The notes beneath the pieces were generated by a model, which saw nothing but the letters and a program-made list of their open reading frames with translations, was not told where the DNA came from and ran no database searches. DNA of 64,000 bases from Gracilaria vermiculophylla (lineage: Eukaryota; Rhodophyta; Florideophyceae; Gracilariales; Gracilariaceae): the NCBI GenBank assembly GCA_019155205.2, contig JAHNZQ020000308.1, positions 4,157,858-4,221,857 of the forward strand. The letters run 5' to 3'. Shown here piece after piece: positions 1-64,000 of the stretch. Numbering within the stretch: the first letter of the stretch is position 1; every line of letters begins with the position of its first letter. Position numbers and translations under genes: made by a program.

Positions 1-3000
1 CCGAAAAGGCAATGAGGGGAGGCAGCAATATATGCCATCATTATGGACGGGAAAACGGTTTTCGAAAAGGACTTGCCCTCGGCGACATTAAGAACCAGAG
101 AGTCGTATTGCTGAATGTAGTCATGTTCCAACCCGAACGCAGTAATCGTCCGGATTGCGTAAACGGCCTCAGCAGCCACCCGGACAGACTCGATGACCTT
201 CTTGTTTGTATAATTGACACCCACTTTGAACACAGAATACTTTGATCGATCAAAAGTAAAACGCACAGAGAGAACAAAAGCACGATGTTAGCGATATCAG
301 GCCAATTAGCAAAAAAGGATATGTGCACGATGCGAGAGCTTTCCCTTCAGGTAATTTGCACTTTCACTTACCCCACTCAGCAATAAACCAGGTACAAATA
401 AAACGGTAGCCAAGCTTACGAGTGGACAATAGTACAGAGCAATCGTTAGACCAGTTATAACTGACGAAAATCCTAGTGCAGCACAACCTGCAGCATCACT
501 TGTCAAGTGTCTCAGCAATGGGACCTGTGTGTTCAGTTTCACTGACATGGACCCTGCGTCATTCTCTTCTCTGTCAAAGAAAGACATGTCTTGTGACAGA
601 ATGGCACCAAACGCGTCAACCCGAGCACGTCTGGTGAGTCGCTCTCCACTCATGGTTAAAAAGACGTGTTGAACGAGAATCCCTACGAAGGCGCCTATAC
701 CACATCCCATGAGCAAGAGAGACCACTTTAGGATCTCTGATCCTCGATTTGCGACTGCCGCGCCAATGTGCAACAACTCAGCGATGCAGGCGGCTGCCAG
801 AGGCCATGACACACCGACAGCGATACTTCCAAACACTCCGAGACCGATAATTCCGGTGTCTTCCTTTTGCATGTTGAATATTTTCCGCGCCAGATGCTTT
901 TGCCCAGGAAGTTTCCGAAGTTGACCCTTATCATCGATGTTATCAAGTAAGTTGTTCCCGTCCGGCATCAGTACATCGTCTGGCACATCTCGACCTTCAC
1001 TTGGATCTGAAGTAGTACTGTATCCTCGTGCTGGGCTTTGATCCTCATGAACATCATCTGCGCTGTTGTTCGGGGTCTTTCGCAGTTGCAGCTCAACCAT
1101 GTTACGATATGCACCTCCTTCAATCTCCATGAGGCTCTCATGAGTTCCACTTTCAATAATTTCCCCGTCTGTAAGAACGTTCACGCGTTCACAGTTTCGC
1201 AGACTACTTAAGCGGTGGGCAATTGTCAGGGTGGTACGATTTGCAGAGGCCTCATCAAGCGCTCTCTGCACAATGGCCTCGCTGTTGTTGTCAAGGCTTG
1301 CAGTGCTTTCATCCAGCAAAAGAATCTTCGGATTACGAATAAGAGCTCGAGCAATACAAATCCGCTGCTTTTGACCTCCGCTGAGCAGAGCTCCTCCTTC
1401 GCCAACTTTGGTCTCATACCCATCAGGAAGGCCTTCAATAAACTCATGGGCATGAGCAGCCTTCGCAGCTGCGATAACCTCTTGCAGTGAGACAAAGCGT
1501 CTCTGAATGGTCTGGTTTCCGGTCTCTGGGTCTGTTACGAATTCTGCAGGGACTCCATTTTCAATATTCTGTCTCACGGTGCCTTGAAGAAGTGTGGGAG
1601 TTTGACCAACATGGCCAATTTGGGCGCGCAGCCATCGCACGTTGACATCTCGGATATCAACCTTGCCATCGAGCAAGATTCGCCCACCGCTAACATCGTA
1701 AAATCGCTCAATGAGACTGACGATCGTGCTTTTCCCACTGCCAGATGGACCGCATAGCGCATGGGACGAGCCAGGCCTCATCTCAAAATTAAAATTTGAC
1801 AATGTTATGGGGTCCGCGATATGTTCACGCGGGGGATTTTGTTCGCCTGAAGTACGAGTGCTGTCTGAAGTCTGAGTGTCCGGATTTGGGCTTGTTTCGT
1901 ACTTAAATTCTACATTCTCGAAAGTGATACCTCCCTGGAAGTCTTCAATAATGATGCCAGATTCACTGAGAGGGTCAATTGTAGGTTGGCGACCGATGAC
2001 CTCGAACAAGGCTTGTGCAGCGGTTTTGGCGGCAGCCACTGCCTTCTGGTCATTCGCGACGCGGAATGCGGCAAACACAGCTGGGACGACGGCACTTGCC
2101 GCAACTGCTGACGCAAGGGTGACGATTCCGTCGGCAACAAATCTACTTCCGACAAGGAAGCCTGCAGCAAAGCAGCCCATAAGAATGAGCATCAGAAAGC
2201 CTGTTCCAAATGCGACTGCAGCTGAGCGGCGAACCTCTCTCTTGTAGAGGTTGTCAAGGTCGTATCGATAACGGGCGTGCTCCGTGGATTGACCGCCGTA
2301 TGCAAGAACTGAACGAATGAGAGATATGGTCTCATGTACAGTGCCGGTGGCGCGGCCGGAGGCCTCATTCACAGCTCTGCCCTCACGTTTGGAAATTGTG
2401 GCGACAATGCCTCCGACCAGCGCAATGACAGGCATGAACGAGACGATAATGAGCGACATGCGCCAAGAATTGGTGAACGCGAAAACGAAACCAATGGCGA
2501 TGGCGAACAGATCACGGACAAAAAACACTGCGGTACGTGCTATGTACAGCTCGATGGCTTCGATGTTGGTGACCCTCGCGCTGAGCTCGCCGACGGTGAA
2601 GCGGTTGTGCCAGGCGGCATCCTGTCTCATGAGAGCGCTGAAGTAGCCTGAGCGAATGCGGCCGGCTATGGCGCGCGCCACCTTGATTTGTATGAAGGCC
2701 ATGAAGTACGTGGAAATTGCGGCAGCCAGACCGAAGAGCAATGCGTAGAGGGAGAGGCGCTGAATGCGAGAAGTGACCTCGGCCTGGTCAAGGCCGGCGG
2801 ATTGGACGACATTGGAAGCGGCGTCATTCTGCAGATTGGGATTGTACAAGGTGGAAAGGTCTGCGATGGTGCGAGCGAAAATGACGGGGAGCAGCGGGAA
2901 GCCGATGCCGTTGATGGCGGCGAAAACGGCGGACACGAGCAGGAGAAGTTTCTCGGATACAAGGGAGGAGCGGCTGATGAGACGCGTGAGCACGAAGGTG

Positions 3001-3047
3001 GACGGCGTTTGCTCCGAGCGCTTGGGGGTGACCGGAGAGCGGCGCAT
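1..3047 (-). CDS. Full-size ABC transporter, ABCB/MDR type (3' end outside window)
   Basis: Membrane exporter of the ABCB family that couples ATP hydrolysis to efflux of a small molecule; substrate unknown. Exon 1 (3047 down to 329) encodes the first transmembrane domain (about residues 30-335), the first nucleotide-binding domain and the start of the second transmembrane domain. Visible motifs are Walker A GPSGSGKST (about 433), signature LSGGQ (about 555), Walker B ILLLDE (about 575) and an H-loop His in TIAHRLS. Exon 2 (223 to below 1) continues with the family motif VAAEAVYAIRT after a 105-nt intron. NBD2 lies beyond the window. I chose the ATG at 3047; the frame is open to a GTG at 3065. 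A Thr/Ser/Asp-rich insert of about 30 residues sits at the start of NBD1. Coding GC is moderate compared with its neighbours. Confidence 0.9.
224..328 (-). other. Spliceosomal intron in the ABC transporter gene
   Basis: The reading frame from exon 1 stops soon after the second transmembrane domain begins, while the expected downstream ABCB sequence resumes in another frame. A donor GTGCAC at 328 and an acceptor TTCAAAG ending at 224 restore the frame exactly, giving a Leu codon across the junction. A CTAAC branch-point-like element lies inside. Length is 105 nt. The exact donor is inferred from frame and family alignment. Confidence 0.75.
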
Positions 3048-3595
3048 TGTGCAGAGCAGCGGCACGAAAGGCGGGAGAGGTCAGGGATGCCCCCTGGGGA
3101 CGAGGGAGCGCGGCGTCAGCAGCGCGTTGCGAGTTGCGAGCAGAGGCGGAAGTTGCGAATGCTAGTGGAGCGGGCAAGTGGGGCTGCGCACAGCGGTGCA
3201 ACGGCGGGTGGGAGTGTGGGGTAGAAAGGCTCAAGGTTGGGGGAGAAAACGGCCGATAGCGCAATGGGAAGCGCGCGGGAGACCACGATGAGCGAAGAAG
3301 AGGGGCAGCACTGACGACTGATGCAGCGTAAGGGGCAGCGCGCAGCGCCAACGTGCCGCGAATTATGGACGGCTGTGTGTTGGGCGTGGGCAAGCTGCGT
3401 GGCCCCAGCGGTGCAAACGGAGAAAAATAATCGTTACGGCACACGCCGCTGGCACGGGGCGGCGGCGCGCGCTGATTGGGCGCGCCGGACAAGACGCGTG
3501 CGGAAAAGGACGCACGCGCGCGTCACAAACGCGCCGCGGCGGCGTGTTGCGGGAAGCGCGCGGCGCGCCAACGCCGCCAGACGCCGCCTCTGACG
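3048..3595. other. GC-rich spacer between HDAC 3' end and ABC transporter start
   Basis: Contains the ABC transporter promoter and 5'UTR (on the minus strand) and the HDAC 3'UTR. I see no gene, tRNA or clear TATA box. Confidence 0.5.
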
Positions 3596-4603
3596 TCAGT
3601 GGCCGCCGCGGCGCAGCGCGCGCGCCAGGTCCGTGTACACGTCGCAGTGCGCCGCCACGCTCGCGCAGATTGGCGCCGAGTAACCGCCGCCCATCGTCAC
3701 CACCGCGCGCACGCGCCGCCGCAGCAGCTGCGCGTAGACGAAGCGGTTGCGGCGCGACAGCCCGTGGCGCGTGAGCGCCAGCCGCCCCAGCGCGTCGTCC
3801 GCCAGCGCGTCCACGCCCATCTGCAGCACCGCCACGTGCGGCTCGAACCCGTCCAGCACGTCCGGTACCACCTCCTCCACCGCCGCCAGGTACTCGTCGT
3901 CGCCCGCCCCGTCCGCGAACGCAACGTCCACGTCGCTTTCCACCTTCTCGAACGGGTAATTGTTCCTCGCGTGCAGCGACACCGTCAGCACATTGCGCTC
4001 GCCGCGCAGCATCTCCGCCGTCCCGTCGCCCTGGTGCACGTCAAAGTCCAGAACCGCCACCCGCCGCCCCTGTCTCAGCGCCTCCATGCTTGCCACCGCT
4101 ACGTCGTTGAACACGCAAAAGCCGCCGCCTCCCCCGCGCCGCGCGTGATGCGTTCCACCCGCCAGCTGCCCCGCCATCGCCGCCCCGTTCAGCACGCACC
4201 GCATCGCCGCCACCGTGCCGCCCGTGCTTGCCAGCGCCCGTCGCACCCCCGCGGGAGACCACGGGAACCCAATCGCCCGTATTTCTCTCTCGCTCAATCC
4301 CCCGCCCAGGAACCTTTTCACGTATGATGCGTCATGCGCCGCTTCGAGCTCCACGCGCGTGGCCAGCGGCGCAGCCGTGAACGTTGCATTCGACAAAACG
4401 TCATCCTGCTGCAGCTGATTTCTCACCAGTGCGTATTTTTGCATGGGGAAGCGATGTTTTGGAGGCAGCGGGAACTTGCAATGGTCTGAGTAGAACAGCT
4501 GCAGCGAGCATGTGTTGCTCAGACGACGCAACCATTTTGAATGCCGCCCCGTGAACACCTGCGCCGCAGTGTTGCTAAACGACAGCGCGCAAGTTAACCC
4601 CAT
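3596..4603 (-). CDS. Histone deacetylase, class IV (HDAC11/bacterial-like)
   Basis: Zinc-dependent protein deacetylase of 335 aa. The N-terminal segment FPLPPKHRFPMQKY is typical of the short class IV and bacterial HDAC group. Active-site elements are all present: GGTHHA (His152-His153), DFDVHQGDGTA with zinc ligands Asp188 and His190, GVDALADD with the third ligand Asp265, and GGGYS with the catalytic Tyr308. Length fits the family, with no extra domains. The ATG at 4603 is the only in-frame start before the conserved region and leaves about 35 residues before the fold, which could be a weak organelle-targeting extension. Coding GC falls from very high at the 3' end to moderate at the 5' end. 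The substrate (histone or otherwise) cannot be deduced. Confidence 0.92.
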   Translation of the reverse strand: MGLTCALSFSNTAAQVFTGRHSKWLRRLSNTCSLQLFYSDHCKFPLPPKHRFPMQKYALVRNQLQQDDVLSNATFTAAPLATRVELEAAHDASYVKRFLGGGLSEREIRAIGFPWSPAGVRRALASTGGTVAAMRCVLNGAAMAGQLAGGTHHARRGGGGGFCVFNDVAVASMEALRQGRRVAVLDFDVHQGDGTAEMLRGERNVLTVSLHARNNYPFEKVESDVDVAFADGAGDDEYLAAVEEVVPDVLDGFEPHVAVLQMGVDALADDALGRLALTRHGLSRRNRFVYAQLLRRRVRAVVTMGGGYSAPICASVAAHCDVYTDLARALRRGGH

Positions 4604-7600
4604 CGTGCAATCCTCTCTGCCACCTGACTAAGCAAACGATCCTCCAACGTCCAATGCAGCTATTCGATGCAGCTACCCGATGCTTGAATAATGGTGGTCA
4701 TTCCGCACCCCGCCGGTCTTTTGAACGCGGCTGATATGATCCTTGCCCCAATCGCTTAGATTTGCAACCCGTATTTTTTGAAAAGGCGGTGTCGCATGTT
4801 CTGCACCCCTGACCTGATGATACCTTACCTTACCTTCGTGCGCAGTGCTGTGCCCACGGACCAACTTGCGCGCATATTGCTTGGCTTAGCCTTGAACAAG
4901 CACTACTCAACTGCGACTGAGAGAAATGTGGGCTCCGACACAGGCGACCCCCTGTCCAGCTATCGCGAACATGCCCGTGAGGAAATCCTGACAAAACTGC
5001 TATTTGTTCCACTTCTTGCATTAATTTAAATTTCCAAGTGCTGGAGTGTGGATATCAGATCGGTTATGTGACTTGTCTCTCTCACACTCGAAGAGAGTCG
5101 CTATCGGATCGGACCATTCTTCGTAAGTTACGTGTACAGCTTTTTTATTATTGCCGCAGATTTGCGTGTCGATTTGTCCTGTGCTGGTTGTGAGTGGTTG
5201 GCTGAGAATCTGCACCATTATGATAAGTCAGTTATGTTGAAAAGCACGTGCACATGATATTGGGCTCTCGACCAAAATAAACTAGTCCTCGTCTGTGCAT
5301 CGATACCTAATTTGTTTTCGTCTCGCGCCCCGAAATCTGCCGAACCGGTGCTCAAGGCCCCACGACTTGGGGGAAATCGCCTTAACACACCCCACCTACG
5401 CTGCACGAGCAAATTGCATTTGTTGCGTCGAGTCCATGACCTTATCTCAGGCCATGCGCGTCAAAAAAACAGTAACAGATAACTCTTGGGGATTGTCCTC
5501 CGTATAAACTTGGACGTTGAGGTATCTTGTGGTGTCAGCGATTCGAGACATGAGATTCCCACGGTGTGTCATGAATATTGTTCTCATCTTCCAATCGTGT
5601 TTTGGTATTGGGCCACTCAGGTAGGGCTGTACAAACGGAGCTTATCGGTTTGTTATAGAATCATATCCACAGAAGGCGGATTTATCTCTCCAACATGTGA
5701 GAGGATGCGATCCCTGTCACGCCTGGACCATTGGTTCCGAGAATCGCTTTGGGGTCCTGGGTCCTTGGTAGTGTAGCTCCTCCTGATGGAAGGAAGCAAA
5801 TGAACGGTAGTGAACCAAGCAAAAACCGTGTTTTGAATACTGCAGAAGTTGCTACATGGCGGTTTAGGAACAAGCGCATCTTTCGTTGCGCCGGATAAAA
5901 TAAGTCAAAACTTTATGTGCTGGACACAGTAGAAAATGGCTGGTGGTAAACTCGACTTTCATGTGCTCTCAAGCAAGCCCGGGGAAAAAATAGACCAAGT
6001 TCTGCCCCGCCGTTCATCAGCAAAAGAGCTGTAACGAATTTGCAGCGCTTCATGTGTTTAATTAAAAGCTTTCGAATTCATGGCAGAAAATTACTATCAA
6101 CAGAATTATGACAGTTTACGACACGCCACTGAAAAACTATAAACAGAGACGGAGAATGAAATTCGTGAGACACTCTCTGTTGCCTCCACATGAGCGGCGC
6201 CACAACATATGATAGGCAAAGACCGAGTGGCAAAATAAATATGATTGCTATATTCTTTTACTCACCATGGCCACCGTTCACGGCATGGCAGCAAATACAA
6301 AAAGACACCTCTTTCTTTTTGCTCGCTATAAAGATACCGTCCACTCTCGAGTTTGTGTTTCCATCAATTGCATTCCTACATCAAAGTTCCTAAAACACAC
6401 ACTGTTGAGGAGCTGGGCATGTTCCCCCGCAGGTTGCGAACCATCCATCGTTTTTAACTTGGTCAACATTTTTAGTCAACTTGTATTGCACCAATATCGA
6501 ATGCCCGTTGTTCATACTCCCCAATCACGAACCGTAGCTTCCAATTCGCATCCTACCTTGCGTTCATGGGATGCATGAGCAATCCCGTAAATATTTGTAT
6601 GTTTCCACGTATGTCCACAAATGTGCGGAGAAATCAAAGATAAATGAGCACGAATTAGTCATGAAGGGGCACCCCAAAAGTGAGATCTGCAGAGGTTTCA
6701 TTGCGTTGCGATATTCATTTTCCAACCCCAGTTTAATACTTGGCAGTAAGCTATCATGTTTCTCGCCAAAAACATTCCACTCACTCTCGGTTCCCCATAT
6801 TTTGTTCTCCTTCACCTTCAACAAGTTCTTTTTCCCGTTGAAAAGGGTACGATCGAACCATCCCGGCAAATACCCTGACTTCTCATTGAAAAGCATAAAG
6901 CATGAGACAAATAGAAGACCGCTTTTTAAATCAAGACTTTTCTTCTGTTGTGCTGAACACGTTTCCTCCAAGTAAAGGTTTCCATGAATCGTGAAAATAC
7001 CAAAAACGAATCGCACTCGTGATTGGAGTCTTTATGTTGCACCGAGTGTAAATATTGGCGAACTCAGCAAGAACGGCTCATCTTTCTCGTGTGTTTTCTG
7101 TTCCCTTGTAATTGTCAGATGTCGCCCTACACAGATAAATCAAGTGACATGAAATTTATAACTTCATGATCACATCAGTCAAACTTTCCTCACAAATATA
7201 TATTTGTTGCAATGTAATCGCTTTTGATTTTTACAGTTCTTCAAACCAGCAAGAGAGCCGCAAGTCGTCGCTGCTACCCACAAATACGTCGATTTGGTTC
7301 ATGTGCCTAGTCGACAACACACTGCACCATGTCTAAGCAGGATAGTACGAGCGGTAGCAGGGATGTGGTACAGATGGAAAAGAAAATTCCATAAAGTTGT
7401 TCGAGAGGCGAAAAACGGATGCGTGCTTGTGTTGGCAAGCAACTGCAGGGTTGACTTGTTTCACTCTAGAGCAAGAGGATTGAGCAGTGTAAATAGCTCT
7501 TACAATTGATCAATGCAGCGGAATCATGAGAGAAGGTTTCCAGAGAAAAACAAAAAACAAAAAAGTATGTGTGCAGTGGGCGTGTTGACAAGTTCATGAA

Positions 7601-8168
7601 GAAAAAGGAGCGCAATGATTGTTAGAACGCAAGCACCGTTCGAAAATTTACATGTCGTTCACAAAGCCCGCAACATGATCAGTGTAAGAGTGCCACAAAT
7701 GTTCTGAGGATCGTATCCTGCACGGACCACAACAGCACATGGCAGCAACTGAGCTTCTAAGCTTCGCCCTAAATGCACACCTTTCACACATGCAGACCAT
7801 CGTCCTTAACGCTCCACTGCATCTTATGAGCACCTAGATCTGAAGACCTTTCTCGGTCATTGACTTGTAGGAGGGCACAAGTTGTAATAGTATGATAAAC
7901 TCTGTTCATGTGTCGTATCATTGCATCGTCATCTGGCTTTTTTGCGACGGTTGAAGGTAATTGGGCATAGTTCGTCTAGCAGATGAAAGCGACGAATAAG
8001 ATGGCTCGCTGATGAAGCGCCAGCTGTCGATATGAGCGGTAGATCAGACCAGGGGTTCGCATCTTCTGGTTGCTCATCAAGAAAAGCGACATAGTCGTAC
8101 CAATGGTGAACCGTCGCGAATTTGATAGAAAAACCACAAACGGGTGCCTCCAATTCTGCGATGAACAA
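4604..8168. other. AT-rich intergenic desert, no supported gene
   Basis: About 3.6 kb of markedly lower GC. Short frames occur on both strands (for example 6564-7016 and 7294-7509) but none shows a recognisable domain, signal peptide or repeat structure. No tRNA fold or transposase-like frame was seen. Confidence 0.5.
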
Positions 8169-9032
8169 TCATCGCAGAAAGAAAATGAAAATAAGAGCCG
8201 TGCCCACGGCAGCATGTGCCAAAACGGCTATGAGGCGCACAAAGTACGTGAGCGAACGATGCTGCACGGAAACATCCCTCCAAAGATTGAGCATAATGAC
8301 GAAGGCGCCTATGCCAAATGCAACAGCCATGGAAGCAATTTGAGCGGTGCGAATGGGTAGGGTGGCCACAAAGGCTGCCACAACAACCGGTGTCATAGAA
8401 TAACCGTACACCATGACGGTGCCGACGAGCGGATGTGATCCGACAGACGATTGTGTGATGGAGCGCTTTGCAAACAGGCACTGGAACAAGGTAAGCACGA
8501 CTGGAAAGACAAACACGTAGAAATAGAGCACAGACGCAGCACGCCACAAGCGCGAGAACTCAACGCTTGAAATCGAAGGAGCTAACGAAGCTGTTTCCTT
8601 CTTCCGGAAGACATTTGCCAAGAACTCGGCGCATTTAGCGCCCATGGAAAGCGCGAGTACGAGCGTGGTCGTCACCCAGACGGGAGCGTAGAGATCCGGG
8701 ACGGAGGTGCCGCCCACCTGGTCCTCGTCAACGTCGGTCCAGCCCAGCAATGGCTTGTACGGAAGCAAGGCGCGAAACAGGCGGGTTGCGAGGTCTGCGA
8801 CATTTATGTCAAAGTAGGCGGCATAGAAGCGGGGGTGGTAGAAACGCGGCTCAGACCGAGTTCCAGCCGGCTCACTCTCCCAGCGGCCGGTGTCGGCGCC
8901 ATCGTCGGAGACGCCATCGTCGTAAAGCGCGAATTGATTAGCGGACGAACTCTCGCCTGTAGAGACGGGCGCGTACGAGGCATCGAGCGCGGCCGCCGAC
9001 AACGGCGCCGAGGAGGCGCCAGAGGCCGTCAT
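8169..9032 (-). CDS. Yip1-domain Golgi/ER membrane protein (YIPF1/2-like)
   Basis: Predicted 287-aa multispanning protein of the early secretory pathway; Yip1-family members bind Rab GTPases and help vesicle formation at the Golgi. About 100 acidic/Ser-rich cytosolic residues precede a motif resembling the family sequence PDLYAPVW, followed by five hydrophobic segments, with the conserved YGYSMTP in the middle of the membrane domain. The C-terminus ends directly after the last helix (IFIFFLR). The frame is open further upstream to a non-ATG codon, but the ATG at 9032 gives the normal family length. It is divergently arranged with the spartin-domain gene at 9488, sharing a 455-bp spacer. Assignment to YIPF1/2 rather than YIPF5 rests on general layout only. 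Confidence 0.85.
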   Translation of the reverse strand: MTASGASSAPLSAAALDASYAPVSTGESSSANQFALYDDGVSDDGADTGRWESEPAGTRSEPRFYHPRFYAAYFDINVADLATRLFRALLPYKPLLGWTDVDEDQVGGTSVPDLYAPVWVTTTLVLALSMGAKCAEFLANVFRKKETASLAPSISSVEFSRLWRAASVLYFYVFVFPVVLTLFQCLFAKRSITQSSVGSHPLVGTVMVYGYSMTPVVVAAFVATLPIRTAQIASMAVAFGIGAFVIMLNLWRDVSVQHRSLTYFVRLIAVLAHAAVGTALIFIFFLR

Positions 9033-9487
9033 GGCAACAGCAGCTGGGTGCGAGACCGGACGGTGACGCGTTCGAGCGTTCGCCGCCAACTGGAACTGGC
9101 AGTGCACGGACCACTCCCATACGAAAAAGCCCATTGCGACACGTGGCCACGCGATTGTAAGCGTTGGTGACGCATGGCGGCGCAGCGTGTGGTGAGCACT
9201 TCTGCCACGTCGGCGGGCGCGCAGCGCGCGCGGCCATTGGGCGCCCGTTGCACGTCGATGCGCGTGCAAAGTCACTGGCACCACACCGTGATGCGCACCC
9301 GTTGCCACGTGCCCCTCACGTTTTGCGTCGCGCCAGAGCCGCCATTGCCTCGACGTCGCGTGCGCCATAAGGTCCTACGCCCGCCCGCGCCCTCGCGTCG
9401 GTGTTTGCGCTCGCACCTCCCCTGTCCTAGTCCAACCCCGCCGTCCGCCGCTCGCAGCCCGCCCTGCTTCGTCGCCTTCACCCCGCC
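9033..9487. promoter_or_regulatory. Shared divergent promoter region
   Basis: The 455 bp between two divergent start codons must hold both promoters. It is GC-rich with several CpG-rich blocks and no obvious TATA box. This is positional inference only. Confidence 0.45.
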
Positions 9488-11026
9488 ATGAGTCGCTCGG
9501 CTTCCGGGAACCCTCCTCCCGTCTCCGACCACAGCTTGCACCCCGCGCCCACCACGCCCACACCAGCGGCGCCGCCGCGACCGCCACTGGCAATCCCTAC
9601 TAGTTACCCGCAACCCGGTCGCCCCGGTCGTACTTCTTCGGCATCCGCCCCTAGTTCTGTCGCTTCTTCTCATCCGCCGCGCCCCAAGTCAGCGCCGTCC
9701 AAGCCTGTCAACAGCGAGGCTCTTCCGCCGGCCTTTGAGGCGCTCATCCAGCTTGACGCCTCCATATACGAGAAGATCAACCCCGAAACCACACCACCTC
9801 AGCACTCTGATGGTGTTCCGCCCCTTCCACCCCCGCAGCCTTCCGCCCCCCTTCTCGTCATCCAAGGCCCGCTTGCTCCCGATCCTCAATCATCGGAAAT
9901 GCTCTATTACGCCTTCATTAACACGCGCTCATTCAATTTCCCTCTCATGCCGTCCACTACGTGCCGGCGAATTGGCCCCAAGGCATTCCGTATAAAGGTG
10001 GACCGCCGTCGCTTTGTCATCATGCTTGCCCCCTCCACAAATTTGAAGATGGTTGAGGGTTTCATCGCTTTGTTGCAATGGTTTTGCACGTGGAAGGATG
10101 CAGAGGGATCGCATATTCCCGCGCGCATGGATGAATCTTTATCTTCTGTATCTCCCGGCTCGTCTTCTTCGCAGGGCGGTTCCGCTTTCCTCGAGAAAGT
10201 CGGCGATAAGAGCGTTCAAAAGATTGAAAAACTCGCGGACCGCGTAAACAACAAAACGCAGCGTTGGCTGGATAAGCGCCATGTCGCTGCGGCTGAAACG
10301 CGTGAGAGAGGCGGAGGTAAAAACCTCAGTCTCGGCGGCAAAGTCACAATAGGCGCGCTCAACGCCACACAAAAAGTAGTTGAAACCACCGCAAAGGTAA
10401 CGGGCGCCGCCACTGACAAGATTGCTAGCACCGTTGGACGTTCCGTCACGAAAACTGTCACCAAACCTCTAGCAAATGCCCCAAATGGTAGCAAGAGAAG
10501 AACGTTTTACGAAAAGCTGGCTTCTGGATGCTTAACTGCTGGCCGCATTTATGTCACTGCTGATCGTCAGGCAAGGCTATACGTTGCCAATTCCGTAGAC
10601 TCTGCGGCGCTTGTGACGGGTGCAAAGTATGGATCAGAGGCAGAACATGCCTGTCGTCAGCTTGGGAAAATATCAGTCGACGCAGTACGAGTGTGGAAGT
10701 TCCCATCAGATTTGGGATTCAAGTCCATTATGCAAGCAGGCATGGAAGAGGAGTTGAAGCGGAAAGGAGAGTCTCCAAGACCACCACCACCGCCTACCTA
10801 CGCGAATGAACCCGCTCATAGCTTACTCATCAGTCCCACCCCAAAAGATTCCGTACCCAGCGCATCTTCTCAGGCACCGGTATCAAACCCGCCGTCTTTC
10901 CCGCCTACGCCCTCCTCATTTACACCGCCTGCCGCTAATGATCTCCAGATGATATCTCACGTCCCAGATGAAACTGTCATGCATGTTCCATTTCAAAACT
11001 TGAGCGTAAATCTTCCAAAGAAATAG
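9488..11026 (+). CDS. Senescence/spartin-domain protein
   Basis: 512-aa protein with the plant senescence/spartin-associated domain, a family linked to lipid droplets, endosomes and stress or senescence. Residues 1-85 are Pro/Ser-rich and disordered. A compact N-terminal region (about 80-210) contains YYAFINTRSFNFPLMP and a segment ending in LLQWFCTW. The C-terminal domain (about 230-420) carries the alternating helices typical of the family, with NATQKVVETTAKVTGAATDK and SGCLTAGRIYVTADRQ. A Pro/Ser-rich tail follows. The start ATG at 9488 has a good context (CCGCCATGA). I see no transmembrane helix or targeting peptide. Family assignment is by pattern recognition. Confidence 0.75.
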   Translation: MSRSASGNPPPVSDHSLHPAPTTPTPAAPPRPPLAIPTSYPQPGRPGRTSSASAPSSVASSHPPRPKSAPSKPVNSEALPPAFEALIQLDASIYEKINPETTPPQHSDGVPPLPPPQPSAPLLVIQGPLAPDPQSSEMLYYAFINTRSFNFPLMPSTTCRRIGPKAFRIKVDRRRFVIMLAPSTNLKMVEGFIALLQWFCTWKDAEGSHIPARMDESLSSVSPGSSSSQGGSAFLEKVGDKSVQKIEKLADRVNNKTQRWLDKRHVAAAETRERGGGKNLSLGGKVTIGALNATQKVVETTAKVTGAATDKIASTVGRSVTKTVTKPLANAPNGSKRRTFYEKLASGCLTAGRIYVTADRQARLYVANSVDSAALVTGAKYGSEAEHACRQLGKISVDAVRVWKFPSDLGFKSIMQAGMEEELKRKGESPRPPPPPTYANEPAHSLLISPTPKDSVPSASSQAPVSNPPSFPPTPSSFTPPAANDLQMISHVPDETVMHVPFQNLSVNLPKK

Positions 11027-12787
11027 AAGGTTTGCGCGGAGTATTGAGAACCGCGTTGGATGAGTTTTTGCTTGAAATAATGCGTCGCTGAATCTTCATC
11101 TTCATGCACATCACTGTTGGGTATGGCTTTTATCAAGATTTTCCAGATTGAATGAGACACGGGGAATGGTCATGTACAAAAGTAATAATAGCTATTGTTA
11201 GATCTATTCCTATCTACACCAGGTTGTAAAGATTAACAAGAGCCCGTTGCCAAGGGAGCTCGGATTGTCTGGCAAGTAAAAAATCACGGGGTGCCAAACG
11301 TTGTTCTTCGAGGCAAATGGGAAACCCTTTTTGGTTCGATATCTTGAAAGTCGAGAATTCTAATTCTGTTAAACATGTGTGAAGATCAGGGATCGAACCT
11401 ATCAAGCCCTTGCTTCAAGTCGAAGTACGAAGGGTAACTCTCGAAAAGATGCCCCCCCGCTTGACATGCAGCAATCAATGTCACTGCAGCTGCAAGTCAC
11501 ATATCCACAAATCACCTCTTTGCAAAAGTAATCGAGTCCCGACTCCCCACTTATAACCTGTTGTAGTTCCGATGCCCCTGAGGATGGCAACAGCTCAAAA
11601 TCTGTCGGGCATGGCTCACAATACAAGTCATGGTCGACTTAATTCTAAATATTGCCGTGTATCGTTTACGTTGGGCATCCCATCACATAAGAAGCAGAAG
11701 CGGAATGACTTGATTTCTTAACAAATCGGTGGAAATGTCCGGTTCATTCTCGTAGTCAGAAAGGCATTTGTGGACTTCATCGCAAGTTCCGTCCCACGTG
11801 ACATATGACAATTCTTTGCGTTGAATGACTTCTAGCTAGCTTGCATTGAAGAAAATTATCCCCTCCCCCTTCCCCTCTGTATTTTGGAGCAACAGTTTTG
11901 TGTTTTATTGATATTATAGCTTCCTATCCCGACAGAGGCCATAATATTTATCAAATGGCCCGTTTCTGATGTGTATTCTTGGTGACGAATTGGGAGCGGA
12001 TCACATATCGATTATGATCTTAGCGGTGCCTACGTTTACATTCTATCATGTGCAATGTAGTTTTTCATGTGTCGACACTTAAAAAACAATTTGCATGTGG
12101 ATTAACATTCGAGAGAAGACCAAATTCAGGGTCGTGGTTGGCAAAATTGCGCCTTCAATGGTCATAAGTAACCTTGGCTCTCGTTAATGAGATTATTGTT
12201 CCCGCAGCGGAAAATATTTGCGAGAGCATCGCACATGCTTCTCAAGAAACCCGTTTCACATTTCGAGGCGGGAGCAATCGAAGATGGCACGTTTAGACTG
12301 TTATTTGTATTCACCAAAAACAAAAACTACAGCTCCGCGACTCGAGCTGAGGATCGCTGAAGCACTGTTCGCAATGATACCCGAGATAACGCTTTCTGCC
12401 GCCTACAGTTCGAAGGTGTTCGTCTCCAGGACGCGGGCTGCTCGAAGTTTAATGAAATCTATGGGTTCTTTGGCCGTGGCCAACGCCTTGAGGTGGGGCG
12501 AGTTGCAAAAAAACTGAAAAAAATCGCCGGGCCAGGCGTTGCCGGGCCAAATCTGAAGATCTCAGTCCGCGTTCAATCGGCGGACACACAGCTTTTGCAG
12601 ACAAAGCACAGCGTTCGCCGCCAAATCAATGCACTCTGCACCTCGCAGATCGCTTGCTCCAACACGCGCGGAACGCTCCCCTCGTCCTCACGACCATTGT
12701 CCGTTCGACTGCTGAGCTCCGATACTTCCACCAGAGGACCCTTTCGTCATCGAACCACTCATCGCCGCTTTGCTCAGCTCCCACGAG
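11027..12787. other. Intergenic AT-rich spacer
   Basis: About 1.75 kb containing the 3'UTR of the spartin-domain gene and the promoter of the UVR-propeller gene. I see no domain-bearing frame. A GGTTCGATCCC B-box-like string near 11390 on the minus strand does not fold as a tRNA. Confidence 0.5.
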
Positions 12788-14959
12788 ATGGCACCTCCCG
12801 CGTTCCTTCCTCCTCTCCACCCAACTCCCCTCCGTCGCCCGCGCATCCAACGCACGCAGCGCCGCCCTGCCATTGCGTGCATGACCTCGCGTCGTGAGGT
12901 TCGCGAATCCGTCGGCGTCCCCACACAGGAGCGCCTCTTACGACTCGAGCGCGCTCTCGCTGCCGCCATTCTACAGGAGCGTTATTCAGATGCTGCAAGC
13001 TTGCGCGATGCTCTGCAGGCTGCCCGCACATCCGATCCCTTGCTTGCCAAGCGCGCCGAGCTGCAAGCCGCTGTCGACAGCGAGCGTTTCCTCGAAGCAG
13101 CCCGTCTGCGCGACGAGCTCGCCACCCTAACCGAACGCTTTTCGAAGCGTGATGCCGGAAGACGTGTCGACCGTATCATTGTTCTTCGAGGTCGTGCCGA
13201 GCCAGACAAGGCGCTGCGCGCCGCAACTGTGTCAAGAGATGGTGCCGTACAGCTAGGACTCGTCCCCGAAATCTCCGAAAAGAACGCACCGCCCAGGGTG
13301 TACCTGCAACCAACATGGTCACCGAGCGGCGATTTTGTTGCCGTCACGGAGATATCCTTCAGCATTGACTTGAGCAGACTGGGACGAGGCGTCGCTATCG
13401 CAGATAGTTCGGCCAGAATTATTGTCATGAATGCCTTTGATGGAAGTGTTGTTCGCTCCGTCCCGTTCACAAAGCCACCATTCTTTTACTTTTGGAGTCC
13501 AGACGGTCGCCGCCTCACGCTTTTATCGAATGATCAGGGATCGACGGCGACTACGGTTGCTTTGTCTGCAATTCAGGTGGTGGCGCCGCCAGGAGGAGGT
13601 GGTCTTGATATGGACACAGTAACCGGACCTCTGGCTACGGGGCATCCTTTCCTGTACGATATTTGTCCGCGTGATTCCAACAAGACCGTTGTTCACATGG
13701 GAGATAAGTCAACTGTAGCTGTAGTCCCGATCAGCTCCTTTGACCGCGAGCACAAGGGCTTGACTACAAAAGCAGGCTCCTTTGGTGCTCCTCAGTGGCA
13801 CCCAAACGCTGGTAAAGACGGGAGGGAGGTTGTGTTGTTTGTTGAACGAGACAATGTTCTGAAATCAGATTCTTTTCTTGGTCAAGGCGCCGCGAAAAAC
13901 AAGGCTAATCCAGAGCTCATGCAGAAGGGGCAACAGAAAAATGGTGGCAAAAGCGACAGCGACAAGGCCGAGGCATTCGAAAAGTTTCTCGTAAGCAGTA
14001 CATCGCTACTCGAGAGCGTTCTGCGCAAGGGGGCAGAGTCACTCGGTTTGGCGCCGAAAAGCGACAAGAGCGAATCTAAAGTGGCAGAAAATGAGCCCAC
14101 TGTGGATCCGACTGCGCAGGAGGCGGAAGATGACGGCGAGTTGAAGGAAAAAATCCGCCGTCTGCTGCCCAAGAAGCCTCCGGCAATTCGAGATCAGCAC
14201 TGGAGTGAGCCCTATGTCACAGAGAGCATGGCCAATCGCCTCGTGATGTGTGACGTGGAGAACCCTGAACTAAGGCGAGTCATTGCTCGCTTCACGGGCA
14301 TCATGGCGTTCAAGCTATCACCAAATGGGAAGTACCTCGCCACACTTGTCACCAATCCTACCACAGGGGCAGACGAGCTCACCATCTGCACCGGTGATTT
14401 CTCAGCCGATACCGTTGTAGAGCCACGCCCGCAGGGTCATATGAGAAAGGGCCAAAGCGAGGCGGACATCATTCTCAGCACTCCGTACACCAGAGTTCTT
14501 GCGTTCTTCTGGAGCCCTGATTCCTCCAAGATGTTGTTTCTCACATCGCTGCGCGGCAGTCGAGTCGGAGCGGCACAGTGGGCAACGTTCGACCTGGAGT
14601 CGAACAAGGTTGTGCGGTACGAGAAGTTCATCATGTCTGGCATCTACATGCATTGCCTGAATTTCTTTGACCAGTTTGCCACGTCCATGACGCCATGGTC
14701 TCCGGACTCGGACGCCTTTTGCTACCCCGGCAGGGCCCTGACACCTGCGGAAATTGAAAAGGATCAAAACCCGGCGCCCACGGCGGCACCAGCCCTTTCA
14801 GCGCTGTTCATGCAGAGGGACAACTCTGCGGAAGGAAAGCGGTTTAACGCGAGGGTTCAAAATGTGCCGGTGACGACGAGCTCCATGGGGAAGGTTGAAG
14901 CGGAGGCGCCCGTCACGATTGTGGAAAACGTGGAGTACGCGTGCTGGAGCCCGTGCTGA
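12788..14959 (+). CDS. Plastid-targeted UVR-motif and beta-propeller protein
   Basis: 723-aa protein. Residues 1-45 are rich in Pro/Arg/Thr with few acids, like a plastid transit peptide. Two UVR motifs follow (about 54-80 and 91-117; ERYSDAASLRDAL and ERFLEAARLRDEL), coiled hairpins that mediate interaction in UvrB/C, Clp regulators and Executer proteins. The rest is a WD40/TolB-like beta-propeller with repeated blades such as TWSPSGDFVAV, YFWSPDGRRLTLL and FFWSPDSSKMLFL. A charged low-complexity insert (about 375-460, Lys/Glu/Asp-rich) interrupts the propeller. ATG 12788 is preceded in frame by a TTG; an alternative start is ATG 12881. The function is unknown; a plastid scaffold or regulatory role is an inference. 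Confidence 0.75.
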   Translation: MAPPAFLPPLHPTPLRRPRIQRTQRRPAIACMTSRREVRESVGVPTQERLLRLERALAAAILQERYSDAASLRDALQAARTSDPLLAKRAELQAAVDSERFLEAARLRDELATLTERFSKRDAGRRVDRIIVLRGRAEPDKALRAATVSRDGAVQLGLVPEISEKNAPPRVYLQPTWSPSGDFVAVTEISFSIDLSRLGRGVAIADSSARIIVMNAFDGSVVRSVPFTKPPFFYFWSPDGRRLTLLSNDQGSTATTVALSAIQVVAPPGGGGLDMDTVTGPLATGHPFLYDICPRDSNKTVVHMGDKSTVAVVPISSFDREHKGLTTKAGSFGAPQWHPNAGKDGREVVLFVERDNVLKSDSFLGQGAAKNKANPELMQKGQQKNGGKSDSDKAEAFEKFLVSSTSLLESVLRKGAESLGLAPKSDKSESKVAENEPTVDPTAQEAEDDGELKEKIRRLLPKKPPAIRDQHWSEPYVTESMANRLVMCDVENPELRRVIARFTGIMAFKLSPNGKYLATLVTNPTTGADELTICTGDFSADTVVEPRPQGHMRKGQSEADIILSTPYTRVLAFFWSPDSSKMLFLTSLRGSRVGAAQWATFDLESNKVVRYEKFIMSGIYMHCLNFFDQFATSMTPWSPDSDAFCYPGRALTPAEIEKDQNPAPTAAPALSALFMQRDNSAEGKRFNARVQNVPVTTSSMGKVEAEAPVTIVENVEYACWSPC

Positions 14960-15416
14960 TGGGCAGGGGGACGGCCGGGGTGCGGCGCGGACGGCGTTTC
15001 ACCGCATCCGTGGCCATGACATCCAGATTGGCCCCCAAGGCGCGCGCGTTTCTCGCTGTTGAGCACGGCCGCAGCGCTTGGCATGGACGTAGAGGCGACA
15101 TGTGCACCGAATAGCAAGTGGACAGTGTGTCTCCCCCTTTTTGGTGGGCCCACGTTTCGGGATACGAAGAGTATTGTAACGAGAGCAGCTCGGTTGCGAG
15201 AGATACTTGGTGCGCAAGAGACAAGGTAAACGCAAAAAAAATGTATGTTGGACATGTTCCAGACCTCTGTGGGTGCAGGCTAGCAGTTTGGTGTAGTTTT
15301 TGATGGTGGGCTGTCATGACTCACGACGACGACAACCGTTTAGTTGTTTGTTAGTGGAATGGAAAAAGGGCGGCAGTAGTTTCTAGCGAGCCGTTTGTTG
15401 CCCACAAAGACGCTTG
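14960..15416. other. Convergent 3' intergenic region
   Basis: Holds the 3' ends of the UVR-propeller gene and the glycosyltransferase. No gene is visible. Confidence 0.5.
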
Positions 15417-17838
15417 TCATGTGCAAGCGCCGGAACACACGAAGCTGGCGATAATAATTGCCAGCTCCGGATAGGCGTCAAGGTACTGGAACGGAGTGGA
15501 AACGCATCCGGAAAACAGCGCCGCGACGCGGGCGGACAGCTCGGAAACAAGTTGGCGCTGCTCCGACGACATTGCGGCCGCGCGCTCACGGGGCGCTCGC
15601 GCAGATGGTTGCGTCTCGTTCAAGAACAGGGCGGCGAAGAGAGCGTACGCCCTCTCGGCGACGGGCGGTCGCGCCTCCGGCACAAGGTCGGGGCTCCACC
15701 TGGCGGCCATGCGCAGGAGCTCGGGGTCGGAGAGGGCGTCGAAGGCAGGGCGGCGCAGCGGCGGCGGCACGAGGCGCTCGACGCGCGCGCGCCGCAGCAG
15801 CGGCGAGTCCAGCGCGCACGGCACCGAGTGCGAGTGCAGCCGCGCCACGGCGTCCAGGATGGCGTCGCTCGGGGCGACGGCGCGCAGCAGCGCGCGCAGC
15901 GCCTGGCGCTGCGGCTCGCCGACGCTCGACGGGCGCACGTGGCACGCAACGCTCGCAAACATGACGCGCTGGCGCGGCGAGCGCGGGCGATTGCGCGACG
16001 CAAACCAGCGCGACACGCTGTCGGAGATGTTCATGGCGAGCGAGCGCTGGGTGAAATGGCGCAGCGCGCGCGACGCGTCGCTGGCGGCCGGCGCGCGGCG
16101 CAGCGGGTTGAGGGCGTCGGACCACGCGGAGCGGAGCTCGTCGTCCACGGCGAGAAACGGGGTGAAAAAGGGGCACGAGCACTCGGGCGACGGGAAGGGC
16201 CAGAGTTGGTGCACGCGCCAGCCCAGGTACGGGGGCGGCGGCGGGACGTAGGCGGGCGAGGAGGGGCTGGTGGCGAGCTTGACGTGGACGTGGGCCATGA
16301 GGCGGGAGACGCAGCCGCCGCGGAGGGAGAAGACGACGGAGGGGTATGAGGGCGCGTGGGCAACCTTGTGGATGAGGTGCTTGTAGAAGGGGAGCGACAG
16401 GGACTTGGGCAGCAGGTCGACGCCGTACCTCTTGAGGATGAGGCGGATGGCGCGTTTGGACACATCGAGGACGTCGGCGTCGGAGACGAGGTGCAGCGCC
16501 GGGGTGACGGTGTTGGCGGCGCGGGCGGTGACGGTGAGGTTGCGGCACAGGGCGTCGGCGCAGCGGCGGTGCACGTTCCACAAGGTGTGCTCGGACGTGG
16601 GGCGCCACTGCGGGAGGTGGAAGTGGGTGAGCAGCAGGCGGTTGCGCTGGATCTCGACGGCGGCGGCGTGCGGATTGGTGGGCGGCAGAATGCTTTCGGA
16701 GTTGGCGACGCGCAGGGAGGCGTTGTGCGGTATGTGGGCGACGGTGTGGTAGTGGATGGGGTTGGGGGTGGCGAGGGCTGACAGTCGCGACACAATGTCG
16801 GAGTCGTCCCAGCCGTAGGTTGTGATGCGCTCGTCGTAGCCGCCGACGGCGAGGAAGAGGGGCGTGGGGACGTAGAGCAGGCCGTTGGCGTGCAGCTTGT
16901 CGGAGGCCGGGGTGTGGAGCTTGTGCCAGTCGCCGGCGAAGAAGGTGCGCGGGCGCAGGGGGTGGGCGTGGAAAAAGTCGGGGCGCAGCACGGTGTCGCA
17001 GTCGAGTTTGAGGAGGCGCGTGCGGGTGGCCAGGCGGGCGGCGAGGTTGTAGGCGGCGGAGAGGACCCAGCGCGGCTGGTGGCGGACGGTGACGAGCAGG
17101 AGCTTGGGGTGGGTGCGCAGCGCGGGCGGGAGGAGGGAGGAGACGGGCGGGGAGGAGGCCCAGTCGACGACGACGACCTGGTGGACGGCGGAGGCGTTTA
17201 GCCAGGTGGGCAGGGCGCGGAGGAGGGAGTGGGAGCGGTCCTTGCAGGCGGCGACGACGGAGAGGCCCGGGGCGAGCCACCAAAGGGGGAAGCGCGGGGC
17301 GTAGGAGGCGTTGGCGACGGAGCGGGCGAGGTCGGCGGCGGCGCGGAGGGCGTTGGTGTGGCGCCACCAGCGGGGGTCGGCGTCGAGGTCGGCCTGGACG
17401 AGGCGGCGCACGTCGTCGGACAGGGAGTGCCACGGGTAGAGGAAGACGCGGTGGGGGTGCGGGGGGGGCTGCGGGCAGTCGGGGGCGATGGGGAGCAGCT
17501 GGGCGGTGCGGTTGGGCGGGAGGGGGCGGACGGCGGCGGCGACGGCGAGGAAGGAGGAGTGGGCAGGGGGGGCGACGGGGGCGGTGGCGGGGGCGCAGAG
17601 GGCGACGTGGTGCGGGGCGAGCTCGAGGCGGAACGGGAGCAGGGGGAGCGGGCCGTCAAAGAGGGCGCGCACGCGGAAGGCGTGCGGGGCGACGCGGTGC
17701 ACGCGGGCGACGAAGCGGGCGCGCGCCAGTAGCTGGCGGTGGAAGGCGGCGGGCGACGCGGGCGGGGGGCAGGCGCAGCGCGGCGGCGGCGGCGCGCGCG
17801 GCAGCGCACGCAGCGACAGCAGCAGCAGCAGCAGCAGC

Positions 17839-17870
<32 letters not shown>

Positions 17871-18002
17871 TGCGACGGCGCGCGGCGCGCGCGGCGCTCG
17901 GCGGCGCGCGCGCGCGCGCACGCGGCGGGCGGCGCGGCGCGCGAGGCGCGCGAGACGCGCGAGCGGCGGCAGCGGCGGCAGCGACGGCGGTGGCGGCGAC
18001 AT
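15417..18002 (-). CDS. Type II membrane glycosyltransferase, GT-A (family 2-like)
   Basis: 861-aa protein. After about 45 basic residues comes an Ala/Leu-only membrane anchor, then a luminal region, consistent with a Golgi type II enzyme. The catalytic GT-A core starts near residue 245 with SVVAACKDRSHSLLRALPTWL and VVVDWASS. It contains the metal-binding DxD-type motif KLDCDT (about 331) and the acceptor-side motif GGYDERITTYGWDDSDI (about 386-402). This combination recalls family-2/GT7C-type transferases; donor and acceptor sugars are unknown. Several N-x-S/T sequons lie after the anchor. The C-terminal 350 residues are not recognised. The frame remains open upstream through poly-Pro to 18383, but the ATG at 18002 places the anchor normally. 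Coding GC is extreme. Confidence 0.75.
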
Positions 18003-18118
18003 TGCGGGGCGCGCGGGCGTGGCGGCGCTGTCGGGGCGCGCGGCGGCGGCCAAATCGGGGCGCGCGGCGCTGGTGGGGGGCGGCGGGGCGCGCGACGCGC
18101 GTGGGCCGCGTGGCGCGC

Positions 18119-18156
<38 letters not shown>

Positions 18157-18450
18157 GGCGGCGCTGCGGCACACGCGGCGCGGCGTTTGGGGCGCGCGGG
18201 GCCACAGCGGCGGGGACGGCGTGGCGCGCGCGACCGCGGCGCGGCGCTCACCCGCGCGGCGGCAGCGCGGCGCGCGCGCGGACGGCGGACGGCGGGGCGG
18301 CGCGCGCGTGCGTGGCGCGCGCGCGGCGGCGGCGGCGCGCGCAGCGCTGACAAAAGCGCCGCCGCGCGCGCTCGCTGCGCCAAGTCACCCCGCGCGTCTT
18401 TTTTCTCTTAAACGCTCACGCTCTCGCGCGCTGCGTCCTCCGCCCGACGC

Positions 18451-18650
18451 CGCCGCCTCACCCTCGCGCGCACCCCGCGTTCGCACCCCGCCCGCCTCCT
18501 CCCTGCTCCTCCCCCGCCGCCCACGCGCTTGCGCGCCTCCTGTTCACCGCCGCCGCCTCACCCTCGCGCGCACCCCGCGTTCGCACCCGCCCGCCTCCTC
18601 CCTGCCCCTCCCCCGCCGCCAACGCGCTTGCGCGCCTCCCGTTCACCGCC
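18451..18650 (+). repeat. Two tandem ~100-bp direct repeats upstream of the gene at 18660
   Basis: Unit 1 begins at 18451 and unit 2 at 18551; both start CGCCGCCTCACCCTCGCGCG and run through matching pyrimidine-rich text with a few substitutions. A third copy starts at about 18648 and is cut by the start codon at 18660. The repeat occupies the 5'UTR/promoter position between two divergent genes. Confidence 0.85.
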
Positions 18651-18659
18651 GCCTCCACC

Positions 18660-19190
18660 ATGGGCGCCGAGTTCTCGCTGCTGCGCGTGCTGCAGCTGCC
18701 GTTCGATCGCAGCCCCGCGCACCGCGCCGCCGCGCCCCCCTCCCGCGCCGCGCCCGTCGCGCCCACCGCGCCCGTCGCGCCCACGGCGCCCACGGCGCCC
18801 ACCGCGTCCACCGCGGCCACCGCGCCCGCTGCGGCCACCGCGCCCAGCGTGCGCGCTGCGGCCAGCGTGCGCGCTGCGGCCACCGCGCCCGCCGCGGGCG
18901 GCGGGCGCGCGGCGGAGGCGGCGGCGCAGCGGCGGCGCCACAGCTACTGCGACGACGGGACGTGGCGCAACACGCTGGCGAACCGGTCGCACACGTCGGC
19001 CAACCGGCACGTGGCGCTGTGGCGGCTGGCGGCGCGGCTGGCGGCCATGCGCTCGTCGCGGCGCGCGGCGGTGGTGCAGCGCCTGCGGCTGCGCGCCAAG
19101 CTGGTGGGCGAGCTCACGCGCTACTTCAGCGCCAACGCCTTCGTGCAGCGCCGCCACTGGCAGCGCGACTGGGCGCTGGCCGCCGCCGCC

Positions 19191-19230
<40 letters not shown>

Positions 19231-19307
19231 GCGCCGCCGCTGGCGGCGCGCGCGCCAAGTCGGTGTCGTTCGCGCAGTACGCCGAGCTGCGCTTCTTCCA
19301 GCCGTGA
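18660..19307 (+). CDS. Small Ala/Pro/Arg-rich protein, unknown function
   Basis: 215-aa frame starting in an excellent context (CCACCATGGG). The N-terminal residues MGAEFSLLRVLQLPF could be myristoylated at Gly2 after Met removal, but this is only a motif observation. Residues 30-80 are Ala/Pro/Thr/Val low complexity. A more complex central part (about 90-165) contains RRRHSYCDDGTWRNTLANRS and a basic amphipathic helix-forming stretch, then a polyproline run (about 180-191) and the tail SFAQYAELRFFQP. No family is recognised. The start context and the non-repetitive central segment make it a probable gene, but very high GC keeps many frames open here. Confidence 0.5.
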
Positions 19308-19385
19308 CGGCGCGCGGCGTTGCGCGCGCGCCCGTTTGCGCGCTTGTACCAGTGTGTATATGTAAAAGGGGCGCGGCGGCGACGC

Positions 19386-19422
<37 letters not shown>

Positions 19423-19955
19423 GACGACGACGACGGCGCATTTGGCGCCGGCGCGCTCGCGCAATCTCGGCGCCTCCGCGCGCCGCGCGCGGCGGCCGCC
19501 CCCCTCCCTCCGCCCCCCTCCCGCGCGCCGGCGCCGCACGTTCCGCCGCCAAGCATGCGCATTTGCCGCGCATACAGCGCATTCGTTGTTTGCCGCGCGC
19601 GTCGCCGCCGCCGCGCCCCCCGTCGCGCCGCGCGCGCGCGCGCGCCCGCACGTCGCACGTGGCGCGCGCCGCCCCGCGCTGCGCCTGCCGCCGTGCGCTC
19701 CCCTCTGCGCGCGCGCGCGCCACGCCCCGCGCCACTCGCCGCCCCCGCCGCGCCGCCGCGCCGTGGCCCCCCCCCACCGCTGCCGCCGCCGCTGCCGCCT
19801 CCGCCTGCTGCCGCCTCCCGCGCCGCCGCCACCGCCCAACTTTCTCCCCCGCGCGCTCCGCGCCCCGCCCTCCGCCCCCAGCCCCGCGCCGCTGTCTTCG
19901 TCCCGCCGCCCTGCGCCGCCGCCCGCCGAAACGCCACAAAAAGCTTCCAACCACC

Positions 19956-20028
<73 letters not shown>

Positions 20029-20259
20029 CCCCCCCCGCCCCTCGCCCCNNNNNNNNNNNNNNNNNNNNNNNNNNNNNNNNNNNNNNNNNNNNNNNNNNNN
20101 NNNNNNNNNNNNNNNNNNNNNNNNNNNNNNNNNNNNNNNNNNNNNNNNGATTTCCGCATCTCCTAGAGCTGGAGAACGACTCTCAATGAAAGTGGCGGAT
20201 AGCCATCGCTGCATCCGTTAAGGTATGAACTTTGGTTTGAAAAATGTGCAGTGAGCTGC

Positions 20260-20304
<45 letters not shown>

Positions 20305-20310
20305 ACCCCC

Positions 20311-20344
<34 letters not shown>

Positions 20345-20606
20345 CCGCCGCCTTGTGCATGTGCCCCCTGCAGGCGCGTCCGCCTTGGAATGTTGTGTGC
20401 CGCAGCCGCGGTGTCGCGCGCGAAATGGCGACGCCCGCCCCGCCGCTGCCGTCCCCCCCTCCCGCCCACGCCACCCCGCGTACTAAGCCCGCCGCCCCGC
20501 GCCCGCCCCATGCCGTCGCGCCCACGCCACACCCCACCCCACGCGCAGCGCCGCCGCCACACGCCGCCGCAGCCCGCCGCCGCCGCCGCCGCACCACTCG
20601 CTCGCC
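19308..20606. other. Low-complexity spacer with CGA microsatellite and poly-C tracts
   Basis: Contains a (CGA)n microsatellite at about 19386-19412, a 71-nt uninterrupted C run at 19957-20027, an assembly gap, a 114-nt non-repetitive island (20149-20262), and a second C tract at 20263-20343 broken only by single A and T bases. The kinase 5'UTR occupies the right end. No gene is supported. Confidence 0.7.
20049..20148. other. Assembly gap (100 N)
   Basis: Exactly 100 N, the usual placeholder for unknown length. It follows directly after a long C-rich run, a likely cause of the break. Confidence 0.99.
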
Positions 20607-21762
20607 ATGGACATCGGCACCGTCGTCGCCGACCGCTTCACAATCGTCCAAAGGCTCAGCCACGTGGGGCACGGCACCCTGTACCTGGCGTGCGACCCCA
20701 ACCACCGCATCTACGTCCTCAAGGCGGAGGACGCCAGCAGGCCGCGCTGCACCGTCAAGAGCGAGATCGCCATCTACGCCGCCCTGGCCCACAGCTTCAT
20801 CGACACCCCCGTGCTGGGCATCCCGCGCATCTTCTACCACGGCACCCACGTCCACAACGCCATGCAGTTCTACGTGCTCGTCATGGAGTACCTGGAGCGC
20901 TCGCTGTTCACCCGCATGGTCGACAACGGCGGCTGCCTCTCCCTCAAGACCGTCCTCATGGTCGGCATTCAGATGCTCCGCATCCTGGAGGACATCCACG
21001 ACCGCGGCTTCATCCACCGCGACGTCAAGCCGCACAACATCCTCACCGGCCACTCCGCCACCGACTGCTCTTCCATCTTCCTCTGCGACTTTGGCCTCGC
21101 CAAGTACATGCCCTTCCACACCCACCCCGACTCGCACGCCGCCTGCGTCTACGGCACCTTCGACTACGCCTCGCGCAGGGCGCTGCAGAGCATGGAGCAG
21201 GGCCGCTGCGACGACCTCGAGTCGCTCGTCTACACCCTCATCTTCCTGCGCTACGGCTCGCTCCCGTGGCAGCACATCCCGTTCCCACCGGACGGCCGCG
21301 AGAGCGCCGCCGCCCGCGCCATCTACTTTGACTACCTGTGGAAGGACCTCCCGCCGGAGATCAAGATCTTTGTCGACTACGTCAAGTGCCTGCACGTCAG
21401 CGAGAAGCCCGACTACGAGTACCTGCGCACCCTGCTCAAAGTCTCGCTCGCCGCCGCGGGGCTCGCCAACGACGGCCAGTTCGAGTGGTCGCCGCCCGCC
21501 AAGTTCCTCACCTCCTCCTACTCCCGCTCCGACGACGCTGAGCACGAGCACGCCCTGCGCGTCGCCGCCCTGCGCCGCCACGCCGCGCGCCCCGACCCCG
21601 CCGCCGAGCCCGCCGAGCCCGCCGCCCCCAGCGCCCACGGCAGCCTGGGCCGCACAAGCAGCCACACGCGCGCCGCCCCGCCTTCGCCGCCCCCCCCACG
21701 CCCCGTCGAGGACATCTCGCCGCGCGCCGCCGAGCATACGCCGTCGCCGCCGCCCACCCCCC

Positions 21763-21806
<44 letters not shown>

Positions 21807-21929
21807 CTTGCGGCCCGCGACTCGCGCGCCGTGGGCGCCGCGCTGCGCCGCGGACGCCGCCGCCGCCGCCGCGGCGTCGCCCGCGCCATCGCAAGCTTCT
21901 TCGGCGCGCTGCTCGCGGCTGGCGCGTAG
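20607..21929 (+). CDS. Casein-kinase-1-like Ser/Thr protein kinase
   Basis: 440-aa protein kinase. The kinase domain covers about residues 8-300. It has the beta-3 Lys in VLKAE (Lys39), catalytic loop HRDVKPHNIL (Asp139), DFGLAK (Asp161), the CK1-type activation segment GTFDYASRRAL in place of APE, and DDLESL. The glycine-rich loop is unusual: HVGHGTLY instead of the CK1 GxGxFG. The C-terminal 110 residues are low complexity (Ala/Pro/Asp/Glu, an Ala run, then an Arg cluster) ending in a short hydrophobic stretch FFGALLAAGA that could associate with membranes. The ATG at 20607 has a good context. It is convergent with the malectin-domain gene. CK1 affiliation is clear; the subtype and target are not. 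Confidence 0.88.
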
Positions 21930-22422
21930 AGGCCGCACGCTTGCGCGGCGCCGGCGGCGGCTCACACGTCTGCCCCGCCCTTGCCAGCTGCGCGCGCGCG
22001 CGCGCGCGCGCCACGGCACGGCACGGCGCGCGGGGGGCCCGCAATGAACCTGCCTCGAGTGGGCGCGAGGGCATGACCGTCGTGAGGGCTGCTCGGGGTG
22101 GGCGACGCACGTCTTGCTCGCGCGCGCACGGGTTCTTGCGCGCGCTTGTGTGCGCGGCGAGCGATAAAAGGCGCAAGCGCTTGATGGCTTGCTGCGGCGC
22201 TGTGCTCACTCACGCTGCGCGACGCAATAAAGCAAACGCTGCAGCACATAGCCAACTCGCACGTTTTTTGTTGCGCCCGACGCAACATGTGCGCTCGCAG
22301 AGCGCAGCGCTGTTAAACAAGCTTGATCTCTACCGAGAGCGGTCGCACTACATCAAAAATGTACAGGTTTCTATTACAGGACTACGACGAGGAACGTGCC
22401 TCTGCGACTCGCCCCTTGCTGC
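21930..22422. other. Convergent 3' spacer
   Basis: Holds 3' ends of the kinase and the malectin-domain gene. An AATAAA element near 22225 (GCAATAAAGC) is a plausible poly(A) signal for the kinase. No gene is visible. Confidence 0.5.
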
Positions 22423-25400
22423 TCATACAGTCATGTACATCACAGCATCAGCCAAGGTGACGCTCACCCCGTTCGCGCTGACAACCACGTCTTTCAGGCC
22501 ACCAGTGCTTACCGCCGGCACCGTGCAGCTTATTTGCGTGCTGGACGACGACACAATCGCGCACGGCGATCCGTCAATCGTGACCAGCGGAGAGGCCCCA
22601 AAGTTCTGTCCGCCAATGACCACGTTGGTTCCTCCGGCCTTGCCGTGCCGCCACGGCACCGCATTCGCCACATACAACGAGCTCTTCGGCGCCACCTTGG
22701 GCTGCATCACGAAAACTTTCTGCGCCGTGAGTCGCGGGAAGATCAGGTTTCCGTGCGCGTCTTCAACGAACGAAATGCCCCCCGTTGCGGAGATCTGGTC
22801 TGGCCCGCTGTTGACCGACCCGCCCGAAACCTTCATTCGGTACGTCTTGCCGCCGTTGTGCGTCGACAGAATCAGCTCGTTGCGCAGCTTGCCGCAAAAG
22901 TGGTTGCTGCGATACTCGGCAATCCCGGTCACGGGGCTCTTGATGGTGACCATTTCGTCCTTGTAACTCGCTGGGGGCGGCTTGTCGTCGTTCGTCTTGT
23001 CGTCGAACGGATCGATCCACGAGCACTCGTCGCCGCCCCTGACCAGGTTGGGATGGCCGTAGTAGGACCCGGGCGTGATGTGAAGAATCTTGTCAGGCCG
23101 AGTGATGGAGTACGGGCAGCTCTGCCACCCGTGCGCCACCTGGCCAGGCCAATCCACCTTTTGGAACGGGTCGTATGCGGCGGCCGCCGCCTCGTCATAG
23201 TCGCTGCAATCCTTGGCCGAGTTGCCAAAGTTGCAATTCGGCCCCTGGTCCGCCGCGTACATGTCGCCAGTGGACGTGAGGCACATGCCAAACACGTTGC
23301 GGAGACCCGTCGCGTACACTTCCACGTCGCCAGAAATCTTCTCCGAAAGCCGCGGCGTGTCTGCGTTGGAGTACTGGATGTCGCCGTCAAACGCGGCGCC
23401 CTTGCTGAGCTGCACCTTCAAAATTGCGGCGGACAGAGTGGTTTCCCAAAAGTTGCCCAGCTTGTACCCCGGAAGACCCATGTTGGTGAAACCACCGACG
23501 GCCGCCATGAGGTCGCCATTTTGGGTGAACACCAGCGCGTTTACGCCGTGATCGTGGTTGGAGATGGGGAGCCCCGAGACAATGCGCTTGTCGTACACCA
23601 AGCACACCTTGGAGTCGGTGGCATCCGTTCCGGGTTTCAGGCGGTCAATTGCTCCGTTTCTCCACGCCGCCTTGTTCGAGGTGTCAACCCTGCCCTTGTC
23701 CCACCAGAACAGAGTGGAGGTGGAGATATACGGACTCAACGACGAGTCGCGCGGATCGAATGCGATCCCCAGCGCGTCACGCTGCGAAGGCACTCCGTTC
23801 TTTTTGAAGTTGTTGTCGACCAGGTTCTTCGAGTAGCAGTGCGACGTCACGGTGAGCGTCTCGTGATCGTAGCCAAGCACCTGGACGGAGGCGCCAAGCG
23901 TTCCCATGTAGATCTTTCCGTCGCCTCCGAGCGTCGCACAGGTCGGCAGGCTGAGGTAGTTGACATCGGCGCCGTTGGGTTTCTTGATTGCAGTTTCCAC
24001 AAAGCTGACCGAGTCGCATGCGCTGCCGTAGGAAAAGATGAGCGCATTGCTGGTGAGGTCGGCAGATGTGGTGGCCGTGACAGCAGCCGTGCCAGAACCC
24101 GGCGGCGACGAGATGAAGAACTGAGACGGGTTGCCGCTCGTGGGCGTGACCGCAGTACCCCCAAAGTCAATTGTCAACGGCTGGTACAGCCCGTAGCCGG
24201 TGACCTTGATGCTGGTTCCGCCGCCATCGCCTCCTTCCGAGGGCGTAAGCGCGGAGAGAATGGGGACAACTGTAGTACGGTCGTGGAACACCTTTCCGGG
24301 CGCCGGGACGGTGTTGTTAACCTTGAACTGGAGCTGTGGGGGTGCAGTGGTGGACGTGCGTTCGTAAATGACTTCAAACGAAGTCAAACCGACGGACAGG
24401 GTGGTTTCCATAGAGTCGGTTGCCTTGGTGTCCACCAAAAGGTCAGTGCCCTTATAGATACGGACATCACCGGTGCCGCCGGTGGTGGCGCCAACAATGC
24501 TGAGCTCTGAGTCGGTGTCCACTTCAAGGAAGAAGAAGCAGCGCGCGATGAATAGCGAATCGTCAAAGGAGAAGGACGGAAAACCGAGGTTGAGCGACGT
24601 GGACACGGAAGCAAACATGGGGTAGGGCGCCTGGGCGACTGGGTCTCCGCCCATCAACATGTCAGCGGCGCCGGTGTAGTAGTAGCAGTACTGGCCGGGT
24701 TGCATGGCGCCCGTGACGGTGACGGTGGTTTCAGCCTCATCGGTGGTGCAGGAGTTGTCGATGACGGAGAGCTTGAGACGGGTAGTTCCCAGCGGGAAGG
24801 CGTACCAGAACGCCTGCTTGGTGGAGATGACCTCGCCAGTCTCGACGAGCGACCACTTGTACTCGGTGATGACGCCGATGATGTTGTTGGCGGCGTCGAA
24901 GAAGTGGGAGTGGGAGCCGGAGCCGTCGATGAAGACGGCGGCGAGACCATCGCCGTTGCTGTCGACGTAGGACTTGGGAGAGGACGCGGACAGCTGGGGG
25001 GGGTACGACCCCGGAACGGCGTGCGCCGCGTGGTCCTCGCCAGGCTGCAGCCCGCCGCTGCTGGACGCGGGGATGCACACGTCAGCGGCGGGCGAGATTT
25101 TGATGTAACTGACAATGGCCTCGCCGATGATGGCCTCGAAGCGGATCGTGATTGGCTGCGTGTCGACGACGCCAACCGACGTGCTGACGAGTTCCTGCAC
25201 ACCTGTCAGGCACCCACTGGTGGACAGGTCGATGCTCTCCACCTGGATCTCGTCATTGACGAACACGTTGAACACGCGCTGCCCGGGCTCCGCGCACAAG
25301 CTGCTCTCGTACTCGGCAAAGCCGAGCACGATGTCGTACGCGCCCGGCGAGAGGTTGAACGAGTACGTGAAGTCCGTGCCGGAGCGCCCGGTTTTGAAAG

Positions 25401-26697
25401 CGCTTGCGCCAATGTCCGCCGTCGCCGTGAACGTCGACCCCGACGAGTACTTGGAAGTGCCGGCCACGGCCACATCGCCCGCGGCTCCCACGTCGATCGT
25501 CACTGAATCGGACGTCGGCGCCGTGGGCGTCGGGTCCGGTGACACCGCCGAAGGACTGGGATCGGCTGACGGCCCCGTGGAAGGCGCAGCCGACGGCACC
25601 GCGGAGGGCAGCGCGGACGGCGCGGCGGACGGATCCGTGGACGCAACTGCCGACGGCACTGAGGACGCCGACGGCGACGCAGACGGCGGCGGCGCCGCGC
25701 CCGCAGGCATGATGCCGATGTACGCGACGGCAGCGTTGCGCACGACCGAGTCAAAGCGAATGGTGAGCGGCGCGGGGCCGTCGACGACGACGCCGAGCAG
25801 CTTCTCTTCCACACCGGTGTAGCAGCCGCCCGACTGCATCCACACGTCGTACTTGTCCAGAAACAGCGCGCCGTTGACAATCACGTTGAAGACGCGCCAG
25901 CCCTTGTTGCAAAACTTGATGTACGTCTCGGCAAAGGCGAGGGTGATGTCGTACGTGCCCGGCGACAGGAAGAACTTGTAGGTGAAGTCCGGGCCGGCGC
26001 GCGTCTTGCGGAAGTACTCGGGCGGCACGTTGGCGGTGCCGACGACGTCGGCCGAGTTGGGCGCATTGCCGATCTTGGTGTTGGGCAGGTTTTGGTCATT
26101 GGGGTCGTTGCCGCAGTTGATGGACACCATGTCCGTGGCGGTGAATACCTGCTTGGACGGGGAGGGTGACTGACTGAACGTGGTGTCGGGCGTGGTGATG
26201 TCGAAGCCGCTGACCATGGCGTTCTCAACGGAGGACTTGAACTGCAGGCGCAGGTTGCCAGTGGTGAGAGACACGCCGGTCATCTGGTACTCGTAGGCGA
26301 CCCTGCAGCCGACCTCTGCGAAGACATCCAGGTCCTGCAGCGTCTTGCCGGCGGACGGGCCCAGCGCGTCGTCGTAGGCGGAGATGGAGAAGACGCGGTT
26401 GCCCGTGACGCAGTTGCCGTTGTACGACTCGGCGATGTAAAAGGTGATGTCGTACTGGACGTTTTTCGGCAGCGAGAAGACGTAGCTGAAGTCTTTGCCG
26501 TAGCGGTGCTTGGAGTAGAGGGCGTTCTGGTCGGTGCCGGCGATGGCGATGACGGTGGCAAAGGTGTTGGACGAGCCGATGACGTTGGCCGGGCGGTCGG
26601 AGCCGCCGCCCGCGTCGAGCGAGAGCACGAGCTGCTGGGCGAGCGCCAGCCGCAGGCATGCGGCGGCGAGCGCCGCGAGCACGGGCACGGGCCGCAT
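22423..26697 (-). CDS. Secreted protein: three malectin domains, PKD/IPT, glucose/sorbosone dehydrogenase-like domain
   Basis: 1424-aa predicted extracellular protein. A signal peptide (MRPVPVLAALAAACLRLALA) is followed by malectin-like carbohydrate-binding domains at about 20-170, 185-335 and 400-540; a Pro/Ser/Ala linker (about 340-396) separates the second and third. Next come a PKD-like beta-domain (about 555-665), an IPT/TIG domain (about 810-890), a six-bladed glucose/sorbosone-dehydrogenase-like domain (about 905-1335; GLRNVFGM and DQGPN motifs) and a final IPT domain (about 1340-1424). No C-terminal anchor is seen. Malectin domains bind glycans, and the dehydrogenase fold oxidises sugars with PQQ in some bacteria, so binding or modifying cell-wall polysaccharide is plausible. 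I chose ATG 26697 because it begins the signal peptide. A shorter paralog lies head to head at 31224. Confidence 0.88.
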   Translation of the reverse strand: MRPVPVLAALAAACLRLALAQQLVLSLDAGGGSDRPANVIGSSNTFATVIAIAGTDQNALYSKHRYGKDFSYVFSLPKNVQYDITFYIAESYNGNCVTGNRVFSISAYDDALGPSAGKTLQDLDVFAEVGCRVAYEYQMTGVSLTTGNLRLQFKSSVENAMVSGFDITTPDTTFSQSPSPSKQVFTATDMVSINCGNDPNDQNLPNTKIGNAPNSADVVGTANVPPEYFRKTRAGPDFTYKFFLSPGTYDITLAFAETYIKFCNKGWRVFNVIVNGALFLDKYDVWMQSGGCYTGVEEKLLGVVVDGPAPLTIRFDSVVRNAAVAYIGIMPAGAAPPPSASPSASSVPSAVASTDPSAAPSALPSAVPSAAPSTGPSADPSPSAVSPDPTPTAPTSDSVTIDVGAAGDVAVAGTSKYSSGSTFTATADIGASAFKTGRSGTDFTYSFNLSPGAYDIVLGFAEYESSLCAEPGQRVFNVFVNDEIQVESIDLSTSGCLTGVQELVSTSVGVVDTQPITIRFEAIIGEAIVSYIKISPAADVCIPASSSGGLQPGEDHAAHAVPGSYPPQLSASSPKSYVDSNGDGLAAVFIDGSGSHSHFFDAANNIIGVITEYKWSLVETGEVISTKQAFWYAFPLGTTRLKLSVIDNSCTTDEAETTVTVTGAMQPGQYCYYYTGAADMLMGGDPVAQAPYPMFASVSTSLNLGFPSFSFDDSLFIARCFFFLEVDTDSELSIVGATTGGTGDVRIYKGTDLLVDTKATDSMETTLSVGLTSFEVIYERTSTTAPPQLQFKVNNTVPAPGKVFHDRTTVVPILSALTPSEGGDGGGTSIKVTGYGLYQPLTIDFGGTAVTPTSGNPSQFFISSPPGSGTAAVTATTSADLTSNALIFSYGSACDSVSFVETAIKKPNGADVNYLSLPTCATLGGDGKIYMGTLGASVQVLGYDHETLTVTSHCYSKNLVDNNFKKNGVPSQRDALGIAFDPRDSSLSPYISTSTLFWWDKGRVDTSNKAAWRNGAIDRLKPGTDATDSKVCLVYDKRIVSGLPISNHDHGVNALVFTQNGDLMAAVGGFTNMGLPGYKLGNFWETTLSAAILKVQLSKGAAFDGDIQYSNADTPRLSEKISGDVEVYATGLRNVFGMCLTSTGDMYAADQGPNCNFGNSAKDCSDYDEAAAAAYDPFQKVDWPGQVAHGWQSCPYSITRPDKILHITPGSYYGHPNLVRGGDECSWIDPFDDKTNDDKPPPASYKDEMVTIKSPVTGIAEYRSNHFCGKLRNELILSTHNGGKTYRMKVSGGSVNSGPDQISATGGISFVEDAHGNLIFPRLTAQKVFVMQPKVAPKSSLYVANAVPWRHGKAGGTNVVIGGQNFGASPLVTIDGSPCAIVSSSSTQISCTVPAVSTGGLKDVVVSANGVSVTLADAVMYMTV

Positions 26698-27256
26698 AGC
26701 GAAGGACGGGTCGTGTGGGGGGGGATGGGGGAGGGGGGGATGATGGGACGAGTGGATGGGAGAGGCAGCGGGGCGGGAGCTGAGCAATCGGAGCGGCGGC
26801 AGTTAAGTTAGTGAGTGCGTTTGCCTACGGTTAAACCGATGTGGAGGCATGAGCCGTGCGAGGCGGGGAGCGCGCGCGATTTATAGCAGAGCGCGGCGGC
26901 GGCGGCGGCGGCGGCAGCGGCAGCGGCGACGGCGGCGGCGGCAGCGACGCCATGCAACGCGGCGTGGCTGAGTGGGGAGCGACGCGCTGTAAACGCGCGC
27001 ACAACGGGCGGCCACACAGCGCGACGCGCGCCGCCATCGACGGCGGCGCGGCGGCGCGGCTGAATTGCGCGGCGCGGCGACGCGCGGCGCGGAGCGGCAC
27101 GGCGCGGCACGGCGCGGCACGGCACGGCGCGGCGCGGCACGGCGCGGCGCACGCGCGCCGTCACTGTAAACGCGCGGCGGCGCGCGTCAAATCAGCCGCT
27201 CGTGCGAGAGATCGCGCACGCGCGCGCCGCTGCCGCCGCGCCTCCACGCGACTGTC

Positions 27257-27293
<37 letters not shown>

Positions 27294-29948
27294 GGCGCGG
27301 CGCCGCGCGCGGACACCCACGGCGCCGTACGAGCCGCGCCGCTCCGCTGCCGCGCGCTCGTGCCTCATCCGCCCTGGCGCGCGCATGGCTGCCCTGCGCG
27401 CGTGGCTGCGCGGGCTGGCGCGCGCGCCAGCGAGGCGCGCCTGCTGGCGCCGCCGTGGCGCGCCGCCGTCCCCGCTGCCGGCGCTGCGCTCGACGCGCCG
27501 TGCGAGCTGCGCTCGCTCGGCAACTCTTGCGTGGGAGCAGAATTGCTCTGAACCGTTCGCGTCGAATTGCAACACTTTCTGTCGCTGTCATCCACGCAAC
27601 TGTCATCCCTTCTTTTGGGCTGCCGCCAAATTCCAATCTACGCCCCGCGCCGCAGCACCGCTGCTTTCTCTTTGGCAATCAGCATCCGCCCTGCTTTTTT
27701 CTCCCTCGAGCAGCGCAACTCGTGCCAAATCGTCCGATTGAAAAAAAAACATAAGGCCAAACCTTCACCTTGGGTGGTGCTGCCACCCACAACTGTGCCG
27801 TTTCGCCGATGCATGCGCTCTCGCACCAGTTGCACGTTCCAAATTAGATCATCACGAACGGTATTACGCAAACACGAATTTGTTTCCATCAATATTGCCG
27901 GTGTCCGCCGCTGCCCTTTGTCCCAGGACAGTACATCTTCATTCACGGTGCTTATCTGTGATGAACCACTGGACGGCTGAGCCTTGTTTCTCGGCCCGGT
28001 CAAGTGGGTACTGCGTAGACGCATGCAACATCTTAATCAGTCTACTTTCGCACTCTGTTTTCATCGAAAACTGTTGCTTCATACTGCGTACCAATCGATA
28101 ATTTCTGGCGCAACGCAGGTGTGTGCACGAATCAGAGATTATGTTTGCACTCAAGTGCAAGTGTGGTCGTCTCCTCAAGACGGTTGAATACGCGCCGAAG
28201 AAGGAGCGTTCAAACTACATTCTTTTTCACTCAACCGCTCGTGGCTTGTAGAGTGCAAGCGATGGTGCGGGTGCGATCAAACCCAAGTGGTGCGCGAAAT
28301 TGTGTTCAACCTGCGCAGCACGGCGCTTTTTCACCTGCTGCAACCGCCATGACGCTGCAACTCTGCGCGCTGCACGAGCACCACGTTGTGGTGGTGCGTG
28401 CTCGAAGCGATACCCTACACGCAACGGCGGCGACTGTAAGACGCAGCGATCGCTTCGCTGCGAGCGCATGGCTGCGCTGGCATTGCTGCGTCTGAAGGGG
28501 CGGGCACTTTTGCACGGGTGCGTGAGGTGGCGCTGGCGTGCAGGCGGAGCGGCGCGCCTCGGTCGCCTCCGGCCGTCCGGCGGGCGGCGAAAAGCGTGCG
28601 GCGCTCCGCGCCGAGAGCGCGGCGCGGCGGGCGGACGTCGGCGGCGCGGCAAGGCGCACTGTGCTGGCGGCGACGCTGCTGGGGCAGCACGCGCGGCATT
28701 TGCGCGGCACGGCTGTCAAAGGCTGCGCGTGCGCACTTGTGGCGGCCAGCGCACGTGCTCGGGCCATCACTGGCCTCCAAATGCGCGGCAGCGCAGCCGG
28801 AGAGAGCGATGCGAATAAACGCGCCGCCGCGGGCGGCTGTTTGGCGGCGGACGGGAAGGAACGATTATTTGCGGAACGGACGTTGGAGGTGCAGCAGGGT
28901 GCTTGGCATGTGTGTTGAGCGTTGCTCGTTGTGGCTGAAACACACGGCGCGGCGGCAATTGAGCGGAGCGCGAAAGGCGCTGGTGAAAGAGCTTTCGAGG
29001 CACAGTGCTGACGATGGGCGGAAGCGCTTGGAAAGCAGACGTGTGGTGAGCGGTGGCCGGCAAGTGCACGGGGGCGGAAACGCATTGCGGACGGCGCGGA
29101 CGCGGCGGCGATGGGCCGGCGGCGCACGGGGGGCGCAAGGCGTGCGTGTGGGGCGTCGAGCGGCGGCAGTTGACGCAGCGCATGAAGATGAGTGCGGCGC
29201 GGGGCGGTGCGCCACAACGGCCGGCGGGCGACGCACGGCCGTCACGTGCGCGCTGCGGCTCACGTGACGACTCGCGCACAAGTGCGCTTTACAGTGAGCA
29301 GCTCTCCGTGCGCTGCGCGGCGCGGCGCGCCAATGGCTGCCGGCGGCGCGCCGCATGTGCGGCAGCGGCGCGCGCGGCGGCCGCGCGCGGCCAGACGGCG
29401 AAAGGCGAACGAAGCGCGGCGGCGCGGGGCGCAGGCGCGCTTGCGCGCGCCGCCTCTGCCGCAACGGCTCACAGCGCCGCGCCGCCGCACCGCCGCCGAA
29501 TACAGCCGCGTAGGCGGCTGCGAGAAGCGCCGGCTGTTTCAACTGTTGTGGTCAACAGCGCACAGTGACAGCGCGCGTACGCTCGGCTTGCATTTCTTCA
29601 TCAGCTCGTCTGCCGTCCGAGTTGGCTCGCACTCGGCTCAGCTCTCACGTCCGAAATTGCGTGCATGAAACACAAGTGAAGGTGTCACAAACATCCTTAG
29701 TTGAAGAGTTAACGATATGCCATGTCAGGTGCTTGAATTAGTTGAGGAGTTCAACTTCGCATGTTTTGCCAACTGCGCATGCAACGTGTCACAAACATAC
29801 AACCTGTCAACTTACAGTATGCTTGTGTTCACTATCGCCAACGCCGCCGCCGCTGTACAGGTGTACTGCGAACATACCAATTGGTGCCATTCAATTGCAG
29901 CTTTCGAAAACGATTTGTTAAATTAACGAATGCGCGCGTGCGCGCCCA

Positions 29949-30532
29949 TGCGCAGGGGGCGGCGCCCCCGCGCCCCCTCCGCTGCGCCCGCCTCCATTTG
30001 CTGCGCAGAAAAGCGCCCGTCACGCGCCCGCCCGCGTCTGCCGCCGCGCCACCGCCGCGCCGCGCCGCCAACGTCAGGCGCTCGCCGCCGTCGATGCGCT
30101 GCTGGCGAATACAGCCTGCTGCTCTCCTTCACCCTGCGCACGCACTCTGCAGCGCACCACGCACCTCGCTGCCGCCTCCCACCTGCTGCCCCAACCCCCT
30201 CACTCCCCACAACAAAATCCGACAGCACCTTCGGCCCCGCGCCCACGTCCGCGCAACAACCCACACATCACACCCTGGTCGTCACTTGCCCCTTTTCGTG
30301 TCCCTCGCCCCATCGCCTCCCGCTGCAGAACGCACCGCACTGTATTCCGCGCTGCTCGCCCTGCTACACATCAACTACGCCCCACCCTCGTTTGCAACGT
30401 CTCAACACGCACCAGCGCGCGCCCGCGCGCGCGCCAATGCGCAGGCGGCAGCGCCCGCGCCGCCATTTGTCGCGCAGAAAAGCGCCCGTCACGCGCGCGC
30501 CCGCCGCCGACGTCAGGCGCTTGCCGCCGTCG
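29949..30532 (+). repeat. Spaced direct duplication (copies about 480 bp apart)
   Basis: Copies at about 29949-30093 and 30438-30532 share, in the same order, TGCGCAG, a CCATTTG element, a perfectly shared CAGAAAAGCGCCCGTCACGC block and CGTCAGGCGCTTGCCGCCGTC (T/C variant). The left copy has about 50 bp extra between the last two blocks. Both lie upstream of the malectin gene at 31224. Confidence 0.75.
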
Positions 30533-30650
30533 CCGCGCCGCCACACTTGCGCGCCGACGTCAGGCGCTTGCCGCCGTCGCCGCGCCGCCACACTTGCGCG
30601 CCGACGTCAGGCGCTTGCCGCCGTCGCCGCGCCGCCACACTTGCGCGCCG
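30509..30650 (+). repeat. Three 47-bp tandem repeats
   Basis: Units starting GACGTCAGGCGCTTGCCGCC at 30509, 30556 and 30603 are essentially identical over 47 bp. Diverged CGTCAGGCGCTCG copies follow at about 30658 and 30737. Each unit contains the palindrome GACGTC, a CREB/bZIP-type half-site pair. The array lies about 600 bp before the start of the second malectin gene. Confidence 0.9.
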
Positions 30651-30745
30651 CCGCCAGCGTCAGGCGCTCGCCGCCGTCGCCGCGCAGCTCGTCGTCGCGC
30701 CGCGCGTTGCTGCCGCGCTCGAGCCGCGCCGCCGCCGTCAGGCGC

Positions 30746-30777
<32 letters not shown>

Positions 30778-31223
30778 GCTGGTCGCTGCGGCGCGCGCTG
30801 CTGCCGCGTCCGCCGCTGGCGGCGCACCGCTCTTGCGCGCCCCGCGTGACGCATCACGGCGCAACCCGCCCCCACCGCCGCCCCCCCCGCGAGGCCGCTC
30901 GCGGCGCGCGCGATCTCCCCCCCGCGTGACACGGCGCTGCTCGCCGTGTCACGCGTGCCATCGCCAAACCGCCGCGTCGCCAATCCCACACCGCCGTCGC
31001 CCCCGCCGCTGCGCCTCCGCCGCGACACAGCGCGCCCCGCCCACCACGCGCTGCCCAAATTCTGCGCCCGCCCCGCCGCTGTATGCGCCGACGTGCCCGC
31101 CGCCGAGCGCCTTAAGGCGGTCGCCGCTGCCGCCGCTGCGGCGGCTGCCGCCGCGCCGCATCGCCGCGCGCCGCATCGCCGCGCCGCCCGCCCGCCCGCC
31201 CGCCCAGCGCCGTCCACCCCACC

Positions 31224-34200
31224 ATGCGCCCGCTCCGCGCCGCCCTGCTCCTCGCGCTCGCGGCCACCGCGCTGCGCGCGCCTGCCGCCGCCGTCACCGC
31301 CGCCGAGGCCGCCGCCGCCGCCCCGCGCGCCGCCTTCGTCGACGTCGGCTCGCGCTTCGACGTGCCCGTCGACGGCGCCAACAAGTACTTTTCGCCCGCC
31401 TCGTTTGCGCGCTCCGCCGACTTTGTGGGCGATGCGTTCCGCTCCGGCCGCCAGGGCGCCGACTTCTCCTACGCCTTCGCCCTGCGCCCGGGCGCCTACA
31501 ACGTCGTGCTGGCCTTTGGCGAGTACGTGCCCGAGTTGTGCTCCACGGGCGCGCGCGTGTTCAATGTGTACGTCAACGGCGAGATCAAGCTCGAGGGCCT
31601 GGACGTCTTTGACTCCGCCGCCGCGTGCCGCGCCGGCTGGCAGCACACCATTGCCGCCACCGTCAGCTCCGTCAACACCGAGCCCTTGACCGTCCGCTTC
31701 GAGTCCGTCGTCAACCCGGCCATCGTCAGCGTCATCAGCATCAGCTCCGCCGTGTCCGACTGCCTCCCCGCGTCCGACACCGCCGCGTTTGCCGACAATC
31801 AGGACCACGCCGCCCACGCCGTCCCTGGCTCCTACCCGCCTCAGCTCGACGCCAACTCGCCAAAGTCCTACGTCGACAACGACGGAGACGGCTATGAACC
31901 GGTCTTCATTGATGGCCGCAGCAGTCACACCCACTTTTTTGACAGCGCCAACAACGTTGTCGGCCGCCTCACCGACTACACATGGAGCATTGTGGAAACC
32001 GGTCAGGTCATTTCGAAAGCCCACAGCTTTTATTTCCACTTTCCGCTGGGCACCACCAGACTCAAGCTCGCCGTCGTTGACAACTCCTGCAGCACGGATG
32101 AGGTCGAAACCACCGTCACCGTCACCGGTGCCGTGCAGCCGGGCATGTACTGCTACTACTACGCGGGCCTTCCGAAGGTCATGGGCGACGACCCGCTGGG
32201 CGCTCCGCAGTTTGGCGCCATCGCCGCTTCGCCAAACCTTGGCTTCCCGGCGCTCCCGTTCCGCTCGCCAACCTTTGTGGCGCGGTGCTTCTTCTTCCTG
32301 GACATTGTGCACGGCGAGGAGGCAGCCGCTATCTCAATTTCCGCCAGCGGCGGCGCCGCGCGCGTGTTCAAGGGCGCCGATCTTCTGCTAGACACGGACG
32401 GAATGTCTTCGAGCCAAACCGAGCTTCCGGTGGGTCTGCTTGCGCTGGAAATCATTTATGAGCGCACCGAGCCGTCCAAGGATGCCGCCGTTCAGTTGCT
32501 GGTGCAGGGCGCAGTGCCGCCCCCCTCGAGGATCTTTTACGACCAGCGCGAGGTGCTGCCCATTCTTTCGGCTCTTTCCCCGCCGGATGGACCGGATTCC
32601 GGGGGCGTTTCCGTCAAGGTTTCCGGCTACGGGCTGTTCCGCCCGCTCACCGTCTCTTTTGGCGGCAACACTGTCAGCGCGGGGGGGCAGACGAACCCCA
32701 ACCAACTTTTCGTGACGGCGCCGCCGGCCGCAGCTGCTGCAGTTGCAGAGGTCAGCGTCACCAACGCCATCGGGCTGACGAGCAACTCCCTACGCTTCTC
32801 GTACGGCAGTACCTGCGATCCGGTGCGGTTTGACAACGCGCAACTGAAAACCGCCGCTGGTGGCTCCATAAATGATCTGGATACACCCACGTGTGTCGCA
32901 CTGGGAGGCGATGGCAAGCTTTACATAGGCTCAACGGATTCCACTGTGCAGGTGCTCGGCTACGACTCGCAGTCGCTGATTGTCACTTCTCATTGTTATT
33001 CAAAACGGATTTCCAACTTCAATTTCCAAAAAAATTCCCTCCCCTCTGAGCGCGTTATTCTGGGCATCGCCCTGGACCCAAGAGATCAAACACCCAGACC
33101 GTACGTGAGCACCAGCACTCTGGATTGGTTCAGAAAAAACAAGGTGGACAAGTCAAACACAGCGGCGTGGAGAAACGGTGCTATTGAACGCTTGACACCA
33201 GGAAGGGACCCCACGGATGCGCGAGTTTGCCTTGTATTCGACCAGCGCATTGTCTCTGGTCTTCCCGTGGCCAACTTCGATCATGCAATCAATGGCATTG
33301 TCTTTACTCAAAACGGAGACCTGCTCATTGCAGTTGGCAGCTTCACAAACACGGGCCTGCCGGACTCCAGCACCGGCAACTACTGGGAAACGACTATGTC
33401 GGCTGCCATTCTCATCGCAAAGCTCAGCAAGGGCGCCTCGTTTGACGGCGTCATCACCTACTCCCACCCAGGCGATCCCGAGCGCGCAAAGCAAATATCT
33501 GGCGATGTGGAACTCTACTCCACGGGGCACAGAAACACTTTTGGCATGACCATGGCTCGCAGCGGAAACATATTCGGCGTGGATCAAGGGCCAAACTGTG
33601 GGTATGGCAACACCGCGACGGCGTGCGACGAATACAGCCAACAACAATCTGCAACGTATTTTGAGATGGCCAGCACGTCGTGGCCCGGTAGAGTGCGACA
33701 CGGTTGCGATCAAGCGCCCTACTCAATAACTCGAGCAGACAAGATTCTTCACATCACAAGGGGCAGCTTTTACGGACACCCTAACCTACAACGTGGGGGT
33801 GCAGAGTGCGCTTGGATTGATCCTTTGTATGGTAAAACTGCACTCGGCAAACCTGCGCCGCCAACTTACAAGGCGCCGATGGCTCTTGTGCAAAGTTCAG
33901 TAACGGGAATCGGGGAGTACGGCAGCAATCATTTCTGCGGAAATCTGCGAGGAGACATCATCCTGTCAAGGTTCCAAGGCGGAAAGGTGCATCGAATGCG
34001 CGTGAATGGCGGTTCCAGAATCAGCGGACCAGACGAAATGACACGTGGTGGCGAGATGTCGTTCGTGGAAAACCAAAACGGGGACCTTATTTTCCCAATG
34101 TACAATGAGAAGAAAGTTGTTGTGCTCCGCCCAAAGGTAGCTCCCAAAGCCTTCCTCTACTTGGCGAACGCCGTTCCTTGGCGCCATGGAAAAGGAGGTG

Positions 34201-34406
34201 GCACAAAAGTCATCATCGGAGGTCAGAATTTTGGGCAGGCACCGTCAGTTACAGTCGGTGGCTCAACATGTGCTGTTTTGGCTAGCTCGGACACCCAAAT
34301 TACTTGCACTGTGCCGCCTTCCAGTCCTGGTCCCAAGGATGTTGTTGTTTTTTCTGGGGGAAATTCGGCCACTCTGTCTGGTGCCCTTTTGTACATGAAT
34401 GTATGA
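31224..34406 (+). CDS. Secreted protein: one malectin domain, PKD/IPT, glucose/sorbosone dehydrogenase-like domain
   Basis: 1060-aa paralog of the gene at 22423-26697. A signal peptide (about 1-23) leads into a single malectin-like domain (about 38-180), then a PKD-like domain (HAAHAVPGSYPPQL, shared word for word with the paralog), IPT (about 445-535), glucose/sorbosone-dehydrogenase-like propeller (about 545-970; GHRNTFGM, DQGPN) and C-terminal IPT (about 980-1060). It matches the third malectin domain and everything after it in the larger paralog, lacking the first two malectin domains and the Pro/Ser linker. The ATG at 31224 (CCACCATGC) starts the signal peptide. GC falls strongly from 5' to 3'. 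It is expected to be secreted to the wall or matrix; catalytic activity is unproven. Confidence 0.88.
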   Translation: MRPLRAALLLALAATALRAPAAAVTAAEAAAAAPRAAFVDVGSRFDVPVDGANKYFSPASFARSADFVGDAFRSGRQGADFSYAFALRPGAYNVVLAFGEYVPELCSTGARVFNVYVNGEIKLEGLDVFDSAAACRAGWQHTIAATVSSVNTEPLTVRFESVVNPAIVSVISISSAVSDCLPASDTAAFADNQDHAAHAVPGSYPPQLDANSPKSYVDNDGDGYEPVFIDGRSSHTHFFDSANNVVGRLTDYTWSIVETGQVISKAHSFYFHFPLGTTRLKLAVVDNSCSTDEVETTVTVTGAVQPGMYCYYYAGLPKVMGDDPLGAPQFGAIAASPNLGFPALPFRSPTFVARCFFFLDIVHGEEAAAISISASGGAARVFKGADLLLDTDGMSSSQTELPVGLLALEIIYERTEPSKDAAVQLLVQGAVPPPSRIFYDQREVLPILSALSPPDGPDSGGVSVKVSGYGLFRPLTVSFGGNTVSAGGQTNPNQLFVTAPPAAAAAVAEVSVTNAIGLTSNSLRFSYGSTCDPVRFDNAQLKTAAGGSINDLDTPTCVALGGDGKLYIGSTDSTVQVLGYDSQSLIVTSHCYSKRISNFNFQKNSLPSERVILGIALDPRDQTPRPYVSTSTLDWFRKNKVDKSNTAAWRNGAIERLTPGRDPTDARVCLVFDQRIVSGLPVANFDHAINGIVFTQNGDLLIAVGSFTNTGLPDSSTGNYWETTMSAAILIAKLSKGASFDGVITYSHPGDPERAKQISGDVELYSTGHRNTFGMTMARSGNIFGVDQGPNCGYGNTATACDEYSQQQSATYFEMASTSWPGRVRHGCDQAPYSITRADKILHITRGSFYGHPNLQRGGAECAWIDPLYGKTALGKPAPPTYKAPMALVQSSVTGIGEYGSNHFCGNLRGDIILSRFQGGKVHRMRVNGGSRISGPDEMTRGGEMSFVENQNGDLIFPMYNEKKVVVLRPKVAPKAFLYLANAVPWRHGKGGGTKVIIGGQNFGQAPSVTVGGSTCAVLASSDTQITCTVPPSSPGPKDVVVFSGGNSATLSGALLYMNV

Positions 34407-34689
34407 ACTCTCGTCAGAGAAAAAGAAACTCAAAAAAGGCGCAAACCTATTCACAAGACCCTTTTTTTCTGTACATGGATAATTTCTCTATCTTATCTAA
34501 ACCAAGAACGACTTGCATTCTTCAGAATCTGTGTCTCGAACACCGACTTGCACTCGACAGCAAAGCTGGATAGTGTTTTGTCTTTCATGTAATACTATTT
34601 GTCCCATGTTCATGTAAAAAAGAATGACAAAGCTGTTGGTTCATTTCCTTTCTTCAAGGAAATTGCAACCAGTGGGATAAGAGTTAGTT

Positions 34690-34691
<2 letters not shown>

Positions 34692-34780
<89 letters not shown>
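34692..34780. repeat. (GA)n microsatellite
   Basis: About 44 GA dinucleotides, interrupted once by a C near 34731. Confidence 0.98.
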
Positions 34781-34783
<3 letters not shown>

Positions 34784-35125
34784 ACATAGCGATTCACAAT
34801 TTCACGATAGATTATACGCAGTATCTAATATACTTGTTGAAAAGTTACCTATGTAAAAGTATATCCATCGAAAAATATATCGTCCCAAGACTTTTTGACA
34901 GTGTTCGTGCGCAAAATAACTGAAGATACCTTTAGTCTTGAAGTATTCTAACCTTTAATGATCAATTTTGAAGATTGATGTTTTATCCAGTGTACTTAAA
35001 CCGCTACCACCTCTCTGTACTGGACTAAACAATCCCTCCATACCAAGGTACACTATAATACTCTGCCTCTTATTACCCAATAACAAACCTCTATACTATA
35101 CCATCTCTCCGTTCTATACTATACT

Positions 35126-35225
35126 NNNNNNNNNNNNNNNNNNNNNNNNNNNNNNNNNNNNNNNNNNNNNNNNNNNNNNNNNNNNNNNNNNNNNNNNNNN
35201 NNNNNNNNNNNNNNNNNNNNNNNNN
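35126..35225. other. Assembly gap (100 N)
   Basis: Exactly 100 N between a CTATACTAT-rich stretch and a (GA)n tract. Confidence 0.99.
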
Positions 35226-35228
35226 TAG

Positions 35229-35229
35229 G

Positions 35230-35320
<91 letters not shown>
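35229..35320. repeat. (GA)n microsatellite bordering the gap
   Basis: About 45 GA units with two GGG interruptions. It starts three bases after the gap. Confidence 0.98.
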
Positions 35321-38314
35321 CGAAAACTGAAGTCGTAGACTGCTTTTCTTCATGCTTATCGAATCTCATATTGGGCTGTCTCACCACGCAAGCAATTTCA
35401 AGAACATGATACATGCGGTAATGCGACTGGTGATTGGAAACAGTTCTGCTTCAATTCATCGTCCATTGCAGAGAGAATCATGGGAAGGGCTATTCAACAT
35501 ATTTGAGCAGATATGTCACACATCCTTCCTTGTAAACAGATATGCGCAACTGATATGACAGATCATCCTTGCGATCCCCACTGTAATGGACTCTGTGGCT
35601 GATGTTCATATCGGGGAAAGTATTCCCACTTGATTAGCAAGATAATGAGCAAAGTGCTTCTCGTTTGTGGATGTTATGGGCTTCTCAATATTGCTCTGCT
35701 TCTCAACTTATTTCGAGCAATTTGTACAAAATGCCCCTGCGAACTAGGTTGCTTATCATATTGCTTTCGGAAGTCAAAAAAGATCGTTGAGCATCTACGC
35801 TAAAATAAAGCGACAGACATGCACAAGAGCACCTGGCACCCAATAGATCTAAGGGATAAAAAATTTGGAAGGTTGTATCAAAAGGAAGTCATTCGATTCA
35901 TCAATCACATAAGAGTCCTTGAAACGCCATTTTCATTTCAAATAAAAAAAAAAAATTGATCAGCGATGAAGTCGTCTACCAAGGTTTTTAGGCAGCCCTA
36001 CCATCAACTTTAGTCTTTGCAGTAGTTTCCGTGGGGTTTCATTCAGCTGAAAACAAGGACTTTCGGGGATGATTGTTTCTCGGAAAGAAGTCTACTGCCG
36101 AATGATAGTTCTAGATGTTTTATCTGCACCCCTTTTGCAAAATAGCCAGTTTGATTAAAGTTCATGTACAGCAAATAGATACAACCTGGTTATTGGTAAA
36201 GCATTTCTTACATCTTCTTCTTCTTTTCTATAATTTATCTTTCATTTCAAGATTTTTGAAACACACGATCTTTGTGAATGTTTGGCCGAGCAAACAGGCC
36301 ACGCATCGCATAAAGAATGCTGTTTCAGGTAAGATTCGTTTTGCGGCTTTGTACATTTGCTTTGAATGTAGATCAGATTGAGAACATTTCACACCTGAAG
36401 ATTATTTCAATGATCATGAAAGAGATAATGTCAAAAATCGAAAGAAACTCCCGACCCTACGTAAAAAGACATATACCCCTATTTTCTAATTTAAATTGGC
36501 CATTATCTCGGTCCTTGATGATATCTCGAACACAAAAGAGGTGTTGCGATGATGCATCTAAAGTTCTCGTTTCTTTGCAGAAGTCATGGAAAGATTATCA
36601 TTATAAACATATATGCAACGCTATTGTAAAGCCTGTTCTATCTTCTTTAAAAAAAATAAAAATGTTTACTGCATTTTGAGGGAATCAGAATGCTAGAGTC
36701 TCTGCGCGCCTCGCAAGATCTCAACCACCATGGTATACATTTTTTAAAGAAGAAGGAGTATGGTAAATTTTGCAGGTTTAGGTAGGTCATAGCGAACCTT
36801 CCTTGCTCAAGAAGAGGAGCACCTATAATCAAAACGACAAAAGTAGCAAGACAACATTTAATACAGCAAAAACACTATTCTTGTAAAATTATGTTCTGCA
36901 GTACTATTAGTAGTGAAGACAAAAAATCAAAACCGCGAAACGATGGGTCGAGCAAAAAGCTGGAGATGAGAAATGCAATGCTTACTTTGTACATCAGACT
37001 CCTCAATTAAGATTTAAGCTCAATTTTGGTTTCTAGAATCACATCAACAAATTGCAAGAATAAGAAAAAGGCTACCACCACTCTGACCGGAAACCACGTT
37101 TTCGAAACTGAGTGGCTTTCATAAGCTTCTGTGGCGGAGTTTCGCCTATTAAGGGGAATAAGTAAAGTTCGGATTGGGTTTCCGCAATTAAGGGGTGACA
37201 GAGAAACCGCTGCAGAAATGGTAAATCAATCGAAATATGGCCCAAAGCTCACGTCTTTGTTGTGAAGTATCTCACTGGGCCGTCCAAAAGATTTCCACAA
37301 ATGCGAGGGTTTGGAAAGGCCACATTTGCACCTAACAGATGGATCTTTTAGGAAAACAGATCTTCGTTGAATATTTTGAGTCGTAAAATCAGGAACGCTT
37401 CACATTTGCCGGACTTTAACAGAACAGGAAGTGGTCTTTTCGTTTTTTTACAGATGTTTTGCGTTCGTATTCGAGCGTTAGTTTCAAATCATTTTTAATA
37501 GATTAGAGCATGTGATGTTGACGAAAGATATCAAGAACATTGAAAGTTTTGTAGAGAAAACTTGAAAACAAACAAGCTCCCAAAAAAAGCCCCGACATGA
37601 ATAACAGGCGCACTTTGTAGTTTTTTGAAAATTTTGTTTTGTTGCGATGTGCACATTTTTTCCTGGACTTTTGGGCCCTAGAATCCACATTTTTGGAGGG
37701 TAGAGAGCTCTTTTTTTCATTGCAATAATTTAGAGCATGTTCAGTGGAACATGGTTCTCATGATGTTAAAAAGTTTCTATCTATTCGTCGCTGCCATGCT
37801 CGAAATTAGTGAGTCGAAAAGCTATAGAAAACACAACAAAGTACAGTAGCTGATCAGAATGACACCCGCTTTACAGCTGTCGCGCTGTGACCATATTAAA
37901 GTGGAATTTATTTATTTATTATTCAAAAACATAAAATTTTGAAGCCTTGGCATGGCTTCGAGAGCGCCAGCGTGTATTCCATTTTCTCACAAGCAAACCG
38001 AAGATATAGAGTACCCTTGGTACTGAAACAATCTCCTCCTCGTAGCCCATCCGCAAGGGAGCCAAGTTTTGAGGGGCATCCCAGGCGCCCCTGTGCCCGT
38101 TCTCCCTCGAATTGCTTCTCTAACCTTGATTCAACTAGCTCTCGTGTGCTTTTCGTCGAGGGGAAGACAAGCCCCCGTACATTTATATTTCTTTGCGGTC
38201 ATCACGATATCGTGCAGTCCATGCGGACTGCACTCTGCAAGTTCGTTCGCGCCCCGACATTCGCCTACGTTGTCCCCATCGATTCTTGGTTTCTTTCCTC
38301 GCATAGATTATAAG

Positions 38315-39715
38315 ATGGTTGCCGCTTTGATTGGCCCATTGGCCGAGCTCCGTAGGGCTATCATCGCAGGGGAAAGCATTGCAATGGACGACAACCACAT
38401 CATCATTAATTCGAATACACGTCTGGAAAAGGCAACACCCACAGAGTTTCATTCCATGAGAGGTCGAGGCAACCCTTACGCACTTGCAACCCTCTATTTA
38501 CAATATACGCATCACGACAAACCTTATACCGATTATTACAACGCCTGTGACAATGCGAAAACGGGTCATGTGTTGCCAGTTGATAAAAAGGACGTCGTGG
38601 CTTACCTTCGCGGCGAGATCGAGACTTCCCCCAATATCGAGATTCCAAAATCCGAAGCGAGCAAGTCCGCCCCTGGGACTGCTAGATTTAAACAAGTACC
38701 AAACTCTTCCACAAAGCCATCCGAGGATGAGATAACTAAAGCTCCAAGGCCGTCCGCAAAGCCTTCTGCCGTTAGCTCAGCTCCTCAAGTCAAGGAAAAG
38801 TTTTCCTTTGCACAATATCGCAATCGCGTTCGCGATCAGAGATCCCTGGACTCGATCATGATTGTGAAGGACGTAGATTTCACCGCGCTTCGGGAAAAGC
38901 TCAATCAGCACGTAATCGACAGTAAAAGTGGAAAGATTGTACAGGGTGACGCTGATCAAGGGAACGATGCACAACCTGCATATGATCCGCGGGGTGATCG
39001 CTACACCAGCAACGAAGAAAGATTTTGGAGAGAAAATATGGGTTCAGACTTTCAAAATCTCGGTATTGATATGAGTGGTTCGTTCAAAGATATACCTTCC
39101 ACTGCTGGTTCGTCCAATCCCAACACGAACAAGAGGACCCAGGCCACGACCAGCGCGAGAAGAGCAAGTTCGCCTCCAAAGAAACCAAAACGAGCGCAAA
39201 GCGGTGCAATACCAATCATCATTGTTCCAGTTGGATTTAACAATCTAATTTGTCATGGAAACGCTGTGGAATTCTTTCAGAACAACCATTACGTATCCAC
39301 CGAAGAGCTCGTAAAACGGAATGTGGCTCCAATTGCTAAAGCATCGCGCGAAGAACTGCATCGTGTCCCCGGTGGGAATTGCTCACGCGCAAAGTATTAC
39401 ATTGTAAGTAATCCTAGCAGACTGACCTCCGACGAGTGGGATAATGTCGTTTCCGTGGTCTGCAGTGGACGTGAATGGCAGTTCAAGAATTGGCCAATCT
39501 ATGGTGGTGGCGTGAAAGAGTTATTTCGGAAAGTTCACGCAATTCACTTCCATTACGACGATACAGCTCCTGCAGGAGACACCGAATTGTGGCCGATTAA
39601 GAAAATTGCGATTTCACGTTCTATGCGACATACGGATCATCAAGTCTGTTCGCAGTTTTGGAGCTCACTGGATGAGTTTCTGAGAAGGGGGAAGGGAAAG
39701 TATCTGCGCTACTGA
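38315..39715 (+). CDS. CDC73: Cdc73/parafibromin, Paf1 complex subunit
   Basis: 466-aa homolog of the RNA polymerase II Paf1-complex subunit Cdc73, which couples transcription elongation to histone modification. The N-terminal domain (about 1-110) shows PLAELRRAIIAG and the conserved DKKDVVAYLRGEIETS. A disordered linker (about 110-295) holds a basic nuclear-localisation-like patch PPKKPKRAQ. The C-terminal Ras-like domain begins with IPIIIVPVGFNNLICHGNAV (about 305), continues with WDNVVSVVCSGREWQFKNWP, and ends in FWSSLDEFLRRGKGKYLRY, as in yeast and human proteins. The frame is open upstream to 38069, but the ATG at 38315 matches the family N-terminus. It is convergent with the GT4 gene. 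Coding GC is near 48-50 percent, much below most neighbours. Confidence 0.93.
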   Translation: MVAALIGPLAELRRAIIAGESIAMDDNHIIINSNTRLEKATPTEFHSMRGRGNPYALATLYLQYTHHDKPYTDYYNACDNAKTGHVLPVDKKDVVAYLRGEIETSPNIEIPKSEASKSAPGTARFKQVPNSSTKPSEDEITKAPRPSAKPSAVSSAPQVKEKFSFAQYRNRVRDQRSLDSIMIVKDVDFTALREKLNQHVIDSKSGKIVQGDADQGNDAQPAYDPRGDRYTSNEERFWRENMGSDFQNLGIDMSGSFKDIPSTAGSSNPNTNKRTQATTSARRASSPPKKPKRAQSGAIPIIIVPVGFNNLICHGNAVEFFQNNHYVSTEELVKRNVAPIAKASREELHRVPGGNCSRAKYYIVSNPSRLTSDEWDNVVSVVCSGREWQFKNWPIYGGGVKELFRKVHAIHFHYDDTAPAGDTELWPIKKIAISRSMRHTDHQVCSQFWSSLDEFLRRGKGKYLRY

Positions 39716-40590
39716 ATGTGAGGTTGTCCACACTTGTATCAACATGGGATAGATAACATACTGATGGTTGGGGAGAGCATGGTCTGTGCTGACATGTATC
39801 TCTGTAATGTACCTGCTAAAGACTTGCGCTCCTGTAACAATATTTCATGGACCCTGAAATATAGTGATAAGGAAATCATTTCGGCCCTCAGATATCCTAT
39901 GTACCGTCGGGTCACAAAGCGTACATTCAACTTGATTTGCCAAGCGCCATGAATGGTAATAGCGATTCTAATCGGTATTTCATTTTCAGGTCATTTCTTT
40001 GTCCCCAATGAAAAATTGTAATGTGAATATTTCAAAAGCCGCTTGACGACCCATCTCTTTGGTGGGTGTTAGGTTTCCAACTGTTCACGCTCAACATTGA
40101 TGGCTGACTTGTTGTATGAGTGCATCCCTTTGAACTAGGTGCTCTTCCATTGCGGCTCTAAAGTGTAAGCGACGCTTTTGTCAACGCGGATTTGTTCTGC
40201 TGCTGTGCTCAAGATTTCTACGGATTTGGGTTTAGGGTCCCAAGCAAGCAGGACCAGCTGGGTCTTTGAAAACCGATAGCCCAACTCAAAATTTGTCATC
40301 CCTCCCGTGGATATCAGCGATCGTATTTCGTCCTGATGTGCAAGAAAAGATGATGTTCAGCTGCCCATATGTTTGATTCGAAGTTTTTGTTGAGTTGGGA
40401 CGCTTCAGGCCGGCAAGGCAATGCATGCAAGTTTATGGTAAACGTGGAACTGTTTTCAGAACATTGAACGCAGCGCCATTTACAACATCATTAAAGTGAG
40501 CACAAGTCATAAATTCTCAAAGTGTGGACTACAAGCATTCCTAAGAATTCTTTGCAATGCACCACCAGAGTGTAAGAGATTAAAGCCAAA
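39716..40590. other. Convergent 3' spacer
   Basis: 3' regions of Cdc73 (+) and the GT4 glycosyltransferase (-). No supported gene. Confidence 0.5.
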
Positions 40591-42381
40591 CTACGCTTTC
40601 ACATCTACAACTTCCGGATTGGGAACAAGTTGCAGGTCCAACCCAATTGTTTCACGGTATGTTTTGGACATGGTAGCAAAACTGAACTGCGACAGTACCC
40701 GTTTTCGCCCGGCTGCTCCCATTGTGCGTCGTAACTCTTCGTCTGATGCCAGCTTCTCAATCGCGTCATAGAGAGCCATAGGATTATTCGGTTCAATGAG
40801 GATGCCTTCGACGCCGTCATCCAATGCCTCCGGAATACCATCAATTCGCGTAGCAATCACTGGTCTTTCAAACGCCATTGCCTCGCATATCACGAGTGGA
40901 AGCACCTCGTTTATGCTTGGGCACAGAATAATGTCTGCGGCAAGATAATACGGCAACACATTCTTCTTCACATCAAGAATCGTGGCCGCTCCTTCGGCAC
41001 CCACAGCTTCCAAGGTTTGCTTACATTCATCAATGTAATCAATCTCATGTTGGCGAATGTAGCGCGCTCCAACCAAGAGAAGTTTGTATGATTTGCCATC
41101 AGGCAGCGGTCCATTCATATGCAATTCAGCAAAGGCCTGGCACGTGACAAGTTGTGCCTTTCGCTTACAAACAGTTCCCATGTGCACTAGAAGCACATCA
41201 TTTGGACCATAGCCCAATTCCTTGCGAACACTATCACGACTCTGCACAGCCCTAAACGCGTTAATGCTTGCAAGCGGAATACCGTTGTAAATGACTCGGG
41301 CATCTTGATTGTTGAATAGACCATCGTAGCATTTTCGCTGCACTTGGGCTGGGAAAACGATCTTGGTGGCATTTGAAAAAGCATCAGTTATGGCCTTCTC
41401 GTCTAGATGAGTCATCATGAATACCTCCTTGGCATAATAGTTGAACTGATCCTTGGGCCATGCTTCGTGAATAACCCACAGACAAGGGACATTCAAGTCG
41501 CGACAGGCATTGATCACCTCTGTGGTCATGATGGTATTCGCTATGGCATACTGGAACTTTTTGAGAACGGCACGAACGTCTTCCGGATATGTGACAAGCT
41601 TCATATTGCATATGCTTACGGCGATACCCATGGCTTCGTAGTCGGCTCTCATGGCACCTTCCTTTGGCGAGTAAACCACAAAGGACAATTGCTCACGCAA
41701 CTCTCGAACCAGATAGAGCAAAAAATTGTTGGCACCATTGCGCTCCAATGAGTGACAGAAGGCAGCAACTCTGGGTCTAGGCATGAACACTGTGCGGTGG
41801 ATATAGTCTCGGGCATCCTCCACATCCTTTGGAAGCAGGTCTGCGGATTGATGAACGACAACTTCCTCTGCTGTGACGACTGAGGAGGAGACCCAGCCCA
41901 AGATATCATTCACGACTTCGTCGGCCAGGTGATGCTTTTCAGCCATTTCTAGCAGGGCGCGGGTGCGCTCCGCCCTGGCTTTCTGAACAACTTTGGCATT
42001 TTCCTCCTGAAAGTGATGGCCCACCCCGCCAAACATGTCGCCGACGATGCGATCAGTCTCGTCTTCGGCCTTCTTTAAACTGGTGTCAAGATGGTACTTT
42101 TCGGCTTCAGAGGCAGTAGCGAGCGAGAGGATGTCCGGCGGGACGACTCCAGTTTTGGCGCGTTCGCGATGCCAGAGGCGCCAGCTGGCGTTTTCCAGAC
42201 GGCGGCCATTGTCCAAGACGTCCTTGACTTTGGTGAAAACGCGCCAGGTCTTTCGCAGCTCCTCCTCACTCTGCGCCTCCTCAAAGTACGGCTCGAAATC
42301 GAACTCCTCATACGGGACGGCACCGGCAGGGAGCTCGAGTGCGATGTCAACGACCTCCTTGATAGAACCCACACGCTTCAT
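40591..42381 (-). CDS. GT4-family glycosyltransferase
   Basis: 596-aa retaining GT-B glycosyltransferase of the GT4 type. Residues 1-190 are a helical, charged extension not seen in minimal GT4 enzymes (VPYEEFDFEPYFEEAQSEEELRKTW). The catalytic part begins near FMPRPRVAAFCHSLERNGANN. The C-terminal Rossmann domain shows YGPNDVLLVHMGTVCKRKAQ, KLLLVGARY and the nucleotide-sugar motif EVLPLVICE (E-x7-E), followed by GIPEALDDGVEGILIEPNNP. No signal peptide or membrane helix is visible, so a cytosolic or membrane-associated site is likely; the sugar is unknown. The frame is open to 42948, but ATG 42381 is the first plausible start. It is divergent from SYS1, with a 726-bp spacer. Confidence 0.88.
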   Translation of the reverse strand: MKRVGSIKEVVDIALELPAGAVPYEEFDFEPYFEEAQSEEELRKTWRVFTKVKDVLDNGRRLENASWRLWHRERAKTGVVPPDILSLATASEAEKYHLDTSLKKAEDETDRIVGDMFGGVGHHFQEENAKVVQKARAERTRALLEMAEKHHLADEVVNDILGWVSSSVVTAEEVVVHQSADLLPKDVEDARDYIHRTVFMPRPRVAAFCHSLERNGANNFLLYLVRELREQLSFVVYSPKEGAMRADYEAMGIAVSICNMKLVTYPEDVRAVLKKFQYAIANTIMTTEVINACRDLNVPCLWVIHEAWPKDQFNYYAKEVFMMTHLDEKAITDAFSNATKIVFPAQVQRKCYDGLFNNQDARVIYNGIPLASINAFRAVQSRDSVRKELGYGPNDVLLVHMGTVCKRKAQLVTCQAFAELHMNGPLPDGKSYKLLLVGARYIRQHEIDYIDECKQTLEAVGAEGAATILDVKKNVLPYYLAADIILCPSINEVLPLVICEAMAFERPVIATRIDGIPEALDDGVEGILIEPNNPMALYDAIEKLASDEELRRTMGAAGRKRVLSQFSFATMSKTYRETIGLDLQLVPNPEVVDVKA

Positions 42382-43107
42382 GGCGGCACAACGAGGGCTG
42401 CGTTCCTTGAGCGGCGCGGCAGGCGAAAGGCCGGAGCGTGCGTCCGACAGCTGCTTATGAGCTCGCGGCTCTGCAGACGGCAATCGGAAAGCATCGCGGC
42501 GCCAAGCTGCGACGGGTGGACAGGTGGCGCCCAGAGCGCGCGTCCTTTTGGTTGCCACGGAATCATCCTGCAGCGCGCCCTCTGGGAGTGCCTGCGAGAT
42601 GCGTGCCGCACGATGGCACGGCGCACACGTGTGTGGTCGTCCTTTTGTTTGCGAGCTCGTCCTGTTTCCCGACGCCTGCGCGCAACAACAGCATAGCGCG
42701 TTGGCGCAAATCGCTGGCCACCTGGCCACGCTGCCACGCGCACCACGCGCACCACGCGCTCTAATTGTTGATTGTCTCGGCAGAAAAACAGACAGAGCGG
42801 GTGCCCGAAGCGGTGCATAACTATTGCACGCACTGACTGTGAGCGCTGCGCCACCTTTCTGCGGGGCCGCCGACTCGCTGCCTCCACTGGTAGTACACCC
42901 GACGCCTCCGCCGAGTGAGCGCTTTCCTCCGCTCGTCCCCCACACCACCGCGGCCGTCGCGCTTCCCCGCTGTGTTTTTAAGTTGGCCTGCTGTCGCGCC
43001 TCCGCCGCCCGCCCCCTGCGTCAGGCACGCACGCGCGCGCGCCCCCCAACCTGGCTGCCTCCACCCCTCCGCGAACGCTCCCGTTCCTCGCCCGCTTGCC
43101 GCGAGCC
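42382..43107. promoter_or_regulatory. Divergent promoter region between GT4 and SYS1 genes
   Basis: 726 bp between two divergent starts must contain both promoters. No TATA box was recognised. Confidence 0.45.
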
Positions 43108-43704
43108 ATGGCTGTCAACGGCACCTTTTACGGCCGCGAACGCTTCGACCCCGTGCTCATCCTCGCCCAAATTGTGCTTTTGCAGGCGTGCTTCTACACT
43201 TCGTACCTCGTGCTGCTCGTCATTTTCAACTACGCCACCGGCACCACCACGTCCATCACCGACCAGATCTTCAACCACACGTACATCACGCTGCGCCACT
43301 TTCCCGGCTGGATTACGTGCACGGCGCTGCTTATCTCTGCTTGCGGCCCTGCCGCCGTTGCGTTTGTTGCGCTGGTCGGGCGCGCCAAGCGATGCGTCGA
43401 CTTTGCGTGCACCCTGTTTATCTCGCACATCATTGCCACCTCGGTGCACTCGGGCTTTCCCAACACGCTCATGTGGTGGCTGCTCAACACCATTGCCACC
43501 ATGGGGCTGGCCACCATAGGAGAGGCCATCAGCTTACGCCTAGAGCTGCGCGAAATTGCCGTGCCGAGGGAAGACCCCAGACGGAGCGACAATGGAAAAC
43601 ACCAGTCTACTGACCTGGAGGCGGCCATCAACCACGACTCGCTGCAGCGCCCGCCCTCCTCCGCGCCCGACGTCGAGTCTGCTGCGCTCACACAGCCTGC
43701 CTAA
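43108..43704 (+). CDS. SYS1: SYS1-like Golgi membrane protein
   Basis: 198-aa protein matching the SYS1 family, the trans-Golgi receptor for the Arl3/ARFRP1 GTPase that acts in Golgi-endosome trafficking. Recognisable words are FYGRERFDPVLILAQI near the N-terminus, FPGWITCTALL, RCVDFACTLFISHI, SGFPNTLMWWLLN and GEAISLRLELREI. Four hydrophobic helices fit the family topology. The C-terminal 45 residues are polar and specific to this protein. The start is ATG 43108 in the context GAGCCATGGC; the frame extends upstream to a TTG at 43096. It is convergent with the Toc34-like gene, with a 213-bp gap containing short C and G runs. Confidence 0.9.
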   Translation: MAVNGTFYGRERFDPVLILAQIVLLQACFYTSYLVLLVIFNYATGTTTSITDQIFNHTYITLRHFPGWITCTALLISACGPAAVAFVALVGRAKRCVDFACTLFISHIIATSVHSGFPNTLMWWLLNTIATMGLATIGEAISLRLELREIAVPREDPRRSDNGKHQSTDLEAAINHDSLQRPPSSAPDVESAALTQPA

Positions 43705-43917
43705 ACACTGCTTGGGTGTCGACCTCCCCTCCACCCCCCCCCCCCCCCCGGCACACACAAGGGGTTTGTTGGTGCCCTTGTGGTGTGCGGGGGGGGGGCG
43801 CGGTGTCTCGCGCCGCGTCGCTCACTCTCCCTACCGCTAACTTTTGAGCACTCGTGTAAAGTAACGTTGTTTCGCGAGCTCTTTTTTCAGCAAAGTGTGG
43901 TTGCAAGGCGCGGGCGG

Positions 43918-45002
43918 CTACTCGTCGTCGGCCAAATGTTGCCACTTTTGCGGGTTGTCGAGCGAATAGGTGTCGGTGTAGTAGCTTTCGCCGTCGCGGA
44001 GGTGTTCCCAATCGGCGATGTGATCGCCGCCCCTGGCGTTCTTGGGCGTGACGCCGCCGACTGCGCTGGGGGGCTGCGGCGGCTGCTCGCGCGGCGCGCC
44101 GCCGGGGGCGGCGAGCGGAACCGGCTCGCTCTTGACGACGCGGCGCTGGTGGTCGGGGCCGAAGAAGTCGCGCTCGTCGTCCGCCAGCTGCTGCTGCTGC
44201 CGCTGCTGCTGCTGCTGCGCGGGCGGCGGCGCGGTGCGCAGCGTGACGGAGCCGTCCGTGCCGGGGTCCGGGCGCGTGAGGCGGTCGAACTCGGCGGCGT
44301 CCAGCTGCAGCAGCGTGTCGTCGTCGGCGTGCGCGCGGCGGCGCGCGCGCAGGGCGTCGCCCAGGCGCGCGTACGCCAGCACGGCCAGGTAGGCGAGCGC
44401 GAGCAGCGCGGCGGGCGCGGCGGCGCCGGCGCGGCCGCGCACAAACGCGGCGTACAGGCGGCGCAGGCGGCGCGCGGCGGCGGCGGCGGCGGCGCGGCGC
44501 GGCGCGGCGGCGCGCGCGGCGTCGCGCGCGGCGGCGTCGCGCGCGGCGGCTTCGCGCGCGGCGGCGCGCGCGCGGCGCGCGTCGCGCGCGGCGGCGGCCA
44601 CGGCGTGCAGCAGCGCGCGCGGCCAGGCGCGCGGCGCGTGCGGCGCGGCGCGGTGCGGCGCGGCGCGGTGCGGGCGCGCGCGCGGCGACAGCTCGACGGG
44701 CACGGCGGGCGGGCGCGGCGGGTCGGCGAAGCGGCGGCGGTCGAGCGGGAAGACGGCGGAGCGGAAGAGGGCGTGCAGGTAGGCGGGCGGGACGGGCGAC
44801 GTGCTGCCCGCGTCCGTGGAGTCGTCGTTGGCCAGCACGCGGCGCAGGCGGTGCACGGGGGCGGGCGGGTGGTGGTGGAGCCACTCGCGCGTGACGTGGG
44901 CGTCCAGGGCGGCGAGCTGGCGCTCGGTGAGCGCGGGCAGCGGCGGCGGCGGCGACGGCGGCGGCGACGGCGGCGGCGACGGGGCGTGCGGGTGCGGGCC
45001 GA

Positions 45003-45071
<69 letters not shown>

Positions 45072-45828
45072 TGGGGCCGGTGGCGGCGGGGTGGACGCGG
45101 TGCAAGTGGCGTCGCACGAGATCGGGGGCGTGGCGGATGCCGACGTCTCCGGCGACGTGAACGGGGTGGAAGACGTGCTTGGCGAGGGCGTAGAGCATGT
45201 CGGAGCGGAGGCGGAGATGCTCGCGGAAGGAGAGGTTGGCGGGCGGGAGGGCGGCGGCGTGGGTGAGGACGAAGACGAGCTTTTGCAGGACGGACTGGCC
45301 GAGGAGGTGGGACAGGTGGGTGAGTTGGGCTTTATCATGTTTGGCTACCCTGGAGCAGTCGAGGCGGGTGACGAAGAGGACGACGTCGAGGTGGGCGACG
45401 TCGGGGATGGCGGCGACGGCGGCGGGGTGCAAGCGGGCGGGGGCGTCCCACAGGTGGATGAGGTGGTCGGGGGCGGAGGGGTGCAGGCGGATGCGGTGGT
45501 GGACGGCATGGGGGGCGGGGCGGTTGGGGCGGGGGAGCGCGGAGACGAGGCGCAGCAGGGAGGAGAGGAGGAAGGGGATGCGGTGGGGGGGGCGCGGGTG
45601 CGGGCGGAAGTCGGGGGTGGACGGGGCGGGGTCGGGGGGGGGAGTGCACGGGTGGGCGGCGTAGTGGGCGAGGTGCGAGACGAGGGCGGTCTTGCCGGCG
45701 CGGTGGCAGCCGGCGACGAGGACGCGCAGGGGGGGGTCGGCGTGCAGCGGCAGCAGGGGGTGGGGGGGAGGCGGAGGGGGCGTGGCAGGGGGGGAGGTGG
45801 CGAGGGGGGGGGTCGCGAGGGGGGGCAT
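43918..45828 (-). CDS. Toc34-like GTPase of the plastid outer envelope
   Basis: 636-aa predicted GTPase of the Toc34/Toc159 group, which receives plastid preproteins at the outer envelope. Evidence: P-loop GCHRAGKT (residues 40-47); a Toc-type segment LDVVLFVTRLDCSRVAKHD; the base-recognition motif VLTHA; then RLRSDMLYALAK. The G3 motif reads LWDAPA, with Ala where DTPG is expected. A Pro-Asp dipeptide repeat (from the GGGGTC array) and a long Ala/Arg-rich region follow, then one hydrophobic segment (PAALLALAYLAVLAYA) suitable as a tail-region anchor, and about 130 polar residues with a Gln run. Canonical Toc34 is about 300 aa, so this is roughly doubled by low-complexity inserts. Start ATG 45828; upstream sequence is G-rich and runs into a gap. 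A related AIG1-type GTPase is the main alternative. Confidence 0.72.
45001..45066. repeat. GGGGTC hexanucleotide array in coding sequence
   Basis: Ten perfect GGGGTC units (45007-45066) after one GAGGTC unit. On the minus strand this encodes a Pro-Asp dipeptide run inside the Toc34-like protein. Because six is a multiple of three, unit gain or loss keeps the frame. Confidence 0.97.
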
Positions 45829-45917
45829 GGCGCTGGCGGTGGGGGGGGAAGGGGGCCGGCGCGCGCGGCGCCAGCGAGGGCGGCGGTGGAGGAGGAGCGC
45901 GGGGCGCGCGCGCGTCG

Positions 45918-45949
<32 letters not shown>

Positions 45950-45960
45950 GCGGGGGTGGG

Positions 45961-46133
45961 CGGCGGGAGTGGAGGGCGGGCGGCGAAAAGCGGCGCGACT
46001 TTGGGCNNNNNNNNNNNNNNNNNNNNNNNNNNNNNNNNNNNNNNNNNNNNNNNNNNNNNNNNNNNNNNNNNNNNNNNNNNNNNNNNNNNNNNNNNNNNNN
46101 NNNNNNGGGGGGGGGGGGGGGGGGGGGGGGGGG

Positions 46134-46171
<38 letters not shown>

Positions 46172-46231
46172 CGGGGGGGGGGGGGCGGCGGGAGTGGAGG
46201 GCGGGCGGCGAAAAGCGGCGCGAATTTGGGC
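45961..46231 (+). repeat. 46-bp direct repeat on both sides of the assembly gap
   Basis: Positions 45961-46006 and 46186-46231 are identical except for one base (C versus A in GCGA[C/A]TTTGGGC). The left copy touches the gap; the right copy follows the G tract after it. It may be a real tandem duplication or an unmerged contig overlap. Confidence 0.9.
46007..46106. other. Assembly gap (100 N)
   Basis: Exactly 100 N, followed at once by an about 79-nt tract of G broken by only two C bases. Confidence 0.99.
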
Positions 46232-46875
46232 AAAAACTGGGGCGGCGGGAAGAGCGCGCGGCGGGGGCGCGGGCGGCTGCGGCGGCTGCGGCGGTGGCGG
46301 CGGCTGCGGCGGTGGCGGCGGCAGCGTGGCGCGCGCGGGCGGGGGCGCGGGCGGGGGCGCGGGCGGGGGCGCGGGCGCGCGGCGCGTGCGCGGCGCGCGG
46401 CGCGCGGCGCGCGGCGCGCGGCGGCGCGGCACGCGCGAGCGCGCGCGCGGCGACGCACAGGCGCGCGCGCGCGCGGCACGGCGGCGGCGCGCGCGCGCAT
46501 CCGCCACCGTTGGCGGCGCGGCGTGGCGCGCGCTGCCCGACAAAATCATGTTTAAACGGCCGGACGCGCCTCCGCCGCGCGCTGCCCCGCGCCGCGTCGG
46601 CGCGCGCCCCCCCCGCCGCCCGCCGCCGCCGCCGCCGCCGCGCCCGGCGCGCGCCGCCACGGGCGCGCGCGCCGGGGCCGCCGGTAAGCGCAAAATCAGT
46701 TCCGCGTTAGTCGATATGCGCGCGCGTTCCACCGCGCGCGTCCAACCGCGTGCCGTCGCGCCGTCGCGCGCGCCCCGCCGCTCGTACCACATACCGCGCG
46801 CGCGCTGCCGCGCTGTGCCGCGCGCCGCGCGCCGCCTGCCACTTACCCGTGCCACGCGCTCTCCGCCGCGCGCGC

Positions 46876-46952
<77 letters not shown>

Positions 46953-46962
46953 ACCCCCCACC
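46232..46962. other. GC-extreme spacer and poly-C leader
   Basis: CpG-dense sequence with GGGGGC-type repeats (46340-46380) and no supported gene. A 74-nt uninterrupted C run at 46879-46952 ends 10 nt before the zinc-finger start codon at 46963. Confidence 0.7.
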
Positions 46963-47462
46963 ATGTCCGACCTCATGGCCTCCGCCTTCCAAAGCTTCCT
47001 CCATCACCGCCGCGAGCTCCCTCCACACCGCCCCCCCGCCCCGCCCCCCCCCTCGCTCCCCTTCCCCCCCCTCAAGCTCCCCGTGCGCCTGCTGCACGAC
47101 TCGCCGCCGCCCGCCAAGCGCATGCGCACGTCCACCCCCTCCATGTCCACCCTGTCGCTGCCATCGCCGCCGCCGCTCCCCCCCCCCCCTCCGCTTCCGT
47201 CGCTGCTCTCGTCGCCCCCACTACCACCGCCACCACCGCCGCGCGCCCCCCCCGCCGCCGCCGCCGCCGCTGCCGCCGCTGCCGCCGCCCGCCCGCCGCT
47301 CGTGTCCTCCGTGTCCATGCTCGCGCACGCGCCCTTCCTGCCGCCGCCGCCGCCGCACGCGCCGCCGTGCGCGCCGCTGCAGCCGCTGCAGCCGCTGCAG
47401 CCGCTGCGGCCGCGCGCCGATCGCGCCCCGCTGCGCGCGCACGGCGCGTACGTGCCGCTGCT

Positions 47463-47506
<44 letters not shown>

Positions 47507-47685
47507 TGTCGCCGCTGTCGCCGTCGCCGACGCCCACGTCTACCACGTCCACGCCCACTCCGTCGCCGCGCGCCCCGTACGCCGCCGCGTGCACCGTCAG
47601 CACGGCGGCGCCCGCCGCCGTGGCGCCCGCCACGCTGCGCGCCGCCGCGCCGCGCCGCACGCCCGCCGTCAAGCGCGCGCACCAA

Positions 47686-47717
<32 letters not shown>

Positions 47718-48240
47718 GCCGCACGCGGCGCCGGCCGACGCGTCGGCGCACAGCGGCTCGCTGTCGTCGTCGGTGACGCACGTGCAGGCGCACGAGTGCG
47801 CGCACTGCCAGCGCACGTTTGGCTGCGAGGCGCAGCTGGAGCAGCACGTGAAGCGCGCGCACCTGCGCCCCTACGCGTGCCGCATCGTCGGCTGCGCCGC
47901 CGCGTTCAGCAAGCAGAACCACCTGTCGCGCCACATCCGCATCGTGCACAACAAGGAGCGCCCGTTTGCGTGCACGCAGCCCGGCTGCTCCAGCCGCTTT
48001 GGCAGCAAGAGCCACCTGGGCGACCACACGCGCGCCGTGCACATGCGCCTGCGCAACTTCAAGTGCACCATCTGCGACGCCAGCTGGAGCAAGCGCTTCA
48101 ACCTGGAGAAGCACATCCGCATCCGCCACCTGGGCGAGAAGCCCTTCCGCTGCTCGCTGTGCTCGCTGTCGTTTGGCACGCGCTCGCATGTTTCGCGCCA
48201 CGAGGCCAAGGTGCACAAGCGCCCCCCGCCGCCCAAGTGA
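46963..48240 (+). CDS. Five-finger C2H2 zinc-finger protein
   Basis: 425-aa probable nucleic-acid-binding protein. Residues 1-270 are low complexity (Pro, Ser, Ala runs, a Ser-Pro dipeptide run from a CCGTCG array) with a basic patch KRMR. Five consecutive C2H2 fingers end the protein: ECAHCQRTF..H, YACRIVGCAAAF..H, FACTQPGCSSRF..H, FKCTICDASW..H and FRCSLCSLSF..H. Fingers 2 and 3 have the C-x4-C spacing typical of TFIIIA-like and GLI/ZIC-like fingers; only one linker is close to the TGEKP type (LGEKP). Such arrays usually read 12-15 bp of DNA, though 5S-type RNA binding is also possible. The ATG at 46963 (CCACCATGT) follows a poly-C leader. Confidence 0.88.
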
Positions 48241-48282
48241 ACGATACTCAACTAGTACTAGAACACTAGTGCGGACGACGAC

Positions 48283-48317
48283 GTGGTGGTGGTGGTGGTG
48301 GTGGTGGTGGTGGTGGT
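48283..48317. repeat. (TGG)n microsatellite in the zinc-finger 3'UTR
   Basis: About 11 tandem GTG/TGG units starting 42 nt after the stop codon at 48240. Confidence 0.97.
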
Positions 48318-48846
48318 CGTCATCGTCAGAAAGTGCGCGAGTGAACAGTAAACGCACACACCCCAGACAAGAGCCTTTGCACGATGCGCTGCACGATGCG
48401 TTGCACGAGAGGGGAGGGAGGGGAGGGGGGTGCGCGCGATACATGGCGCGGCGAGCGCCGGCGGCGGAGGGGCGCGCGCGCCACCGGGAATGCGCGGCGG
48501 CGCGCTCACCACGCGCGCGCGCGTCGGTCGCGGCTGGCGCGCGCGGCTGGCGGCGCGCGGCAACGCGCCACACGTCGCGGCTGGCGCGGCGCGCGCGCGC
48601 CACGTCGCCGCCGTGCGCTGGCGCGCGCCCCGCGCGCTCGCGCGAGAGGCAGCGCGCGCCCGCGCGCCCGCGCGCCCGCCGCGCCCGCCGCGCCGCCGCG
48701 CCGCCGCCTGGCGCGCCGCCGTGCGTCGAGCGGCGCGCGCGCCGGTGCCGCGCTCCGGTTACAGCCGCATGTCGCGCGCTGGCGCGCCGCGCGCGCGCGC
48801 GCGCGCGCCGCGCTGTCCGTCGCCGCGCACGCGCGCGCGCGCTGCC

Positions 48847-48877
<31 letters not shown>

Positions 48878-49310
48878 TGCCGCCTTTTGCGGATAAACTC
48901 TTTGTGCGTCTCTCGCGAGAGCGCCGCCGCCGCTGCCGCCGCCGCCGCCACCGCCGCCGCCGCAGCCCCGCCGCCGCGCGCCCGGCCCGGCGCGGCGCGG
49001 CCTGGCCCGGCCCGGCCGCGCCCCCCCCCCCCCCGCCGCGCCCGCGCGCGCGCGAGCGCGCGCGATACCCTAACACGGCGCCACCCCGCCCCCCACCCCG
49101 CGACCCCTCCCGCTCGCGCACCAGTCGCGCGCCGGGCCCGCCGCCTCTCGCAGCGCGCCGCCACCCGCGCGCGCGCGCAGCATTTGCTCCGCGCGCTCGC
49201 GCATCGCGCGCAGCGCACGCTGACAGCGCGCACCGCGCGCGCGCACCACCCACCGCCTGACGCGCCGCGCCCGCCACACGCGCCGCCGCGCCCCCTCGCC
49301 GCCGCACCCC

Positions 49311-49352
<42 letters not shown>

Positions 49353-49824
49353 CGGAACGGCGCGGGCGTGCAGCGGCGTGCACGTGCATGCGCCGCAGCG
49401 CGTGGCGCCCCGCGCGCGCGCTGCCGCGCGCTGTAATCCGCGCGCGCGCGCGCGCGCGCGCCCCTCCGTCTTCCGCAGCGCGCGCAGTGCAGACTGTCGG
49501 CGCCGCGCTTACATGCGCCGCGCTGCCGCCGCCGCGGCGCGCGCGGCCCACCGCGCGCCGCGCCGCTGCGCTGCCGCCCCACGGCCGCTGCCGTCGCAGT
49601 GCAGCGCGCCGCCCTTGCGCGCGCGCTCAAAGCGGCGCGCCGCGTTGCTTGCGCCCCCCGCTGTGCCAGCGCTGCGCGCGCCCCTCCGTGTGGCCGACGC
49701 GCCTCACGTGGCCGCTGTGTGCAGCGCACATCACGTGTGCGTCCTCGCAAACGTGTGCGACGGCGCCAACGCGCGCAGCGTGGCCAATATGCCACGTGGC
49801 TGCGAACCACCTCATAGTTGTACC

Positions 49825-50040
49825 GCGTGGCCGACGCGCACTGCGTGGCCAACGCATGCTGCCTGGCTCACGTGTGCTGCGTGCCCAACGCGCACGGCGT
49901 GCCCAGCGCGCACGCGCACAGCATGGCTCGCGCGCGTGGCGTGGCTGCGCTGTGCCGCGCTGCGTGACGCTGCCGCCATGCACTGCGGCTGACGTGCGCT
50001 GCGTGGCCGACGCGCGCTGCGTGGCTGCGCTGTGCGGCCG
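49825..50040 (+). repeat. 18-bp degenerate minisatellite
   Basis: Units resembling GCGTGGCCGACGCGCACT repeat with 18-bp spacing at 49825, 49843, 49861, 49879, 49897, 49921 and 49939, and again at 50001 and 50019. Units differ by 1-5 bases. On the minus strand this gives a six-residue periodic frame (VGHAVR-like), which I do not regard as coding. Confidence 0.8.
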
Positions 50041-50538
50041 CCGCCGCCGCCGCCGCCGCCGCTGTGATCCGCGTGGCCGACGCGCCCGCCGTGGCAGCGC
50101 TGTGCCGCGCCCTGCGCACACGCGCCCCACGTGGCGCGGCAGCGCCGCCGCCAAATCTTCAGCCGCTCGGCCACTGCGCGCGCGCCGCTGCGCCACGGCG
50201 CGCGCGTGCCAGCGCAGCAAACGACGTCCGATCACCGCCCATGCGCGTGCGCTGGCAACGCGCGCGACGCAGTTCTGCGCACGCACCGCGCCCTGCCGCT
50301 TTTTATGCGTTTTGGCCAGCCGCACGCTGTGCCCCCGTCGCCCCCGCTCGTCTGCAACCCGCAACAGCAATCAGCACCTCCTCGCAACTCCTTACCCCCC
50401 CCCCCGCGCCCTCCGCCTTCGCTTTGGTCTTTATCCGTACGTCTGCTTTGTTCAAAGCTTTCCTACCTGCACCCCCGCTCCCGCCGCCTCGCTCTACCGC
50501 CCTCTCGTTTGCAACACCTTGCACACCACGATTTCACA

Positions 50539-51661
50539 ATGGTCTACAGCACTGCCGCCACCACCACCACCACAAACACCCTCGCCCCCGTCGTGCAGCC
50601 CCCAGCCGCCAGCCCCGACGCCACCCTCCCGTCCGCCCGCCCAACCTCCCCTGCCTCCGACCACTCTGCAATCGTCACCATGGCCGAGAAGCTCCAGATC
50701 TGCAACTTCTACGCCACGCTCAACAACGCCCCGTCCACCGCCGCCTTTAACAAGCTATGCAACACCATGCCCCTCGACGCCGCCGACACCTTCTCCGCCA
50801 CCTCCACTGCCACCACCACCCCCGTCACCCCGCTGTCGCCGCCCACCACCCCGCCGTGCACCCCCGCCCCCGCGCCGCCCGCCGACGCCCCGCCCGCCTG
50901 GCAGCCTTCGCCCGAAACCGCCGACGCCCAGCTGGCCGCCGTCCTGGCCGGCCTCTCCTACAACGGCGCCACCCCCACGTCCGTCGCCCACCTCATGCAA
51001 TTGCGCGCCTCGCAGAACGCCGCCGCGCAGCGCCAGCGCCTCGCGGAAGCCGACGCCAACCACCTCTATGACCAGCAGCAGCACCAATACATCGCCGCGC
51101 TGCACGCCGCGCGCTCCAACCTCCGCCGCGCCTTGCGCGCCCGCATTCGCGACGCAATCAAGCAGCGCTGTATCAAGCCCGCCGCCTTGCGAAAGCGCAC
51201 CTCCACCTCCGCCGCTTCGAAAGCCCCCGCCCCACACAAACCCGCCAAAACGCTTGCCAAGGCCACCACCGCCACCACCGCTGCCGCCGCCACGAGTGCC
51301 CACGCTGTTGTCGCCGCCGCCGCCGCCGCCGCCGCCCCCGCCGCCGCCCCCGCCGCCGCCCCCGCCGCCGTCACCACCTCCGCGCGCGCGCGCGACGCGC
51401 TCATGCCTGCGGTACCGACTCCGCCTGCAGCGGCCAATCTGTCGCTTGAAGAAAGAGTTCACCGCCTTTTTAGGACCCATCGCTTCATGCTCCGCGAGTC
51501 GGAAAAGGTACTGGCACACATGCATGTCACTCATCACGCCTACGTATCTCCTATTGTATCTGACGATGATATGGACGAGGACACCGACGGAGGCAGTGGC
51601 GGAGGTAGCGGCGGAGGTAGCGCAACGTCTGCACCCTCCAATTCACGCGCCGATGCTAATC

Positions 51662-51693
<32 letters not shown>

Positions 51694-51708
51694 AACGCTG
51701 CCGTTTAA
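50539..51708 (+). CDS. Low-complexity Ala/Thr/Pro-rich protein, unknown function
   Basis: 389-aa frame starting in a fair context (CACAATGG). Residues 1-45 are Thr/Pro/Ser-rich. A more complex block MAEKLQICNFYATLNNAPSTAAF (about 50-75) is followed by a Pro/Thr linker. A predicted helical, basic section (about 135-230; SVAHLMQLRASQNAAAQRQR and HAARSNLRRALRARIRDAIK) comes next, then Ala runs. A conserved-looking segment LEERVHRLFRTHRFMLRESEK (about 300) is followed by an acidic DDDMDEDTD patch, a Gly-Gly-Gly-Ser repeat and a poly-Ala tail. No family is recognised. The acidic patch and helices would suit a transcriptional regulator, but that is a guess. The complex segments argue for a real gene. 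Confidence 0.55.
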
Positions 51709-53909
51709 GCGCCGCCGCAATGCGTCCCACTGTCAATGCGGCCAGCGATCACCGTCTGCACGCTTCGCTCCACCGCTGTGCTTGTGCCCGACCATCTCTT
51801 GTGTCTCCAAGTTTTATCCCCGTTCTACATTGTATGCGTTATCGTTTCGAGACGGCTCAAACGTTCAGTTTCGGCGTTCTTGGAATTTTACTTGTCTGCG
51901 TTTGTTATCTGCTTCTAGTATTGGTGTCATGCCAATGCGTTACCTTGCGTGTGTTTGTTCGGCTTCTACAGTCTTTCTCAACGCCTTTGCGCGCTCAAAG
52001 TGTGCTTGCGCCTCTCGCCAGCTGCTTGCCGTTGTAAAGATGTCGGACCATTGTTGTTAGCATCCTTTCGTGCTTCTCAGTCAGCAAACGGTACTCGCTC
52101 GCACTTGGCAGTCACGAGGTCACTACCACCCCCTTGGACACCGCAATGTGCGTGTATCTCTGCAGACCGCTCACACGTCCCCCAAAGCGCCTCGTGTGCC
52201 CATCGACGGCCCACTCCTTCCCATGCGCCGCGCAGCGCTTCGCCTCCAATTGCAAAGCTCTCTGCAGAGAAAGCGATGGAAGAAACCATCGGAGGGACAC
52301 ATCGAGAAAAGGCGCCGCGCTCCAACAAGAGAGCGACAAAAAATGCCATTCGTGCGGGCTGCGCTTGCTCGCGGAAGGCGCGCTGTCGTTGGACTGGCGC
52401 CCGTTCGCACGCGCCGCTCCTGCGCCTTGTTACCGTTTGCATTTCGGTGCCACCTGCCGTCCTCCGCGGCCTGCCATGCCGCGCGATGCGCAGCGTTGCG
52501 CCGCAGCTACCACGTCTTTATCGGTCTGCGGTGGCCACCGCGCACCGCTGCGCGCCCCGGGCGCCCTTCACCTCGACGCGTCTGCCAAGCCGTCCCCCGT
52601 GTGCAGCGCTGCGCGGCTTTCTACGCGATTGGGGGGCTTCGCGCTCCACGCCGCGCATTGCTTGCAGACACCGTTGGAAAGGGCGGCCGAACGGCGCGCT
52701 CGCACCCGATGCTTGTGTTGTCCCCTCCCATCTTGTCCAGGCTCAGTGAGGTACGTGGGCTGACCAAACCATTGTGGAACGGCTCAGGCACAGACACAGC
52801 GCCAAGCCGCGTTCCACATCCCAGTTCACTTTGGCCACAAACCACCAACCAGAATTGAGTTGTACACGGTAAGCCGCCAACCCCCTCCATGTTCCAGCTC
52901 AACATCGGTAGGCCCCCGTGCGCTGCAACGGCGCACAGCGGGACACACGTAGCGATGCGCATCTATCTCCTTGTGCGCACAAACCTAAAGCGTCTCGCCC
53001 ACATCAGCTTGCGCCAGCCAGCTGTCCAACAAAAGCATGTCCCGCGTCGCTCTAACGCCCGCCAAGCACACCGACCGTGAGCGGCCGGTGTAAACCTTGC
53101 CAGTCGAGGCTAACCTCGAAACCAGAGCTGATGCGAGCGATATGAATGCTCGTCGCAGCTTTGGGCCACGAGGCCACGGGTTCGCCGCGCCCCTTGGCCC
53201 ATGGCCCGCACTTTCGCATATTATAGGGCTCTGCAGACGCCATAAAGATGCTACTGCGTATCGAACGGCTATACCTTAGCTTGAGGGAAATGAACACAGA
53301 CGCATACTGTAAGACGAGATGCACGCCACAAGCGTTTGCCCCGTTAATCAGTCGTGCAACATTGGCACATTTCAGACTTGACGTCGCAAGACTCTAAAAT
53401 GTCCCATCCATTGGACGTGTCCATGCCCCCCTTCAACAGGTAGCGCGACGTCCGCGTCACACGCAAGAGGGCTGAGCTGGCTGCTGGAATGCAAAAAGCC
53501 CCAAAACCCCCCAGCCAGAGACTCGACCGCTTCCGCACAAAACTGCACGCCGGGAAAAAAAAGCAAAACCTACACAGTCAGGCCATTGCGCTCGGGCTCG
53601 GTTGCTTCGTATGGCGGCAGGCAACATGTGCGCCACCTGCTTCAAAACAGTGGCATCGATGCGGATTGGCATCACACGCCAGATATTTCCTGGTCCACAT
53701 AATGATAGGGTAGGTTCCACCTTGTCTCTGATGCTGAGCTGGTCTTTCTGAATTCATGGAGCCCAAATCCACAGCGAGGCACCGCCACCCACCAGCAGCG
53801 GAGCCTCTATGAACAAAAACATGTTGTTCGACTCCCATGAGGAACACCACTTTCAGTGGGATCACCAGTTGCCTCGCATGCTCCCTTCCACACCAGCCAT
53901 GTCCGCAGC
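51709..53909. other. Intergenic region without supported gene
   Basis: 2.2 kb of mixed GC. Overlapping frames of 200-266 codons at 51949-52858 have no recognised domain and lie in competing frames. The 3'UTRs of both flanking genes lie here. Confidence 0.45.
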
Positions 53910-55964
53910 TCATCCCCGGGGGACATGATTAAAGTCCCTTGCCATTTGTTCCGCACCAGACAACCACGCCAAAGCAGACGAGCACCCGACAGAGTCCACA
54001 CACATACCAATAGCAACGTAGGCTCCGTTCACTCTCAGGTCACTGATATCAGCAAGACCTCTGTCACCCAGCAACGCACGCCGCATCAAATGCGACATAC
54101 CACCTCGTCGCTCACTCTCTGCCACAATTTCTGCACGATCCTGGCTTACGTCTTGCATACTACTCTGCACACTCCACAGCTTTGTAGCAAGACTTCCAAG
54201 CACGTGATACGCCTTGACGCGAACGTTCCGCTGTTGCACAGAAAGCGTACAAAGCTCATCTGTGGTATTGGTTATTTGCTGCACAAGACGTTCCGCATCC
54301 TGAATGCCAGCAAAAGGTGCCTCGAAGCGACGCGCTATTGCACTGTTCAGCGCGAGGTCAGGTCCGACGGACATGCATCGCGCGACTGCGGTCGGGCATA
54401 TTGCAGGATCACCTTCCGCTCTCACGGGGCTGCGCACGGAGCCCTTGTGGGACGCAGGCAGGGCATCGTATTGCCCATCGTGCACGTCCCAGCCCCCGTC
54501 CATCTCGCCGGCGCATCGACGGAGCGCCTGCACTTTGCCCTGAATTTGCTCGGCATCGAGCTTGTGCAAACCGGCCGTGCCCGCGGCCCCGACACGCTCA
54601 AGAAGGGTTGCCAAATGACGGTAGTCTCCGTCGTGATGCCAGCGTCCGTCGCCCAAGAACCGAGTCTCCAAAGTCGGAACGTCTTCCCCATAGACGCATT
54701 TCCTCAGCTGAAGCCGCATCGGTTTGGTGCCAGCACCGTCTACTTTTTCAAGTGCGGATTTGGTGCCATTTACCATTTCAATCGCATGTTCTAACGCGGC
54801 TATTCTTGCGGTTTCGACTGAAAAATGAGAGGCGACGCAGAGAAGGTCGGCCTCTTTCAGGGGAGAGTGCAGTTGATCCCGTTTTCGAACAGCAATGGCG
54901 CAATAGAACAGATCGTGTTCACGCCTCTCTACGCCTTCTGGCTCCAGATCCAGTACCTCACACTGCACAGGTTCAAAACAGTCAAGCGGAAGCATCGGAG
55001 AACGCCCCCTTCTCCGCCTGGAGGCGACAAACGATAGTTGCTGCTTGAGCACGGCCCCAAGCTCCCTGGCGAGCGATTCTTGATACTGAGGAACTTCCAT
55101 GTTGGCATGCTGCACCGTTTTCATGTCGTGCAACAAGGTATGGCGCACAAACGAGTGGGCCGATGGCAGCGCAGAATCGAGGTATATGGCGGCGGCTACA
55201 GCCTCGTAGGCGTTTGCTAGCGCGTTGATGTCGGTATTGCACGTGAGGCCCGTGGCACTGTCCACGCCAGTGGGATCCAAACGACGGCGATGCGCTTGCG
55301 GAGGCAATGGCTTCTCCCATCTCAGCAGGGATTGGATACCGATACGTCTGGCAACAAAGGCCATTCCACGGTTGCCGACCAACGTTCGCATCAAAGCGGA
55401 AGGCTTGACGACGGGAATACACTGGGTGAATTGGTCCGTTGTTTGCCAGCGCAGCAGCTGCAAGGCGACGGAGGTGCCGACGACGCGATCTCCCAGGAGC
55501 TCCAAGGCGTTGGGCCCGAGCGATCTCTTCTTGAGATTCAAGGTGCGCTCTGCCCAGTTTGAAATGCTGGGGTGTGTGAGGGCGCGCAAGAGAAGCGGCC
55601 AGTTGCGAAAGTTGGCGACATGCCAGTCTCGAAGGACAGCGCGGAGGTGGAGGATGTCGGCATCAGTTGCCTGCATAACCTGACTGACATGGATGTCTGC
55701 AATGCGGCGAATTCCGAGAGCGGAGCGCATGTTGAGGAGGGCGCTGCGGGGCGCCAGCGCCAGACGGCGGGGGGGCGGTGGAGCGCGGTGGCGCCTCGAA
55801 CAGCCGGCAGCGCAAGGTGCCGACCGCGCCCGCGACGAACTGGGCAGTGCGCCTTTGCGCCGGTACCACGGTGGGTGCGGTGGCACACGGCGATCAACAC
55901 ACGTGTACACAACCGAATACCGAATAAATGCTGTAGTCGAACAATGAAGCCATCGTGTTGACAT
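53910..55964 (-). CDS. RNase III-domain protein, organelle type, partly degenerate active site
   Basis: 684 aa from ATG 55964, or 606 aa from ATG 55730. The longer form begins with about 78 Arg/Ser/Ala/Pro-rich residues with almost no acids, like a plastid or mitochondrial targeting peptide. The RNase III domain (about 105-260) shows LLLRALTHPSI, the signature NALELLGD (Glu155, Asp159) and ANAYEAVAAAIYLD. Compared with bacterial RNase III, the signature Glu40/Asp44 and the Glu of the second motif are kept, but the metal-binding Asp of ADxxEA is Asn, and the first signature Glu is Asn. Plant RNC1-type proteins and mitochondrial ribosomal protein L44 show similar decay and act in splicing or as ribosomal proteins. 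The last 350 residues are not recognised. Role in organelle RNA metabolism is inferred. Confidence 0.75.
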   Translation of the reverse strand: MSTRWLHCSTTAFIRYSVVYTCVDRRVPPHPPWYRRKGALPSSSRARSAPCAAGCSRRHRAPPPPRRLALAPRSALLNMRSALGIRRIADIHVSQVMQATDADILHLRAVLRDWHVANFRNWPLLLRALTHPSISNWAERTLNLKKRSLGPNALELLGDRVVGTSVALQLLRWQTTDQFTQCIPVVKPSALMRTLVGNRGMAFVARRIGIQSLLRWEKPLPPQAHRRRLDPTGVDSATGLTCNTDINALANAYEAVAAAIYLDSALPSAHSFVRHTLLHDMKTVQHANMEVPQYQESLARELGAVLKQQLSFVASRRRRGRSPMLPLDCFEPVQCEVLDLEPEGVERREHDLFYCAIAVRKRDQLHSPLKEADLLCVASHFSVETARIAALEHAIEMVNGTKSALEKVDGAGTKPMRLQLRKCVYGEDVPTLETRFLGDGRWHHDGDYRHLATLLERVGAAGTAGLHKLDAEQIQGKVQALRRCAGEMDGGWDVHDGQYDALPASHKGSVRSPVRAEGDPAICPTAVARCMSVGPDLALNSAIARRFEAPFAGIQDAERLVQQITNTTDELCTLSVQQRNVRVKAYHVLGSLATKLWSVQSSMQDVSQDRAEIVAESERRGGMSHLMRRALLGDRGLADISDLRVNGAYVAIGMCVDSVGCSSALAWLSGAEQMARDFNHVPRG

Positions 55965-58250
55965 GTACTTTTGGTTTAAACGGGGGTCCAATTGGTGTCT
56001 TTTGCTCAAGAAGCTCAACAACGTGGTTTCTGGGCACGCATGAAAGAGTTCGTTTGCTGGTGGGTGCGGCTAAAACGAGTCTCGCCTGCAGTCGCTGCCG
56101 TCGTCGCTCCGCGAGCACAAGCTGTGGACTCGGAAGCCGTTTTCTACGTGATGGAAACCCGCAGCAGGTTTGCTTCCTGCCAATGTTTTAAAACTGTTCA
56201 TAGTTCCGATATTCGTTGATCAGTAGTTTTACAAGAATCATTGGTTATTAAATGACCCAAGTATCTTGATTGTTGCAGCTACTTGAAATGGAGCAGTATA
56301 TTGAGAAACTGCATCTCTTGGTTGATGGCGATCAAGAAGAAAGTGGATACCACGCAGTAGTCAAGTGCTGAATTGCTCTTGTCATTTCTTGCAGTACCAG
56401 AGCTCCAGCAATATTGACCTCATACAGTATGAGGCCAATTGTCGTGTACACACTACTTGAGATGCTCCAGTCTAAACGAAAAAAAATTAGCTGCAGAAAA
56501 GATGAAGATAAACATATGAAAGTGTCAAAATAATAATGATAGAATCTTAAAAATCGACACAAACGGCTCGATCTTTTCGCCTGCTTTTGTTTCACAAAAT
56601 GGCGCGAATATTATGTTACAACAATTCTCGTAACGTATGATACACGCCAAGTAGCTATTGTGGATGATGTGTTTTCATAGCAAGCAAAACATAAAAAAGA
56701 CGCTGTGATTTTTCACAAATATATCTACTCTCAAAAGCAATGGTTTTAGAATAATTTGTTGTGCAATGATTCAGATGAGCCATTTGAGAAACAGACGGCG
56801 CAGGCTGATTTTCAGAATTTGACCTCATGCTTTACGTTGAGTTGCCATGATTTAGAAAGCTTGCTGCTGTGATTATAAGTTGCAAGTGGTTGGTGAAAAA
56901 TTAAAACATTTATGAATGTCTCAAGCGCAAAAAGTGGAGCAGTGGAAATTTGAACACTAATTTTGAGTTTTAAATGTATGAGAGGACTTGATGAATTTTG
57001 CGTCAGACGAAAAAACTTGTGACAAAGTGTTTATTACGTTGATGAGCTGGAAGACATTCGGGAAGGACTGGCGCTTGTGACGAGGCTGATCGGGGTGCGG
57101 TGAACGACGGAGCATATAGATGGAAGAAAAACGGTTTGGAATAATTTGAAATTCGCGGTTTAAATTCGGGGTTTAGGGGTTGAGCGCGCGCGTGCGACGG
57201 GTGCACTCGAGCAGCGGCAGACGACGTGTCTGAAAGGCGCGCGCGAGCCGCCGTGACGAGACATCAAAGTGGCATTTCGAGCGAGCGTCTTGCCAGGCAG
57301 CGCAGACGAGGTAGGCGGGGCGGGGCACGCGCGCCGGGAGCCGGGCTGCAGCCAGCGCAGGAGCAAACGGGCGCGACGAAGGCCGCGTGCGGTTGGCGCG
57401 CCCGTCGAGCTCCAGCGGTGGGCGCCGGCCGCTTTGTTGCCTTGGCGCTGCGCGCGCGCGCGCTCGTGAGCTGCGCGAGCTGCGGCAGCCGCGCGAGCTC
57501 GCGCGCTGCGCGCGCGCGCTGTCAGCCGCACGCCTCCGACGTTGCGAACAGCTTCCAGCGCGCGCGCGGGAGCACGGCCAGTTACGCCGGTCGCACGGCC
57601 TGCGCCCGCCGCGCGCGACGCCACGCAGCGGCGCGCCGATCGCGCGAGCGCGCGCGCGCACCGCCGTCGGGTCGGCGCCGCGCCGCCGACAGCCGCTCCG
57701 ACCGTAATTCAGCCGTCGCCTTCATAAAGTTAGTTTGCGCCAGTTGTTGCACACTAAGGGGGCGCGCGCTGGAGAGTGCTCCTTAGCGCGCCAGGCGCAC
57801 CACCTCACCGGCGCAGGGAGGGGCTTTCGCCAGTACGCGCAAACGGCGTCCACAGCGCACTTGCGATATGTAAACCCTCGAGCAAACGGCGGCGCTCCGG
57901 CCAATGAGCGCCGCGCGCGCCGCCGCCGTGCCGCCGCCCGCGCCAGGTGTGCGCCGCCCACTGGTCCAAGCTTGGCACGCGCCCATTCATGGCGCGCCAG
58001 CGAGCGCCGCGCGGCCACCCACAAACGGGTCCACACGTTCGCCGGCACGCGCGCGCGGCGGCGGGACACGCCGCCAGCAGTCGCTCCCCAGCGCCCCCCC
58101 CCTCCGCCCAGCGCAGCTCGCACGCCTTTGTCCTCCCCCCCCCCGCCCGCCGCGCGCGCCCTCCACCGCCATTCCCTCACTCGCCGACGCGCCCCCGCCC
58201 GCGTGCCGCGCCCCTGTCCCGCCCTTGCGCTCTGGCCTTCCACGGCCTGC
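55965..58250. other. Intergenic region: AT-rich then CpG-dense promoter side
   Basis: 55965-57170 is AT-rich with no supported gene. 57170-58250 is CpG-dense and contains the upstream region of the AdoMetDC fusion gene. Frames across it on both strands are short of any domain. Confidence 0.5.
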
Positions 58251-58262
58251 ATGACTGCTTGA
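58251..58262 (+). promoter_or_regulatory. Tiny uORF (Met-Thr-Ala-stop) in AdoMetDC leader
   Basis: ATGACTGCTTGA encodes three residues and lies 55 nt before the 51-codon uORF. Land-plant AdoMetDC mRNAs also carry a two- to three-codon tiny uORF, but there it overlaps the start of the small uORF by one base, which is not so here. Its presence in the mRNA depends on the unknown transcription start. Confidence 0.5.
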
Positions 58263-58317
58263 CTGCTTGACTGCCGTTTGTTTGACACGGCCCCAACCCG
58301 GTGATCGGCTAACGTCC

Positions 58318-58473
58318 ATGCCGCTCCGTTGTCGCGCCTCCGCTGCCGCTCCTCGCGCCTCTCCGCGTCTGCTTCAGTCTTCAGACCGCACCTTCGAAGA
58401 CACCTCCTTCTGGCTCGTCTTCCGTAAGTGGCGATCCGCCATATTCTCCGATTGCGAGAAGATCCCCGGATAA
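58318..58473 (+). CDS. Conserved regulatory uORF peptide of AdoMetDC mRNA (51 aa)
   Basis: Begins ATG 58318 and ends TAA 58473, 33 nt before the main start at 58507. The C-terminal part FEDTSFWLVFRKWRSAIFSD plus CEKIPG aligns without gaps to the end of the 50-54-aa uORF peptide of plant AdoMetDC (S-adenosylmethionine decarboxylase, AdoMetDC1/SAMDC) mRNAs: ED, then K at the same spacing, RSA, S, C and P match, and it stops at the same point. In plants this peptide stalls ribosomes when polyamines are high and so represses AdoMetDC translation. The same role is inferred here. A GTAAGT donor-like string at 58424 lies within it, so splicing could alter the leader. The alignment is from memory of the plant family. 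Confidence 0.8.
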   Translation: MPLRCRASAAAPRASPRLLQSSDRTFEDTSFWLVFRKWRSAIFSDCEKIPG

Positions 58474-58506
58474 CACTGGCCCCTGCCGCTTTCACACCAT
58501 CCGCAA

Positions 58507-60678
58507 ATGACTTCGTCCCCTAGTGTTCAACCTCCGTTCGAGGGCCCCGAGAAGAAGCTTTCCGTCCTTTTCTGCCCGCACCCAAATCATCCCTCCGCTT
58601 CCTTGCGCTCCATACCGCGTCCTCAAATCGACACCATTCTGCGTGCTGCATCCTGTTCTGTCTTGTCCGTGTGCCAAAATGCCCATTTTGATGCCTACCT
58701 CTTGTCCGAGTCTTCCTTATTTGTCAACGATCATGTGTTCACCATCAAGACGTGTGGCACCACCACGTTGCTCGATGCGCTGTCCCTCCTGTTTGACTCG
58801 GCTGCTGCGTTTAACCTCCTCCCCGAGTCGCTGTCCTTCTCGCGAGTGCGATACAGCTTTCCGCACGCGCAGATGTTCCCGCACGACTGCTTTGAAAATG
58901 AAGTTTCTTTCATCGACTGCGCCCTGCAGGCGTGCGCCATCAAGTACCACAAATACGTCCGAACGAGGTGCAACTGGCACTTGTACCATGCGCGCTTCGA
59001 GCACGCACACTGCCACGCGCGACAAGCGCACCGATCCACGCTGGACATCTATATGTTCGACCTGGACGAGCAGCGCATGTCAAACTTTTGCTTCCAGCAC
59101 CGTCAGCACCTCATCGGCACCGACAAGGCGCACGGCGTCACGGAGCAGAGCGGCGTGTCGCGCCTGCTGCACGACTGCGACGTCGTGGACGCCTTCAACT
59201 TTGAGCCGTGCGGCTACTCGATGAACGCGCTCAAGGCACGCACGTACTGCACGGTGCACGTGACGCCGGAGGCGGACGCCTCGTACGTGTCGTTCGAGGT
59301 CAGCGGCGAGCTGCACAGCATTTCGCTGCAGGTGGCCAAGGTCGTGCGCCTGTTCAGGCCCGCGTCGTTCACGCTGTCGCTGCTGGGCGACGCGCCGCAG
59401 GAGCACGAGCAGTGCAGCAGCGTGGCGAGGTTGCTGCAGGCGGACTTTGCGTGCGCGTGGCCGCTGGGCACGGTGCGCGCGGGCGACCTGCTGGGCTCCG
59501 TGTGCTCGTTCCGGGCGCGCGCGCGCGAGGGCGGCGCGGGCGACGGCGCGATGGGCGAGCGGGTGGACAGCGTGGCGCTGCGCGTGGGGAAGCAGTTTGG
59601 GGCGGTGGCGGTGGAGGAGGGCGTGTCGGGCGTGGAGCTGGCTGAGCAGGTGGCGTGCAGAAACGGCGGCGGCGGCGGCAGCGGCGGCGGCAGCGGCGGC
59701 GCGACGCTCATGGTGGACCTGTGCCGCGTGGAACGCGAGATGCGGGAAGTGGGCAGGGCGGTGGGGCGCGACGTGGAGCTGAGGTACCTGGTGAAAGTGA
59801 ACGGGGCTCGCGGAGTGCTGGCGGTGCTGAACGAGATCGGGGCGGCGTTTGAGGCGAGCGACGAGATGGACGTGATGGCGCTGGAGAGCGTCGGGGTTCA
59901 GCGAGAGAGAATTGTGCTGGCGTCGCCGGTGGTGCGTGAGGAGCTGATGGGCAGGGTGGGTGCGGTGGCGGTTTACGGCGGTGGGGCGGCGGTGGAGATG
60001 GCGGCGCGGCACGGGGTGTGCGTGGAGATTCGAGTGATCGATGGGATTGTGTCGGAGGTGGAACGGGTTCTCGGGGAGATTGGGGCGTGGGGGGCGCGCG
60101 TGGGAGGCGTGGGGTTTGACGGACGGGTTGAGCGGTCGGTTGCGCAGGGGGTGTTGAAGAGAGTTTGTGAGGCAGTGGGCGGGGGCGACGGGATAAGAGT
60201 TGTTGTGGGGGAGGTGGGCGACGGGACGGGCGCAGTGCGGGCGGAGGAGGTGGGGAAGATGGCGCGCGAGATACGTGGCGAGTGGGGGGGAGTGCGGGCG
60301 GTGGCGACGGTGGGGGTGCGCGTGGCGCGGGGGGCGGTGAGCGTGAGGGTGGAGGTTGTGGGACGGAAGCGGCGAGGCGATGCGACGCTGTACTACGTGA
60401 GCGACGGGGCGTACGGGGCGCTCAACGCGGTGATGATGGGCGGCGAGAAGGTGCGCGTGAGCGCGGGCGAGGGGCGCGCGGAGAGCGCGGTGGTGTTCGG
60501 GCCCACGTGCGACAGCGTGGACGTGGTGTGGAGCGGCGCGATGCGGCAGCTGCACGTGGGCCACGTGGTGGTGCTGGACGGCGTGTGCGACTTTGGCGGC
60601 GCCACGCGCTTCAATGGCTTTGGCGCGCACACGGCCGAGCTGTACTTGGTGCGCGCGCGAGGCGGGCGCGGGCGCTGA
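58507..60678 (+). CDS. S-adenosylmethionine decarboxylase fused to a degenerate ornithine-decarboxylase-like domain
   Basis: 723-aa fusion for polyamine synthesis. Residues 10-340 are AdoMetDC, the pyruvoyl enzyme making decarboxylated AdoMet for spermidine/spermine. All key elements are present: FEGPEKK, the self-cleavage site LSESS (Glu68/Ser69), KTCGTT (Cys83), PCGYSMN (Ser238), HVTPE (His251) and SYVSFE. A Gly/Ser linker (387-399) leads to an ODC/alanine-racemase-fold domain (400-715). It keeps the PLP Lys in YLVKVN (Lys430), YYVSDGAYG, GPTCD (Cys668) and RFNGFG. It lacks the HVGSG His (GFDGRV instead), the GGG phosphate loop (VVGEVGDG), EPGR (ATVGV) and the C-terminal Tyr. ODC activity is therefore unlikely; a regulatory role is inferred. 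Domain order is that of the Plasmodium AdoMetDC/ODC. Codons end mainly in C in the first half and G in the second. Confidence 0.92.
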   Translation: MTSSPSVQPPFEGPEKKLSVLFCPHPNHPSASLRSIPRPQIDTILRAASCSVLSVCQNAHFDAYLLSESSLFVNDHVFTIKTCGTTTLLDALSLLFDSAAAFNLLPESLSFSRVRYSFPHAQMFPHDCFENEVSFIDCALQACAIKYHKYVRTRCNWHLYHARFEHAHCHARQAHRSTLDIYMFDLDEQRMSNFCFQHRQHLIGTDKAHGVTEQSGVSRLLHDCDVVDAFNFEPCGYSMNALKARTYCTVHVTPEADASYVSFEVSGELHSISLQVAKVVRLFRPASFTLSLLGDAPQEHEQCSSVARLLQADFACAWPLGTVRAGDLLGSVCSFRARAREGGAGDGAMGERVDSVALRVGKQFGAVAVEEGVSGVELAEQVACRNGGGGGSGGGSGGATLMVDLCRVEREMREVGRAVGRDVELRYLVKVNGARGVLAVLNEIGAAFEASDEMDVMALESVGVQRERIVLASPVVREELMGRVGAVAVYGGGAAVEMAARHGVCVEIRVIDGIVSEVERVLGEIGAWGARVGGVGFDGRVERSVAQGVLKRVCEAVGGGDGIRVVVGEVGDGTGAVRAEEVGKMAREIRGEWGGVRAVATVGVRVARGAVSVRVEVVGRKRRGDATLYYVSDGAYGALNAVMMGGEKVRVSAGEGRAESAVVFGPTCDSVDVVWSGAMRQLHVGHVVVLDGVCDFGGATRFNGFGAHTAELYLVRARGGRGR

Positions 60679-61233
60679 GCGCCTTGACGTGGCACGCGGC
60701 GAAAGTGGTGGCATGGCCGCGGCCATCGCCGGCGGCGCGGAGGTTGTGGTGCTGAGTTTTGGCGTCTCGGAGACCAATACACACGACGGCTGAGCCTTAC
60801 GTGCGGCTTGGGCGGCGCAATGTGCTTGAGTGGCTTTAACGCGCGCGCGGCAGGGGCGGGCGCTGAGCGCCTCGACATGGCACGCGGCGAATGTGGTGGC
60901 ATGCGCGCGGCGATCGCTCGAGGAGTCAAGGCGGTGGTGCGGAGCTTTTGCGCCTCGCAGACCAACACACATGGCGGCTGAGCCGTGGGTGCGGTTTTGG
61001 CGGCGCCACGCGCTCGAGTGGCGCTGACGCGCGCGCGACGCGGGCGGGCGCTGAGCGCCTCGACGTCGCACGCGGCGACTGTGGTGCCGTGGGCGCGGCG
61101 ATGGCGCAAGGCGGCACGGGCGGGGCGACCGCACGTGGTGGCGTGGGCGCGGCCACCGCCCGTGGCGTCACGGCGGGGGTGCGCGCCTTTGGCGGCCGAG
61201 GGGCTTGGTGGACATGCACGGCCTGGGCGCGGG
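60670..61233 (+). repeat. 188-bp tandem repeat after the AdoMetDC-ODC gene
   Basis: The word GGGCGCTGAGCGCC recurs at 60670, 60858 and 61046, exactly 188 bp apart; the first copy contains the stop codon of the fusion gene. Units 1 and 2 align over the full 188 bp at roughly three quarters identity; unit 3 matches only over its first third. The end of the CDS (about 60590-60669) resembles the ends of the units (TTTGGCGGCGCCACGCGCT), so the array looks derived from the gene's 3' end. Confidence 0.85.
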
Positions 61234-61328
61234 GCGCATGGGCTGGAGGCACGTGCGCGCCTGTTTGCGGCGGCGCTGCACAGAGTGCTGCGCCTGCGCC
61301 GCGAGTGGCATTTATAGCATTGGTGGCG

Positions 61329-61388
61329 CAAATTACACTGTGCTCAACTGCGCGCCGCGCACGCAGTGGGACGTGGCGGTGTAATTTG
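61329..61388. promoter_or_regulatory. Perfect 10-bp inverted repeat with 40-bp loop
   Basis: CAAATTACAC at 61329-61338 is exactly mirrored as GTGTAATTTG at 61379-61388. It is an AT-rich pair within very GC-rich DNA, so it stands out. It may be paired protein-binding sites or a hairpin; function unknown. Confidence 0.6.
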
Positions 61389-62403
61389 AATCACACGGCG
61401 CGCGCGCTCCGCGCCGCGCCGCGAGCGCGCGTCCTCCGCCGCGCGGCGTCGTCGCCTGCCACCGCCGTCGGTGGCGCCTTTGCGCGCGCGCCGCCAAGCC
61501 GTCCCCGCGCGCTCGCGAGCCCGCGAGCCCGCGAGCCCGCGCGCCCGCGCGCCCGCGCGCCCGCGCGCCCCCTACGTGGGCCGCGCGCAGAGACGCTCGC
61601 GCCGTCAGTGTGCGCGCGCCGCTGACGCGCGCCGCTGCTGACCGCCTACGCGCCGCCCGCCCAGCGGCGCCGCGCGCGCGCGCATGACGTTATTCACGCG
61701 AGAAGCGCGCCGCGCGCGCCCGCCCCCCCCATCGAGACTCCCGCCGCCCGCTCCAAACTCTACGTTTCCCGCGATCGCCGCCGAAACGTACAAATCACCC
61801 GCGCGCCGCCCGCTCGCGGGAGTGCGTCTCGCTTGTCGCCCCGCCGCCGCGCGCCGCGCGCCGCCTTACGTAGCGCGCGCGCGCGCGCCAAGCCTTCGCC
61901 GCCAGCGCCACGCGCCGCCGCCGCCACCAGCGCCGCCAGCGCTCTCGCGAGCGCGCGGCCAGCCGCCAGCCGCCCGCCGCCCGCCGCCGCGCCAATCAGC
62001 CACGCGCCGCACGCGCCGCGCGCGTGGCTAAACCGCACCCCCCCCCCCCCCCCCCCCCCCGCCCCCGGCCCCCCCCCCCCCCCCCCCCCCCCGCGCCGGC
62101 CCCCTGTGGCCCGCGCCNNNNNNNNNNNNNNNNNNNNNNNNNNNNNNNNNNNNNNNNNNNNNNNNNNNNNNNNNNNNNNNNNNNNNNNNNNNNNNNNNNN
62201 NNNNNNNNNNNNNNNNNCGCCCCCCGCGCCCCCCCCCGCCGCCGCCCCCCCCCCCCCCCGCCCCCCCCCCCGCGCGCCCCCCCGGCCCCCCCCGCCCCCC
62301 CCCCTCCCCCCCGCCGTGCGGAGGCCGCGCCGTGCACTGTGCCGCCACCGTATAACGCCGTTCTCCGCGCCCCCCGTCTTGGGGCGGTGGGCCGTGTCCG
62401 TAC
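61389..62403. other. CpG-dense spacer with C tracts and a gap
   Basis: No supported gene. C-rich runs flank the gap on both sides (62037-62092 and 62218-62312). The right part is the upstream region of the zinc-finger gene. Confidence 0.6.
62118..62217. other. Assembly gap (100 N)
   Basis: Exactly 100 N within C-rich homopolymer sequence. Confidence 0.99.
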
Positions 62404-62410
62404 TATAAAA
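62404..62410 (+). promoter_or_regulatory. TATA box of the two-finger zinc-finger gene
   Basis: TATAAAA in CGTACTATAAAAGCTCC, about 245 bp before the start codon. It is the clearest TATA element seen in the window and would place transcription start near 62435. Confidence 0.65.
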
Positions 62411-62649
62411 GCTCCGGTGCTGTGGCACCCCAGCCGCTTTGGCTTCCTCCTCCTGCGTGCTGCGACTCTCATCCTTGTGCTGTTCCCGTCGCTCTCTCAG
62501 CGATTACTCGTGTTCTCGCACACTACAATCATCCTCTACTCGTATCGCCACAGCTTCGCTCGGTGCTGCCCCTGCTCTGCTCGTTGCTGGTCACCGCCTC
62601 CCACCCCGCCGCCCTCACCGTATTACGCAATCGCCGTTCATCTCATCAG

Positions 62650-63631
62650 ATGCACCTATCAGCCGCAATGTCTCGCGATCCTAACGCTCGTGCACCACCC
62701 ACAGACTCGGACACCACCGCCCATCGCCCCCCGTCGTCCACCGCCGGGGCGCAGCAACCCCCCACACTTGCACCGCCGCTTCATCACCGCGCATCGCCGC
62801 CACCGCTGTCCATTCCGTCACCCGCCGCACTTCCCGCACGCTCAGTGTCTCAAGCGTTCAATGAGGGCAGGACACCTCACGCGCTCCCGTCTCCCCAGTG
62901 CGCAACGTACGGCACGCACGTCATGGCGCCGCAACCACCACCGCCGCCATTGCAGCCGACGTACGCGCCGCAGCCCAGTCCGTTGCAGCGACGCTACGCG
63001 CCGTCGTCGTCGCGCAGGGTTGCCATCAACTCGTTGCTCGATGAGAGGGCGCACGCGCACGGCGTGCACGCCTATCAACCAGCGCTGCCGCCCATCTCGT
63101 CGCACATGTCGCCCGCGCGCCCGCACGCTAACTTGTACAACAACCAACTACAAACCAACTGCGTCGCGCCGCACCTGCGCCGCCTGCATATCGGAAAGGA
63201 GAACCGCGTGCGCAAGTGCGGCGGCAAAGCGGGGCGCGTCATTCCGTGCCCGTACCGCGGCTGCCCCAAGACCTTTTCGCGCAACTCCAACTTGAAAGGT
63301 ACGTGAGCGAGAGCGCAGCGACCGCGCGGCGCCGCGACCAAGCTGCGGTTCTGACGCGCCTGTTGCGCCGTTTCTGCCCGCGCTGTGCGAATTGCGCGTG
63401 CGCAGTGCACATGAGGATTCACACGGGCACGTACCCGTTCGGGTGCCACCTGTGCGAGCGCAAGTTCATGTGGTCTTCCAGCCTGCACTGGCACCTCAAG
63501 TGGCACGAGAAGCAGGAGCCGCAGGGTGGCGGCAGCGGGCGCTCATGCAACTGCGCGTGCCCGATGCACGACCGCACGTCGCCGGTGTCGCAGGCGAGCA
63601 GCGACGGTGATGGCGCCGCCGCCGCCGGTGC

Positions 63632-63668
<37 letters not shown>

Positions 63669-63716
63669 GCCGCCGCTGCCGCCGCCGCCGCCGCCACAGG
63701 CAGTCCGACGCCGTAG
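62650..63716 (+). CDS. Two-finger C2H2 zinc-finger protein (one intron)
   Basis: Two exons, 62650-63298 and 63406-63716, give 319 aa. Residues 1-185 are Pro/Ser/His-rich and disordered. Finger 1 (CPYRGCPKTFSRNSNLKVHM then RIH) is split by the intron between Lys and Val; finger 2 is CHLCERKFMWSSSLHWHLKW followed by H. The inter-finger linker TGTYPFG is TGEKP-like. A Cys-rich motif SCNCACPMH and poly-Ala tail follow. The exon junction G|TG restores the finger exactly. ATG 62650 was chosen; ATG 62668 is an alternative. A TATA box at 62404 and an AATAAA at 63733 frame the gene. Probably a DNA-binding transcription factor. Confidence 0.85.
63299..63405 (+). other. Spliceosomal intron within finger 1
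   Basis: Donor GTACGTGAGC at 63299, acceptor GTGCGCAG ending 63405; 107 nt, phase 1. Without splicing, exon 1 reaches a stop within a few codons and finger 1 loses its His ligands. Confidence 0.85.
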
Positions 63717-63732
63717 TTGACAGCAGGCGCGC

Positions 63733-63738
63733 AATAAA
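63733..63738 (+). terminator. Probable poly(A) signal
   Basis: AATAAA 16 nt after the stop codon of the zinc-finger gene. The short 3'UTR this implies is plausible but unproven. Confidence 0.4.
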
Positions 63739-64000
63739 CATCACTTGGCCAGCAGCTGCAGCGGCGCGTCAGGCGGAGGGCGCACGCGCGGCGGCAAGCG
63801 CGCGCGCTGTAATCGCGCGCGCGCAGCCACCAATCACAGCGGCGCCGCACCGCAGGCAAGCGCGGCGGCGCGCATTCAACAATGCATGCCGCGCGCGGCC
63901 GCGCGTTGCGCCCGTCCCATTCCTCTCCCCTCTCCCCGCGGCGGCGGCGGCGGCCGCCGCGCCCGTCCGTCCGGCGCCGCGGCCGCCACCGCGCGCGGAA

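Follow-up and report, generated by a model that had tools for sequence, protein, structure and literature searches.

Ahead of an AdoMetDC-ODC fusion gene, in what is probably a red algal genome, lies a short upstream open reading frame (uORF) that recalls the leader peptide of plant AdoMetDC genes. The locus raises the question of whether this uORF is a polyamine-sensing leader of the plant kind, and what an ODC-like domain contributes when it is joined to AdoMetDC. That polyamines control the translation of plant AdoMetDC by way of a uORF is described in passages of PMC3426882, and ribosome stalling at high spermidine, in both mammals and plants, in passages of PMC6221367.

The leader, the fusion gene and the host genome

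The features below lie in the window, by which we mean the whole stretch of 64,000 nucleotides that was analysed.

58251..58262, plus strand: tiny uORF, ATG ACT GCT TGA (M-T-A-stop), read from the sequence
58318..58473, plus strand: 51-codon uORF (51 aa), ending in TAA (58471-58473) and sharing the frame of the main ORF
58390..58473, plus strand: C-terminal segment of that uORF, its last 27 codons and stop, matching the plant AdoMetDC uORF with a score of 38
58474..58506, plus strand: spacer from the uORF stop to the main ATG, 33 nt, 11 in-frame sense codons and no stop
58507..60678, plus strand: main ORF, AdoMetDC followed by an ODC-like domain, 723 aa in a single open frame
58537..59415, plus strand: AdoMetDC domain, residues 11-303 (Pfam PF01536, 9.4e-82, and PDB alignments)
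59665..59700, plus strand: Gly/Ser-rich linker, residues 387-398
59692..60666, plus strand: ODC-like domain, residues ~396-720 (Pfam PF02784, 1.6e-6; PF00278, 2.1e-9)

An earlier reading made from the sequence only had described a three-codon uORF 55 nt ahead of a 51-codon uORF that itself precedes AdoMetDC, and these positions proved correct: exactly 55 nt lie between the stop of the tiny uORF and the ATG at 58318 that follows it, and the main ORF starts at 58507. Both uORF starts carry T at -3, which is a weak context, and a weak start context permits leaky scanning. In the 806 nt scanned before the main ATG (57701-58506) there are five ATGs, the two uORF starts and three others at 57868, 57904 and 57989, which are relevant only if transcription starts upstream of them. 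Since the 51-codon uORF shares the frame of the main ORF, with 11 sense codons in between, readthrough of its TAA would lengthen AdoMetDC; no sign of such readthrough appeared in anything that we observed. The uORF also contains a hexamer resembling a splice donor (GTAAGT, 58424-58429). An intron starting there was considered and rejected, as the only AG dinucleotides before the main ATG are at 58427, within the donor itself, and at 58457 and 58460, giving introns shorter than 40 nt. No Rfam family reached its gathering score between 56001 and 61000.

The first part of the fusion has the marks of a eukaryotic AdoMetDC: the PF01536 domain match, the SESS processing site (Ser69), and the catalytic motifs KTCG (with Cys83), CGYSMN and TVHVTPE. 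It is the one AdoMetDC match in the assembly of 44.84 Mb and 27 contigs. Relatives of the fusion were absent from the viral contigs and phage records scanned.

Phycobilisome-linker domains were matched 11 times in the assembly, once on the scaffold that carries the window (C14), and light-harvesting complex (LHC) domains 12 times (one of these under the cut-off), with several on C14; in both counts some matches are repeats or exons of one gene. Rubisco was matched four times (C20, C17, C19 and C2). The copy on C20 (126 kb) is of the red type, with 8bdb as its nearest PDB chain at 680 bits, and the C17 copy resembles it by eye. The large subunit on C19 (202 kb; L046) is unlike the C20 copy in being nearest to PDB chains 7yk5, 5oya and 5n9z, which we take to be diatom entries, and this suggests that C19 is a foreign, diatom-like plastid contig. 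A red algal genome accompanied by some plastid DNA of foreign origin fits the assembly best, and the single AdoMetDC match speaks against any second eukaryotic nucleus that is at all complete. The suggestion that the DNA came from a red alga is thus supported at the level of the assembly by the phycobilisome linkers, LHC matches and red-type Rubisco, with the reservation that a second, diatom-like plastid contig is present as well. A separate observation concerns C17, where a low-GC region (3.11-3.16 Mb, 28 to 32% GC; L038, L043 and L036) holds an ORF with three phycobilisome-linker repeats and an rbcL that looks red-type. This suggests that plastid DNA was either joined to a nuclear scaffold of 5.2 Mb or inserted into it.

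Four gaps of 100 N (20049-20148, 35126-35225, 46007-46106 and 62118-62217) join separate contigs into the scaffold seen in the window, so neighborhoods across the gaps are uncertain. Two of these gaps bound the contig with the AdoMetDC gene (46107-62117). If that contig came from a green alga in the sample, its uORF would simply be the known green-lineage one, and an assembly with more than one kind of plastid Rubisco, hence impure, and a window built of joined contigs would both accommodate this. Against such an origin, the alpha-chain is slightly closer to 1jen (110.7 bits) than to 1mhm (98.6 bits), which we take to be the human and potato AdoMetDC structures; the tetranucleotide signatures of the other four contigs of the window agree at 0.74 to 0.86; AdoMetDC is matched once in the assembly; and the scaffold bears phycobilisome-linker and LHC matches. 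We regard a green algal contig as highly improbable.

Two further genes were noted in the window. The AdoMetDC contig also carries, on the minus strand at 53910-56021, a 703-aa frame with a ribonuclease III domain (PF14622, 1.2e-9; PF00636, 3.8e-9). Beyond the last gap, at 62660-63716 on the plus strand, an apparent zinc-finger gene was recognized by eye (CPYRGCPKTFSRNSNLKG.. and then ..MRIHTGTYPFGCHLCERKF), with a probable intron of ~110 nt (GTACGT..GCAG) from ~63299.

Likeness of the uORF to the plant leader peptide

The last 27 residues of the uORF, TFEDTSFWLVFRKWRSAIFSDCEKIPG, align without a gap, up to the stop, with SIEDVRPNGGIKKFRSAAYSNCARKPS from what we take to be the Arabidopsis SAMDC1 uORF, the one plant sequence on which the comparison is based. 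Nine of the 27 positions are identical (ED, K, R-S-A, S, C and P), in register with the stop codon, just as the sequence-only reading had described them. The full Arabidopsis peptide was recognized by Pfam family PF08132 at 2.9e-33. The N-terminal half of the algal uORF, which begins with an Arg/Ser/Ala-rich stretch, is unlike the plant peptide. The functional weight of the plant peptide lies in its C terminus, and it is at this functionally important end that the algal uORF, judged by its residues, resembles it.

The alignment has a BLOSUM62 score of 38. This score was reached in no shuffle, whether of the last 27 residues (200,000) or of the entire uORF (200,000), and by no random peptide of leader composition (500,000); in an unanchored local test, none of 3,000 shuffles matched the score of the uORF. 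Exact calculation gave P values per C terminus of 8.1e-7, 2.1e-7 and 4.2e-7 for three compositions. The likeness is therefore above chance in the shuffled-sequence comparison by which the earlier reading had proposed to judge it (0/200,000; P of 2 to 8e-7). Real reading frames gave the same picture. Across 4,320 stop-ended frames, drawn from the window together with 20 stretches sampled from its genome (214,117 non-N bases, 3 of the 20 stretches being wholly N), the uORF ranked first and was the only one to score 38, the runner-up scoring 18; it likewise ranked first among 1,464 frames when an ATG was required.

Extrapolated to the genome, there are ~912,000 stop-ended frames, in which up to ~0.7 equally good matches would be expected by chance, and so the position of the uORF just upstream of the sole AdoMetDC match carries much weight. 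That expectation is one of several points that would suit a frame that is open merely by chance, or what is left of an N-terminal presequence. The Arg/Ser/Ala-rich beginning would fit a presequence, as would a uORF that lies in the main frame, closed by one TAA and separated from the main ORF by 11 sense codons, and codon usage showed no preference for the uORF frame. But with five ATGs in the 806 nt before the main one, the probability of finding such a match by chance at AdoMetDC is ~1e-6, and we consider either origin very unlikely.

The family profile does not extend to the algal peptide. PF08132 gave no match to the uORF even at E ≤ 10, and across the genome its sole match at E ≤ 10 lay on C4 (15.5 bits, profile positions 2-18). 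As a control, the 27-residue Arabidopsis segment alone was matched at 2.2e-17, which indicates that the red algal segment is truly divergent. A six-frame search of the genome with the plant segment, run without a positive control, returned nothing. Upstream of the second ODC homologue of this genome, described below, the best score for a similar peptide was -11 (ORFs of at least 20 aa, 900 nt scanned). Given the PF08132 miss and the lack of a codon-frame signal, we do not file the uORF as a member of that family.

In land plants a tiny uORF overlaps the main AdoMetDC uORF by one base. The plant uORFs form homology group 3 (PF08132), for which Ivanov et al. 2010 is reportedly a key paper. The algal leader has in common with them a 51-codon uORF that by genomic position lies upstream of the AdoMetDC coding region, a preceding tiny uORF, and a C-terminal ED..K..RSA..S.C..P followed in register by the stop. 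It differs in the N-terminal half of the peptide, in escaping PF08132, in having a fusion as its main ORF and in a host that is probably a red alga; moreover, its tiny uORF does not overlap but lies 55 nt away. The comparison with land plants made in the sequence-only reading therefore holds for the order of tiny uORF, 51-codon uORF and AdoMetDC, but not for the overlap, and the family is not confined to land plants, as passages of PMC2075485 trace the group 3 (AdoMetDC) uORFs to the green algae Ulva and Chlamydomonas. Passages of a review of microalgal polyamines (PMC6356823) mention neither a red algal AdoMetDC uORF nor an AdoMetDC-ODC fusion, and the same is true of passages of a 2025 aminopropyltransferase study (PMC12803844), in which the term "uORF" does not occur.

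From its residues and position, the uORF appears to be a divergent relative or an analogue of the plant AdoMetDC uORF, and is probably functional. An unrelated uORF could have converged on similar polyamine-sensing residues, in which case it would work alike without being older than green plants. Nine identities in 27, a dissimilar N-terminal half, the PF08132 miss and a nonoverlapping tiny uORF are all compatible with convergence, while the common spacing to the stop, a P value of 2 to 8e-7 and the placement before the same gene speak against it; we think it unlikely. The likeness may nevertheless have arisen through convergence or gene transfer rather than through an age beyond that of green plants.

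Two ODC homologues with opposite residue losses

Four genes with these decarboxylase domains were found in the assembly: the fusion, L003, L004 and L005. L004 scores above NCBI's cut-off for diaminopimelate decarboxylase, the enzyme to which L005 also comes nearest in the PDB (9.7e-40 versus 5.5e-12 for ODC). This leaves one stand-alone gene found with ODC as its closest relative.

L003:1138-2388 on contig C9, minus strand: stand-alone ODC homologue, 416 aa, 2.7e-78 to mammalian ODC

L003 thus lies on a different scaffold from the fusion (C14). The tetranucleotide signature of its region agrees weakly with that of the AdoMetDC contig (0.39), a measure that seems to track GC content.

The ODC-like half of the fusion has the overall fold of an active ODC in prediction: its modeled structure is a fold-III decarboxylase (pLDDT 83.5, pTM 0.84) with PDB fold matches, from an alignment that consisted of ODC relatives. 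The cofactor site is another matter. In mouse numbering, the fused domain has H197D, S200V, E274T, R277V and Y389C, together with the conservative changes D88E and E94D and a Gly at 332. It keeps K69, Y323, C360 (Cys668 of the fusion), D361 and F397, and also D364. The middle of its barrel aligns unreliably, and R154, G235-237, D134 and K169 vary between alignments. Lacking H197, S200, E274, R277 and Y389, the fused domain probably cannot itself hold the cofactor. The sequence-only reading had called the gene an AdoMetDC-ODC fusion, which is right as to the fused ODC-like domain, though this ODC half is without its cofactor-site residues. In the Plasmodium bifunctional AdoMetDC/ODC, an N-terminal AdoMetDC is likewise followed by a C-terminal ODC domain. 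The loss of cofactor-site residues in the algal ODC half makes it improbable that the fusion is bifunctional in the manner of the Plasmodium enzyme; a further difference is that the assembly contains a separate ODC homologue.

That homologue, L003, has the opposite pattern. K69, D88, E94, R154, H197, S200, G235-237, E274, R277, Y389 and D361 are all kept, and so is K169. In this otherwise well-conserved ODC the changes are Y323S, C360L, a Leu in place of D332, and either Arg or a gap where F397 would be, so that of the cross-subunit residues of a self-sufficient ODC, Y323, C360 and F397 are missing and D361 is present. In known ODCs, Y323, C360, D361 and F397 act across the dimer interface, K69 and C360 coming from opposite subunits, and mutants of K69 and C360 can complement each other in mixed dimers. 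Contacts between the subunits include K169-D364 and D134-K294. The work on these cross-subunit residues and contacts is reportedly that of Tobias and Kahana, Osterman, Grishin, Almrud and their colleagues.

How unusual these losses are was judged from relatives. A first scan of prokaryote and viral sequences with L003 alone gave none, and tblastn found distant relatives in 174 plasmid and 6 phage records, of which four were used (L007-L010); an alignment (A1) used as the query brought in many more than tblastn. In the resulting set of 112 relatives, prokaryote genomes contribute 80 (the best of at least 566) and viral contigs 32. H197, S200, E274 and R277, all replaced in the fused domain, are invariant in 112 of 112, the prokaryote part being the best 80 of at least 566. 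C360, replaced in L003, is retained in 106 of 108 relatives whose sequence extends to this position, with 78/78 among the genome rows (from the best 80 of at least 566) and 28/30 among the viral ones; the genome set is biased here, as one of its two search patterns contained the C360 motif, while the viral patterns were free of it. The two exceptions, both viral (L141 and L142), are identical to each other in this region and have GPTLH for GPTCD, with Leu at C360, which makes the loss of C360 a rare event, though one not confined to L003.

The placement of the losses was evaluated over 16 positions, 12 on the cofactor side and 4 cross-subunit, leaving out D332, which is lost in both proteins. 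The probability that the three losses of L003 would all be cross-subunit by chance is 0.007. For the losses of the fused domain all to fall on the cofactor side, it is 0.18 with the five clear ones, 0.069 with seven (adding the conservative D88E and E94D) and 0.038 with eight. If D332 is counted, the probability for L003 lies between 0.002 and 0.022 and that for the fused domain between 0.14 and 0.40, according to the side to which D332 is assigned. Taken alone, the losses of the fused domain are compatible with chance, and the reciprocal pattern therefore rests mainly on L003.

By their residues, L003 and the fused domain resemble a naturally occurring counterpart of the complementing K69/C360 mutant pair, and they would most likely form an obligate heterodimer. 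The fused ODC half would then more likely be the obligate partner of a second ODC than a self-standing enzyme. Points against the pairing are the K69 kept by the fused domain, the unreliable alignment of the middle of its barrel, the viral C360 losses, and the place of L003 on another scaffold, with a weakly agreeing signature, in an assembly that has at least one foreign-looking contig. A different reading keeps the polyamine-sensing uORF and sees in the ODC-like domain a mere structural or regulatory remnant, for instance for dimerization or stability, with L003 acting as a homodimer or on another substrate. The fused domain is predicted to fold well, which would suit a scaffold; its losses fit chance placement (0.18 for the five clear ones); and Leu replaces C360 also in the viral L141 and L142, for which no partner is known. 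Yet the losses in the two proteins fall in opposite sets, those of L003 at a probability of 0.007, and L003 is without F397 and Y323 as well as C360. We find the remnant reading unlikely.

A proposed switch for both decarboxylases

The sequence match, its significance, the gene layout and the reciprocal residue pattern were directly established. Translation of the uORF, stalling by polyamines, dimerization and shared control are what we infer. If L003 and the fused domain are an obligate heterodimer, the uORF would gate both AdoMetDC and ODC. At high polyamine levels, the nascent ..KWRSAIFSDCEKIPG peptide would halt the ribosome at the TAA at 58471, and the stalled ribosome would prevent scanning to the AdoMetDC start 33 nt downstream; output of the fusion would drop, and ODC activity with it. 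At low levels, ribosomes would bypass or complete the uORF and some would arrive at 58507, so that AdoMetDC and the ODC partner domain are made and L003 can meet its partner. L003 would supply the cofactor half and the fused domain the partner residues of a heterodimer with one working ODC site, and the pair would allow putrescine and decarboxylated AdoMet both to be produced. ODC and AdoMetDC would thus sit in one complex under one translational switch, which the weak tiny uORF and the weak start of the main uORF might tune through leaky scanning.

To this explanation as a whole, a polyamine-stalling uORF peptide and an L003-fusion ODC heterodimer under one translational switch, we give slightly more credence than doubt. 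In a stronger form, neither protein would be active by itself: a single ODC active site would be divided over the two, of which one is joined to AdoMetDC, and an ancient polyamine-sensing uORF shared with green plants would set both committed steps of polyamine synthesis without antizyme; this we advance tentatively, with distinctly more doubt than credence. A search of the genome for antizyme (PF02100), run without a positive control, gave no match. The assembly does contain a homologue of agmatine deiminase, and ODC may therefore not be the sole route to putrescine.

Some known proteins offer partial parallels. The antizyme inhibitor AZIN has an ODC-like fold without ODC activity, and one structure of this kind, 3btn, is among the fold matches of the fused domain; AZIN binds antizyme, whereas the search here, which lacked a positive control, found no antizyme match. 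The nearest precedents in the same pathway come from trypanosomatids, according to passages of PMC2562514 and PMC6221367, in which AdoMetDC forms a heterodimer with a catalytically dead paralogue, prozyme, and DHS (DHSc/DHSp) is described as made up of two inactive paralogues. Compared with the pairs in those passages, the algal pair would differ in being an ODC and in having its dead partner fused to AdoMetDC.

The reciprocal losses provide a case, open to direct testing, of one enzyme split over two paralogues, and would represent a way to regulate ODC via the translation of AdoMetDC. If the uORF is homologous to that of plants, the AdoMetDC switch would predate the split between red and green algae, ranking with the oldest known switches of this peptide-coded, translational type, and the red algal sequence would point to the residues needed for the polyamine response, RSA..S.C near the stop.
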